The notes under the pieces were generated by a model, which was not told the origin of the DNA, did not search any database, and saw only the letters and a program-made list of their open reading frames with translations. Of a stretch of DNA of 64,000 nt, positions 1 through 64,000 are shown in pieces; within the stretch, counting starts at the first letter, position 1; each line of letters begins with the position of its first letter. This stretch comes from Lichina pygmaea (taxonomy: Eukaryota; Ascomycota; Lichinomycetes; Lichinales; Lichinaceae). Location of the stretch: assembly GCA_963422465.1 (NCBI GenBank), contig OY730171.1, positions 744,001-808,000 of the forward strand. Reading direction: 5' to 3'. The position numbers and the translations under genes were made by a program.

Positions 1-2790
1 CTGAGAGGAGAGTAATCACAATTGATTATGTGAGCTTCGACCATCACGGCAGGCTCTCATCCTCCACCCCAGTCTGCCTGGTCATTGAGTGATTCCACTG
101 GCAACACCATCGGTACCGAACAGGGTGTTCTGGAGGTGGCCACCACGGAGGACATCAGCCCTGTCGCAATTGCGACGTGCGAGTCCCTTGGCGCACTCTT
201 GCCGACTTGTGCTCAGACATGTTACGAGATCGAAGAGCTGGCTCGGTGAAGCCATGCAACCCATGCCCTGAAATTTATCCGAGTGCAGATCAGATACAGG
301 AGAGAGGAATCAGTCAAGCAGATGTCCAGAACCGATGCTGGGATTCCGTTTCTGTGTCTCCCAGCCGCACTCTGCACTCTGTCAAGTTATGATGTGGCCC
401 TACCGACTGGACTTGTTACTTCAGGTGACCGCCGGCAAGGACCAACTTCGGCCGACCCTCAGTCAGTTCCAGAGATTCATGGATGCCCTGAGCACGAGAG
501 TTTCTTTTTCTGACTCCACCAACAGTGCTCCTGGCCGGGATATCTGATTTCGGAATTTATCTGTACATGCCCATGAGTGGTGATTTCCTACGTGGAAAAG
601 GCTTGATATCTTTGAGCGCTTCTCTGCACACCCTGATACTCATACCTGACAAACTTGGTCAAGTTCGAGAGGAGTGTTTGATTGACATCTGAACTTCATG
701 TCAATACACCCTCCGGATTGTTGTTTATCAATCACTGTCTTGGAAAGCCACCACTTCTGCCGACGCCTGTGTTCTGCAAGACAGAAAGCTTGAACTTGGA
801 GCATCTTCGTGCCTTCGGAGAGATCATAGTGAACGGGACTGAAGTATGCATGCCAGGATGGGGTGGCCTAATGGATGTACAGACGTGGGTGGACTATCAG
901 ATTACATTGCCTCTTGACAGTCACCCAACATGATAAACAAAGATTCAAAATCAGCCAAGTCTTGCATGCCGTTGTCAAAGATGCAAGAGCAAAAGTACTT
1001 CTTGCCGAGAACCTCAGGAAGGTGTTCTGTGGTCTCTTTGAACCTTTCATCATCAATCAATGGATATCGCTGGCATATCTTCAGGCTCGGACAGTTCTCT
1101 ATCATACGCTTAGCGTACATGAAGATGCTAGAGAATTGCTATATCACGATGCGGGACAAGAACAGACGTGGTATCATGGCAAGAACAAATAGCGTTTCTG
1201 TGTTTCTTTAAGAAAGGAATACATTCACAACTGTTTCTTGCAGCTCTGGACTTTTCCTGATCCCTTGGCCATGTATGGAATGCAATTCGGCGTCCATCAA
1301 CAACTCTTGGAACAGTCTGTGCAAGATATATGAACCTTCTGCTACTGAACAGAACTTTTTGTGTAACGCCGCAATAAGATGAGATGGTGGTTGCCAATCG
1401 AAACGGGTCGCGCGGTGTCGGTGTTTATCAGGGAGGGGACCCCAGTTCAGACATCAACGAAGTCAAGGAGAGCGCTCGACAGAATGATGTCCATGCCAAG
1501 ATGACCGGAGAGGAGAGTGCTTTGAGGGAAGTCAGACGATGGGAGATGCAACAATCAAAGCTTAAGAAAACTACCCTTCTGGTACCGGTAAAGCTCAGAA
1601 CTCGATTGAGGTACTCAAAGTTAAGTCCATCGAGGTTTCACTTGTACGCACAGCTCACCCAGACCACCAACCACAGCATCTGGACACAACGCTTTATTTT
1701 GTCCCTGAGAGCCTCACAGCACCTCGTCTACCCGCTCAACTGGGCAGATATATGGAGTGGCAAGTTTCCACCGATCGAGATGCTGTTCGGTAGATTCAGC
1801 GTGGCGGGGCAAGGCAACGAAACGTCGGCCTGGGCCGTCGTCTCATGGCTCGAGAACATTGCCCGACAGGTCCGTGCGGACACGAGAGAAAGTCACCGGC
1901 CGGCCTCACAATTCCAGCTGGGCAACGACGACTACTTACCCCTTGGACCACCCATCCCCCGGAGGGCAGAAAGCTGATGTTTGTCAGCAGAGCCTTTGGA
2001 AGGCAGCTGTCCACAACCATCCAACAACGATCCGCTCGACCTCCTCTTGTGCATGTCGATGGATGTGTCAGATGTGCTCTTGAACTCTGCATTGCCAACA
2101 AACAAAACGTTGTCTCATAAGACTTTCTCTCTTCAACTTTCAAACTACTTCTAATCATCTTCTTACCGAGCTTGACTCACTAGGAGTGTTTGCTGAGTGG
2201 CTGTTGTGGTGCCATACCGCTATCATATACTGTAGCCTCTGGTCTACAGATACTGCGCAGTTGCGCCCCTTTGCAGCCCTGCTTGGGCCACACACCCTCG
2301 ATATCATGTCTAGGCTTAACTCATATACGTACGGATACGTACTGCAGGACAACTTCGTCGGGGGAGCCGTCGAGTTGTTGCCACGAACCTTGTGCTGTGC
2401 ATACCAGGACGCACCAAGTCATTCGTCCCGTATTTGGGTAATATCTCCGGGCGGGTACGAGCGTATCACCAGACGAGTGCACCGGGTACGGATGCATAGC
2501 GCCGTTTCAACCCTTCTTTGCATGCAGGCACCATCTCCGTTGACATATCGCTTTGACCCCAACCCAACAACATGGCGTTGGCGTCGTACGAAGGTACGTT
2601 CTATGGCTCCAGACGAGCCCTGCGTCTTCCGCCTAACTCGGGAAAAATGGGGCTTTGCGGCGTTAGCTCCCGGCTACCGGTACTCCACAGAGGCTCTCAA
2701 TCTCGCAACGCAGGGAATACGAATTGGACCTCCGGGCCGACGACCCTCTCCGGACAAGGCGCGACGGAACTTGCAGATTCTGTCCAGGCG
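1..2790. other. No confident gene; unresolved sequence
   Basis: I find only short, overlapping open frames here. The longest on the + strand run at 1384-1977 (197 codons) and 2186-2800 (204 codons). Neither shows a recognisable domain, signal peptide or convincing splice structure, and their composition is low-bias. The stretch 868-1397 is open on both strands, and its minus-strand translation is somewhat protein-like, so a decayed gene or transposon fragment is possible. Nothing further can be supported. Confidence 0.5.
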
Positions 2791-2795
2791 CCGAA

Positions 2796-2802
2796 TATAA
2801 AG
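2796..2802 (+). promoter_or_regulatory. TATA-like element before the secreted-protein ORF
   Basis: TATAAAG lies 92 bases upstream of the ATG at 2888 in otherwise GC-rich sequence. It is followed by a short pyrimidine- and CA-rich leader. The distance fits a fungal TATA box with a short 5' untranslated region. Functional use is inferred. Confidence 0.4.
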
Positions 2803-2887
2803 ATGACCTTCGCCCAGTGTCTTATCAGCGCACAATCTTTCGACCCCACAAACTCAATCGCACCAGCCCGCCCGGTATCCATTCACG

Positions 2888-3305
2888 ATGCACGTCTACC
2901 AGACCGCCACCACTCTGCTGCTGGCCATCCCGATGGCCACCTCAGCCTCACCCTTAGCCAGCTCGAGGTCAGACCCCTATGAATCAGCTCTAGGGCAGAT
3001 GCCGACGGCGCAGAAACAAGTACTGGTGGATAACGACTACGAGACTTGCACCAAGAGCCACGTACGGCAACGGCCGTGAGACCCCGATCGAAGAGCAGGA
3101 ACGCCGGCGTCGCGGATCGTCGCCTCGGGGGCCCACATTCAAGATCGTCCCGCCGCGAATCATCAGACCAAACTTGATAAGGATCGAGGACGAGTACATG
3201 CCCGACCACTCGGATTACGCCCGGTTTTGCCGGAAGGGTCGTCGAGCGTGCAACAGGATGACTCCAGCCGAGAATAGACCCGCCGATGAGTTCGAAGCGT
3301 ATTGA
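2888..3305 (+). CDS. Small secreted protein candidate
   Basis: The ATG at 2888 opens a clear signal peptide: a short N-region, then a hydrophobic run TTLLLAIPMATSASP with a plausible cleavage after SA. The initial frame stops at 3079, but a second open frame (codon starts divisible by 3) carries a polar, Arg/Pro-rich C-terminus with two cysteines and ends in TGA at 3303-3305. A GTCAGA donor at 2968 and a CCAAG acceptor at 3055, with a GATAAC branch-like site between, join the frames exactly. The product would be about 109 residues, secreted, with no recognised family. An alternative is a frameshifted pseudogene that keeps the bases I treat as intron. A small effector-like protein is only an inference from size and signal peptide. 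Confidence 0.45.
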
Positions 3306-3987
3306 TTGGCATCAACAGCTTCCTTCTCCAAACGAACCCCATTTTCTTGTTTTTCACTTGTCAAGAGTCACGTTCGTACTTTCTTCGGTCACGTTTCTAT
3401 GCGTGTGCCTAGGTTTGCATGATGGCGGAACGATACCATTTGGGTGGGTGTGGGGGAAGGTGCGCTGGACTGCGTCGTTGAGCGCCCCCGACAGCCACCC
3501 TGATCTTCGACAGCTACCAAGCCAGCATATGCAGCGCAAGAGTCACGGTGTACTGTACACACGTGTATATACGTATATAGACGACCAGCAAAAAGGTCAA
3601 ACATAGACCTTTGGCATTTGCGGTATATGTCTACGGAGTACCTACCGTACGGAGTACAATCAGTTGATGCCACAGAACTCACTTCAACTCCACGTCACAA
3701 AGAGCTTCCACTCGCCATCCGATCCTCGACTTGACGATATTCTTTTAAAATTAAGGACGAAGACACCGATGCTCCTGCGACTTTTCGCCACCCCCCCCCC
3801 AGCGCTGTACGGTACGGAAATACAAGTCATCAAGTGAAAGACATATCGAACCCGACCTAGCACGCTCGAAGAGAGTTAGCTTCTCAGATAGAATCCGATT
3901 CTTATCAGCAGGTGGGGGGGAAAGTTGATTGCCCGACTTTCTAATCCATCCGTTGCAACGAGCATCACTGGATGAAGCTGTATCAGT

Positions 3988-4112
3988 ACCTTACCGTACC
4001 TTACCTTACCGTACCGTACCTTACCGTACCGTACCTTACCGTACCTTACCGTACCGTACCTTACCGTACCGTACCTTACCGTACCGTACCTTACCGTACC
4101 GTACCGTACGTA
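3988..4112. repeat. (TACCGTACCT)n-type pentamer/decamer tandem repeat
   Basis: About 25 imperfect copies of the pentamer TACCG/TACCT (read as CCTTA/CCGTA) run without interruption, ending in GTACGTACGTA. A second GTAC-rich patch (GTACCG and GTACTG units) follows at 4230-4290. Short open frames across it (for example YRTVPYRT repeats) are a by-product of the repeat. No gene is seen in 3306-5549. Confidence 0.9.
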
Positions 4113-4229
4113 CGTAGCAGCGACCAGTTACTGCAACATGGGACTTTGGTCATGTTGTGTGGGCTCCCATCGTGGCTGGGGGGCAACTTTTGCCGGTCGT
4201 GAATCCACCTGGATTGGGTATCTAGTAAT

Positions 4230-4290
4230 ACGTACCGCAATACGTACCGTGTCGTACCGGTACCGGTACTGTACCGGTACCGGTACTGTA
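4230..4290. repeat. GTACCG/GTACTG short tandem repeat
   Basis: Overlapping GTACCGGTACCGGTACTG units form nested palindromes. This is the same GTAC vocabulary as the upstream pentamer array and many other spacers in the window. Confidence 0.8.
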
Positions 4291-4511
4291 CCGGTACTGT
4301 GGTGAGGTGAGGTGCGGTGTGGTGTGGTAAAACTTACGTGATGGTGAGCAGCAACTTGATGAGTTTTGACCGACGGCTGGTATGGCACGCCCGGGTGATT
4401 GTTGGCTGATGGGAGTGATAGGGTCTTACAGTACTGTACCGGTACAGCGAGAGTGGTGTTGCTCATTGGTGGTTCAATCGCTCTCAACTGAAGCTGGCGT
4501 GTGCCCGCAAG

Positions 4512-4551
4512 TCTCCTCCTCCTCCTCCTCCTCCTCCTCCTCCTCCTCCTC
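4512..4551. repeat. (CTC)n microsatellite
   Basis: About 13 perfect CTC/TCC units. A shorter (CT)n run sits at about 5032-5050 and degenerate GATGGT/GTGATG repeats at about 5138-5235, all in gene-free sequence. Confidence 0.9.
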
Positions 4552-5549
4552 GAGAGCTAGTCGCCTGCCTGCCTGCCAGGGCCTCCACCGATCATCATCA
4601 AAGAAGTCTCAGGTGGCTTCACTTTGTTCCACCAAGACGCACATCGTGCCGTACACTGCCCAAGAGTCCCAAGCTGCTTGTCTGTAATCATTCACAGTCA
4701 GGCCACCGCTGGCTTTTCTGCTTCTTCCACAGTTGGCCAACGAGTGCAAGCTCTCTTTTTGGGACAGAAGAGAATGTGTGCGAGACACTGTACTTTCGTG
4801 TTGTAAGTCCGGGATAGGTAGAGTATCCCTAGATGGGCCAGGACCCATTGGGGGTAATTACGGCATGTCTGGAGAAAGTGCTGGATGATTGATGAAAAGA
4901 CCCTGATGCCCGGGCTCCAGAAGTGTGACGGGTTGTGAAGGAGCATCAGCATGAGCAGCTTTCACTCTCTGCTCAAGCCCTGTCCACCTTGCTGCATCAA
5001 GGAATTTGGTCTTGAGTAATTGTGTTACAGTTCTCTCTCTCTCTCTCTCCGGGTTTGGATAGGGCAACATGCTTGATCTGGTATAGACAGCTTTAATGGA
5101 GGTGCTTTTGATGGGCCTGTTGATTATGGTAGTTGTTCTGATGGTGATGACAGTAATGATGGTGCTGATAGTGATGATAGTGGTGGTGCTGGCAGTGATG
5201 ATAGTGGTGGCGGAGGTGATGGTGGTGACGATGATTGTGGCTGGAAGCAAAGCATGTTCAATATACATGCTTTCATCCAGATGCTATTGAGCTGGGCTAG
5301 AGCCCATGAGATGTTCAATCTATGATCGCTTGTTCTCAGTCTGCCACTGAATCCTCTCTAAATCCGTCACACAGCTGAAGATGACCTACTCAGCACGTTG
5401 GACAGTGTTGTAGGGTAGCACGATCATTGCGAGCCAGTGTTACAGCGATGTCATGTATATACCCGAGCAAGCCAGATAGCTAGTGCGCCACGCGTTTGAT
5501 CAGACGGTCTATGATATCGACAGATGCCGCTGCACTGCGCCCGACGGCT

Positions 5550-7702
5550 CTAAACATCGGCTCGCGCTCTAGCTTCTTCTTCCTGCTTCGCTCGCTGCTT
5601 TGGCGGGGGATCCGGGCGCGTGATGAAGCCCCCGGTGAAGATTGCCTGTTGGCTTGGGTCAGCCAGGATACAGCCAAGGGCTGTAGAAGGAGTGCTTGAA
5701 GAGTGGACATCTACGAATCGCAGCCGGAGGCTCGGTTCAGAAAATACAGCGATGATCTGCACACTCCCAAAGCACATCGGATGCCGGACGCTGATGACGA
5801 AATGTCCGGAGAGACGACACTCACGGCAGGCAGTGCACTACAGACGCTTATCAGTCCCAACGTCCAAGTCATCGTCCCCCACCCCGCGCTTCTCTCGATG
5901 AAGCCGCCCCAGATCGGTCCGACGAGGGTCCCCCCCGCAAAGGCCATGTTGAACAGCCCGTAAGCTTGGGCATAGGCTCCCTTGCGACCGAAACTCCCAG
6001 GGTGTCGTCTCTCGCGAGCTTGGACGAGGTACGTCATCTCGGCCAGGACGGGCACGACGACAAGCGTCATGCCGGCACCGATCACCAAGATGAGCGCCAC
6101 GAGAAGAACCTTGTGGCCTGTGGTGTTGTCCTCGACCAGCCGCAGGAGGACGAGCGGAGGAAGAGCGACGACGAAGCCAGCGGTGGCGATCCACCTCGGT
6201 CCGTAGGTATCAGATGCCCATCCTGTCGGCTCCATCTGTCAGCGCGGCACGGCAGCGACATCATCTGCAGGACGAAGAGCCTACCGACGAGTGGAGCGAA
6301 CAGTGTCGGAGCCATGTCGGCGAGGAACACCAAGCCCGCTGCAGTGGGACCCCATCGGAAGACGCGCTTGACAAAAAGCGGAATCACCTACGGACGTGCG
6401 GTCAGAAGTGGCTGTGGGAACGAGGGCACCGGCCACATTTACGGCGTCAAAACTTGCGGCGATAAGCGCTTGGACAAAGGAGCACCAAAGCGTTGACAGC
6501 AGACGGCGCGACCGAAGCAGAGTGACAACTGGGGGGAGACGGTTGACGAGCCTCGATAGCCTGGTCTTTTCGGGTCGGTGGGAAGTTTCTTGTGCCACCG
6601 GTAGCGGATCCGCTTGCGCCTTCTCAAAGCGCGACTCTGAGCGCTCGACAAAGGGTCCATCCAAGTGCGATGCCCGTTCGACCGGCAGCTGGCTAGGTTC
6701 GAGGGTGTTGCCCTGCCGAGGCGTGTCCCACTGGGCCGCAATCTTCTTCTCGATCATGACCAGCCGGAGGAGAATGTCGAGCCCGAGCAAGCCAAAGGCC
6801 ATGGCGAAGACGGCGTAGTAGCCCGCTCGTTCGTAGACGACGCCGCCGAGCAAGGGACCGGCAAGCGTGGAGGCGCTCAGGGAGATGCTGACGTACCCCA
6901 TGATCTCGCCAACGTTCGATTCGCCGACGGTGTCGACGAGGAGGGCCAGGCCCACGGTCCAGACCATGGAGGCCGATATGCCTTGCAGAAGGCGGCCAAG
7001 GACCAGAAGACCGGCGGTCTTGCCCAGACAGAGCAGGAGCGTGGAACCGGACAGGGCGAACAGGCCGGCCAGCAAGGGCGAGCGCCGAGACTCTGTGTGA
7101 TCCGCGATCCACCCAAAGACGGCTGTACCCGGGGATCAGTACTTCCGCATCGGTCGCCCGACGTGGAGGGAACGTACGGGATCCGACGAGCAAGCCAGCG
7201 CCGTAGACCGCCAACAGAACGGAGACCCATTGCTGCACTGTAAGCTTATCAGTCTACCGAAAAAGGGTGGCTTGTCGTTCGAGGCCCGACCGACCTTGAT
7301 CGGGTCGCACTCCAGCCCGTTCCGTGATGGCGAAAGGCACGACGGGCACAATCTTTGCGTCACATGCATCAGAACTTGTGCTTTCATAGGATGAAGCCCA
7401 AGACGGAGGCTTGCTGGGGCCGGGGGAGTATATACCACGTCATATAAAAACAGATCCTTCTCAAGCATACAAGTCAGTAGTGAGCTTATCCATATTGGGC
7501 GGGCCAAGGGTGGAACGCGGTCGACGAAGGCCTGTTGAACCAATCGACGTACAGTGAAGACAGCAACGCAGACGGTCAGGACGATGAACCATTTGGCAGA
7601 GCGAAAGTGCAGCAGCCACGGCCGTGGCTTGAGAGGCCGTGTTGGTCCCTGCATCTCCTGTGCGGCCAGGTCGTCCCCATTCTTGCGCCAAGGAAGCTTC
7701 AT
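5550..7702 (-). CDS. MFS transporter (DHA1/vesicular amine transporter-like)
   Basis: This is a 521-residue proton-coupled transporter of the major facilitator superfamily, probably exporting small molecules across the plasma or vacuolar membrane; the substrate is unknown. Eight exons on the minus strand: 7702-7553, 7456-7436, 7352-7295, 7237-7178, 7122-6443, 6387-6285, 6222-5825, 5645-5550, summing to 1566 nt. The start is the ATG before MKLPWRKNGDD; TM1 follows at about residues 36-50. The family signature FTDLFLYDVIVPVVPF is rebuilt across three exons, one only 21 nt. Motif A appears as GWIADHTESRR (about residues 99-109) and its C-terminal duplicate as GWASDTYGPRW (about 358-368), giving the two six-helix halves. 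The last intron (179 nt, GTGAGT donor) joins to the FTGGF tail typical of the group. No cluster genes flank it. Confidence 0.9.
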
Positions 7703-8251
7703 AGCGGTCCAAGCAGGCTATCAAAGAAAAGATGACGATAACGACGAATAGGACGATGAATGAACCACTCCTGAGATTATATCCAGAACAGGCAATCGAC
7801 GAGTACCAGAGGCCTTCTTGGCCGAGACTGATATCATCCAGTCTGCAGCAACAGTAGACAGGGATGCGCCACACAGACAAGACTTGGCAGGACGACCTGT
7901 CAAGAAAGACGTAGACTCTCCAGTGGACTCGACGTATATATACATGATCAGATGGACCGTCCAGAACAGATGATCAATCATGAGAAGCATGATATGCCCA
8001 CAGGAGTTTGACATGTCGGGCCTTTCGGGCCGGGAAAGCGCGGCGGCGGCATCGGCGAGTACGGTACCGAACTATAGATGCGCCGTTCGCGCTTAAGAAA
8101 GACTGATGGACGACCGGGTGAGCCATCCGACCTGCACCGCGTCACCGTAGAGCTCGACCGCGGCTCTGGCTCCATCTTGACCGCTTCATCATCAAGCCCC
8201 AGCGGCAGCCATCGCGGCAGCCACCAGCGGCAGCCATCATCCCAGCCTTGG
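7703..8251. other. Intergenic, no gene seen
   Basis: Upstream region of the MFS gene. I see no convincing open frame, only a short GGCAGCCA-type repeat at about 8203-8240. Confidence 0.5.
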
Positions 8252-8446
8252 CTACAGTAATACCGTAACCAAGAGAGCCCTCGAGGTCAAGACCGAAGCA
8301 CGCCGACACCGATGGTGCCGTAGGGGAGTCACCGCCAAGCTCCGGCCCCGGTGCCACAGATGCTTCCTTTCCTCCACGTTTTGTTTTGCCAGGTCTATTT
8401 CCTTTTGTTCCGCCGAACGTTGTTTGGCGTCGGCGCGCTCGGCCAT
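8252..8446 (-). CDS. Short hypothetical ORF next to a MITE
   Basis: A 64-codon frame starts at ATG 8446. Its first half is charged and helical (Glu/Lys/Gln-rich, about residues 1-30), like a short coiled coil. The second half is Arg/Leu-rich and may be intronic or untranslated sequence. It lies just downstream (minus strand) of the MITE at 8524-8732. I do not recognise it; it could be a real small protein, an exon of a larger gene, or chance. Confidence 0.2.
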   Translation of the reverse strand: MAERADAKQRSAEQKEIDLAKQNVEERKHLWHRGRSLAVTPLRHHRCRRASVLTSRALLVTVLL

Positions 8447-8523
8447 TTTCGTGGCGTTGCGTTTTGGTATGTACTTCCGTACGTACTGTATGTACTCTGC
8501 ACAGAGGTACAGTATGTACGTAT

Positions 8524-8732
8524 GTACAGTAGCATGACACAAGTCTGTACTCCGTATACCATCCTATACAATATCAACTTTGGGTAGCATCCATCTTGCC
8601 GTTAGTGATGTGACTGCAGTATCACGGAGAACTGTTGATGTTGTCACATCACTTATGACCACTGCGACCGACACCACGTAGGGGCGTACGTACTCGTACG
8701 TTACGTACACAGACTTGTGCGGTGACCCGTAC
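8524..8732. mobile_element. MITE copy 1 (GTACAGTG...ACAAGTCTG family)
   Basis: The left end reads GTACAGTAGCATGACACAAG, and the right end, reverse-complemented, reads GTACGGGTCACCGCACAAG. Its right half (about 8620-8700, with GTCACATCACTTATGACCAC and GTAGGGGCGTACG) matches the right half of the copy at 19152-19334, with differences mostly C/T or G/A. No coding capacity is present, so this is a non-autonomous inverted-repeat element. No clear target duplication was found. Confidence 0.75.
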
Positions 8733-9559
8733 CTTCGTTCCAGGCTCTTCGGTGTTTTCGGACCGCGAGCGCCGTTTGTGCCTTTGGTACGTACTCGTAT
8801 GTACTACGTTCAGCAGCGGTACGTACCCTCGTACCCTCATACCACCGTACTCTCATCCCACGGTCTCCTTGCCAAAACTCCCAAGACAAGTCTCCGCATT
8901 TCCAGGATTCGACGTCCGGCAACAACTTTTGTGTCAGGGGGCCAAGGTACCTTCGTACTGGTCGCTCCACAAACTGCTGACTCAGCAAATCACGTGAACG
9001 CGCCCCTCCTACACCGAGAGCAACTCGCACGAGGGAGGAGGGTCAAGGGTGATTGAGGACCGGCAGTCGAACAAGAGGTTTCTGCTTGATTTGATTAGTT
9101 GTTACGGGCAATCAATTCGTCAAGTGTCGATTCATGAAGAATCGTACCCGTATGATGGTTCATTAGTCTGCCTGGATACAGTAGTCGGTCATCTCGACAA
9201 CGGCTTAGTGCGTCGGTCAGTCTATCAGTTCGTCAGTTCATCAGTCCGTGAATCCATCCGGATCAGCCCATTGGCTACCGTAGTGTCGAGGCATGTGTTC
9301 TAGTACGCCCGGCGCCACGCTCATGTGCCACTCCACGCCACCCACGTCTCCGGGCCTCGAGGCCAGACTATAAGACCTGTCTACTGCTGCTGTCCACGTT
9401 TATGCTGGTGTTTATGGTTATGTGTGTGTTTGTTTGTTGGTGGTAGTGGTGGATGTAAGAAGAGATACAGAGTTGGAGTGGAGGGTGAAAGGGACAGAGC
9501 GAGAGAGATTGAAAGCCCTCTCTGCTCCCCTGATTCGAGACGCAATCCTCTCCTCCACC
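8733..9559. other. Intergenic with GTAC islands, no gene seen
   Basis: Convergent spacer downstream of the Vid30-like gene. It contains GTACGTACTCGTATGTAC-type motifs at about 8787-8850 and GT-rich sequence at 9405-9450. Open frames are short and featureless. Confidence 0.5.
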
Positions 9560-10272
9560 CTATTGCATGTAGTCCTTGCGGACGTTGATCAGGCCCCCGC
9601 CACCGCCTTCCTCGGCGAGTTCTTGGACCAGCACCTCTGCCTGTTGGAAGATCCGTTCGATCGACGACGTGGCCGACTTGCCGAGCGAGACTAAAAGCGG
9701 ATGTCAAGTGGACGAGGTCAGCGAGGAGAACAACGACGCCGTCTCCATCGTAGTGGCCATCACCACTTTGTACGCAAGATAGCAGGGATAGAGGAGTGGG
9801 CACGTCGCCCCGATTCAACGTACCGAGTATGGCCGCGTTGAGATCCTCGGCCACGGGCACCCGTCCGCTGGGTTCCAGCAGGTGCGCGACGACGGAGCTC
9901 ATCGGTTCCTCGTACGCGAGCAGCGAGAAGGTGTCCTCGAGCGTCTTCTTGACCTCGCGGCGGTGGTCGTCCCGGAACTCCTGCCGCAACTCTTGTCCGT
10001 ACTCGAGCGTCTCCTGCAGCAGATTGAAGTGTCGAGCCGCGGCGTCGTCCGCGGCGTCGTCCGCGTCGTCCGCGGCGTCGTCCGCGTCGTCCGCGCCGCC
10101 GTTCTCTTCCATCTCCATACCGTCCCAGTCGGCGCCGCCCTCTTGGACTTGCTCGTCGACCTCCATCTCTTCGTCGAAGACACTGCCACGGTGCCGTTCA
10201 CGATTCTCCTCTTCGTTTGCGTCCTCGTCGTGTCCCTTCTTCTGATCGTCGTCGTCGTCCTCTTCCTCCGCC

Positions 10273-10304
<32 letters not shown>

Positions 10305-12507
10305 TTCGTCGTCGTCAACGTCTTCATCGTCATCTTCCTCCTGTTCGTCGTCGCGAGCGGCATAAGAACGGCCGGTTCGGGCGATGGAACTCTGCGCCCG
10401 CCTGATGGACTGCCGCCCCGCCATGAGACGGAGCTCGGAGCAGCGCCGGTTCATCTCGATGAACTTGCGACATCGCATCCGAAAATAAATCTGCTCGTTG
10501 TCTTTCAGGACATTCGGGTAGCAGGCGTAGGTGTACTTGAACGCTTTGTCAATGTCTCCGTCGAGTATCGCCACTCGAATGCCTGCAGAAGACATCAGCC
10601 GTCGAGGAATCAGAGGTTCGGAGCGGCTAGGGTCGGCCGTACGTTGCCGGTTCAGGGCGTCGACGTCCTCCTTGACGTGGAAATCTGCCCGAGGACCCTG
10701 GCCGTTGATGCGTAGACCGTCGGCCTCGGCCCGGACCTCTTCGGCAAAGGCCATGGCGCTGCCAAAGTAGCCCTCGTGCGCGAGGTACTGAGCCACGAGC
10801 CGCTGCAGCAACGAGCTCTCGCCGAGCGGCGGTCGTAGCTTCGCGGTGCTGGTCGTCCGAATCGCCTCCTCGATCGTCGATCTGTCGGCCTGTTCGATAC
10901 GGAGAGGCTCCGTCAGGCGCTCCTGCGCTAGAAGAAAGCCGAGGACGTAGAGGGGCGGAGCCATTGCGCCTCACCTTGACCAAGCCGTCGATGTCAAAGA
11001 GAAAAGGAGAATGTCCAAAGTTCGCTTTGATCGCCTCTCCGGGTTTCTTCATGCCGACGGAGGGAAAGAGCTTGCCCTTGACGTCGCGGAAGGCGACGCC
11101 TGAGGAAACAGAAAGTCAGCCTCCGTCCGTCCCGTCGACAGAGCCCCGAGAGGAAGGAGGTCCCTGCGGCGCGCTTACGGCGCCATCGCACAACGTACCC
11201 AGGAAGACGCCGTTCTTGGTGAAGAAGGCGCATCCGGTTCGAAAGTTGACGCCGCAGCCGATTATGTCGTGGGAGCCGAATTTCGGGCCGTACTCCCTGC
11301 CGTGGTCCGAACAGCAGAACGACCGGCCGTCGTCGCCGTGATAGGCCCACGACTCGGGCTCCCAGCCCGGTAACCGATTGAGGGACACGCGCGAACTGGA
11401 AAAGCCCACGCCGATGGTGCTAAAAGACCCACGGGATTAGCACGACGTGCAAGCCAGCCAGACCATCAGACCATCCGAGCGACGGCGAGAGTCTGCGCCG
11501 TTCCCCCCCCCCTCTCCCTCTCCGTCGTCGTCCATCGACGGAGACGGTGGTGGATGGCGCGGGGACGGGGGCATAACACGCTCGCGACCCTCGCGACGGT
11601 GGCCCACTCACCCTTCTTTCCCTTTGGACGTCACGAGGACCTCGTAGTAGTAAATCCCACACTGCGGTGGCATGAAATGATCGGCGCGTACGGCGGCGGC
11701 TTCGATGTGCTCCTGCGACCTGCCCTGACCCACGAAACGCACGTCAAAGCCTTCCTGATGCAAGTCGAGCCCGCCGAACCTGTCCCTGTCGCTCCACCTC
11801 GACGGCAGCGGCGTCAGCCCGCTCGTGTCGACCGCGGGCTCCTTCTCGATGATGTCGTACGTCATGCCGCGGTGGGACATGGCCATCTTGTGCAGGTTCG
11901 CGCTGCTGGGGCTCGTCGACAGCGAGCCGCCGTTTGGAGCGTGCGTTTGAGGCGCGTCCCGCTGCGCGGCGAGTCGCGCCTGATGAGCCTCGGCTAGACG
12001 CTCGACGTACCTCGACGCGCGCAGGTACGTCGGTGTCATGAACGCCTCCGAGCCCGATCCCTTGACGGCGTTGTGGGTGGTACCCGCCGTCAGAAAGCGA
12101 AAGGCACTGGACTGCTGCGGCAAGTCCACGCGGCCACGGTCCGGCCTCGCCGGGTCGGAGAGCGCGTCGCCATTCAAGTTCGAGCCGGCCGGGTGGAGCT
12201 GACCGGACTGGGACGGGCCCGATTGTTGCTGCGCCTGCTGCGCCTGGCTCAAGAGGTGCGAGAAGGCGCCCATCCTCGTCATCGGCGTGTGTGCCGAACC
12301 GGATGTCGATGTGCCACCGGCGGCGACGGTGGCATAGGACGATCTTCGACCAAGAGCTCCGGCGCTGTTCGGGGCCGAGGCCGGGAAGGTCCCCAACGGA
12401 GGGCCCAGCGGGACGTTGCTCGCCATGACCGGCCGACGAAAGCGACCAGGGCCAGCCGACGGCTGCCGGCGACGGTTCCGGTTCAGAATCACGGACGACG
12501 ATGGCAC
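9560..12507 (-). CDS. vid30: RanBPM/Vid30-type SPRY-LisH-CTLH-CRA protein
   Basis: This is a scaffold subunit of the GID/CTLH E3 ubiquitin ligase, which in yeast degrades gluconeogenic enzymes (family knowledge). Exons are about 12507-11612, 11419-11199, 11099-10975, 10889-10643, 10582-9824, 9690-9560, giving about 792 residues. A long Ser/Gln/Ala-rich N-terminus precedes the SPRY domain (about 285-415; YYYEVLVTSKGKEG, LPGWEPESWAYHGDDG, IIGCGVNFRTG, FFTKNG). It is followed by LisH (about 440-466, LVAQYLAHEGY), CTLH (from about 495, NRQRIRVAILDGDIDKAFKY) and a C-terminal CRA region ending INVRKDYMQ. Between CTLH and CRA is a long Asp/Glu-rich insertion coded by GAC/GAT repeats (about 10030-10345 on the plus strand). 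The start is the most upstream in-frame ATG of the first exon; an internal ATG 27 codons later is possible. Confidence 0.9.
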
Positions 12508-12857
12508 CCGAGACGAACCGAGAAGCGCTATCCCCGGTGGTGTCTCCCCCGGGCTCCGAACGAGGGCCTTGAACGTCGATATACAATCGATGCTATCGTC
12601 ACCGGTGGGTGGGCCACTCGAGCTCTCATCAAGCCCTTGTCACTCGAGATGTTCACGACGTTCAAGGGCCAGGTCGATCGACATTCGCGGCGGTTGAGGA
12701 GCAAGCGTCGGCGTGCGTTGTTGTCATCGTCGGGTCTGCCGGATGACGATGGGACACGACGGGATGGACAGCATACGCCGGCGACGTCAAGCAGCTCTGA
12801 GGAGAGTGCGGTGCAGGCGGTGGGAAAGAAGTCTTCCAGTCCGAGTCTCACTTGCCA

Positions 12858-12903
<46 letters not shown>

Positions 12904-14023
12904 TCTCAGTGATGCATCAGTTGGTGGTGCTCACCTCGACGGTGAGGCCTTTGAGGTGGACGAGGCGCTTAGTCGTCACTCGTTCCTACGCGGTAGGTGC
13001 GAGCTACCCTACACCGTCGCCGGGCCGATCTACCACGTCCAGGCTGACACCTTGCCTGTTTGAGTCGTTCGTTTACGTGCGCTCTGTGCCTGCGGGTGCA
13101 GCAAGCTGCATCGTTGTCGTGCTTCTGCTTTCGGGCATGATCTGATAGGATCTGAGGCCTGATCGAGGCCGGTCTCGAGCTTCCTTTCTGCGGCTTGAGC
13201 ATAATTACGTGGACCGCTCTAGGCTGCTGATAAGGACATGCTGGACGTGATACGAGTAGACTCTCTGCAGAGCACCTAAATCAGGGGTCGGCGCTCATCG
13301 ATGGAGCCTCACCAACTTAGCCGTTGCAATACGTAAGGTCTTCGATAGGACAATGAAGTATGTAATCAATACGTAACGACAGTGCAGTAGCCTGCTGGGT
13401 AAGTCATCGGGCTTCCAAAACAGCTCGTCACTGCCTGGAGATTATGTCAGCTCTTCTGCGGGCTTGTGATGCCAGATCACGTGAGCGGCAACCTTACTAA
13501 GCGACCTGTACCGTCATGCGATTACTCATCGATGCAGGTCCCAAACGCAAGGTGATCGGCATGGGGCAGTCCGCCGACGAAAGCACTGTCGACCTCGACA
13601 GCGATATTGGTGGGCAGTGCTTGGGTCGGAACATCGGTGGACTGAGTGTTCCTCATCTATGATCGGGCGAGGGTTACTCGGACGCTTTGCGGGACGGTCC
13701 TGCGGTCTAGCTGAATATTTTCGTCCGGTCGTACGTACAGTACGTACTGCGTAGCAGACGATGTAGAGCACTGCAGACGACGGTTACGTCTGGCTGGAGC
13801 ACGGAACGTGAACTCGCTCTGTTCTCGACGCTGGGCTAAGGTACATGCAGATATTGCATCGTAGGGGAGAAGGATCGGTGCCATCGAAGGGGAGAAAGGG
13901 CGTACCCAGAGGTGGCCCACCGTGGCGGTCCGGGGTATCTACAATGTGGGGGCAGAGGAGGTGATCGAGGGTCTGACGGTGATTGGGAGGGCGGCGCCTG
14001 TGAGAAGCGCCGCCGTCGCCGCT
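12508..14023. other. Intergenic, no gene seen
   Basis: Spacer between the Vid30-like start and the Ies4 stop. It includes the GTTGCC array and a GTAC motif at 13730-13748. A 279-codon plus-strand frame (12073-12912) is partly antisense to the Vid30-like gene and has no features. Confidence 0.5.
12858..12903. repeat. (GTTGCC)n hexamer repeat
   Basis: Seven to eight perfect GTTGCC units in the region upstream of the Vid30-like gene. Confidence 0.95.
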
Positions 14024-15051
14024 TCAGGCCGGATTGGCGACGACGGCGCCGGGCGAGTCCACGACGCCGTTGCGCTCGATGCCGACCATCGGATCCCCGT
14101 CGGCGTTGCTGTTGCTGCCCTTGGCGCTCGACGAAGACGGGCCGCTGCCTTGCCCGTCGGCGTCGATGGTGCCGTCGACGCCGTCGACGCCGACCTTGTT
14201 CTCCTTGTTGTCGTCTTTGGTGCCCGAGGACGAAGCCTTGGCGTCGACGACCGCCGCGGCAGCCTCCTTGGCCGGGTCGACCTCCGGCGCGATCGGAACG
14301 GGCTTGCGCGACCTCCAGGTCGGCACCTCCCAGCAAACGCCCGTGAAGCTCTTCAGCCGAATCGTCTTCTTCTGCCATCGCCGGCAGGGCTTGCCCGAAC
14401 GATCGAGGGCGCGGAGGCCGGCGTTGATGGCGCCTTGGTTCGCCTTCGGACCGAGCTTGTGCGAGCCGGCGCCGCCGTTGCCGCCCTTCCGGTTCGGTTC
14501 GTTCGGATCATCCCTATCGATAGAAGGGCCGTCAGCAGATCCACCTCGAGCCGCGGTCAAACGGACGCCGGGACGACCTACCCTTTGCCCTTCCTCTTGG
14601 GTCCAGGCTTGGCTCGGATTCGCGGTAGCGCTCCGCCCAGGCTGGCATTCAACCTGCGAGTGGCGGCGGCCTTGAGCGCGGCGGCGCTTCGATCCCTGAC
14701 GGGCGGAGCGGGGACCTCGAGCCCGCCCGCGGTCCGGCCCTTCGCGGATGCGGATGACTTGGACTTGGATTTGGGCTTGGGGTCGGCCTCGGGCTCGGGC
14801 TCGGGCTCCTTCGGCTCGGCCGGCTTCTCCTCGGGTGGCGACTCGTCTGTGATCTGGATGGCCGGTGTCGAGGCGTGCGAGGGTGAATCGGATCGCGACG
14901 GCGGCGCCGAGGCGAATCGAGCCAGCTGCGGCGGCGGCAGACGCAGGGTGACGATCTTGCTCAGCTTCGTCGTCTTGGCCGATCGCCGCGCCGTGCTTCG
15001 TCCCGAAGTCCGCGGCGACACGTTGCGGGTCGCGGCCGATGACGACGACAT
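14024..15051 (-). CDS. ies4: INO80 chromatin-remodelling complex subunit Ies4
   Basis: Ies4 is a small fungus-specific subunit of the nuclear INO80 nucleosome remodeller (family knowledge). Two exons, 15051-14582 and 14513-14024, are joined by a 68-nt intron (GTAGGT donor, CTGAC branch, CGATAG acceptor) and give 319 residues. The N-terminus SKIVTLRLPPPQL is the conserved start region of the family. The middle is Pro/Glu/Lys/Ser-rich and basic (KPGPKRKGKG). The diagnostic block HKLGPKANQGAINAGLRALD, then SGKPCRRW and LKSFTG, lies at about residues 170-212. The C-terminus is low complexity. The high GC and Ala/Ser codons create a long antisense frame that I do not consider a gene. Confidence 0.92.
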
Positions 15052-15534
15052 CGTCGAGGAAGGAGGTGTTGCGACGAAGGCTCGCGAAGTATTCCCGACG
15101 GGGGGGGGCGAGGAAGAAGCCGTCGAGAGCCTGACAGAAGACGAGGCTCGAAGAGTCGGAAGGCTCGTTGCGAGCCGTGTAGCAAGCTCCCCGAGGGGTC
15201 AGCCGGTCCGACCGATCGGGGCGAAGCCGACGACGTTTGTAGTCTCGGTCGGTGTTGACGGTGGCGTCGATGGCGAGATGTTCCAGATGACTCGGACAAA
15301 ATCGTGCGTCACGCGTCTATCCGGGCACCCGAGCGTGATCAAGTAGTAGGAAGCGGCTGGAGTAGAGGGCCGATGACGAGCGATATGGGCACTGTTTTGC
15401 GGTCGTTGTCGTCGTTGTCGTCGTTGTCGTTGTCGTTGACGTCGTCGTTGCCGTCGGCGATGGTGTTTTGCTGTTGTGGTGCAGTGGTGGTCGAAATGAG
15501 AATGGGCGGTGGGTGTTGCAGGAAGAAGGAGAAG

Positions 15535-15587
15535 AAGGCGAGGGCGAGGGCGAGGGCGAGGGCGAGGGCGAGGGCGAGGGCGAGGGC
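15535..15587. repeat. (GAGGGC)n hexamer repeat
   Basis: About eight perfect GAGGGC units about 490 bases upstream of the ies4 start. Both strands are open across it, which explains the Ala/Leu and Ser/Pro repeat frames. Confidence 0.95.
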
Positions 15588-16692
15588 ATTGGCCGGGACG
15601 GGGGAAGTGGCTTCATTTTGAATTCTGTGTCTTCCTTTATTAGTTGCTTGTGCTTGGTGGTGCTGTGCCCGAAAGTGGGATGTAAGGTGTGGGCGTGCCT
15701 GATTCTGAGGCTTCGTGCAATTGCCCACACCCGACGAGATACAAGACGATGCCCTGCCTTGGGCCCCGGGCTATGGCTGGCCCGGCCGTACTGTGACTGT
15801 ATTGCCGTGACGCTTCGTCGCTCAACTGTTTTCCCGACCGAGCGAGGCGAACGAACGAGCGACAATGGAACCTGAGGGAAAAGGGATGTCGGGGATGGCA
15901 CGGCTCTTGGAGGGCGGAGTTCGAGCCTTGGGTTTGAGCTTGGCTGACTGTACCCGTACGGGGTACGACGGTACGAAGGACTTCTGTATCCGGCGTGGTC
16001 GTGTGAATGTCGGCTTCGGAGAAACCCATGCTCCGACCCAGAACTTTTGATCTCTCACTGGCAGAAGCCCGACGGAAGATGGCTTGCTTATGTCAGCTTC
16101 TGGGATCGCCCGAATGCGGCAATTGGAACTTGGTCAAGGACAGGAGACGACAACGACGACGATGTACGCCGACAAGTCGCCTGATTTCTGAATGACGACG
16201 GAATAATAAGTCCGCCGCATCGGGGCATCGGGGCATGTCGAGGCTGCGAGTGCACTTAAGATCTGACAAATACCGCTCTGAACATGATTGGAAGGGCGGA
16301 GAGGAAGCTACTTTAGCCATGGTAATAGGCCAAGTCTTGTTCGAAACAAGCATGGATACTTGATAGACACTGTGCCGTACTGCATATCCAATTTCACCCG
16401 GTCAACGCCATGATACGGATGTACGGTAGTGCTCCTGAGTCAAGAAGCGCCTACTGGTAGAATGAGAGCATCGTGGACAGTGCTAGAGTGCGGGGCACCA
16501 GAAGGGATCTTATGAGATACGAGATCGGTCAGGCCTGCGACCGGGTCGGACACCAAACAGCACCAACTGGCACCGAGAAGGCATCGACAGCGACGAGTCG
16601 GCACAGCACAGTCCAGGGTTGTCGCAAGTGATGCCAAAGTGATCCTCTGGCCGCGGAGAGCCATGGACGACTTGACTGCAAGGCTTGGAACA

Positions 16693-16713
16693 CCCCCCCC
16701 CCCCCCCCCCCCC
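16693..16713. repeat. Poly-C homopolymer
   Basis: A run of about 21 C in gene-free sequence. Shorter C or G runs occur at 3790, 29160 and 29937. Length in the assembly is unreliable. Confidence 0.85.
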
Positions 16714-17354
16714 GGTAGCATGGCGGGCCTTTCCCACCACCACCCACCACCTCCCACCGAGCGCTCAACCTCCATGACCTGTCTGGCAGGCGTACCGGCA
16801 CCAGCTAGCAGAGCAATGATGCCGGGACTGGTGGTACCAGACACTTGATCTAGACCCTGGCGAAAGGGGTGACGACCGGCAGCCCGACAAGATACTGCGT
16901 CGGCCAGCTCCCCACCTGCACGCCGACCTCTTGCAAGCGCAAAATGGTATCACGATACAGATCCACACAGGTTTGAATCAGGCTCTAGAGTCTTTCTTAA
17001 TATTCTATAGTTGACCCAGCCCAGTCTAGATCTTTAATATTAGAAGGGTGTAGGAATACCAATACCAATATCAGATACCATCCTGAACACTTTTTCTGTT
17101 ACCCAGGCAGTACCGAGGCCGCAGGTGTGAATAGATTGTACGCCAGCAGAACAAGAGTGGGAAGAGGAGGAACGAAGGACATTAAGACGTGTGAGGGGAA
17201 AGGGAAAGAGAAGAGGGGAGAGGAAGAAGAGAAACAGACGCTGTGAATATTTCATTAGCACGGGTACTAGAAACTCCAGTGGAACCGGTAGACAAACAGA
17301 AAGCGTATCGCAAGGAAAGTCGTCGATGCTCTGATCTAGAAAAACAAGGATGGG

Positions 17355-18776
17355 CTACGCCAGCTCCAACCTCCCGGGGACCACAGAGCCGTGAGTAGAC
17401 GGACGGGGGCTCTGGCCGGTGCCGCCCTCTGCGACGTGGGCACGTCCAGGGACAGCGGACGAGGCCGTGGCCGTGTCGATCTCGACCGGGGGTCTGATGT
17501 CGCCGGGCTCCTGAGGGTCGACGGGGACGGCGCCGTGGTTGGCCATGTAGGCCGTGAGACCGGACTCGTCGGCGGCGTCGCCGCTCGTGAACGGGCCGGC
17601 CGCGCCCTCGCGCGGAAAGTAGTCCTGCCCCGTGGAAGCCGCGGCCGGAGACGGCATCTGCGACATGGTGCCCGGTCCCGGAGAGTACACCAACGGCTCG
17701 GCGAACCCGTCGGCCGGCCGGCCCGGTTGGCCGCGTTGACGCCGCCGTCGCCGGCGCGACGTCACGAACCATACGATCAATCCGATCAGCGACAGACCCC
17801 CCATGGTGCCCGCGACCGCGACGCCGGCGGTAGCTCCAGCCGAGAGGCCGCCGCCGCCGCCGCTTGCGTCGTCGCGTGAGGATGCGCCAGCATCGGTAGA
17901 CACCACCGCGGCGTTATCTGCGGCTCCGCTGATCGTGGGCGTGGACGTGGCCGATGCCGTGTCGACGGTGGCCGGATCGATCGTCGACGTGCACCGGTTG
18001 CCTGACAGGCACGCCGATCCGATTCCGCAGCAATTGCCGCCCATGGACTCGGGGCAGAGGAAGCTGCTCGGAGCAGGACATTTGCGCTTACAGCACTAGA
18101 ATCGGGACTCCCCTTCAGCGCCACTTCGCCTTCGGAACGAAGGTGCGGGGGAGGAAGGAAGGACGGCAAAGAGGCGACGACTGCAGGGGACCGAACTTAC
18201 GGTGGCGGTGGATTCAGTAGATCGAGTACAGTGATACGAGTCCGGACCACAATCATCGTCTGGGCATTGCAGGCCAAAGATACAGCAGCTTGGTGTTCCA
18301 CTCTGGTTCATGTAGCAGTATTGATCGTTCGGGCAGCAATGGTTGGTAGCATTGACGACGTGGCCTGGCCGACGGAGCAAGACGTGTATCTATCAGCAAA
18401 CGGCAACACTATGCCACCACCAAACCATCTCGCGGTCTTCCGTCGCTATCCAGAAGGGTGGGGTGTTTCTCTAATTGCGAGAGATCTGAAGCGTAAAGGA
18501 GCCAAGCTTGCTACTGTACGTACAAGGCGAACTTCCAGGTTTGCATTCATATGCCAGCGACAGCGACGACGGTGCGTCCTGGCGCTTTGCCAAGCGCGCC
18601 TCGAAGCCGAATCGCGGTGCCCACGTTGATATGCTGTCCGGCTCGGGCTGTTGGGCCGCGGCGGCAAAGGCACCGGGCGTTGCGCTCGCCGTTGCCACTG
18701 TCACCGCCATTGTCACCGTGGTCGCAATCGCGGTCCCGTTTCCAAACGCTGATGACGCTCGATCGAACCACGGCAA
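17355..18776 (-). CDS. Cys-rich single-pass membrane protein, unknown function
   Basis: Three exons (18776-18524, 18364-18201, 18095-17355) give 385 residues. The start is inferred from an N-terminal Ala/Thr/Val-rich hydrophobic stretch (about residues 15-40) that could be a signal peptide. A dibasic LAKRQ site (about 62-66) may be a Kex2 site. An extracellular region with many cysteines follows (CHVVNATNHCC, YHC, CCKRKCP, GNCCGIGSACLSGNRC), then a Ser/Thr-rich stalk, one transmembrane helix (GTMGGLSLIGLIVWFV) and a strongly basic RRRRRRQR stop-transfer leading into a Pro/Gly-rich cytoplasmic tail. The layout is like fungal wall-stress-sensor-type surface proteins, but I recognise no named family. 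The splice of exon 1 to 2 restores a Cys codon and keeps the frame. Confidence 0.75.
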
Positions 18777-18968
18777 TACGTACGTCAGCCGCGCCTAGTT
18801 CCAAGTTGTGGGCGGAAGGGGTTCGGGACGGGGGATAGTTTGCGACCAGCGGAGCTAATCAGTAAAGAGACGTCTATATAGACGCGGGGGAGTCACGTGT
18901 CGGATCACGCAACGGCAGTCTCACTCCTCTGATCCCTAAAACACCACCTCTCGAGAAGTCGTGTTACA

Positions 18969-19348
18969 TCATACTGTGCCGTAGCTTCGCATCGCACGGA
19001 GATCCGCGGCCTTTGCTGCCCAATAATGCGGATTCTGCTTTTGTTGTTCTCGTCTTGGGTACAGGACGAAGTCGCTCCACAAGTCAGGATTCGGCTCCCC
19101 GTCGTCGGGCCTCTGCTGTTGAATGATCGCTTCCAACACCTGTTGCTGCTTGTACAGTGGCACGCCAAAAGTCTGTGTACGGCCCCATACCAGATGGACT
19201 TTAGGTATGGCCATCTAGTCGTTAGTAATGCGACTTCAGCATCGGGAAGAAATATTGATATTGTCACATTACTTATGATCATCGCGACCGACAGCATGTA
19301 GGGGCGTACGCAGACTTGTGTAGTGACGCTGCAGGCTGCCTTAGCCAT
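18969..19348 (-). pseudogene. Small ORF split by MITE copy 2 (or with the MITE as its intron)
   Basis: On the minus strand, an ATG at 19348 opens MAKAACS just outside one MITE end. Just outside the other end a well-behaved frame continues as QQQVLEAIIQQQ, then about 48 more residues (with ending LRAMRSYGTV) to a TGA at 18969-18971. The two parts join in phase if a GT-AG segment coinciding with the MITE (GTCACTAC to GTACAAG) is removed. The flanking codons look like ordinary coding sequence, rich in Gln, Asp and Arg. I do not recognise the protein. It is either a gene disrupted by insertion, a gene that splices the element out, or a chance frame. Confidence 0.35.
19152..19334. mobile_element. 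MITE copy 2 (same family)
   Basis: The left end is GTACAGTGGCACGCCAAAAG and the right end, reverse-complemented, has CGTCACTACACAAGTCTGCG. The internal block at 19225-19310 (GTCACATTACTTATGATCAT, GTAGGGGCGTACG) aligns with copy 1. Length is about 183 bp. Flanks share GCTGC on both sides, which could be a short target duplication. Confidence 0.75.
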
Positions 19349-21086
19349 TGTTTTCTCGGACAATTACTCTGGTACCCCCCACTATGCACGAAGATTACTT
19401 CGGTGCCCCCCGCGTAGATCGGTACATACACTTTGCCGAGTCACACCATATAAAGATAGGTATTTCTTCAAGTCAGCAAGACACAAGCTTCATAAGTCTT
19501 GGAGGTATCACACAACACACATTCTTCGGTCATATTTTTTTCCTAGTCGCATCCAATGCTTAGCTCTATTTTCATCAAGTCAGATCTTATCTTCGATGTC
19601 TATTATGGTATTTTCACTGGTGTGGGGACTTTGTCAGCAGTGTGGAGATGGGCGGTCGGTATGCTGATGTCCCCAAAGTTTAGCAGTACTTAGTTCACCC
19701 AGAGAGTTTCACGAAACTAGAAGTATCTGGGCTAAGCGAGGGGGGCATCGAAGTAATATACGTGCGTACTGTAGTGAGGGGTACGGAAGCACTGTACTCC
19801 GTACGTCCGTACTGTACGTACGTATTGCAAAGCTACCTCGTACAGTGTCGCGACACAAGTCTGCATACACCGGTACAACCCATCAGCTGCTATCTTCTTA
19901 AGTAATGCGACAGAATCAGAGTCACAGCGACAGCAGCAAGGGATGATGTATTGATCGTCTGGACTAGCCCGAGGTAGATTATGTATGAAGGTGTACGCAG
20001 ACTTGTGTCGTGCCACTGTACGGAGTACTCACGATAGGCGCTGGAACCCGGTCACATGAGGGCCGGATACAGCCAAACCACGTAACTTTTGGATGCCGCC
20101 GATTCATGTACTGGAGCAGCCGGTACAGGAACAATGGAGAAGATCTTTGTGGCTACTGTAGCATGCTTTGTGGCTATTTACTACAAAGCTCATGGGGCTG
20201 TCTGTATACTGGGAGCTCAAGTACTCCCACATGCTTGCTATTCTAGACAGTTACTGTTGTGCTCTCCTTATTGTTGCGGCCGCAGGGCCAGGGCTGAGCC
20301 TGGCTTAGTCAGTACCGTAGTGTTAGTCAGCTAGATAGGGGGCCATATAGCCCTTGGGTCCGACGGAGAGGGCCTTGATATATTGTCATCTTCTCCCCGC
20401 TCAGAGCAGGCTGCTGCCTTTTAGCTCCAGCACTTATGCAGATTTCTCACTTCTGTGTTACATCAATACTCTCCTTGCTAATTACAGATACCTTACTTCC
20501 GTAAAGTTGGCATCTCTCAAAGAGAGTAAGTACTCCTAAACTTCTGAGGTGCCACCCTCTGTGACCTGCGTGGCTCACACAGCTAAGAGAGTCTCTACCC
20601 CTTGCGTGTACTCTGTAGATTTAGAAAAAATAGGACAGAAAACAACTGGCTGTGTGATACTGCCACTACTTACAGTATGATATGGAAGCTTTCTTAGCCC
20701 AAACAGACATTGAGCTTTAGGTGGGCTGAAAAGCTGCATCCTACGGAACGTACTCTCGTACGAGTATAGGATTCGTTTGTCCAAAGATAGCAAGACTGAT
20801 CGTTGTTCCTAAAACGGGAACAGAAGTTACTAAGCGCGTACAAAGCATTTTTGCTGGATGGAAGTGCTGGGCGGGGCCTGCAAAATGTCCGGAATGAACT
20901 CGGATGGATCGGGATGGATTAGACAAGATCCGCCTTCTCCCGAGCAATAGTTTGAGGGTCCATCATCGTCTGGGTGCCAGATAGCGAGGCCGTCTTGTGC
21001 TCAGGGGTCTGGAGACTATGGAGGTGTCAACCTGGAATTGAACATGTGGTCATCGACGCCGACAAAAGCGTCAATCCCGACGGTTG
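19335..21086. other. Intergenic, AT-richer, no gene seen
   Basis: Apart from the MITE at 19840-20021, this spacer has only short frames interrupted on all strands. It has GTAC islands at about 19797-19830 and 20745-20765. It could include decayed transposon sequence, but I cannot identify any. Confidence 0.5.
19840..20021. mobile_element. MITE copy 3 (best-preserved termini)
   Basis: A 182-bp element with 31-bp terminal inverted repeats matching at 28 of 31 positions. The left starts GTACAGTGTCGCGACACAAG; the right, reverse-complemented, starts GTACAGTGGCACGACACAAG. Both continue TCTGC.TACAC. The interior differs from copies 1 and 2 except for short blocks such as AAGTAATGCGAC. There is no open reading frame of note. 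Confidence 0.8.
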
Positions 21087-23496
21087 TCATTCTGAAAGAG
21101 CCTCTTGGAGTAGAGTCACGTTAACCTCGGTCGCTACCACCCCGGAAGCTTCCCTCGATGCTTTCAACTTTCCCATGGCGTCAATTGGCCGCATCGGCGG
21201 TGCTGCCGCCTTTGACGGCAGATCGGCTCTCTCTTGCTTTGCCTGAGATGACCCCGGCACCTTCGTGCCCCACATGCTCCAGGTCCAGTCTCCGAGTTTC
21301 ATGCCGAACACGTCTTTGATGGGGACGACGACTGGGAGGAGACCTCCACCGGCGCCGATCGAGCGCTGGGAGCTCTGTAGCAGGCTTCGGTTGACGGCGC
21401 TGCTGCCGTTGCCCTTCTTCGGCTGCAGGGACGAGACAGCGCCTCGACTGCTCATCGCGCCGAGCGCCCGGTGACTGCTGACCGATCCGGCTGACGGAAT
21501 TGCGGGACGTGGGCCCATTCTGGGAAGGAACCCTTTTCGGCGAACGAGCCGTTGTGACGCTGGAGCACCATCGCCAGGGATGTTCAACGCCGAAACAGAG
21601 AGTAGGCTCTCGTGAGAAGCGACGCGACGGAGCAGTGGGTCTGTCGAAGTCGCTACGAACGGACGATTTCCTGGAACGGCGTGTTGGTGTGACGAAGCCA
21701 GATCGTGGTTCTCCGCAGTGCGAGATGAGGTGTGCAGAGACCGAGCATCGAAGTCAATTCCGAGGGCCGTACGACGTGAGGCGGAAGCGTTTTCGTTGGC
21801 GGTAGAAGGGGGCAAGATCGTGTTCGTAAAGGGCGTGCTTCCAAGAGGGGTTCTCGACGTAGCAAGGCCAGTCGGATCCCGACGACACCAACCATCGTCG
21901 GTGGCCGAGTACGGCGTCGGAGGCTCCAACATTGACCGACAACTCTCGGGACTCGTCGACCGAGACTCGAGAATCTTGTCGGCCATGGCCTTGTCGGACA
22001 TCGTCGGAAAACGTCTCGCTGACAGAGGCGTGTTCGAGACGGACGACAGCGCGGTCGATGCCGAGTTGGTCGTCGTGGTGTTTGTGCTATGGGAAGACCG
22101 TCTCTGCAACGTGTCCAGCGTCGAGGGTTGCGGCGATCCAAGCTGCTGGCCTTGCGATACAGATGCAGCCCTCGAACTCTTCCGGTTGAGGGAGAGCCAA
22201 TCGGCATAAGGTGGCCTCCTTGGGTGTAGCGCCGGTAGCTGAATCGACAACGCCACGGCGTCCAGGTGAGGCTGGGGTGTGGCTTCTGGCGATACGGTGA
22301 CGCTCCCTGAGGATTGCCCGCTGACCTCGTCTGGCTCGGCGCCCGCCGGCTGACCGAGGGCACGCGCCAACTCGGCTGCCAATTCGTGGCCTTGTGTGGC
22401 AGGCCTCGAGATGGAGCCGTCGTGGGCGGGAATCTCTTGGTGAAGAAGAATGTGGTCTCTGAGCCGGTCTGTTTCGTCGTGGGCGTTGATGAGCATGCCC
22501 CGCAGCTCCGAGATGTCGGTGTGTAGCTTCATATTGTCCTGTAAGACACCCTGCATAAAATTGGAGATGACGGCTCCACCCTCCTTCGTGTCGTCTGGTT
22601 CTCGACTCCGTGATCCGCTGCGACGTCGTTTGCTTGAAGATCTCCGACCGGCTGCCATTCCTTGTACCCGCTCGAGTCGTGCGACGGTCTCGGCGTTCTC
22701 TTCGCGCTCCTCCGCGGCCTCCAGCTCGAGCCGCTCGAGCTCTTCTTGCAGGTGACCCATACTCCGCTCTGCTTTCCTCCACTTCTGCGTCGCTCTCCTC
22801 TCGTGCCCTTGCGCAGCGATGAGCGCTTGGTGAAGCTGATCGTGTTCCTGTTCCATAGTCTCCAGCTCCATCTCTAGACGCATCGTGCGCGCAGCCATCA
22901 TCGCGACGCGATGGAGTTCCTGTTGGGTCGACAGAAGCTTGGATTTCAAGCTCTCCTGCTCGGCTTCCGAGTCTCCGATGGACGTGTTCATTTCTTCTAG
23001 CTGGTCCAGCAGGCTTCGGTTCTCATCGATCGACTTAACATTCTCCATCTGAAGCGTGCGCTTCTCGGCTTCCAGCGTCCGGATGGTAGCATCCATTCTC
23101 GATCGACCTTCTTCGGCCTCGACCACATAGGCCTCGTGCCGGACTAGCAGAGCCTGCAGGCACCACGTCAGCGACATGTCGCTGAGAACGCAGTGAAGGA
23201 GCCGCGGGGTGATCAAATGCGCTTCGGGGACGGTGATTCAAATTGGTGGTGTCCAGGAAAGCAGCAGATGATATCCAGTGAGAGCATACCTGACCGACCT
23301 CAGCAGCAGTATTCAACATCTCACTGGTATGTTTCACAAAGTCACAATCGCGACAGCCACAGCAGCAAGAGACGTCGCCGGTAGGAGGCGACGGAATGTG
23401 GTGCAGTTTCTGGACGAGGTCCAGTTCGCGTCCCTTTGTTTCATGGTCTCGGGTGACTGAAGAATGCTGTGCCGGCGAGCTGGACGAGTCTGCCAT
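21087..23496 (-). CDS. Conserved-type fungal coiled-coil protein
   Basis: Two exons (23496-23290 and 23153-21087; 136-nt intron, GTATGC donor, CTGAC branch) give 757 residues. The ATG at 23496 is chosen because it precedes a Ser-rich N-terminus and a Cys motif CCCGCRDCDF (about residues 44-53). Residues about 55-230 form long heptad-rich coiled coils (for example LEMELETMEQEHDQLHQAL, HLQEELERLELEA). A short basic Arg/Ser cluster (RRSSSKRRRSGSRSR) follows and could be a nuclear signal. A second coiled segment surrounds ISNFMQGVLQDNMKLHTDIS. The remaining C-terminal half is Ser/Thr/Pro-rich and disordered, ending with a conserved-looking block DVFGMKLGDWTWSMWG. The layout suggests a cytoskeletal or spindle/septum scaffold, but no family is assigned. 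Confidence 0.75.
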
Positions 23497-24340
23497 TGCC
23501 GAGATACCTGCCAGGATAAAATTGGAAGGATCGACGTGAACCCCGAGATCGAACCATGGATGTTCAGCCCCTGCTACGAAGTAGACAGTCACATTGAGCA
23601 CCGGGCTCCTTCCTTGCTAAGAGACAATTGGAAAGAGTGATTGATAGCCCAAAAGTGGTGATGCGCCATAAAGTGAGAGGCTGGGATCACCTCTCACATG
23701 GTTCGTCGGGTAGACTGATGACATAAGCCACCTTAATTTGCTTCACTTCTTTGGGAAAGGGGCCCGTCTCAATCGGGACAGCGCTGACACTATTGCACTT
23801 GATGAGGTAATCATGGCGACAGCACCTACGAGTACTTCCGTACCGAGTACGGTACCATACGTATCACGTACTCCGTACGGGGATACAAACTTACGAGGTG
23901 GCGGTACTCAACTACGTCAATACGTACCATGGTGACTTCGTCTTGGGAGACCCCTTGAAGACCTGATCGTGGGAGAGAAAGAAATGGACTTGCAATCTGT
24001 GCATGTGGTTGATGTAATGGAGAGACAAGATGATAAAATTGCCTGGTAGTCCACTTTCTCATCACGTCTGCGCTTTGTAGGTTTCATTGCTCCAAATCGT
24101 GTATTATCTGTGTCTGGATGGTCATCTTTGCTTGCGCTGTACTCCGTACGTACGTACAATGGAACTGTATTGCGTTAGGTCAAGATTGATTAGATAGAGT
24201 GGTGCACATGGAGAATAGCTCCAAGGTACTGTATAGCCGGGCAAGATGGCTCAAGACCTTCTGTGAGCCAGCTATCGCGTCGATCTGCATCCCCGTCAAT
24301 GTCTGCTCATCTGAATCGACGCGTGCATAGTCCGAGCATC
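23497..24340. other. Intergenic, no gene seen
   Basis: Contains GTAC-rich patches at 23830-23930 and about 24140-24155. A 132-codon minus frame (24180-24578) is an out-of-frame shadow of pet117. Confidence 0.5.
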
Positions 24341-24651
24341 TTACCAAGTAGCACCCTTGGCCGCGGCAGGGCCAGCGACACCCGAAACAATCTGGACCTT
24401 CTTGTACTCTTCTTCTAGAGCGCGTTGCATGTCGAAGTCTGCTTGCCGCTCCTTCTTGACCCTCTGCTGCTCCACGTCGCGGACCACACCAGCGTGCATC
24501 GCCTATTAGGGACAAGGTTAGCAGTGGAACAGTAGAATTGGGTTGGCAAGCATACCGCTTGCTCAGCCTGCTGTCCATAATGAACGGCGAAGACGACGAC
24601 GGCGGTCACTCCCGATACAACGGCCAAGGTCAGCTTCGAGGCTCGAGACAT
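24341..24651 (-). CDS. pet117: Cytochrome c oxidase assembly protein Pet117
   Basis: Pet117 is a small mitochondrial protein needed for cytochrome c oxidase assembly and heme a synthesis with Cox15 (family knowledge). Exons 24651-24556 and 24502-24341 are joined by a 53-nt intron (GTATGC donor, GCTAAC branch, AATAG acceptor) and give 85 residues. The start MSRASKLTLA is the family start; an in-frame ATG six codons upstream exists. A hydrophobic helix (about residues 7-25) is followed by HYGQQAEQA, AMHAGVVRD, RVKKERQADFD and a conserved tail VQIVSGVAGPAAAKG. Length matches the fungal family. Confidence 0.93.
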
Positions 24652-24920
24652 CGGGGCCACTCGTGCCAAGCTTCAGCGTTCTTCGTTACGGCCGGGTGCC
24701 AATATCACAGGTACGGTACGGAGTACGTACGGTACGTACCTTGGGATCACGTCCATTGATTACATAATACAGGTAGCTTACCGTACTTCGTACCGTAGTG
24801 AAAGTCAGCTTTAGCCGGTCGAGCAGCTTTAGACGACGTCACTTTCAACTTCCACGAGCTCGCCAGAGTTGCGTGGCCTAACCAACGACTTCCGCTGCCT
24901 CCTTGTTGGAACTAGACGAC

Positions 24921-25567
24921 ATGGTACTCGATGCTGCAACTCCGCCAACATTCAATCTACCATGGTGCTGACCTATGATCTAGTCGGCGCAAAACTCGGC
25001 CGGGATCCAGACCCTCCTTGATGTAGGTGCCACTCTCGACGTGTGCATCGAAGGCGACTGAACACATGACGTAGGCAGAACGAGAGGCGCAGAAAATCGT
25101 ACAGAAAGGTGCGTCGAGCTTTCCTCCCTATGCCACTGCGACGCTGACCCGCTCGTTCATCAGCTAGAGAATGTATGCTAAAGTCCTCATTCAACGCCCT
25201 CTCGTCCTCTGTCGTCTAATTGGGTCCAGATCGCACCAAAAGAGTCAAAGATGCTCGGAGCGAGGCACAAAAAGAGATAGAGGATTATCGGAAACAGAAG
25301 GAGGAAGAGTACAAGAAGTTCGAGACCTCGGTAGCTACTGCCTGCACTTGATCATGTCTTTACAGATGCAGTTGCTGATGGACATAGCATTCGAGCGGCA
25401 ATAAAAAGGCCGAACAGGATGCCGATGAGGAAGCCGAGGCCAAGAAGGAAGAGATCAAGCAGGCCGGCGAGCAGCATGGCGACGAGGTGGTCGAGGCACT
25501 TCTCAAAGGGGTCATCGACGTGACGCCCGAGGTCCCTGATAGGTTTGAGCCGACGGGCAAGTCATAG
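24921..25567 (+). CDS. vma10: V-type H+-ATPase subunit G
   Basis: Subunit G forms the peripheral stalk of the vacuolar proton pump together with subunit E. Six exons (24921-24923, 24984-25022, 25075-25108, 25164-25172, 25230-25330, 25388-25567) sum to 366 nt and 121 residues. The spliced N-terminus MSAQNSAGIQTLLDAEREAQ, then KIVQKAREYRTKRVKDARSE, is the canonical family block, so each splice is forced by homology. The rest is the long Glu/Lys/Gln helix (KEIEDYRKQKEEEYKKFE) and a C-terminal GVIDVTPEVPDR. The first coding exon contains only the start codon and exon 4 has nine bases. Five introns in such a short gene, each 52-60 nt with CTGAC/CTAAT-like branch sites, is remarkable. Confidence 0.93.
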
Positions 25568-26181
25568 GGCCTTTGTCATGATCGACTTCATACCATATAC
25601 AGGTGGAGAGGGAGAGTAGCACAGAAGCTTCTTACGCCGGGCCTTGGAGCGTGCTTATTTAATGCGGCCAAGGGACTCGTTCACGAGCCATCTCTTATAC
25701 GTTAGAATCTGGATGTCCCAACTAGAGAAGGGGCGGCCGATATCACGATGCCGTGGACGGAGAAACGAGAGATGGGCCGAAAAGAATGCTGCGTAGACTG
25801 ATGAGCACCCTCGGACAAGCACAGGAGTTGTCATCCTGATGATGTCTCAAGCCCTTAGGAGTGGGAATTGCGTCTCAGCCGGAGTAACGTTGTTCCGGCC
25901 CCTCGACATCCTAGAACGTTGGATTCCATCTCCTCTGACTGATCGACATCCCAGGTTAGAGATATGGAAACGAAATGGCTATTCATACGTCGCGTGATGG
26001 ACTGAAGAAATTCAAACGGTACCATCGCCTTCTGGATAGAGGGTCACAGCGGTGGAGGTTACTGTACCTCGTAAGTCGTAGCTTCGACCTTTGAGAGCGT
26101 ACCGGTATACGGTACTCGTACAAGTACGTATTACGTTACGTACGTACTTATACCTCTAGACCTGCCCGTGGTCCAGGAGAG
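25568..26181. other. Intergenic, no gene seen
   Basis: Spacer between vma10 and the lipase on the same strand. It carries a GTAC island at about 26100-26150 just before the lipase. No open frame of interest. Confidence 0.5.
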
Positions 26182-27671
26182 ATGCACTACAGACAACATG
26201 GCCTACGACATGTTCCATATCGAGTCTCTCGCGCCCGGCGAAATCAGCGTGCCAAGTCCGGCTGGACCCGTCCAGACCATGAAGACCCTCGCATGCGTCA
26301 CCTGGGGCCGATCATCCAAGATGAATATGCCACGATCCGGCCCAACTATGGTAACAACCCCAGAGTTTCTCTAACTTGACGCAGCTGACCTGGGCTAGAA
26401 ACGCCGAAAAGTCCTATAATCCTGGCCCATGGCCTGCTCGGCTTCGAGGAGTTGCGTCTGCCACCCAAGCACCTGCTGCCAGGCATCCGTTACTGGCGCG
26501 GCATTCGCGAAGCTCTGACGGCCAGGGGTATCGCTGTGTTTACCACCTCGGTTCCGGCATCGGCTTCAATCGAACAGCGCGCGGCCAGGCTGGCCGAGGA
26601 CATCGCCAAGAAGGCAGGACGACGCAGCGTAAATATCATCGCGTAAGTCGCGTTTGCTGAATTTGGTATGCTCGGCAGGCTAACGTGCTCTCAGACATAG
26701 CATGGTATGACAGAATGATCTGTGGTTGTGGGACTGGATACTAACAGTTTGTGCAGGGGTAAAGGGTCCTTCTCTTGTTGATTGGAATGATGCAAGAGCC
26801 ACTGATCGACGAGGTGTCTCCCAGTGGACTGGATTCTCGCCATATGATCAGCTGTCTCAGGCCGACAGATTTCAAGGTTCTATCCTTGACTACCATCGCC
26901 ACGCCACACCGAGGTGAAGGGCGGACCGATCAAGAATCTCTGTGCACCTGCTGACCCTCCTTGTAGGGTCCGCATTTGCAGACCATGTCTTTGAGTTCAT
27001 CGGAGATATGCATCATGCCCCGCGGTTCATCATGCCAAGCTCTGTCGTGACTGAGGATGTCTTTAGAAAGCCGGCTGCCAAGGATATACAAAGCTCTTGA
27101 AAGCCTTCAGATGGAGAGTGGGGCTTTCGGACAGATGACGAGACGCTATATGGAAGAGGAGTTTAACCCAAAGACCCCTGATCTTGATGAGGTTCGGTGG
27201 GTCTTTGGAAGAGCCTAACAGCTTATAGTTACACGCGGCTTACTTGTGCCCTCACCACCAGGTACTTTTCATACGGTGCATCGGCCGAGCCATCGCTGTG
27301 GTCTGTCTTCCGGCGATCGCACCAGATCATCGATCGAGAAGAGGGAGCAAATGACGGGCTTGTCAGTGTCGGCAGTAGCAAATGGGGCACCTACAAGGGG
27401 ACCCTCGTGGGAGTCAGTCACCTCGATCTGATCAACTGGACGAACCGACTTCGGTGGTTCATATGGGAGATGGCGGGAAACAAGAGAGAGTCAGTTGTAT
27501 CCTCCTTTGACAGGATCGGTCGAGCTTTCCCTGACCAGAGACACGCAGGTTCAATGCAATTGCGTTCTATCTCGACATCGCAGGTACTTTTTGGTGGTTT
27601 TGCTCCTCCGGGGCCGCTTGAGCTGACACCCTCTGGTCTTGACAGATATGCTGGCCAAAGAAGGCCTTTAA
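26182..27671 (+). CDS. Triacylglycerol lipase-type alpha/beta hydrolase (10 exons)
   Basis: A serine lipase, likely hydrolysing acylglycerols. Exons 26182-26350, 26399-26642, 26695-26704, 26757-26758, 26825-26913, 26967-27005, 27067-27196, 27262-27489, 27549-27583, 27646-27671 sum to 972 nt and 323 residues. The oxyanion region is ILAHGLLGF (about 63-71). The nucleophile motif AHSMGG is at 138-143 (Ser140), and it is spread over four exons, one of them just GG. LTTIATPHRGSAFADHVFEF and NDGLVSVGSSKWGTYKGTLV (Asp of the triad likely here) and GVSHLDLINW (His) follow. The Arg-rich N-terminus could be a mitochondrial leader, or the true start may lie upstream. The intron at 27006-27066 begins AT, not GT; without its removal translation stops early. 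So the copy may be damaged or use a rare splice site. Confidence 0.85.
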
Positions 27672-29017
27672 GAAAAGACCTGTCATCTTCTGCCCTCTCA
27701 TGCCTTGCCGTATGAAGATGGACTTGGTCGGTGCCCTGTCTGGAAAGCTGTGGTTATGCGGAATCACCCAGCCATCCCGATGAAAAAACAAGCAGCCCCG
27801 TCGGCCGCGACAACGCTACCTTGTACAACACGGACTTGCAGGCCGTACAATCACGGTTGCAAATGCGTTCTAAACTACAAAATCAGGAGCAAAGAAAAGA
27901 ATCGTGCAAGCCATGGAAGTCGTCCAGAAGGGCTTGTGCACCGGCCGGCGCTTTCTGGTCGGGGCTAACTTGAAGCTGCCAACCATCTCAAGATGCCGGC
28001 CGTCAGGACCTACGGTATCGTCCGACCGGTCCGCGCGCCTCCCAATCAAGTTACCAAGCAGGACTGCAATTGAGATCCAGCCTACAAGGCGCCCCCGAGT
28101 GATAGCGCCTCGGGCACCTCTGCCGCCGCACTCTCGACCAGCACGTCAGCCGCGCCCAGCTCAAGCCTTGGCAAGTTAGACATGTTCCTTCATTCACTCT
28201 CTGCGTCGGCCTCGGTTGCACAGGGGACTGGGGCCGCCCACGTCTGGATAAGAGCCGATTGGCTTTGCGCCAACCCGTATGGATACTGTCAGGCGTGTTG
28301 ACTACAGCAGTCGGAGGCGGACGGCCATGCGCAAGAACTGTGGCGGATCCCTCCATTTCAGGGCACGGCTCACGAAAAGAGACACCGGCAGGGTTGATCC
28401 GAAACTTAGGGGCTCCGTAAGCACCGGGCAGCCGAGACATGCCACAACCCTGAACGACTCATCATGCAAGGCAGACGACGAGGGACGCGACAAATGCCCC
28501 GCATCTACCGTCATCGGCTCCTCGTTCCTGAGTAGAAGTTAGTTCGAGCAATGACTAGATCTGAAACAGCATCTGATCTAGCGGAGCGGGCAAAACTGTG
28601 TCTGACGCCCGATGGCGAACCGTGCTCGGCCAAGAGTAAACGCTGCTGCGTGCCTGGTAAACAAACCTAGAGAAGCCTTATCATACCGCAGGGTCTCAGT
28701 TCCGATACGGGGGGTTAGAGAGGTACGTACTACCCTCGTACAGTACGTACGTACGAGTCCGCATCTAGGAATAGAAAGAACCCAAGAATCATGATATCAA
28801 GCACTGGAGATTTGAGACTGACGTTTCTTCTGACCCCACTAACTTGAGAACTCAAGAGTCCCTAACTTTCGAGCCTTTCCAGGTGGCTTTATCGCCATCA
28901 GGGCCTGGAGTGCAGGCGAGGTAGCCTTTAGATTGCCCCTGCCGAGAGCCACACTCTGCTCAACTACGGCTATCCAAGATTTTATGACATATCGTACCGG
29001 TATGATAGGCCTTCGCA
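27672..29017. other. Intergenic, unresolved short frames
   Basis: A plus-strand frame around 27779-27970 (with LYNTDLQAVQSRLQMRSK) and another near 27993-28070 (MPAVRTYGIVRPVRAPPNQV) look somewhat protein-like. I cannot connect them into a gene or name a family. A GTAC island is at about 28720-28755. Confidence 0.35.
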
Positions 29018-29060
29018 TACCCGTGCCTTGGAGGTACTTCGTACCTCCAAGGCACGGGTA
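29018..29060. repeat. Perfect 20-bp palindrome with TA-CCCGTGCC ends
   Basis: Left arm TACCCGTGCCTTGGAGGTAC (29018-29037), spacer TTC, right arm its exact reverse complement (29041-29060). The outer ends TACCCGTGCC are identical to the termini of the element at 29139-29971, only 79 bases away. It looks like two transposon ends fused with almost nothing left between. Confidence 0.9.
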
Positions 29061-29138
29061 ATCTCATGGACAACCTGGTCCCAGTCCCCGGTTTCGAATT
29101 ACAAAGCGACGATATACTCGTAGGGGTTTCTGGGCATA

Positions 29139-29254
29139 CCCGTGCCATGGGGGGGTATTACCCCCCCCCCCCTCCCGTCCCTTCGGTACGTCCGGGACAC
29201 CCCTCCACCAGGAGGGGTGTCGGACAGTTCAATGACTCGGACGGTTCAATGATC
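29139..29254 (+). repeat. Left terminal inverted repeat
   Basis: Matches 29852-29971 in reverse complement over its whole length, ending at GGTTCAATGATC. Confidence 0.88.
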
Positions 29255-29673
29255 ACTTTCTTGTCGGGATCAATTGCAATGTCTATAACTCCACAACGCA
29301 ACGACTAAATAAAGATGTAAGTGGCTTATTTGATTCCTATACTTCTGTACTATCATCTTTGAAATTATAGACCTCTCTAGATTTTTGTGGTGTTGCTGAG
29401 AAGTCATAGTAGTTGTCAACTGAGAATGAAGTATCAACAACATCAATTCCACAACCTCTATAACTCTATAACTGGATAGACAAGTAGTCTTTTTTATGTG
29501 CCCATCTTATTCCCCTGCCCTTTTTCTATCATCTCTGAAATTGTAGGCTCCTCCTGATGATACTGTTGCTGGGTAGCTATTGTAGCCTGACTTGTCTAAG
29601 GAGTATTCCTTCTTAATCCTCTCATGAGAGAGCTCGCTTCTCTTATATTAGTAAGCTTTTTCTACTCTCAAAG

Positions 29674-29796
29674 TCACTGTACTGGGACATCAAATTCCCT
29701 GGCTAACTTTGGTACGGTGATAGTGTTTTTATAGTCAGAGATGGAATCCACACCTTCTGTGATGTGAGCCTCGGCTTCCTTGTAAAATTTGGCCAT
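29674..29796 (-). pseudogene. Transposase N-terminal fragment (psq/pogo HTH-like)
   Basis: A 40-codon frame inside the TIR element begins MAKFYKEAEAHITEGVDSIS and continues NTITVPKLAREFDVPVQ before a TGA. The pattern (alternating helix, then K/A-LAREFxVPxQT) is that of the pipsqueak helix-turn-helix that opens pogo/Fot1-type transposases, which bind the element's ends. No DDE catalytic domain remains. The reading frame is broken right after the helix. The assignment is from pattern only. Confidence 0.55.
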
Positions 29797-29851
29797 GTTG
29801 TGGTGGAGTTGTGGTGGTTTAAAATTGGTGACTATCAACAGATTTACTAGC

Positions 29852-29971
29852 GATCATTGAACCGTCCGAGTCATTGAACTGTCCGACACCCCTCCTGGTG
29901 GAGGGGTGTCCCGGACGTACCGAAGGGACGGGAAGGGGGGGGGGGGGGTAATACCCCCCCCTTGGCACGGG
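29852..29971 (-). repeat. Right terminal inverted repeat
   Basis: Inverted copy of 29139-29254. The G run is longer here than the C run on the left, a likely slippage or assembly difference. Confidence 0.88.
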
Positions 29972-29973
29972 TA

Positions 29974-30635
29974 TGATCAAAAGTCGCGTCTGTACTCCGT
30001 ACATACGGAACGTACGTATGGGCAAGCTAAGCCGTCAATCATGAGCTATTCTCAGGACCTTACGTATTACTGGCCGTACGATGGTCGGTTGGCCGATGAT
30101 TCCATACCAGCCCCCTTGGAGGACGCGTCACCCTGTCGGTTGAGAGAAGCTTGGATTCGAGTCCATTCTGGTGCTCCTTCTCTTCCCTGACAGCCCGAGC
30201 TTGGGTGGACGCGTACAGTACGAGGCGGCAGTGCAGGGCTGCAGAAACTTAGCCACTCGCGCCACTTCGGTATCGAGGCTGAAGCGCATCGTTGCGCGCT
30301 CGGAAACGCTCTTTCCAGATGCCCTGTCGTGACTTAGCAATCCACTATGTTCATGTGCTCTAATGAAACGTAGCAGGAACGTCCAAAGATCGCTTGGCAT
30401 GGAAGATGATCTGAGTCTCACTCTTTCCACTCTATTTTCAGAAATGGGAACGTCATCGCACCTGCAATGTTGAAGTTCGGATAGGAGGAACGATGGCCTC
30501 CAACGATCATATAATGGCGTGAGAGCATCTGATGATTCCAGCAAGCGTCGGCTCAGTTGAATTTGGCCCCCGCAAAGACATGCTCGGCATTTCCAGGTCA
30601 ACGGATGACAGCACGTGTGAACACTTGGTCAAGTC
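29974..30635. other. Intergenic, no gene seen
   Basis: Contains a GTAC patch at about 29994-30020 and only weak frames. A 157-codon minus frame (30128-30601) has no recognisable features. Confidence 0.5.
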
Positions 30636-32521
30636 ATGTCGGTGCAGCTTCAGCTGGATCGACCGCACGCCCACTTCACCAATCTCGACGTCGTGACGGG
30701 GAAGGTCATCCTCAAGCTCGTCGCCGATGAAGCAGTCTCGTCCATTGTCGTCAAGCTCGAGGGCGAGAGCAAGAGCCGGTTGGCCGGCCCGAAGATCGCA
30801 TACAACGACGGCCGAACCAAGAAGCCGGAGGTCGAGGTGCATAAGGTAACCGGCAGCCGCGCCCGCTCCTGCTCCTGGACTGGCTTGCTCGTGCGCATCG
30901 GCTCACCCGGCTTTGCAGATCCTCTATGAGGTGAAGGAGGTGTTTCCGTCCGAAGAATTCAAGAAGAAGACCACCAGCACCAGCACGGCGGGGTACACGC
31001 TGGCACCAGGAAGCCATGACTACCCGTTTCGGTTCAAGGTCCGGTTGCCCTGCCAGGACTCTGTCCAGTGGCTGTTCCTGACGCTCGTCATGGGTACCAG
31101 TTGCCGTTCAACAACAACTGCGCGAGTACGAACAGCTTGCTCAGCAACCTCAACTTTTCCGGCATGCGTATGGAGATCGCCAGGGAACCGGGCCACCATG
31201 TGAAGCGGACGTTGCCCCCGTCATTGAGTGGATTTCCAGGGGAGGCTGAGATACGGTATTACGTGAAGGTGACCGTTGTACGACCGCGGTTCTACCAGGA
31301 GAACTATCGTGCTGTAAGCTCCCTCCCTCTCCTCGCGCGAAGCTGGGCCGGGGTTCCCGAGAGTCGATTCGGACAATCTGATCCTCGTCATTTCAGGTCT
31401 CTGTCTTCACCTTCTTTCCAATCGAACCGCCTCGGCCGAACCCGTCGGATGAAGAGACCTATGCTCGTCGAGCTCATGCTTTCCAGCGAGATGGAGCCGC
31501 CGCTCGGCCGAAAAAGGGGCTCTTTTCGGCGTTGCGAGCCAGCACGGCTACCCCTCCGTCGACCGAAGCGCTCAAGGTCGTCGTAGATGCACGCCTCCCC
31601 CATCCGCCCATCGCCTCCTGCAACGAACCTCTTCCGCTGCGCATCCTGATCAAGAAGATCTCGGCTGCGTCCCAGCCGATCTACCTCCACTCGGTGCAGG
31701 TCGAGCTTATTGCATACACGAGCATCCGAGCGCACCATCTTCGCCGGACCGAGGCCGGCAGCTGGGTCATCGTGAGCGTCGGTAGCCTGAGCAAGCGCCT
31801 CGATAAACCGGATGACCCGGCCGACGCCGAGTACGCCGTGGACAACGTCTACTGGAAATCGCAACCGCTGCCCAACACCGTCGCGCCCACGTTCGAGACG
31901 TGCAACATCTCGAGGCGCTACGAGCTCGAGATTCGAGTTGGATTGTCCCCTAGCTCGTCTGCCGAGTCGAAAGTATGTGACCCTCCAGACGCGATCTCGA
32001 AGGTGGCGTGATGCCATCCCGATAGACCTTTGTATGCTGATGGGCTCGAGAAGGGTCAACCGGTGATCGTTGCCTTGCGACATCCGATAGAGATATACTC
32101 TGGCATCGCACCACCTCCAGCGTTGCTGGAGGCCATGGCTGCACGTCGCAGCAGCGCGCAGCAGCCAGCCGGCTCGGACGTGCCGAACCCGATGCGTCCA
32201 CAGACGGTGCAGCCTCCAGAAACGCCGACTTCTCCTCTACCCCCGACCATTGGTCCCGCGAAGCTCGGCGAGTATGCGCCTGTCGTGTCTGCGACGGTGG
32301 GCGATGGAGGCGCACCGCCCAGCTACGAAGATGCCATCGGCGACGACATGGGGCCCGTCGACGGGCGTCGACGAGATTACGATATCCCAGACGCCGCGTT
32401 CGGATCGGCCTTTGAGAAGGATAGCGCGGCGTACGGCCAAGGGTCTGGCACGGATGTCATCCGGCTAGCCCAACCGCGTCGCCCACCGTCATCCGCCGGA
32501 GGACCTCCTCGATCGTCATGA
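30636..32521 (+). CDS. Arrestin-related trafficking adaptor (ART-like)
   Basis: Arrestin-fold adaptors recruit Rsp5/Nedd4-type ubiquitin ligases to membrane transporters for endocytosis. Exons 30636-30845, 30919-31038, 31101-31313, 31397-31956 and 32026-32521 sum to 1599 nt (532 residues). Arrestin N: TGKVILKL, VVKLEGESKSRL, SHDYPFRFKLPFNNNC. Arrestin C: LRILIKKISAASQPIYLHSV to about residue 395, with IEIYSGI. The Pro-rich tail has a PY motif, PPSYEDA (about 464-470), the usual Rsp5 contact. The last intron is uncertain: the strong donor GTATGT at 31973 gives a frameshift, whereas a weaker GTCTGC at 31957 preserves the frame. The ATG at 30636 gives MSVQLQLDRPHAHFTN, normal for the family. Confidence 0.88.
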
Positions 32522-32848
32522 AGTGGTTCTATGGGGAAAATATTTTCTACCGTGGGTTTATCTTATATAAGTTCTCCGTGTCTTTTCTCGCTCAACTGCG
32601 GCGCAAGGGAGTTCTCATATTGGAGCATGATTATCTGTCCGAGTCACCCCTTGGGTTCCGGTGAACTACCATGATGACATCCATTTCACGATGAAAAGCA
32701 AGGGGATATTTTACACACCCCTCCAACGATTGTTGCATTCCATGACGTGCAACCAAGAAAGTGTTGGATGTTGGGAGTTGTCATGTTTGCTCTAAGCACC
32801 GTCATGTTTGCTCTTCCCCCATGCATTTAGAGCAGTCGCCGAAACCCT

Positions 32849-33048
32849 NNNNNNNNNNNNNNNNNNNNNNNNNNNNNNNNNNNNNNNNNNNNNNNNNNNN
32901 NNNNNNNNNNNNNNNNNNNNNNNNNNNNNNNNNNNNNNNNNNNNNNNNNNNNNNNNNNNNNNNNNNNNNNNNNNNNNNNNNNNNNNNNNNNNNNNNNNNN
33001 NNNNNNNNNNNNNNNNNNNNNNNNNNNNNNNNNNNNNNNNNNNNNNNN
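32849..33048. other. Assembly gap (200 N)
   Basis: Exactly 200 unspecified bases. It is followed immediately by (ACA)n, so the gap probably results from a trinucleotide repeat. Confidence 0.99.
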
Positions 33049-33075
33049 ACAACAACAACAACAACAACAACAACA
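33049..33075. repeat. (ACA)n microsatellite at gap edge
   Basis: Nine perfect ACA units bordering the N run; true length is unknown. Confidence 0.9.
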
Positions 33076-34139
33076 GTCGACACTCATCCTCTTCTGTTGT
33101 GCCTCCAGAATCGATCAGAAAGGAGAAGACGAAAGTAGCTGAAAGGGGCAACATACTTCTCTTACAGCAGTAACGCCAATCTACCGAGTTCCAACAACCC
33201 TGCACCACAGATCTCTGCTTGTATGATACCGTGCCCACTGTTAGCGTTTTGACTGGCTGGGAGCCAGAACAAGAACCAACAAGGGTCCCGAGTGGAGCAC
33301 GGATCCTGACGTGACTGGCTTCAGCACAGATCACCGGAGAAGTCACAGCTCAAGTCCACATTCACTCTTCTTCTACCGCTGACTAATTTGACTGGCTAAC
33401 TGACTCCCTGCCTGTCTGCCTACCTATCTATCCGTCTGTCCGTGTGGAGATGGGTATCTGCCTCCGGTATCTGCCTCCGGTGATTGACGCCGGTATTCGC
33501 CCTCGGGCGTTTGACTCTAGCCTGTCTCGCGAACTCCGAGTAGTTGCTCGCGGTGGAGGGGAATATCTCCGGGTCGATGATACTGTACGTGCGACGCCCG
33601 CTCCTAGTACAGTACCGCTTCAGGCGCCGGCGCTGCTCTGGTCCTCTCGCCATGCCTGTTTTTCAACGCTGAGGGCCGCCGCTCTCAGTGCTGCTGCTTG
33701 GGCCTGGTGCTGCTGTCTGGTTCTAGCGCTGCTCCGCTCGTCTCGCCGGCCGTGCTCCTGGTGCTGTTGCCTGGTGCTGTAGAATAGCCCGTTTCAGCTC
33801 TCTACGCTTTCTGGGTAACATTCTCGGCTCCCTGCTTCGTAGGGGGTCCGCGGCTAGGGTCTCGTGGGACTCTGCAGATAGGGCCTTGGCGGCGGCATTT
33901 TCAATCAACTGGCGTGATCGGACGGATGGATGGGTATATATGTGTGGGTAGTCATGTGTCCCATGGCTTGAGCAGCTCTATAACGCTCTGATAGCGCCTC
34001 ATGCCCCGTTTGTCGACAAATTCTGTCCGAGTAAAGTAGATCTGCTGTACGAGAGATGCTCTGAGTGGTGTTATCATAGTCTGCTCTGCTTTCTTGTGCA
34101 CTTCATGATCTTGATCTATAGAACTCTCGTGGGTTTAGA

Positions 34140-34290
34140 CCTTCACTCTCATACGCTCGTGCCCTCGTACGCTCGTAGGCTTGTACCATTTTACCCTCGT
34201 GCCCTCATCGTCACGTACCCTCATACCCTCATTCTCACAGCCTCATGCTCTCATACTCTCGTCCTCTCAGACCCTCACATCATTTGATCC
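34140..34290. repeat. Degenerate CTCGTACCCTCAT-type tandem repeat
   Basis: Roughly ten to twelve diverged units of about 10-12 bases built on CCCTCAT/CTCTCATACTC, in gene-free DNA. Confidence 0.75.
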
Positions 34291-34553
34291 TCGCACACCT
34301 TCACCGTCACCCCGCCGAACAACCTTGTCCGAATACAGCCTCGACGGTCAAGTACCGGGCGTCTCGTCGCTTGGCCTGACGCGGCCTTTGGAGCCTGGAT
34401 GTCCGCCACCGTTGCGCGGTGAATGTGGATCTGTCGGAGATGTGGACGTAGGGAAACGCTCCGGGTTCGCTTATTCTTTTTTTTTTTTGAAGAAATGGGG
34501 ATGGGGGGGGAAGAAAGAAGGGGTTATGATAACCCGGTTCCTCAGAGCTTGAG

Positions 34554-35921
34554 CTATTGCCCGGTAGGGACCTGCTCCTCTACTTCCCTGAAGATGCCCT
34601 CTGAGTCTCGCCCCGACATGTCCTGCTCATGCTGCTCGGCGCGTCTCGCCATGGCCACGCGCATGGCGCTGACCACCTCCGGGTGACTTCTGATCTTGTT
34701 GCGCACGAGCGAGCTCTTGAGGCCTGTCTTAAGGTCCGTCAGGGATCGGGCGCTGGCCGCGAACGGCGTCATGTCGAGCGTCAGGAGCTGCGTTGCCTCG
34801 GTCTCGGCCGCGCGCGACAGCTGATCGAGGCGATCTAGTTGCCGGCGTCGAGAGACGTCTGAGTCCATGGAGGGAGCCGCGCCGCGTCTGGCATCTGCGG
34901 CGGATTGACTCAGCAGCGGACCGAGCTGCCCAAAGGCGATGAAGAGCGTCAGGATCACCCTCCGCCCGAGAATCAGCAGCTGGAAGGGGAGTAGCGGCGG
35001 GTGGTTCGTGAGGAGCTGCAACAGCGGATTGACCACCTTCGTGAACGGCGGGAAGTACGGCCGCGTGACGGTATGGAGCTCGAATGTGAGAAACGCGAGC
35101 GTCGAGAAGTAGCGCCACTGGCGGATCTCAGCTGGACATGCTTGTAGAGTGGGGCGACGGAGGGGAGCAAGCGGCATACATATCGGCCCCCCTCAAAGTA
35201 TCCGAGTGTGGTCAGGATGATCATGAAGAGCAGCCCGGCGACGTAGTACGGCGCAACTGTCTGCACGCCCATCAAGATGTAGTCCCGCACCGACGAGCAG
35301 TGTCGCCACTCGTTGACGCTGGGCCCAAAGCGCTCATACGCGAAGCGCTTGGCGGGGTTCAGGAGGGTCTCCTGAGCGAGCTTCAGGTGGACGAAGGACG
35401 CCTCGGCCGCAGCTCTCGAGTCCGGGGAGGTCTGTTTATCAGGATGATGGAGGGCCGCCCTGTTGGTCGTTCACTCGGATATCAGCATCTACTTCCTCTT
35501 GTGCCGATGTTCAGCTCAACCTGAGCCGTCTGTCTACGGATAGACGCACAGTCGCCGGAATCTCGACTTGATCTCCTTATCTTGAACATCGGGACGCAGA
35601 CCCAGAGTCTGATAAAAGTCGCCGGCCCGTCGAACCTCCCAATCAGCCTCGTAGATAGTGTACAACAGATACAGCGAGATGACGAGAATGTGTATGCGTC
35701 GTCGGTCTCGCGCGTACCGCGCCGACCCGGGCTCCGGCTTCCGATCGCCAACCCGGATCGCGATGCCGTAGTAGACCGTTTGCACCCATCCTGTGACTAA
35801 CTACAGGAATTGAGGGATCAGTTGAAGGCTGGCTCGCTGCGGAGAGAGAGACATAGAGATGTGATCACCGTACATCAGGAAGAAACGTCCACCCGACGAA
35901 GGAGAGGAGATTGGACGACAT
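34554..35921 (-). CDS. Membrane-anchored DnaJ (Hsp40) protein
   Basis: A J-domain co-chaperone set in an intracellular membrane, likely the ER, which would stimulate an Hsp70. Exons 35921-35874, 35800-35550, 35459-35180 and 35117-34554 sum to 1143 nt (380 residues). The N-terminus MSSNLLSFVGWTFLPD is followed by LVTGWVQTVYYGIAI and ILVISLYLLYTIYEAD, two membrane helices. The J-domain is at about 72-140 with FYQTLGL and the catalytic HPD at 105-107 (AALHHPDK), rebuilt by a phase-2 splice. Further hydrophobic segments (VQTVAPYYVAGLLFMIILTTLG; YFSTLAFLTFEL; LLPFQLLILG) precede a charged C-terminal region. The start shares a 298-bp divergent promoter with RPA43. Confidence 0.88.
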
Positions 35922-36219
35922 GATTGAGCGTGGAGCCAGTGTTTCTGGCGGTGCGCGATCACCACACTCGCATACCTCTACGTACAGTACCGGTACGTAT
36001 CTGTCACATGCCTGTGGCGCTTAGACGCGGCTAGATGCCGTCAGTGGCGGTGACTACCGTACCGTACAGTGGCGCACTATCCGCTTGACGCGTCTATCGC
36101 GGTCAAACTAGCCACGTGGGGCTCACCGCCTCTGAATTTGGTCAAAATTGAAGCTTCACGCCGTGCACGTTGCACAGCTCACATCAATTGGCGTTCAAAT
36201 AAACCGATCTAGACTGATA
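35922..36219. promoter_or_regulatory. Shared divergent promoter, DnaJ / RPA43
   Basis: 298 bases separate two oppositely directed start codons. The middle has GTACAGTACCGGTACG and TACCGTACCGTACAG patches (about 35982-36070), the same GTAC motifs as in other spacers. No classical TATA box is evident. Bidirectional use is inferred from gene layout. Confidence 0.5.
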
Positions 36220-37242
36220 ATGTCGGTTGAATACCGACCATCACCAATGTCACCCGAGGGCAGCCGACGAAGAGCCAGGAAATCATCTAGCAAGAAGAAA
36301 CATCGGGACAAAAGCAGCGACAAGAAGAGGAAGCGGCAGGGGGAGGCCATCGACGACGAGCCGTCGACGAAGAAACACCGCAGCGAGAGATATGAAGATC
36401 CACGGACGAATGTGCAGCCACCAGAGCCTGCTCCCTCTGCGTCTTTCATTACGCCTTTTGTCACCAAGACCTGCTCGTTATACCTGCCTCTGTCGCCAAT
36501 CTCTCAACTCCGCCCGCTCGAAGGACTCTGCGCCGAGCATCTCTCACCCTTGCTGCTTACCTACTACCGGCCGCTCGGTGGGGTTGTGCTCTCCTATAGC
36601 AACCCCAGGCTTTCAGAGCGTCCCTCAGCCACATGTGGCAAGACCGACGAGCCAGCTCTAGCGCTGTCGATCAACGAGTACGCCCCTAGCTATGTTTGGG
36701 CCACGGCGGATTTCCTGTTGTTCAAGCCACGGCGGGGACAGATAATCGAAGGGTGGATCAATCTGCAAAACGAGAGCCACCTGGGCCTAGTCTGCTGGAA
36801 CCTGTTCAACGCCAGCATAGAAAGACGACGACTGCCGCGCAATTGGACGTGGAGCGGTGTTGGCGGCGGGATGTTCGGCAAGGACGGGCACCAGGCAACT
36901 CAGAAACCCACGTCCCGTACTGAGGCAGACGAGAGAGGCCAAGGGAGCTTCATCGACGGAGACGGGCGCAAGGTCGAAGGCGCGATTCGGTTCAAGATCA
37001 TCGACATCGAAACGGCATACAGCTACGGGAAAGGCTTTCTGACAATAGAGGGAGCACTGCTCGACGACAACGACGAAGCGCAGCTGGTCGAGGGTGGACA
37101 GAGCCGGTCTGGGCAAGGGCAGAGGGATGCGGTCGTCGGACGGGTGGAAGAGCGGAATGGTCTAGCCAGAAGTCGATTTAGAAGCATTGGAGGAGATGAC
37201 GACAGGATGCATCCAGATCGTCGGAACGACACAGTGAGCTGA
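36220..37242 (+). CDS. rpa43: RNA polymerase I subunit RPA43
   Basis: RPA43 forms the Pol I stalk with RPA14 and contacts Rrn3 for rRNA gene initiation (family knowledge). The single-exon frame has 340 residues from MSVEYRPSP; 24 in-frame codons upstream are ignored because the first ATG of that extension lacks conserved sequence. A Lys/Arg/Ser-rich N-tail (about 15-60) precedes the conserved core: FVTKTCSLYLPLSPIS (about 85-100), HLSPLLLTYYRPLGGVVLSY, then the OB-like block PRRGQIIEGWINLQNESHLG and LVCWNLFNASIE. The C-terminal part contains an acidic/basic linker, then IRFKIIDIETAYSYGKGFLTIEG, and a charged tail. Confidence 0.93.
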   Translation: MSVEYRPSPMSPEGSRRRARKSSSKKKHRDKSSDKKRKRQGEAIDDEPSTKKHRSERYEDPRTNVQPPEPAPSASFITPFVTKTCSLYLPLSPISQLRPLEGLCAEHLSPLLLTYYRPLGGVVLSYSNPRLSERPSATCGKTDEPALALSINEYAPSYVWATADFLLFKPRRGQIIEGWINLQNESHLGLVCWNLFNASIERRRLPRNWTWSGVGGGMFGKDGHQATQKPTSRTEADERGQGSFIDGDGRKVEGAIRFKIIDIETAYSYGKGFLTIEGALLDDNDEAQLVEGGQSRSGQGQRDAVVGRVEERNGLARSRFRSIGGDDDRMHPDRRNDTVS

Positions 37243-37655
37243 ATAGCACCTTCGTTCTAGCATCGTCGTATCCTCAATGGTGATGTACTATTGAACGTAG
37301 GACGGCTTGCTCTGACCCTTGTGCGACGTGCACCAGCCACGCAGCCTGGCAAACCCGCCATGATCAATCCTGGAGAGACATTCGTCCAGCGTATCTGCAG
37401 CTACAAATTTTCCCAGATCTGTCTTTTGAAATACTTGTGTAGACTGTGTTGAACAAGCAGTCATGGTAGTTACGCACCGTTAGGGCAATGAAATAGAGCT
37501 TGGAGGGCTCTAACCGAGTTAGGGCTGTGCCTACAGTACTTAACTTGCGGTACCAAGGCCTGCACATCCAGACGTGTTTTCGTTTCGTTTCTCACGCGCA
37601 CTCACTTCACACGGCTTCATCATCGATAGCCTCACTGTTCCCAACCCGTGAGATA
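37243..37655. other. Intergenic, no gene seen
   Basis: Tandem spacer between RPA43 and the coilin-like gene, with no special feature. Confidence 0.5.
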
Positions 37656-40600
37656 ATGGCTCGACCTTCTGCTCTTCGTCTGCGGTTGAGTATCCAGCGA
37701 CATGGACTGCCCGCTACTCGAATACTATGGACAGTCGACGAGGGCAGCAACGAGGCGTTCTCGTTCGCCGACCTCCTGGGGGAAGTGAACGAAGTCGTGC
37801 CTCTCGAGTCCAACGACTGGGGCTTGGAGGACTACGCGGTCGAGCAGGACGGCTTCGAATGCTTGCACTTTCAACCCGTAAGGAAGGGTTTGCACGATCT
37901 GGACTCGGTCGAGTGAGCTATCCATGTCCGACTTTGACGGCATGGCACGTCGCTGACCAACGTTAGCATTCGACCTCTTTCGACCACCGAGCTCAAGCTA
38001 CGGAAGCTCTCGGGACGGGTGCAGATTTCCTCTGACGGCAAACATCTCATCGATGGTGTCGCCTTTGGCCGGCCCTACATTGGGAGGTCGAACGCCAGGC
38101 CCTCCGTCCGGATCCCGCCACGGAAGCGGAGGAGGCTCACTTACGACCAGGATGACGACGACGGCAATACCGTTGCTGTCGACGAGCCGAGACTTCTTCT
38201 CGGGGAAGGCAGGGGTAGCTTGGAAGACCCTGATGGCGATTCGAGCGATGAGTCCTTTCAACCCGAAGAAGAAAATGGGAGTGAGGCATCTACACAGCTC
38301 TCCGCTGTCTCTGAGGGTTCAGCGTCGGCGGATCTGGGTACTGCACGCGCACTGGACCGAACCGCGCCGTCCGGGTCTGGTATGGGTGGGACGAGAGCAC
38401 AACCCACTCGGCGGCAGAGTCGCCGTCTGATGCAACACCATGGTCATGGTGGCGAGACAAGGGATGGTGAAGAGTCCTCCATCTCGCAATGGCATCGGCA
38501 GGGTCTAGACGATCAGGGTGAACCCTCCGCTGCAATGCCGCCATCTACATCGGTGTCAAGGCAATCCTCCACAAAGGTAGCGTCGCCAAGGCAACCACGG
38601 GCCAAGGGTCGAGCTAAGACATCTCCGCCAATCACATTAATGCCACGCCTTTCCAGCTCTCGAGGCTCCTGCATAAGCAACAAAAGCGTTCATTTCGACA
38701 AGGACCAATCCGGAGCACAAAATGAAGAGCCAGACGTTGAGGGGGCTTTCGACTGTGATGACAGTGGATCCTCTCCGGATGGGAGCTCCGATGAGTTTAC
38801 GGCACGGAGCTCCGATAGCGATACCGAGGACTCGTCTACGAGCTCGGAGATGGCAGGTACGGGCACGCCCGGTAGTGCTCGGCGGTCCGCGCCATCTCGG
38901 TCCGCGCCATCTCGGTCCGCGCCATCTCGGTCCGCTCCATCATCGGCGTCTCCGTCCTCTGCAGAGTCTTCCTCTGCCATGAGCGATGACTCTTCTGACT
39001 CGGAGGAATTGGTAGCTTCTCCGTCTAAAACCCAAGTCGCTCTGGACGAGCCCTTGTCCGCAGCGGCGCCAGAGACACGCAAGACGACCGTCGTGCAACG
39101 ACCAACGAAGCCTCCTGGAACCGGTTCGATGGCTACAAAGAAGCGCAACGAGAGACGGCGAAGGCGGAGACTGCTGACAAAACTTGAAACGACCGCCCGC
39201 TCGGAAGTCCAATCCACCCGGGATCAAGAGAGCAGTGTACAACGCAGCGAGACTGGTCAGAATTCTGTGATGGATGGTGCACCAGCCAAAGTCGAAATCC
39301 CCCAAAAGCGCAAGGGCAAACCGGAGTTCGAAGTACAAAGACAGAGGCTGTTGACCGCTTTGGCAAACGGGGGAATTGAGATGCCCCTAGAAGATAGCGG
39401 CAAGGATGTTGGCGCCAAAGCCTCGCAGCCGGCTGGTTCCAAGCGTTCGGCTGCTGGTGCTGTCGTTAAAATTCGAGAATCAGCTGGAACCGAACAGCCC
39501 GACGGTCCTGGCGATCAGAAAGCGTTTGAAGAGCCGGCCAAGAACTCCCGTTTTCGTCCCAAGCTTGATTTGGCCAGCTCAAAGCGCATGCTTTTACACT
39601 CTCTGGGCCTTGGCGGTTCGCAAGCAAAAGTCAGGAACCAGAACTCCGTGGTAAAGCGGACGGATACATGTCGAGATGCTTCGGGAGGTCGACCTAGCGC
39701 CCGGCATGTCATATTTGGCACGAACGGCCAATCCGAGGAAAAGGACGAGTCTGAGGGTCATCTGTCGAGCGTCAGCTACGAGAATTGGCAAGAGCGAATG
39801 ACTCTTGATGCGGTCGAGTGCTGCGAGGAGGGAGTCACCTTGAGCACGCCTCCCTTCCCATTCGTTCAGCGCTGGGACCCCCAGCAGAAATTCTCTGGCA
39901 AGACCGGCAAGAAAGGGAGCAAGAAGCGGAAGCGCAATCAAGCGCAGTACTACGGTGACGATGATTACTCCCTTGATCATGCGGATGCTGCGGTCGCCAA
40001 AGATTCTCAGCCACACGGCCACCTGCCAGCAGAAGCCTCGGTGGGCGGCACACCGCACCAGAAAGATGGCGAATCCCAAGGCCCACTGCTCGTTGATCCT
40101 CAGACCAATCACCACGAAGGGCAGAATGACGAGGGCGATATTCCTGCGATGCCCGTCGATCCGAACACGTGTTCCGTTCTCGGAGCCCTCGACGTACGCC
40201 CAGGAGCTATCATCGGCTTCAAACGCCTAGTGATGACTCCTGACTGGCAACCAGAAGTATCAGGATATCAAACCGCGAAAGTCGTCAAGGGCGTCGAGGG
40301 CGATTTCATGGAGGTGACCTTGGCCAAGCGCGATCGGCCAACGAAGGAAAAGCACTACGACGAACACGGGGAGAGAATCTACGGAAAGTTTGAGGTTGCA
40401 GACGACGATGACCCTGATCAGGACGACGATGGCCTGCTCGAGATATCATTCTCCGAGCTCATCGAACCAAAGCTCTTGCAGGCCAGCCCGGAGAGCCTCA
40501 CCGAACCTGGATTGCAGCAATGCAACACCGCCGCACCGGACAGCTCTCAGAAGCCCGTCGATTACACGGAAGCACACGACGAGAAAGATGAAGTCGATCC

Positions 40601-41699
40601 AGACGTGGAAATGGACGCGCCTGCCGCGGGTGGTGATCATATAGATGACTACGTGGAGCTGGATCACGGATCTGATGATTTCATCCCTGACTATTTTGCG
40701 TCACCACTGGGGTCTCAACCGCGGCAACATGCCGACAATCATGAGACCGGGCATCCTACCGTGCCTGACGAGCCGGCGCCTCTTCACGGGGACTCACCGG
40801 CTATTGTTATGGACATCCCCAATTCGCCTATGTTTTCCGGGCTCGGACTCGATCCTCTTCCTCAAGAAGGGTCTGCCCGTCAGGAGCGATTCAGGACACC
40901 GCAGGCTTCGGCCGAATGGTCGGAGAACGATGGAGATGTACCGAATCACCAACAGTCATCACCTGCAAAGGCTATGAGCCCACGGTCTACAGAACAGGAT
41001 GATATTCGGTCGCCGAAGTCTTCAAGGTTGGAAGCAGCTTCAGATGAGGATCGGAGTCAGCGGCGCTCTGCAGAGGCCAGGTCGAAGTCGCCAGGCCATG
41101 CAATACCCCGAACCGTCGCTGCAGGAGTTGAGCCAATTGAGTCTGCAGAAACAGCGGTTTCGCACAACGACGACACATTTCGAGCTCAGCAGAAGACCCC
41201 GAAACCCTCCGAAGAGCCGCCGGCAGATGCCGACGAGCTCTCTTCGGGCTGCGAGCTACCGGAGCTGGATACGATCTTCACCGGCACTCGAGCATCCGTC
41301 AGTCGGGTCAAGCGAGAAAGCACCGGATCGGAAGTCGAACCTCCTCGAAAGAACGGTGCATACACTTCGTTGGCCGTGCGCGAAGTGGCGACAAACATCA
41401 GTGCGCCGTCCGGGCTCAATCCTCCATCGTCCACGGCGCCACCTCCGCGCACACCGAAGGCAGCTTCCGAGGTTGTCGATCTCACCCAACTCAGCGATGG
41501 CATCACCATGCTTTCGGATTCCGCTCGAGATGAGAACGCTAATGGCGACTATGGCGACAACGAATTCGGCCTGCCCGGCGGCCCGGGATGGATTCAGAAG
41601 CTACGCCGCGGAGGTCGCTACAGTAATGCGACAAGCTCGACTGGTCGTGGACGGAAGCGTCCCAGAAACAGCATGAGACTGGGCAGTGGCACACTATAG
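37656..41699 (+). CDS. Coilin-like nuclear protein (DUF7357-type N-domain, Tudor-like C-domain)
   Basis: A large, mostly disordered protein of 1329 residues from two exons (37656-37912, 37967-41699; 54-nt intron, GTGAGC donor, CTGAC branch). The N-domain (about 1-125) has a ubiquitin-like feel: MARPSALRLRLSIQRHGLPA, EVNEVVPLESNDWGLEDYAV, then RKLSGRVQISSDGKHLIDG and GRPYIGR. Basic clusters PPRKRRRL and MATKKRNERRRRRR suggest nuclear location. A folded block near 815-925 (VRPGAIIGFKRLVMT, VVKGVEGDFMEVTLAKRDRP, LLEISFSELIEPKLL) looks like a Tudor-type module as in coilin. The long middle is Ser/Asp/Glu-rich. Family knowledge links coilin to Cajal bodies; whether this fungus has them is unknown. 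The name is a moderate-confidence inference. Confidence 0.72.
38883..38940 (+). repeat. 15-bp in-frame tandem repeat (RSAPS)
   Basis: Nearly four copies of CGGTCCGCGCCATCT code for RSAPS units within the disordered part of the coilin-like protein. Being 15 bases long, copy-number changes keep the frame. Confidence 0.92.
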
Positions 41700-41881
41700 C
41701 CTTGTAGACAAGATCTTTTCCGCTATCAGGCGATTTCACTTTAGACCGACTCGGGCTTCAGGACGTCGACCATATAGCCAATGACCCACTTCTTGTATGA
41801 TACATGGACACTGGTGATCTACATTCCGACGTGAGTCCCCGAAACATACCTACGACGTAGCGGGACCTCTGCAATCGTCGT

Positions 41882-42230
41882 TCACCCTGCAGGACCGCGC
41901 CCATCAGTGCCATGCATCCCGGGTATGTACAACACAAGCCCTGTTGAGATACGTTACGTACGTATGTACGGTGGCACGATATGTACAAGTCAGTGTGCGC
42001 CTCCACATACCATCGACTCTGGAGTGATCATGCGTCTGCCGCTCCAGTACCGTATGCCCAGAGACCTTTGCGCCCCCAATACAGCACTTGACGAGGACAC
42101 CGCCTTCCTCCCCAAGAGCAAAACCAAAGCCTTCACCTCCGTTCTGGACACTCGTTTTTGCTGCGCCCAGGATCCAGGTATTTGTGTCAATGAGGCTGAC
42201 TTGCATGTGCCGTTGCTTGGTCGGCGGCAT
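41882..42230 (-). CDS. Small unrecognised protein, C-terminus uncertain
   Basis: The first exon (42230-42011) codes for a well-formed stretch starting MPPTKQRHMQVSLIDTNTW and containing GGEGFGFALGEEGG and SGHTVLERQTHDHSRVD. A canonical donor GTATGT at 42010 and acceptor CAACAG at 41941 give a short second exon ending at TGA 41884-41882, total 92 residues. Further downstream another open piece (VSYKKWVIGYMVDVLKPESV then TAA at 41743-41741) looks even more protein-like, but I could not join it in frame with a standard intron. The intron contains a MITE-like end. I do not recognise the family. Tail-to-tail with the coilin-like gene. Confidence 0.45.
41966..41999. repeat. Solo MITE-end-like sequence inside an intron
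   Basis: GTACGGTGGCACGATATGTA followed by CAAGTC.GTGT matches the terminal repeat of the MITEs at 8524, 19152 and 19840 apart from a 4-base insertion. It lies within the intron of the small minus-strand gene. Confidence 0.5.
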
Positions 42231-42295
42231 GTACTACTATAGGAGTATAGTAGCCTCTCAATGCCATTGGTGTCAGCGTCGGCACACAGTTCGGT

Positions 42296-42495
42296 ACCGT
42301 AGTCTTTCTGTCTCTCTCTGTTACGGTACTCTCTCTCTGTCTCGTCAATACTTCTCTCCGCCCCTCAGTCTCTGTCTCACGTTGCTGTTTCTCTCCGTCT
42401 CTCTGTGTCTCTCTGCTCTTCTGTCTCTGTCTCTCTGTCTCTCGTTGGTCTTTCTCTGCGCCTCTCCGTCTCTGTTTGTGTCTCTCTCACGTGAT
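42296..42495. repeat. Degenerate TCTCTG/TCTCTC low-complexity tract
   Basis: About 200 bases of imperfect pyrimidine repeat (CTCTCTGTCTC units). It ends shortly before the promoter of the Rieske-AIF gene. Open frames across it are Ser/Leu or Arg/Glu repeats and not genes. Confidence 0.85.
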
Positions 42496-42800
42496 ACCGT
42501 ACAGTACTACCGTATGTGTTTTGGCGTCTTTTGCTTTTGTGGTCGACCGAAGCCGCGACATACCTACCATGCCGTGCGTACCGGTTCGGTACTGCATGAT
42601 GACGAACTGGATAAGTCATTCAAATCTGTGAGTGAGGGGTAGTATCCAGGAGCCATTGAGGTGTGAAAGGCATGCTGCCTGTCCCACCGAGGATCTGCAC
42701 TGCTCGAGTCTTTCATTTCAACCAGTCACACTCTTCGCAGCTTCGTCGTCATTTTGGCAGCTCGCTGCATCGACCATCGTTCAGCACTACCACAACAACC

Positions 42801-44576
42801 ATGACGCAGGAGTACAAGCTCAAGCTCGGCTCGCTCGAGCTCAAGGATCTGGAGAAGCAGGAGGTCGAGGTCGAAGGGATCGAAGGTGGAAAGGTGCTGC
42901 TGGTCAAGCTCGGAGAAGACGTGCACGCCTTGTCGCCCAAATGCACACACTATGGAGCTCCGCTGGTCAATGGAGTCATGACTCCTGATGGCAGACTTAC
43001 CTGCCCTTGGCATGGAGGTACACATGTGAAGTAGCAACATCCTATCGGGTATAGTGATGCTGATTCGTGGCTGGCCCAGCTTGCTTCAAGGTCGCGACCG
43101 GAGATGTCGAGGATGCACCTGCTGTCGACCCGCTCTCCAAGTTTCCTGTCTTCAAGAGGGACGGTTCGATGTACATCAAGGCCGAGGAAAAGAGCATCAA
43201 GGGTGGTCGTGGAGTTGGAGACATTGAATGCAAGGTCGAGACGGATGACAAGGTAGTCATCGTTGGCGGGTACGTGTGCACAGGCGTTCTATAGACTCAA
43301 AGCAATGTGTCACTAACCTTTCGTATCGGAACATAGCGGTAGCGGGGCCCTCGGCGCACTTGAGGCACTCCGGAAAGGAGGCTACAGAGGAAGCATCACC
43401 GTCATCTCGCGCGAACCCTACCCGCCTATTGACCGAACCAAGCTGTCCAAGGCCTTGATTCCGGATGCTTCGAAGCTTGCGCTTCGAACACAAGAGTGGC
43501 TCGGTAAAGCCTCCGTCGCTTATGAGAATGATATTGTGGAGCGCGTGGATTTCTCAAAGAAGACCGTCCATACGAGCTCGGACAAGTCATACCCGTACAG
43601 CAAGCTCATCTTGGCCACCGGAGGCACGCCCAGGAGATTACCGCTCCCCGGGCTCAAGGATCTCGATAATATCTTCACCCTACGCACCGTTCCGGATGTC
43701 CAGGCCATCGTCGGCGCCGTCGGCGAATCGAAAGGCAAGAAGATCGTCGTGATCGGGAGTTCCTTCATCGGCATGGAGGTAGCAAATTGCTTGGCCAAAG
43801 AGAATTCCGTGACGGTGGTAGGTATGGAGAAGACGCCTATGTCGCGAGTCATGGGCGAGAAAGTAGGCGCGCTTTTCCGGAAGTTGCTCGAGCAGAGCGG
43901 AGTCAAGTTCCACATGGAGGCCAGCGTCGAGAAGGCGACGCCGTCCAAGCAGAACCCCAAGAGCGTCGGCGCCGTGCACCTGAAAGACGGCACCGAGCTG
44001 CAAGCCGATCTAGTGATTCTCGGCGTCGGTGTCGCGCCGGCTACGGAGTACCTCAAGGATAACGCCGCAGTCCAGCTCGAGAAGGATGGGTCGCTGAAGA
44101 CGGACCGGTACTTCGCTGTTGAGGGTGTAAAGGACGTGTACGCCATTGGCGATATCGCCACGCACCCGTATCAATCCGCCGACAGCACCGAAGTGTCCAC
44201 GCGAATCGAGCACTGGAACGTGGCGCAGAACGGCGGCCGCGCCGTGGGCGGTTTGATCAGCGGAGCGCGCACGACGCCGAAACCGTTCATCCCCATCTTC
44301 TGGTCTGCGCTCGGCAAGCAGCTGCGGTACTGCGGCAACACGGCCAAAGGCTACGACGACGTCGTCGTGCAAGGTAGCCTCGAAGTCGACAAGGCTTCCT
44401 TCGCCGCCTTCTACACCAAGGGCGACACGGTCCAGGCCGTCGCCACGATGCAGATGGATCCCGTCATGAGCAAGTCCGCCGAACTCATGCGTCGGAGCAA
44501 GATGCCATCAAAGCATGACCTCCAGAACGGCGTCGACGTCCTCAACGTAGCCTTGCCTGCCGAAGTCAGCGTATAG
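42801..44576 (+). CDS. Rieske/AIF-type NAD(P)H-dependent flavoprotein reductase (AIFM3-like)
   Basis: A flavoprotein oxidoreductase with an N-terminal Rieske [2Fe-2S] domain, related to AIFM3/ferredoxin reductases. Exons from this ATG are 42801-43017, 43080-43269, 43337-44576 (548 residues). Rieske ligands: CTH (Cys48, His50) and CPWH (Cys68, His71), the second completed by the first splice. The FAD site is VVIVGGGSGALGALEAL (about 131-147), with PYPPIDRTKLSK. The NAD site is KKIVVIGSSFIGMEVA. DVYAIGDIATHP is the second FAD contact. An in-frame ATG at 42663 adds 46 residues rich in Arg, Ser and Thr with no acidic residue, like a mitochondrial presequence. A mitochondrial and a cytosolic form from two starts are possible. 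Confidence 0.92.
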
Positions 44577-46185
44577 ACCCGGGTTTCTGTCAAATTACGA
44601 AATGGGCGGTCGGGGACGAGAAAAGGGGTATCTACCTTTCCTATAGCTCTATAGCGCTTCCATACAGCAATACGATAAGGAGAAACCTACATGCAATGCT
44701 CTATTGTCACTTTCTTTTCTTCTTCTTTCCCTTTCCACCCTCTACCATTCTCTCCTCTCTTCTCTTCTCTTGCATCAGAGCAATTTGCACTTCGGCGCAA
44801 ACTCAGGGCACATGTTCGGAGTCGAGTCAGGTCAGGTCCGCTAGGGCTACAGAGTAGCAGCTCTAAAGTACAATCACCTTAGGAGTACCGTTTCACCAGA
44901 ACTTACTCCTGCACAAACCACCCCCGTCGCTCTCGTAGGTTACTACTCTTTGCCGTCTCTCTTGCTTTGATTTCTTGTTTCTGTATACGGTATGGGTACG
45001 TCAAGACAAGACGGCAACGACGGTTGTACAAAGTATGCCCCGCCAGACTGCCAAGATCGTCAGCAGGTGCAAACAAGATCACCGTTGCTTTTTGTCCCCC
45101 TCGTATCATGAACGTAGACCATCAATACAGGAGGCTCATCTTCATCGATCTATGTTCATCCTCTCTTCATATTTGATTCTTGCTCGATAGCCTTTCTGCT
45201 TTCAGCGTCGATCTTCATGATGCAGTCGAAGTACGTAAATGATCAAGGAAGGAGCTTTCAGGGCTGACGCAACTCGAGAGAGAGAAAGGCGAGATAAAGG
45301 AGGAAAAGAATCAACTTTTCCTGGTGGAGGATCGATTATCTTTCGAGTAACTCGATTGCAACAACTACTAATATGTCAACCAACCACCGATTCAAGACCA
45401 ACCCTCTTCCTGCTCCATGAGAAAGCTCCCCTGTAGTAAGTTTAGTGTTCTCCATAATTGAATTGAAACAAGATATGCCACGCCTTCCCGGAGTAATCGT
45501 GGTGCCACGAGGTTCAGCCGTTCGGGTAGTGCCTGCGGTCCTCGCCAGTTATTCGGTCCATGTCATTGTTCCCCTGAGACTGTCGATGACTCGTTCAGAG
45601 TCGAGAGCTGAGTCTCTCGAGCTGCCCGAGGGCCTCGGGAAGCAAAGCTCGGCGGCTCGATAGGTCGATCACAGCGACGCCCATGAGTGCGGCTGCCGGA
45701 CGGCGAGGTTCGGCTGGTCCGGTCCATGACAGTACAATAAGAAGGGGTGGGCATGATCCTGCCTCCCCCTCCGGGCTGGGCCATAGCATGGCCGTGTGGC
45801 GGTATGGTAGAGTATGCGGGAAGCTCTGTCGAAGGCTCAGTGCGACCCTCAGCATACCGTGACATCGGTCCCAAAGTTGATGCATGCCGTGACCTAGTGG
45901 TTGGCCAGAGCTCTGTTTCGGCTGTCTTGGATTACTCCTGCGAGGCATTGTGTTTGAGAAGAGATCAATTGCGGGGGTTTCTGAAATATATGTTCTCCAA
46001 GGTGTGGTACCGATGTGCCAACCTGAGTGCACAGGCTTGATGCTTGGTGGATGGAGTACAGCGAGGGAGTGGAGTGGACAGTTTGTATAGCAGTCCGCTG
46101 TTGGGAGTGACATATTGCAGCATATGCGGAAGGCTACTTCAGGACTTATTGTTGGAAATGACCATTCACAGTGTAGGTGAACGTC
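44577..46185. other. Intergenic, no gene seen
   Basis: Convergent spacer with pyrimidine-rich stretches (44710-44775). A 172-codon minus frame at 45595-46113 is unremarkable and lacks any domain. Confidence 0.5.
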
Positions 46186-47410
46186 TTATATAGCAAACAG
46201 ATCATCAGCTTTGCGGGGCCCCGAGATGTGAAGAATCCTTATTGGCACCTGAACCGAGTGAAAGAATCCAGTTTGATTCTCCAGCACACAAGCTGCGATT
46301 GACAAGTCATCCACCTTGAACAGACTTCTTTCTTCAGGACATGTCAGCATCCGGTGTGGGAATAGGCAGTGAATGGTCATACCACATCCTTGCAGGAAGG
46401 CGTTGAACGTGTCTTCATTCCGAATAGTTGCAGAAAGAATAATCTTCACATCAGGAAATCTCTGGAAAAGCTCCCGCATGGTACCCAGCAGAGATGGAAA
46501 TGCCTCTTTGTCATATGTCTAGACAAACACTCTTCAGCTGCGTGACCTCCAACCAACCTATTAACTGATAGAGCTTACAATATCAGCACCGAGAACAACA
46601 ATGTCATCTTCGAACTTGTCAGAGCCCCAGCCACCAGCGTCTTTCAAGCTACTACCCCATCGAAAGACTCGAGACTCAATCCCGGAGTTCTGGTCTAAGC
46701 CATTGAGAAAGATATTTGTCTCCAAGTCTTCGACGATGTGAGCATCACCATCTGTAGCCAACACGTGACGAGAGCCTAGGTGCTTGGCGCACAGGATGGA
46801 GAGAAACCCTGTACCGGCACCTAACTCAAGCACATACTTTTCCCGGACGAGGTTCTGGCCTTGAGGAGATACTAGAAAAGTACCCAGACGCAACGCGGCA
46901 TCCCACGTTCGAAAGCCTGTAGTCCCCAAGGCGGAGATGATGTTGTGGGACTCCAACAGGGTAAGCTTCGGCGCTTCCGCAACGGAAGGAGAAAGCGGTA
47001 GCGTGTAACGGACATGGCATTTCTGCTGAGCAGCAAATATTTCTGAAGGCAGGCTTGAACTGAGGGCATTGGTCAAACAAGAGACGAGATTGTCTGATAT
47101 CTCCTAAAACGGCGCGAATCAGAGAACTAAGAAGAAATGCACTCGAGCTACTCCAATAAGTAGCGGAGAGGCGTACATCTTCGTCCGGGTCAGATATCGA
47201 AGATTCAATCCTGCGGACAACTTCCCTGAGGACCCTGACCTTGTAACCGACTGGTGGCGCGGACTCGTCAAGATCTGGAGCGAACAGCCCGTGATATAGC
47301 TGTGCCTGAAATTGAGCACCCTTGAGCTGCTCGTCCGATTGAAATGTGATCTGATCCAATGGTAAGAGCTGGAAATATTGCCGCCTAAGGAGCTCCAGCT
47401 TTTCGTCCAT
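46186..47410 (-). CDS. efm3: FAM86/Efm3-type protein-lysine methyltransferase
   Basis: A seven-beta-strand S-adenosylmethionine methyltransferase. Family members methylate elongation factor 2 (yeast Efm3, human EEF2KMT). Exons 47410-47177, 47103-46579, 46518-46383 and 46331-46186 sum to 1041 nt (346 residues). The N-terminal FAM86-like region runs MDEKLELLRRQYFQLLP. SAM motif I is VLELGAGTGFLSI (about 167-179), followed by VLATDGDAHIVEDLETNI. The post-I/motif II area is DDIVVLGADITYDKEAFPSL and the C-terminal part ends ILHISGPRKADDLFAI. TWDAALRLGTFL before motif I is the usual TWEAALALAxyL-like element. Assignment to Efm3 rather than a sister methyltransferase rests on length and N-domain. 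Confidence 0.82.
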
Positions 47411-47463
47411 CCTAAACTGAGTTGCCGGTACGAGTGAGTACGGGGGTTGGGGATAAAGTCACA

Positions 47464-47477
47464 TGATCACGTGATCA
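47464..47477. promoter_or_regulatory. Palindromic CACGTG (E-box-like) site
   Basis: A perfect 14-base palindrome centred on CACGTG, the core bound by bHLH factors, midway between the EFM3 and RPS24 starts. Binding is inferred. Confidence 0.5.
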
Positions 47478-47494
47478 ACTGTGATTTGTGGACC

Positions 47495-47511
47495 TAGCCC
47501 TAAGCCCTAAC
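47495..47511. promoter_or_regulatory. Telobox-like motif
   Basis: Two CCCTAA/CCCTAAG half-units separated by one base, 128 bases before the RPS24 ATG. Confidence 0.55.
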
Positions 47512-47638
47512 TGTAACTCGCACGTCGCTTAAACAATACCATAACCTGGTCATCGTCCAACCGCCGAACGACGCAACGACTGTCGGCCATTTTGCGACCA
47601 CTCGACATCCTCAAGCTTCAGTTGCTGGGGGAGGCAAG

Positions 47639-48237
47639 ATGGCAGACCGCGAACAACCAGTAACGCTACGGACACGCAAGTTTCAGCGAAATGCGCTCTT
47701 GCAGCGAAAGCAGATGGTGGTGTAAGTGGGACGCTACACGCCGCTATCTACCTGGACAGCATCTATTGCGGCAGGCCATGGATTGACCTTTGTCTATCAA
47801 GCGATATCCTCCACCCGAATCGGCCCAACGTGTCTAAAGATGATCTACGGGCCAAGCTCGCGGAGCTGTACAAGTCAGACAAGAACATGGTGTCGGTCTT
47901 CGGTCTCCGAACACAATACGGCGGGGGCAAGAGCACCGGGTTCGCCCTGATATACGATTCCAACGAGGCATTCAAGAAGTTTGAGCCTCACTACCGGCTC
48001 GTGCGGTTCGGCGTGGCTCAGAAGATCGAGAAACCCAGCCGACAGCAACGTATGTACTGCCTCTTGTCCTTAATCGACCAAGCGATCAGATCCAGAGCTA
48101 CTGTACAGTCCAGGTGGAGTCATTGGAGCCCTAGATGCTAATGCAACGATACCGCAGGGAAACAAAGGAAGAACCGGTCAAAGAAGTTCAGAGGGACTGC
48201 GAAGCTCAAGAGTGCGTCCAAGGACAAGAAGAAGTAG
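47639..48237 (+). CDS. rps24: 40S ribosomal protein S24 (eS24)
   Basis: Small-subunit ribosomal protein. Exons 47639-47721, 47802-48049 and 48158-48237 sum to 411 nt and 136 residues, the standard length. It reads [80 protein letters not shown] and ends in a basic [20 protein letters not shown] tail. Both introns break codons (phases 2 and 1) and have canonical GTAAGT/GTATGT donors. Its divergent promoter has a telobox-like site. Confidence 0.97.
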
Positions 48238-49838
48238 ATGGAGTCGCGACACGGAGGACAAGGTTCCGGAGTTGTGTGGACTGTTACACCAATGTCATCA
48301 CTCTCAACGGCTTCCATCTCTACTGCACTGCTTGGTACGCTATGTCCAGGCAATAGCGTGTGTGGCGCTTGGAAGCTCGAAAAGCTGCTGCTTTCCACCC
48401 AGCGCTGTTCGTGCCTACTGTTGCTGTAGGGCCATTGATCCTCCTGGTCAAGTGTACGGGTTAGAGGCCATCTATCATCTTCAAGAAGTGCACCTACTGT
48501 GCTCGGGCTCTGAGACTGAGGCTTTGGAATCCACACCCGTCCAAGCCGGTGTATTTGAGCGACGATCCGCTAGACTAGACTCGTTTTGATAGTGGGCCAA
48601 CATGCCACTACATCACCCAGACGTACACGCAGAAACATATGAGACGCGCACGAGGTAAATGTCACAGATGACGAGTAAACTCGAAGAGACGCCTATCCAT
48701 TTCAGGTAGAATACACGCGTAACATCAACACGAAGCTCATTCTGATTCATCAAAGCAGGGAGGATGATTCACCTCTGTTAGTTACCTGCAGGTCAGAGCT
48801 AACTATGAATAGCCCGTTCCGATGAACTACTGTCTGTACCGCTTGGAGTGCAGTCCCTTCTTCACAAGCTACTAGCCAGGACCGAGTTGACAGGGTCGAG
48901 TTGGTAGGATTGAGTTGACAGGATTGGGTTGACAGGACTGAGTAGAGGCTGAGTGAACAGTATAGTCTTCGCCGTGCAAAGACTACGCTCATAAAAACCG
49001 TTCAGAGAGTACGGAGCACAGAGAGCCGCACAGAGTTACAGGAGCTACAATATTTTAGCTATGATGCAAGTGCTGCACACAATTTTCTGTCTTTACGAGA
49101 GGAGAACCTTAGTAGGAGGGAAGACTACAAGCGTACGAGACACCAAAGAGACTGCGTCAGGGGACGAAGGGTTTTTTGTTTCTCTCCTTTTCTGGTATTA
49201 TCTAGAAAGGAAAGAGAACATTTTTATTTTTTATTTCTATTTGTGGTTGTGGGTTTGGATTTGCAGTGCAGATTGTTTTAGCGAGCGTGATTGTATTGAT
49301 GATCCGGTATGTTCTAGTGAGTGTGATTGTATGGACTTTCGCCCGGTCCCCGGTCTCATGTAAACTGCCAAGAAAGGAGCGTGGATGTCAGCAGATGCTT
49401 GACAAGAATAACACGGTCAAGAAACAAGCACGCAGTAGAGCAAAAGGCAGATAGACAAGCAGAGAGGAATGAGTAGACAGACAGACAGGAGAGGAAAAGA
49501 CAGAGGAACAGAGAGATAAGAGGCAAGAAACAAGGAAACAAGAGTCTAGCAACCTCACCAGCAGGCAAGCCAGCAAACAACCCAATCATCCAACGATAGG
49601 AGATTCAAGTCCTTTTGAAGAACATGTCGAGAGCATAGATGAACCGTAGCCTATCAGGAAGGCGAGCCAACCGGCGAGCCAACCGGCGAGCCAACAGGCC
49701 ACGATCCTACAGCCGAGGAGGAACTGACGAGCGAGCACGCGGCAGTAGTGTCGTAGAATCAGACGGAAGAGGAGAAGAAGAAGACGCCGAAAATCATCAG
49801 CGCCGTCGACATCGACGTCGACATCGTCGCCTTCACCA
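48238..49838. other. Intergenic, no gene seen
   Basis: Contains a short minisatellite and purine-rich sequence at 49420-49560. Frames are short. A 132-codon minus frame (48138-48536) overlaps RPS24 and is not supported. Confidence 0.5.
48885..48946. repeat. 15-bp minisatellite (GAGTTGACAGGATTG)n
   Basis: Four imperfect units of GAGTTGACAGGAYTG in tandem within gene-free DNA. Confidence 0.85.
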
Positions 49839-50405
49839 TCAGTTGCCCTCGTCCGAACCCCAGGAAGAGTCGCCGGAGGAGTAGTAGTCAACGTCGTTCT
49901 CGGAGTTGTTGAGCCGGCCTCGTTCGCGGCAGAAGATGGCGACATCCTGGTCGTAGTCCCTGTAGGCACGATCGCGGTCAGTCTCGGCGAGCTGCAGGGT
50001 GTGTCGGGCCCAAGGCCCGTTGCGCGCTCGCACCGTGTTGTCGCGAGCCCGTTGGAGCTCGTAGTTGGCCCGCTCGATGATCGGGCTGTGGTATCGGTCG
50101 ACGTCGTCGAGAGTGCGGAAGCGCGAGTTCGGATGGCCTCGCCGCGTGACCGTCTGTGGTCGGAGCGATACGCGTCGCCCGCCGCGCTCCTGCTGCTGCT
50201 GCGGTTGCCGGTCAGCGCGCGCACCGACCTGGCTGGCAGAATATGTCGGCCGCCCGCCGCGCCGGCAGCGCTCGCACAGGCCGGGGACCCACACGATCCT
50301 CTCTTCGACCCGGGCATTGCAGGTCCACTGTCGGCACTGGTCCGTGACGACGAATCGTCCGGGGCACCGGCAATCGCGGTAGTACTCTTGGTTGCCGAAA
50401 CACAT
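49839..50405 (-). CDS. Hypothetical Cys-containing protein, 188 residues
   Basis: The frame starts MCFGNQEYYRDCRCPGRFVV at 50405. The N-terminal 47 residues have seven cysteines (2, 12, 14, 24, 29, 44, 47), including CRC and CERC pairs that could bind metal. The rest is polar, with a Gln/Arg stretch (DRQPQQQQERGGRR), a helical region (RANYELQRARDNTVRARN, QLAETDRDRAYRDYDQD) and an acidic Ser/Asp-rich tail. The open frame continues upstream through the CA repeat, but that extension is pure His-Thr repeat, so I start at the Met after it. Family unknown. Single exon. Confidence 0.6.
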   Translation of the reverse strand: MCFGNQEYYRDCRCPGRFVVTDQCRQWTCNARVEERIVWVPGLCERCRRGGRPTYSASQVGARADRQPQQQQERGGRRVSLRPQTVTRRGHPNSRFRTLDDVDRYHSPIIERANYELQRARDNTVRARNGPWARHTLQLAETDRDRAYRDYDQDVAIFCRERGRLNNSENDVDYYSSGDSSWGSDEGN

Positions 50406-50516
50406 GACTCTCAGCAAGTGGAGATGTCCGTTGTGAGTAGTCTGGAGCGGGGGAGAAGATGGGTATTGCGCGAAAGATCGGAGACGGTGCTGATTGTCGA
50501 ATGCAGTCTTGTGTGT

Positions 50517-50518
<2 letters not shown>

Positions 50519-50603
<85 letters not shown>
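50519..50603. repeat. (GT)n dinucleotide microsatellite
   Basis: About 42 uninterrupted GT units, 115 bases upstream of the Cys-containing ORF's start. It generates spurious Cys-Val and His-Thr repeat frames. Confidence 0.97.
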
Positions 50604-50606
<3 letters not shown>

Positions 50607-51485
50607 TGTGTGGAGTGCGGAGCTGTGGATGTTCGAGTGTCTGATGAATTTCCAGAGCTGAATTCGTGGCCACTTATAAACTGACAGAGGCCGTTGTTCA
50701 GCCATGTCCAGGACATGTCTCTCGAGCATGGTTCACTGAACATTCTAGCTGAAGATGGTCCGAAGAAGATTCTCTTCAGACATAATGTCGCCATTGTTCG
50801 CAGCATTTGTGTGCACAGGATTCGACTGTCAAAGCAATTGAAAGAAGAGATTAAGAACTAGCGTACTAGCAGATAACGATCCACGGCGGAGAAGCAGAAA
50901 GAAAGACAACAGTACAATGTAGAGACAACACGCGGCACAATGCCTTGGTTGTCCCCCTTTATTGGCAGCGTGCACAAGGAAAGAATTTTACGAAGCACAA
51001 AGCCTTGCCCCTTTTCGTCAATTTGAGCCGCCGGTCGCTTTGTGCGTATGGGATGAACATTAGAAAACGACAAAGGCCGCACAAGGGAAGAACATGAGAG
51101 AAGATACAAATGACCCAGTCTGACGGACGCCCCCAGTACAGGCAGATGAGCCCCCAGTACAGGTGAATCTAAGCGGTGGGACGGAGGACCAACCCGGAGG
51201 AGAGCGGAAACACCAAGCGAAACCGCCTGCAAATGCAAGCTCTGGATGAGCCCGCCAGAATCCTCCAACAGCACCGGCGACAACAACCCAAGAGGAACTA
51301 TGCCGAAACGCCTTTCCCGGATTAAGCCCATGCTGTAGGGCCATCGAGGAACGATCTGTATCTCGTGGCGGAATGCGAGGTGTGGTGAGAAACATCTCGG
51401 CCGAGCTGTGATGGACCCGCACTTCCAAAGCCGCGGACCAGCCGGGGTCTGCGCTGCCGCTCGGTTCAAGTCCAACTCGCCCTAC
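50604..51485. other. Intergenic, no gene seen
   Basis: Downstream of the Zn2Cys6 gene. A minus-strand frame at 50858-51475 runs on after its stop codon and is probably 3' untranslated or chance sequence. A short direct repeat (CCCCAGTACAGG) is at about 51130-51165. Confidence 0.45.
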
Positions 51486-53296
51486 CTAGGCCCTGAAGCT
51501 GCCAGCCGGAGCCCGATGAGTGCTGCGGGTGCAGCTCTCTCGGGAATCGCGGCGCAGAGGGACCAACGGGCTCGGGTGCGCGGGTTGGCCTGGGTGCAAG
51601 CGCGTGTAGGTCTGTCCGCTCACGAGCGTGCCTTCGTTGGAGCCGGATCGAGACCCGTGCGAGCCGTGTCTGTAGTTGCTCCCGGTCGTGTAGCTGTAAA
51701 GATCCGGCGAGCTTCCGCAGCCGAGCGATAGATCCCCAGCTGAGGTAACAGCGCCCTTGATGTCCGGCCCGTCATAAGAAGCCTTGGACATCCCCGGGAT
51801 GACAGAGCCAGACATGCAGTACGAGCTTGCCGGAGCGGCGCTCTCGTGGCGGGCTGCGCTCGCAGGCAAAGATTCGAAGGCCAGGCTTGCGTCCTGCGAG
51901 GACGCCAGGGAAACCTTCGGGTTCGAGACGCCGTACGCCGTAGAGGTGGATTCGGAGGAGGTCCTCTTGGCCTCCTGTTCGCCGGCGGGGGACCGAGTCT
52001 CGTAGGTCCAGTCCTGCTGTGTTGGCCTCAAGGGCAAGCTGTCCCACGAGGGGTACGGGAGGGCATCGTGGATGTTGCCGCCATTGGCGAGCGATGCGCT
52101 TCCGCCGCTGCCGACGACGCCGTGCTGCTGCGGTCGCGGCAGGAGCCGCTCCCCGGCGGGGCCCGTCGCCGGGAGGGACGACGATAGCGAGCCGAGTCCC
52201 GGGAAGAGAGGCGAGCTCTCCGGTGCGGTCAAGCTCCCTCGCGAGCTGGTGGAGCTGACGAGCGGAACGCTGCCGCCTCCGTACGGCGGCGGGTTTCCCT
52301 CCACGAACAGCGCACCGCTGGGCTTTGGGGCGCTGCCGAAGGGATTCCAGGCCCGTAGCCCTTCCTGGGGCCCAAAGAGGGCAGCAGATCCCTGAGACTC
52401 GTGAGGCGGTGAGATTACCGACGGCGTCACGTAGCTACCGGCCTCAGCGCCATCATCCCCGTACCCCGAGTAGTGCGGCAGGCTGAACGACTTGGTCGCC
52501 AGAACCGGGTAAGACTGTGACGGCGGCCTAGCGTACGCAAGCGGGCCACCGATGGGTAGAGCACCCATCACCGAGCCGGAAGGCATCTGGGACGGTGCAT
52601 ACGAGCCAGCTTCTCCGGTCAGAGACGCTCCCACGCCGGACGGTAAAGCATAGCTGTATCCGTTCGTTGCGCAATCGACCGAGTTGACCTGGACGACGGC
52701 GCCGCTTAGCTGTCTTTTTCGAGCCAGAACGACGACATGCGTTGGGGAAGGGGATGGGAAGGTACCCGAAGAAACTGGCATTGCGACGGGTCAGTCCCGG
52801 ACGTCTTGCAGTTGTTGCACCCAGTGCCGTCTCCAGGATCGCCGCTGCACCTGATCTTGCGCTTGCGACATCTTCCACACTGAGGATCCCACCAGAAGTT
52901 AGTGGTGTCGCTGGGCTACATCGAAGTCGCCTTTTCGATTTGTGGTCACCCTGGGGGGAGATATAGGGCCGGAGGGGGGTTTTCCGAGAGTGAATTTGCG
53001 GCAGGAGCAGCTTCTCATGGCGATGACAACGACAAAGAATAACGACGACGACTTACGGCCACAGCTATCCGCCGTCTATGTTGCCCTCCACCCTGCTCCT
53101 GCGACCCCTCGTCGGCGGGGCTCAAGCGGCCGCGTTGCTTGTTCACGAGATAATGAGCCCTGGGGCTTGATCGTATGGCGCCAGGAAGTGGCACGGACAT
53201 GCATGCGTCGTGCGAAGCCTCGTTGACGATCTCTCGGCTTGGGCGGCGCTGGGACGGCTGCGCGGCGCCAGGGCTCGGAAGATACGGTCCCGTCAT
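51486..53296 (-). CDS. Zn(II)2Cys6 transcription factor
   Basis: A fungal binuclear zinc-cluster DNA-binding regulator. Exons 53296-53057, 52879-52766 and 52688-51486 sum to 518 residues. The cluster CGRCRKRKIRC, then GCNNC and QC, is encoded by the short middle exon: Cys at 81, 84, 91, 101, 104 and 114 (CX2CX6CX9CX2CX9C). It is preceded by a basic GQHRRRIAVA. The remaining 400 residues are Ser/Gly/Pro-rich and disordered, with no fungal-specific TF middle domain, ending in an Arg/Ser-rich tail. The ATG at 53296 (MTGPYLPSPG) is the best start, but the frame is open to 53428, and exon 1 lacks conservation clues, so the N-terminus is less certain. Targets are unknown. Confidence 0.82.
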
Positions 53297-53538
53297 TGCC
53301 CGCTGCGAGCGACTCAGTTGGTTCCACCATCCACAAAGCAAGGGACAGCGCGAAGGGGCAAACACCGACCTCGTTGCCGAAACGTCGAGAGGTAACCGCC
53401 AGAGGATGTTTGCAAGCACAGGCGGCACTGGCGGACCTGCTGCTCGAGACGAACGGTAACACCACTGGCTGGCTGGCTCCGCTGCTCTTGCTGTTGCCGA
53501 TGTTGCCGTTGCTGCTGTCGTCGCTGCTCCTTCTGCTC

Positions 53539-53541
<3 letters not shown>

Positions 53542-53607
<66 letters not shown>
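53542..53607. repeat. (CTG)n trinucleotide microsatellite
   Basis: About 22 CTG units (CAG on the minus strand) upstream of the Zn2Cys6 gene. Minus-strand frames read it as poly-Gln or poly-Ser, plus-strand as poly-Leu. No gene is assigned across it. Confidence 0.95.
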
Positions 53608-53616
<9 letters not shown>

Positions 53617-53878
53617 CTGATGCTGAGCCGAGAGTGGAAAGCGGGCGTGAGAACCGGGTGGATGTGGGAACTGCCAGGCCACCGATGGGATGCGCACCAG
53701 ACGGAAAAAGTCTTTGGCCACCCCCCGGCTGCGCAGAATATTATAAGCTCAGAAGCTATCGAGCGGCTTTGCGGTTTGGACCATTCCACGGATGTTTGTA
53801 GGCCACACCGGATCTCGCATAGACGTGGCCTCCAGATCACTCCACAATTGTGTCTTATCACTTTTCCCTGGCGCGGCG

Positions 53879-54064
53879 ATGATGCTGCCGCCGATGCTCC
53901 TGCTGCTGCTCGTGGACGGAGCCTCCACCCTTTCAAAACGTCAGTTTGTCGGGCCGGCTGTCTCGTTCGATACGATTCAGGTACGGGCCCTCTGGGGGAG
54001 TTGGCTGCAGGTAGCCCTGGCGCAGATCAGGAGTGCAGGCGGGCCGGTGCGACGCTTTCAGTAG
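53879..54064 (+). CDS. Short ORF with signal-peptide-like start
   Basis: A 61-codon frame starting MMLPPMLLLLLVDGASTLSK, a convincing signal peptide, followed by KRQF, a possible Kex2 site. After FDTIQ a GTACGG could be a donor, so this may be only the first exon of a longer secreted protein. I found no clear second exon. It may equally be chance in Leu-rich sequence near the CTG repeat. Confidence 0.25.
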   Translation: MMLPPMLLLLLVDGASTLSKRQFVGPAVSFDTIQVRALWGSWLQVALAQIRSAGGPVRRFQ

Positions 54065-55157
54065 TAGCCTAGGCAGGACGTTCCATTTGCGGTGAGGGTG
54101 TAGCAATCAAGCATCTCAGTGCCACGATCCTGCGTAAAGGCATAAAAGGGCGCAACGACGGTGACCGAGAGGAAGTGGGAAGCAGAGGTGGTGGAGAAGG
54201 AGGAAGACGAGGAAGGCGAAGAACAAGGTCGCCGAGGACTCCAGAGATTTGCGAACTTGATGCCCCGGCTGCTGGTTCGACCCGGGCAGATCACTAACCT
54301 CAAGGAATAGGATAGGCGGTGGGGAAGCTTCACCATCAGGTAGACGCCACCTCCTAAGCTCAGACCTTGTGTCGACAGCAAACAAACAAAGCACACGCTT
54401 TGCGGTGCACAGGGCAACCAATAGCACAGGCGAGGCCACCTTCTAGCGGTCGATTGATAGGGACCGATTAGATCTTAGGCCGACAAGCGACTTGCCGCGG
54501 CAGCGTTTGCGCAGTAGCCACTTGTCGTCTTGAAAAAAAGGACCTCCCTTCCCCCGAGCAGAGCTTCTCCCTACTCGGCCGTGATACATGTACGACTCGG
54601 TGGGGAAGAGCCAGTGCAGAGCCAGTGCAGAGCCAGTCGATCCTCTCGATTGAGGAAGTCGTTGTACAGATCACAAACGTCATGAGACTAACGTTTGTGA
54701 CCATGCCCATCACTCTGGCCACCCAGTATAGAAACCGCGACGCCATCCACTCCCTCCGGCCAGGCCCGTTCGAAATAGCCTGTGATGGTGGGGCCGGCAT
54801 CGGAACGATCAGAATCTGTCCTCTGTTGAGGGTGATATGAAACAATCGCGGCAGAAGGAGATCAAAGAAAGATGTCTCCGAACAAGACATCGGCACAAAG
54901 GACGGGCGACCATGGTCCGGAACGACGGACCGGCCAAGCAGATGCAGATAGCAGCTTGGCCCAGCTGGATCGCTGTTTGCTCCGTCATTGAGACCAGGTC
55001 CTCCAGGGTGGGGGGAAGGGGGGAGGGGGGAGGCCGTTTCGCCTCTGGAGGCGGTCTGTGATCCTTTTCCATCAGGCTCAAGAAGGAAGTGGTTGCAGTA
55101 GAGGCCGCCGACCCTGGCCATGTACCATCATCGCAACATGGACCTTTGGCGGCCGCG
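54065..55157. other. Intergenic, no gene seen
   Basis: Long minus-strand frames cross this stretch (up to 411 codons at 54809-56044), but without domains. A 10-bp stem hairpin lies at 54671-54700 and a GAGCCAGTGCA direct repeat at 54610-54640. Confidence 0.45.
54671..54700. repeat. 10-bp perfect inverted repeat
   Basis: TCACAAACGT and its exact complement ACGTTTGTGA flank a 10-base loop (CATGAGACTA). No U-run follows, so it is not an obvious terminator. Its role is unknown. Confidence 0.7.
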
Positions 55158-55553
55158 ATGTCGTGCCTGACCACAGCACAGGTGTATGTAGATCCGGACG
55201 AGCGCCTGATGGTTGTAGAGCCGGAAGAGAAGACCGCGCAGCGCCGGGGCTCCTTAGGCGCGCCGTGTCTGGGAAACCCTGGCGAGATCGCGTCTGATGT
55301 CAGCCAGCCAAGGCGGCCGTCTTCGAAACAAGCCCGGGCGACTGCTCCATGCGTCGCCAATGTGCCGCAGCCAGCGAGGCCGCCGGATGCCTCATTGCGG
55401 CGCCGGTGGAAGCTCCTCCAACACGTGCGGGAAGCAGCCGCCAGTTCTTCGGCCGCAGACCAAAAATACATGTTGTCATGTACCGTAGCAGAGAGCTCTG
55501 GACGCGGCCTGTCAAACGGTGACAGCACGCCAGAGGCCCAATCCAGTCGGTAG
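55158..55553 (+). CDS. Hypothetical ORF, 131 residues
   Basis: Frame from ATG at 55158 (MSCLTTAQVYVDPDERLMVV) with polar, Ala/Arg/Ser-rich content and no membrane segment. The first 35 residues look like ordinary coding sequence; the rest is low complexity. No family is recognised. A long antisense frame overlaps it, so either may be chance. Confidence 0.25.
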   Translation: MSCLTTAQVYVDPDERLMVVEPEEKTAQRRGSLGAPCLGNPGEIASDVSQPRRPSSKQARATAPCVANVPQPARPPDASLRRRWKLLQHVREAAASSSAADQKYMLSCTVAESSGRGLSNGDSTPEAQSSR

Positions 55554-56164
55554 ACCCTTTTTAATTTGGTCACATCCAGAACCCGGTCGGATAAGTGCTT
55601 GGCTGTGCCACTGACCCAGGGGGGGTGGGGGGGGTGGGAAGAAGGCCCGAGAGAAGCTGACGGTGGCCTGTACTGGTACTGTACGTATGTACTTCCATAC
55701 GCCCGGACGTACGGAGTACATACGAAGTAGCTGGCGAGCAGTATCAGTACGTACGTATTATGTACAGTCGTTGCATGGGAAATTAAGATTCCCTTGGCGC
55801 TGCCCATGCATGTCTGGTCGGATCTGATCCATCTTCGTTGCCTGTTGCCGCCGTCACGTGTGGCGGTGACAAGAGACGACGATCTAATTGTCCACGTGAC
55901 CAGCTCGTCTGCATTAGGTAAGCCACCGCCGTTAGATACCAAGGTACTCGGTACGAGGGTACCTGGTACCGGCGTTTCGAGGCCGACGAGAACGTCTGTC
56001 CGGGGAAAATCGAACCAGCATCGCCATGTTCGATCCCTCACCAAGACGCCGTTCCGGTCGAGTCGGTGCTCCTCGGATACGGTTACCGGTGGATCCGTGG
56101 CGATCCCCCCTCGGATTCTCTGGAAGGCCGACGTGAAGTGGACCGTTGCGACATCGAACAGAGG
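55554..56164. other. Intergenic with GTAC islands
   Basis: Upstream of the cyclophilin gene. It has a poly-G stretch at 55618-55640 and GTAC-rich sequence at 55673-55765 and 55940-55972. No gene seen. Confidence 0.5.
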
Positions 56165-57769
56165 ATGAGTGTCCTGCTCGAGACTTCCTTAGGCGACCTT
56201 GTCGTCGACCTCCTGGTGGACCATGCGCCGCGAGCCTGCGAGAAGTGAGTGCCCCCCCTCCCGGCCACGTCGGTCCTTACTGATGTGGGAGCGGTTTCCG
56301 GTGTGCCGAAGCGTCTGCTGACCGACTTGCATCTCGCCGTTGCCCTAGCTTCCTGAAGCTCTGCCAGGTCAAGTACTACAACTTCTCGCCGCTGTACAGT
56401 GTCCAGAGAGATTTCTCGTTCGAGTCGGGGGACCCGCTCGGACCGGAGTCGAGAGAGAGCGACGGCGGCTCGTCCGTTTGGGGTCTTATCCACGGCCCCG
56501 CCAGGCGCCTGTTTCGGCCGGAGGTACATCCGAAGCTGAAGCATGCCGAAAGGGGCACGGTCAGCATGGCCACGGCGCCGAGCGCGTCGGACCCGGATGA
56601 CCGGGTCGCCGCGAGCCAGTTCATCGTCACGCTCGGGGACGGTCTGGACTACCTGGACGGCCGAGCCGCCATTTTCGGAAAGGTCGTCGAAGGCTTCGAC
56701 GTGTTGGAGAAGATCAACGAGGCCTTCTGCGACGACAAGGGCCGGCCCTTGAAGGACATCCGGATCCGCCACACCGTCGTCCTGGAAGACCCCTTCGACG
56801 ATCCGGCCGGGCTTGTGAAACCGGCCGGGAGCCCCTTGCCCAGCGCGGCGCAGCTCGCGACGGTCCGCATCGCCGATGACGAGGATCTGGATCCCGGCAT
56901 GGACGAACAAGCGCTCGAGCGGCTTCGTCGAGAGCGAGAGGCACGGGCTCAGGCCTTGACCCTGGAGATGGTCGGAGATCTGCCCTTCGCCGAGGTCAAG
57001 CCGCCCGAGAACATCCTGTTCGTCTGCAAACTCAACCCCGTCACACAAGGTTCGTCACGAGGGCGCTTGTGCGCCCGTTGCCGCTTGCGATGTGCGCTGA
57101 CGACGGTCGTGTGCGCATAGACGAGGACCTCGAACTGATCTTCAGCCGGTTCGGGAAGATCCTGTCGTGCGAGGTCATCCGCGACAAGAAGACGGGAGAC
57201 AGCCTCCAGTACGCCTTCATCGAGTTTGAGAACCGCAAGGACTGCGAGCAGGCGTACTTCAAGATGCAAGGCGTCCTGATCGACGACCATCGCATCCACG
57301 TCGACTTCTCTCAGAGTGTACGTGCGGCTTCGGCCTCCCGCCCGCACCACGACGCAGGCAGCGCGCCGCCCAGGTTGCTGACCGGCTCCCCTAGGTCTCG
57401 AAGCTCTCCGACAGCTGGCGAACGGCGACGAACTCGCGGCGCGCCGCCAAGGCCGGGGGCTTCGGTGGCTCCGCCGGTCTCGAGAAGCGGCGGCAGTACA
57501 AGGCGGGAGACCATCGAGGCCGGTCACGTGACTACTACATGGTGTTCGACGAGACCGAGCTCCGCAAGGGACGCGCTCGAGAAGGCCACGGCGGCGGGGA
57601 CGACGGAAGGCGTTCACGGAGCAGGAGCCCCCACCGCTCTCGCCGACCCTACGGCGAGGACCGATCTCCAGCCGCAAAGACGGACGACCGACGTCTCTAC
57701 GGGGGGTCAACAGGCCACGAGAGACGCCGTGACCACGACGGTTACGATCGAAGGGGAGGTCGTCGATAG
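56165..57769 (+). CDS. cyp6: PPIL4-type cyclophilin with RRM
   Basis: A nuclear peptidyl-prolyl isomerase-like protein with an RNA-recognition motif, associated with spliceosomes or transcription in its family. Exons 56165-56244, 56349-57049, 57121-57317 and 57395-57769 sum to 1353 nt (450 residues). Cyclophilin domain about 1-168: [61 protein letters not shown]. The catalytic FHRxI/FxQGGD residues are altered as is typical of PPIL4, so isomerase activity is doubtful. RRM about 248-328: [60 protein letters not shown]. The tail is Arg/Ser/Asp/Gly-rich ([13 protein letters not shown]), like splicing factors. Confidence 0.93.
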
Positions 57770-58416
57770 CCCATGCATTTCTTCTCCCGCCGACGCCGGT
57801 CCGAGTCCACCGCTTGGGCACGTGACTCGGCCGTGCTGTGGGATACTGCGTATTCGTGGTGGAGCACCTGGGGGAGAATCGTCCAGGCTCAGGTGCAGAG
57901 TGGTCGCATCACATGAACGAATGGCAATGGAGCTACATACTGCACTAAGCCACATTCGGTACTGGGGCCGACGACAAAACTTATGATCTCACTAGATTAG
58001 AGGTGGCATAAAGCTACGAAGTGATGATGTGACACCTGGTTCAGCGGGCTCGTACGTACACTTGTACCTCCAAGATAGCCTATATTGTTCATTAGTTCTG
58101 ATTCTATCAGGTACTCGCACGTTATGCGCTTGCTTCAGCTAAAAAACTAGTACTGTACGTATGTACGTACTACTTTGGCACGATAGCTTACGTAATGGGG
58201 ATCCTGGCTTCCAGCGAAGCTCGGACCCCGCATCAGGGAACGCTTCGGCAGGTTCCGACAACCTTCCCCGCCTTAGCCCCTATCATGATTGAAGGTACGC
58301 AAACTCTGCCCCGCCAACGTTCTTCAGCACCTTCAGCTTCCTTGGCTGATTGTTCCTTCACGGCTACGTATATATCGTATCCTCGTGAGCAGCGATCGTA
58401 TCTCGAGACTGGAAAA
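57770..58416. other. Intergenic / uap1 promoter region
   Basis: A GTAC-rich patch at 58045-58070 and 58152-58175, then a TATATATCGTATCC stretch about 50 bases before the uap1 ATG that may serve as TATA. The open frame extending upstream to 58195 has no conserved sequence. Confidence 0.5.
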
Positions 58417-60133
58417 ATGGCGGCTGCGGTCAAGGACACCGTTCACACGATCCTCGAGAAGTTGAACCTCTCCTCGGCTGACACCACCGAAGCACCCCCT
58501 GAGCCAACCAAGGAACAGCTCGAGGAACTGCGTGAGAAGTACGTCGAGGCAAAGCAGGACCATGTCTTCACCTTCTACGATTCGCTCGGCGGTGCTGAGA
58601 GAGGCCTGCTGTACGAGTCGCTGTCCCGCTTCGACCCTCAGCACATCAACGAGATCACCGAGAAGGCGTTGAATGCGCCGCCTCCCAGCAAGGACGTCAC
58701 ACTGGAGCCGCTACCCGAAGCCTCGACGGCGTCGGTCCTTCAATCGGATCAGGACAGACTCCTCGTGTGGAACGCGCGTGGCCTGGAGTTGATCTCCAAG
58801 AACCAGGTGGCCGTGGTGCTCATGGCCGGCGGGCAGGGCACCCGGCTCGGCAGCTCGGCTCCCAAGGGCTGCTACAACATCGATCTGCCGAGCCAGAAAT
58901 CGCTGTTCCAGATCCAGGCGGAGCGCATATTCCGGCTGCAGGAGCTGGCCAAGAAGGTCCACGACGTCAAATCGGCCGTAATCCCGTGGTACGTCATGAC
59001 GAGCGGGCCGACCCGGCAGCCGACGGCGAAGTTCTTCGAGGAGAACAGTTACTTTGGGCTCGAAAAGGGAAACGTGATCATCTTCGAGCAAGGCGTGCTG
59101 CCCTGCGTTTCGAACGACGGCAAGATCCTACTGGACAGCAAGTACCAAGTAGGGCTTCGGACGATCGATGCATCGCAGGGAGCGTTTGACCTGACCCTGC
59201 TCTGCAGGTATCCGTGGCGCCCGACGGGAACGGCGGGATCTACAAGGCCCTGGTGACCTCGCCGGCGATGACGGACATGCGGAAACGCGGGATCCAGCAC
59301 GTGCACGCGTACTGCGTCGACAACTGCCTCGTCCGCGTCGCCGACCCCGTCTTCGTCGGCTTTGCCGCCTCCAAGGACGCCGACATCGCGACCAAGGTCG
59401 TCCGCAAGCGCAGCGCGAACGAGCCGGTGGGCCTGATCGTGCTGAAGGACGGACGGCCCGACGTCGTCGAGTACTCGGAGATCGACAAGGACACGGCCGA
59501 GGCCAAGGACGGCACGCACGCCGACCTGCTCAAGTTCCGGGCCGCCAACATCGTCAACCACTACTACTCGTACCGCTTTCTCGAGAGCATCCCGCGCTGG
59601 GCCCACCTGCTTCCCCACCACATCGCGCGCAAGAAGATCCCCCACGTCGATCTCGGCACGGGCGAGAAGGTGAAGCCGGAGAAGCCGAACGGCATCAAGC
59701 TCGAGCAGTTCGTCTTCGACGTCTTCCCCCGGCTCGAGCTGGACCGTTTCGCCTGCCTCGAGGTCCGTCGCGAGGACGAGTTCTCGCCGCTCAAGAACGC
59801 CAAGGGAACGGGCGAGGACGACCCGGACACGAGCCGGGCCGACATCCTGCAGCAGGGTCGACGCTTCGTCGAGGCGGCCGGCGCCACGGTCGAGAGCGAG
59901 ACGGCGGACAAGACCGGGGTCGAGGTCTCACCTCTGATCAGCTACGTCAGCTCGCTCCTCTTCCTCTTTCTTCCTCCCCTTTCTTCCTTTCTCCTTTCCC
60001 CCTCCCAATCTTCGGCCCCGACGTCGAGCAACGATCGACTGACGCCACCGGTTGGATCCAGGCCGGCGAAGACCTGGAGTTCCTCCAAGGTCGTACAATC
60101 AAGGCGCCTGCGGTCATCGAACGAGAGGAGTAA
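58417..60133 (+). CDS. uap1: UDP-N-acetylglucosamine pyrophosphorylase
   Basis: Makes UDP-GlcNAc from UTP and GlcNAc-1-phosphate in the cytosol, the last step before chitin, N-glycan and GPI-anchor synthesis. Exons 58417-59148, 59208-59945 and 60062-60133 sum to 513 residues. The nucleotide-binding signature [20 protein letters not shown] is at about 133-152. [20 protein letters not shown] (second exon), [10 protein letters not shown] and [12 protein letters not shown] are further family motifs; the C-terminus reads [16 protein letters not shown]. The start [15 protein letters not shown] is chosen over 74 upstream in-frame codons because the helical N-domain begins here. The last exon is only 24 codons and follows a 116-nt pyrimidine-rich intron. 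Confidence 0.96.
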
Positions 60134-62453
60134 CGTAATCACCGCCTTTCATCTGCCGTACCCATGTGATCCCAGCATCCGTCTCGCGAATCAGAGACAG
60201 CTCCTACGCGAGAGACGTGACCAGTGCCTGACCCTTGTCCTTGACGGCGATGACAAGCATGAGCCCCGTTGCCTCTCTCCCTACACAGTAGATCGGCGGT
60301 ATCATGTTGAGACAGAATAGAGCAGAGCCGTCCCCCAGGCCACGCATTGGCGTTATCTTGGATTAATCTATAGATGATGCAGGCAACGACGTCGGGTCGG
60401 AGGTACGTAGTTCTAGGTTCAAGGTTCAATCGGAGATGTCTGTCATGCCATGCAGTTACATCGAACCTCCCTTTGCCGCCGTCAACGACAACACTCGTCT
60501 TCGGACCGTAGACGGTAAGGTTGTCAAACATGTCAGACTCTGTGCGACGTGCGCAGGGACTATCATCCGCCCATGCCACCGTCGATATATCCGCCTGGTG
60601 ATTACCCCACGATCTGAGCCGGTAGTGCCACAGCACGCTGCGCAGGCACGACAGGGTCGTACGGCGCCCAACCAAGCATCGTGCGGCGGATAAATCTCCA
60701 CCGCGGGTGTACAGAGTACGGAGTACTCGTAGACTAACTTACAGGCTGCCTAGGCCGTGCTATGACGTGTATGGGGACTGTAGGACAGACGCCTGGGGCA
60801 CTTCCGTACATACGTACGTTACGTAGAGTGAGGTCTAACTTACCATACTCGTACGAGTACGGAAGTACTGTACAAGGTGGCTGTACTCGTAGTGGTAGAT
60901 TGATGACTTCTGCATGACTTATGTGCTTTACAGCTGCTCTACATCAAACGTACTGAGAGGATAGTATCATGAAGACGAGGACAATAAGACATGGAAGGGT
61001 AGCTTTCGTGACTTATGACAGCGACTCTGAAAGTATAGAAGGAAGCGGAAGCTAACTGTTAAAGTAAGTGAAACCCTTTTCAGCACTTGTGACGTCCACA
61101 AATCTTGACCTGCCGCGAGTCTACTGTACGTGGGAGGGCCCTAATCGCTAGTAGGGTAGTACGGTAAGGTACGCCTCGTAGTGAGAGGGTAGCTCTGCTT
61201 TCGGGGTAGTTCTCCCTCCATCTCATGGATGCTAGCACTACTCGTAGCAATAGCTCCTGTACTTCCGTACGTATGTACAAGGGCACGTTACGTACTCCTT
61301 CCGTCAAGAGCCGCGTACCGCGTACGAGGTAACGATGCGTACGTGTGTACAATACCGAAGCAGATGCTGGCTGCACCTTCACTTAGGCACTTTTGCTCTG
61401 ACGGCTCTCTACGTGTGTACGGAAGTACGTTGACGTAGTATTTACTTTTTACATACGGAATTACGTATGTACCCGTCCAGAGCCCGTCCCACCGGCTCGT
61501 CCGGGGCGCCAGCGACATGCTTCCCGTTCCTCGTCCGCCCGCTGGATGCGCAAAATTTCTACTTCCGGCCGGAAGGGAGCGAGAGAGTGAGTGAGAGAGA
61601 GTGTGTGTGAGAGAAGAGAGAAGAGTGAGAGTGAGTGAGAGAGTGAGAGAGAGCAAGTGACAGGGTGGGGAGAGAAGGGAGTGAGCAGCGCAGTCCACAG
61701 CTACCGCCGCCCACGCGACACAACCCACTCACACCCATACCACGGTTGGGAAGTCCGCAGAGGAATCATTCTCTCAGGGTGGCGCTGGGTGGAAGGACAG
61801 GTGGAAGGTAGGGAAGAAGAAGGAGCAGTCGAGGAGGAAGGTCGCACTGGAGCACGGCCGCAAAGAGACGCTGTTGAGAAGAAAAAAGAAAACGAGTCGG
61901 GCGTGATCAGGAGACTCCGATACGTGGACTATTGGAAGTGCTCTGTGAGCACAGCCTATCGTCGTGGAGCTGCTTTGTTGCGTGGTATGTGAAGCTCCTG
62001 CTGCTGCTGCGAACGATCAGGGGGAGAGAGCGTGGGTCCAAGAGTTTGAGTGGCTGACACAATGTCCCAGTCCCCCCCTGGTCCCAACAAGGGCTGAAAG
62101 CAGGGCAACGCTGTTGTTGTGGTACGTGTCGAGTCCAACCACGTACGCGACGCTTCTTGGCAGGCTTGTTCGATCACAACCAACATCGTCGAGGCGACTG
62201 AAGGTGGATCCAAGGTCATCCTGTGTTGCCGTGTGGAACGTCCGTCTTACCAAACCTGTCGCATCTCATCCCATTGCCTTGCTCGATATCTTGGCTTCGT
62301 CGCTTGCTGTTGGACTTTCCTGCTTCTCCACTGCCGCCGGAGCGTCTGGCGATGCGCTCGCCTTGGTCCTATGACGGCCAGACCTTCGTCATTGGCGCCG
62401 CTGACCGGAGGCATGCAGAGCTCTCCAGCCCTTCCCAGCAAGCACATCCGGCG
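60134..62453. other. Intergenic with dense GTAC islands and GAGA repeats
   Basis: GTAC/TACGTA islands at 60710-60735, 60800-60880, 61125-61170 and 61255-61460; imperfect (GAGA)/(GTGAGA) repeats at 61578-61655. A 178-codon minus frame (60139-60675) starts against the uap1 3' end and has no features. I see no gene. The last 400 bases are the gis2 leader region. Confidence 0.5.
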
Positions 62454-62882
62454 ATGGCGTCTCTAGCTCGTCGGGCTTGCTACAAATGCGGCACCGTCGG
62501 TCACTTTGCGGGTACGTCCCTTCGTTCGCCGGACTGCCTCGTCAGGATTAGCTGACGATGATGTCGCCCTTACTCTCGCTCGAAAGAGGTCTGTATGTCG
62601 AATGAGCGGTTGTGTTATAATTGTGAGTGCTTCTTCGGACGCCTATCCGTTCGTGTCTGTGCGTGAGAGTTGTCTGACGGCCATGACAGGCAAGCAACCG
62701 GGTATGATCGGCTCCTTGGCTGAAAGTCTAGAACACCGCTGGACACACCGCCGGTACTAACGACTTGGCAAGGCCATGAGTCCAACGGGTGCCCGCATCC
62801 GCGCACTACCGACTGTAAGCATCCGCATCGGCCACCTTGTTGAAATGACGACAAAGACCCCGGGATCGAAAGAAAGAGCGAC

Positions 62883-62961
<79 letters not shown>

Positions 62962-63885
62962 GGGAGACGGCACTGATATGATATTCGTGCGCATAGCCAA
63001 GCAATGCTACCACTGCCAGGGGATAGGCCATGTCCAAGCCGCATGTCCGACCCTGCGTCTCGCTGGCGCCAACTCAGGCGCGGCCTGCTATCACTGTGGC
63101 CAACCCGGCCACCTGGCGGTACGCACACCAATGGCCTGGCTTGACACTCTTCTTAGGACACTTGAGATGCGGAGAAAAGGTAGCTTGAAAGGCTGACGGT
63201 GTGCCCGCAGAGAAATTGTCCGAGTGGTACCCTGCCGCGTGGCGTTGGCCGTGTTGTCCCCGTCGGACCTCTCGGACATGTCGCGCCTATAGGGCCCGTT
63301 GGGCCCGTTGGGCATGTCGGGCCCATTATGGGGCCGCGTGCCGGCTACGGTCTCTACCGCGGCGCAGGCTTCGTTGGCGGAGGGCCCCGAACGGCGACCT
63401 GCTACAAGTGCGGCGGTCCGAACCACTACGCTCGCGATTGTCAAGCCCAGGCGCAGAAATGCTACGCCTGTGGGAAGTTGGTAGGTGCATGACGTTCGCC
63501 GGTCCCCTTGGGTCTATCGCCGCTTCTGTCTGCCATCAGGAGTCTGGCCAGCCTTTTTCGAGCGGAGTGGCTGAATCTGGAGCAGGGCCACATCTCCCGG
63601 GACTGTACCGCTCCCAACGGAGGGCCGCTGAACACGGCCGGCAAGAAATGCTACCGCTGCGGTGATGCTGGGCACATCTCGAGAGAATGTCCGCAAGCGG
63701 AGCCAGCCGCAGAACAGACCGCCACCGCCGCCACCCCGGCCGCCCCCATCGGCGGTCCGGCGACCGGCGCTCCCCAGATGAACGACAATAACGTCGTCGT
63801 CGCCCCGACCGCCCCGACCGCCCCGACCGCCCCGATCAACGCTGTCGCTCAAGGCTCTCCGGCCCCCGCCACCGCCGTGGCTTGA
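62454..63885 (+). CDS. gis2: Zinc-knuckle (CCHC) nucleic-acid-binding protein, Gis2/Byr3/CNBP-like
   Basis: Binds single-stranded nucleic acid; yeast Gis2 acts in translation and RNA granules (family knowledge). Seven exons: 62454-62511, 62587-62622, 62690-62701, 62773-62814, 62997-63118, 63211-63480, 63586-63885, sum 840 nt (279 residues). Seven CX2CX4HX4C knuckles are read after splicing: CYKCGTVGHFAEVC, CYNCKQPGHESNGC, CYHCQGIGHVQAAC, CYHCGQPGHLARNC, CYKCGGPNHYARDC, CYACGKLGHISRDC, CYRCGDAGHISREC. Five of the six introns cut inside a knuckle. A Gly/Pro/Val linker (PVGPLGHVAPIGPVGPVGHV) separates knuckles 4 and 5; the C-terminal tail is Ala/Pro/Thr-rich with PTA repeats. Exon 3 is 12 nt, and intron 4 contains a GA microsatellite. 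Confidence 0.96.
62885..62970. repeat. (GA)n microsatellite inside gis2 intron 4
   Basis: About 40 GA units make up nearly half of a 182-nt intron that is otherwise bounded by GTAAGC and CATAG. Poly-Arg-Glu or Ser-Leu frames across it are spurious. Confidence 0.96.
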
Positions 63886-64000
63886 CCGACCCACCAACGT
63901 TCCATGCCGTCATGCCGATGCTGATGTCATCCTGCCCTTTTCGTCCCCTTTTCAGAGGTCTCCCTGCGCACATGCCCGCTCCAACGCCCCATGGCTCACC
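63886..64000. other. gis2 3' flank
   Basis: Pyrimidine-rich sequence after the gis2 stop to the window end; nothing else seen. Confidence 0.5.

Follow-up and report, generated by a model that had tools for sequence, protein, structure and literature searches.

A lipase gene of the Burkholderia type, located at 26182-27671 on the forward strand, very likely contains a two-nucleotide exon that is needed for the active-site motif of the predicted enzyme. Positions refer to the window, the whole stretch of 64,000 nucleotides that was analyzed, which corresponds to 744001-808000 of its contig in a source assembly of 32,469,017 bases and 8 contigs. The size of this genome, its short introns, and their branch sites suggest a filamentous ascomycete. 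With a probability of roughly 0.8, the letters GG at 26757-26758 would constitute a constitutive exon between two ordinary short introns that are removed successively by intron definition. From the letters of the gene we infer the splicing of this exon, the order in which its introns are removed, and the activity of the enzyme. If confirmed, a two-nucleotide coding exon at the catalytic motif of a fungal gene would stand beside the published single-nucleotide exon of Fusarium.

Structure of the lipase gene

The ten-exon model of the gene (26182..27671, forward strand, as are all features below) runs from ATG to TAA and comprises 972 nt of coding sequence including the stop, with the start codon and intron 6 being predicted. 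It needs nine introns, eight of which are of the GT-AG type. Exon 2 (26399..26642) ends ..VNIIA in phase 2 and is followed by intron 2 (26643..26694), an intron of 52 nt with the signals GTAAGT..GCTAAC..CTCAG. Exon 3 (26695..26704) consists of 10 nt, ACATAGCATG, and completes AHSM with the catalytic serine codon. Intron 3 (26705..26756; 52 nt, GTATGA..TACTAAC..GCAG) separates it from exon 4 (26757..26758), the 2 nt of which, GG, are predicted to supply letters 1-2 of GGT, the codon for the glycine that follows HSM. Exon 4 is in turn followed by intron 4 (26759..26824; 66 nt, GTAAAG..ACTGATC (CACTGATC)..CCCAG), and downstream of the acceptor of this intron the sequence reads TGGACTGGAT, where exon 5 (26825..26913) begins, giving (G)GLDSRHMISCLRPTDFKVLSLTTIATPHR. 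Exon 6 (26967..27005) encodes GSAFADHVFEFIG and has candidate 3' ends at 26994, 27005, 27009, and 27024, and exon 8 (27262..27489) bears the aligned Asp (NDGLVS) and His (SHLDLIN). Letters and coordinates given around the GG exon in an earlier, sequence-only reading of this DNA were correct when the sequence was read again. Introns 2-4 split the lipase motif three times inside 182 bases.

Relationship to bacterial lipases

Solved structures were searched with the spliced protein, and 52 sequences were obtained at E ≤ 0.1, the top match being the Burkholderia lipase 1hqd (E 7.3e-19). The alignment to 1hqd is free of gaps through VNIIAHSMGGLDSR / VNLVGHSQGGLTSR, and the serine motif HSxGG of Burkholderia-type lipases is thereby found without a gap. 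In a second stretch of 1hqd, weak when taken alone (i-Evalue 0.44), NDG and SHLD of the lipase lie opposite bacterial NDG and NHLD, and the Asp and His align with the 1hqd residues at 264 and 286, which we take to be catalytic. Residues 1-138 matched several alpha/beta hydrolase families in Pfam, with DUF676 and PGAP1 above the cut-offs. Residues 60-239 also match the mitoribosomal protein mS79 (6z1p chain BK) at E 3.4e-6, which suggests that a mitoribosome has recruited a fold of the lipase type.

No relative was recovered from bacterial genomes when the protein was the sole query. With the alignment, the bacterial scan gave at least 590 pattern matches, of which at least 344 were confirmed, and the best 80 of these were kept for a profile. 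The bacterial relatives are intronless, and among the best 80 of at least 344 all 80 carry HSxG at the site of the motif, although HSx is found there partly by construction, since one of the two scan patterns fixes HS[QM] and only the following GG is free. The complete HSxGG was present in 53 of the same 80, including all of the 16 nearest.

Predicted dependence of the active-site motif on the GG exon

Splice models across the motif were enumerated up to exon 5 with GT or GC donors from 26630, AG acceptors to 26838, introns of 35-220 nt, no more than four introns, exons of any length, and the upstream exon fixed from 26401. This gave 2917 GT/GC-AG models; 327 were without a stop, and 148 were both open and in frame with SRHMISCLRP. 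Only one of these 148 contains [AG]HSxGG, namely the model that joins 26642 to 26695-26704, 26757-26758, and 26825, so that the earlier claim that AHSMGGLD is recovered only with the GG exon holds among the enumerated models. The same model ranks first of the 148 on the profile of bacterial relatives with 119.9 bits, followed by 110.8 bits for the next and 81.7 bits for the last; the runner-up uses an 11-nt exon (TTTGTGCAGGG) that adds three residues inside the motif. For the whole protein, the bacterial profile gave 223.3 bits and 0 internal stops with GG, and 74.2 bits and 8 internal stops (masked for scoring) without it. The dependence of frame and conserved motif that marks a micro-exon was thus found both in the count of models and in the profile scores, and the exon has the arrangement AG/GG/GT (slashes denote splice junctions) between canonical sites, with a branch site in each intron.

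In the predicted mature mRNA, the ATG ending at 26704 runs on into GGTGGACTGG, and the stretch across the motif contains ATGGGTGGACTGG. Its codons ATG-GGT-GGA-CTG belong to the reading frame encoding AHSMGGLD, which in lipases of the Burkholderia type forms the nucleophile elbow. Retention of intron 3 leads to a stop after HSMV, and retention of intron 4 to a stop after HSMG.

An identical product could be obtained with no two-nucleotide exon if one non-canonical intron of 118 nt with TA-CA ends, 26706-26823, were removed. Since G is both the first letter of intron 3 and the last letter of intron 4, the mature letters would be the same as those of the GG-exon mRNA, and a mature transcript alone can therefore not prove the two-nucleotide exon. 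This was also the only single intron, whatever its ends, that gave AHSMGGLD when the 62 starts at 26698-26759 were combined with the 60 acceptors at 26780-26839, and its length falls within the 48-127 nt range of the 32 reference introns described below. Such an intron is nevertheless very unlikely: TA-CA ends are not known to be used by the spliceosome. It would moreover leave the internal TACTAAC..GCAG and GTAAAG unexplained, and a GG context of this kind arose in only 6 of 20000 shuffled sequences.

Splice signals compared with chance

The branch sites are located 12 nt (TACTAAC, intron 3) and 19 nt (ACTGATC, intron 4) from the acceptors, and the intron scores were 14.55 for intron 3 and 14.09 for intron 4. 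In order to compare these signals with chance, 20000 dinucleotide shuffles were made of 26711-26818, the 108 bases inside the outer splice sites. Some frame-restoring micro-exon of 1-14 nt was present in 12186 of the shuffles, so that the finding of one of some kind means little. A micro-exon reading GG was found in 501. When both flanking introns also had to reach a score of 12, 24 shuffles were left, and 6 were left at a threshold of 14.1, which is slightly stricter than the observed 14.09. These counts support the conclusion that the flanking signals of the GG exon, taken together, are rarer than chance. Among GT-AG pairs of 45-80 nt in 264 kb of the genome, 2215 of 74989 scored at least 14.1.

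A strict reference set of 32 introns was compiled from 264 kb of genome sequence, with an open frame and the score as selection criteria. The sequence-only reading had credited both introns with good donors, branch sites, and CAG acceptors; the motifs are there as described, while its judgment of the donors was generous, as the donor of intron 3 stood at the 19th percentile of the reference set and that of intron 4 at the 0th, below all 32. As wholes, introns 3 and 4 were each at the 3rd percentile, and all of these percentiles are biased against the introns under test, because the 32 were all selected by score and one of them is intron 1 of the lipase gene itself. Other introns of the gene are also weak, intron 1 reaching the 6th percentile and intron 5 having its donor at the 0th. 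Two other intron collections were dropped because their consensus had drifted from a GTAAGT donor, position +3 of the donor being mostly C; in one of these, a looser one, the percentiles were 0 for intron 3 and 3 for intron 4.

The main transcript might instead skip GG by use of the single GT-AG intron 26705-26824, giving a shifted and truncated product and leaving the GG form as a minor one. Scored as one intron, the outer sites reach 14.7, on a par with either short intron. Nevertheless, the frame without GG holds the 8 stops mentioned above, and the downstream exons are well conserved, which nothing would then maintain; we consider predominant skipping improbable.

Proposed route of splicing

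For a constitutive GG exon, the introns 26705-26756 and 26759-26824 would each be recognized alone by intron definition and removed successively, one at a time, since the first acceptor and the second donor are too close for joint occupancy. Either order would be workable, because both splice sites are intact whichever intron leaves first. The likelier order may be the one in which intron 3 leaves first, joining ATG to GG, and intron 4 next, as intron 3 has a perfect TACTAAC branch site and a GCAG/G acceptor. According to work on filamentous ascomycetes, the splice sites of short introns pair by intron definition (PMC5639578), and between introns read in this way an exon does not have to be recognized as a whole. 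The view that a two-nucleotide exon lies beyond intron definition was thus overstated, given this report and those of single-nucleotide exons that are spliced in Fusarium (PMC12940212) and in Arabidopsis (PMC4674806).

It had also been proposed that removal of intron 3 improves the second donor. This does not agree with the sequence, as GGG/GTAAAG consists of the same nine letters before and after removal, the context being CAGGG with intron 3 present and ATGGG with intron 3 absent. A related suggestion was a stwintron-like arrangement, which in its strict form has a forced order, where 26705-26756 must leave first and thereby creates the second donor. Complex nested introns that are excised in two steps have been reported from Pezizomycotina, one of them in lipS, which belongs to another lipase family (PMC5639578), and the lipase gene resembles the described stwintrons in having two short introns at one place with predicted removal in two steps (PMC5639578, PMC9024468, PMC8469720). 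In stwintrons as described there, however, the internal intron splits the donor, branch site, or acceptor of the external one. In the lipase gene, only two bases separate intron 3 from the donor downstream of it, the intron splits neither a GT nor a branch site nor an AG, and the donor of intron 4 is complete throughout, so that a forced order is extremely unlikely. Recursive splicing at a zero-length exon, with AG directly before GT, likewise differs from what was found, as two letters lie between them.

The tandem introns could in addition act as a switch that gates the active site, with the balance between inclusion and skipping of GG setting the level of enzyme. If either intron is retained, the frame stops no more than two codons past HSM, and if GG is skipped, the frame shifts, so that under such a switch only ordered two-step splicing would yield active lipase. 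We regard this role as doubtful, and a constitutive exon as the preferred reading.

Intron 6 and the integrity of the gene

The best-placed acceptor for intron 6, TTTAG (27066), requires an AT donor at 27006 (GAG/ATATGC). The GT options 26995-27055, 26995-27070, and 27025-27070 are in frame and weak, their GTTCAT donors scoring at most 2.6. On the bacterial profile, the alternatives for intron 6 gave 220.8-225.2 bits, and the profile cannot choose among them because the bacterial relatives vary in this region; skipping of exon 6 is in frame, loses the conserved GSAFAD, and gave 201.7 bits. The reported sum of 972 nt in frame over ten exons was reproduced, and is obtained equally from AT-AG 27006-27066, GC-AG 27010-27070, or GT-AG 26995-27055. 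With at least three choices that fit, none of them with good signals, the sum is no proof of intron 6 and says little for this region.

The problem of intron 6 does not affect exon 4, but it is a reason to consider that the gene may be decaying. In a decaying gene the motif would no longer be made, and the GG exon would be a coincidence or a relic. The lack of a good donor for intron 6, which has either AT at 27006 or GTTCAT at 2.6 or less, is in line with decay, as is the fact that the in-frame skipping of exon 6 drops GSAFADHVFEFIG. Decay is nonetheless unlikely, since 972 nt are open over ten exons with 223 bits against the bacterial relatives, the putative catalytic Ser, Asp, and His are all in place, and in-frame canonical GT-AG options do exist for intron 6, one of which has the highest score of all (225.2 bits).

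Comparison with known ultra-small exons

One of the closest cases is CYP621A of Fusarium, a P450 gene in which a 1-nt exon (AG/G/GT) contributes to the glycine codon of the PKG motif, as reported from 20 orthologues and 18 reads (PMC12940212, Nelson and Syed 2026). In both genes, an ultra-small exon lies between two short introns (AG/G/GT versus AG/GG/GT) and within the codon for a glycine in a conserved motif, and both exons were found by way of the reading frame and the motif. They differ in length (1 nt versus 2 nt) and in the gene affected, and the Fusarium exon is backed by orthologues and RNA reads, whereas the exon described here is predicted from sequence. The authors of that report suggest that a cryptic AGGGT was adopted after loss of a base near a boundary inside the motif, and that G is favored as it suits both splice consensus sites (PMC12940212). 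The GG exon would fit this idea, and it would also fit a history in which a new intron was inserted two bases away from a pre-existing one.

In plants, 1-nt exons are described in APC11 and VPS55 (PMC4674806, PMC8831610), and the Arabidopsis 1-nt exon is reported to be spliced (PMC4674806). As described, these exons are constitutive, too small for gene finders, and essential for the frame, as proposed for the GG exon; they differ in belonging to plants and, for APC11, in having been demonstrated with a reporter in which letters were changed. The lipS gene of Dactylellina is likewise an intron-rich fungal lipase gene with very small exons, but these are of 3 nt, and its product belongs to the alpha/beta hydrolase fold 3 family and is not of the Burkholderia type (PMC5639578). 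A search of the open-licence literature for two-nucleotide exons found no paper on one. Exons of 2-5 bp are, however, cited for Arabidopsis, Drosophila, and humans in the introduction of PMC12940212, and the size of the exon is thus in itself not a first. The GG exon is striking, yet has precedent in the single-nucleotide exons of Fusarium and plants.

Introns begin and end with G, and an exon consisting of G or GG can therefore be mimicked in the mRNA by one non-canonical intron shifted by one base at each end. Such exons will escape aligners or be recorded as unusual introns, and the two readings cannot be told apart from mature reads. The same argument would apply to the G exon of Fusarium.

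Origin, repeats, and other features of the window

An origin of the exon by tandem duplication was considered on the basis of GGACTGGATACT in intron 3 (26731-26742) and GGACTGGATTCT in the opening letters of exon 5 (26826-26837), which are identical in 11 of 12 letters. The statistics for it are weak; the p-value of this repeat, one of seven comparisons, was 0.025 against the chosen stretch and 0.13 against the whole downstream gene. An introner was rejected, as 26700-26830 matched only itself genome-wide at E ≤ 10 in a search that skips very common words. No close second copy of the gene was found among the best candidates, where five of the six matches at E ≤ 10 were in the lipase gene and the sole match outside it had an E-value of 0.52.

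A 21-nt inverted repeat with 86% complementarity has one arm at the beginning of exon 6 (26959-26979) and the other in exon 8 (27378-27398). The p-value of this alignment is 0.002 for a stretch chosen after it had been seen, and the repeat is probably a coincidence because both arms encode conserved protein.

Elsewhere in the window, a run of 200 N is located at 32849-33048. Ten of the 57 listed reading frames were scanned against Pfam, and matches were obtained to CTLH (9381-10964), an RPA43 OB domain (36148-37242), a coilin Tudor domain (38019-41699), a pyridine nucleotide-disulphide oxidoreductase with Reductase_C (43455-44576), and UDPGP (58195-59256).
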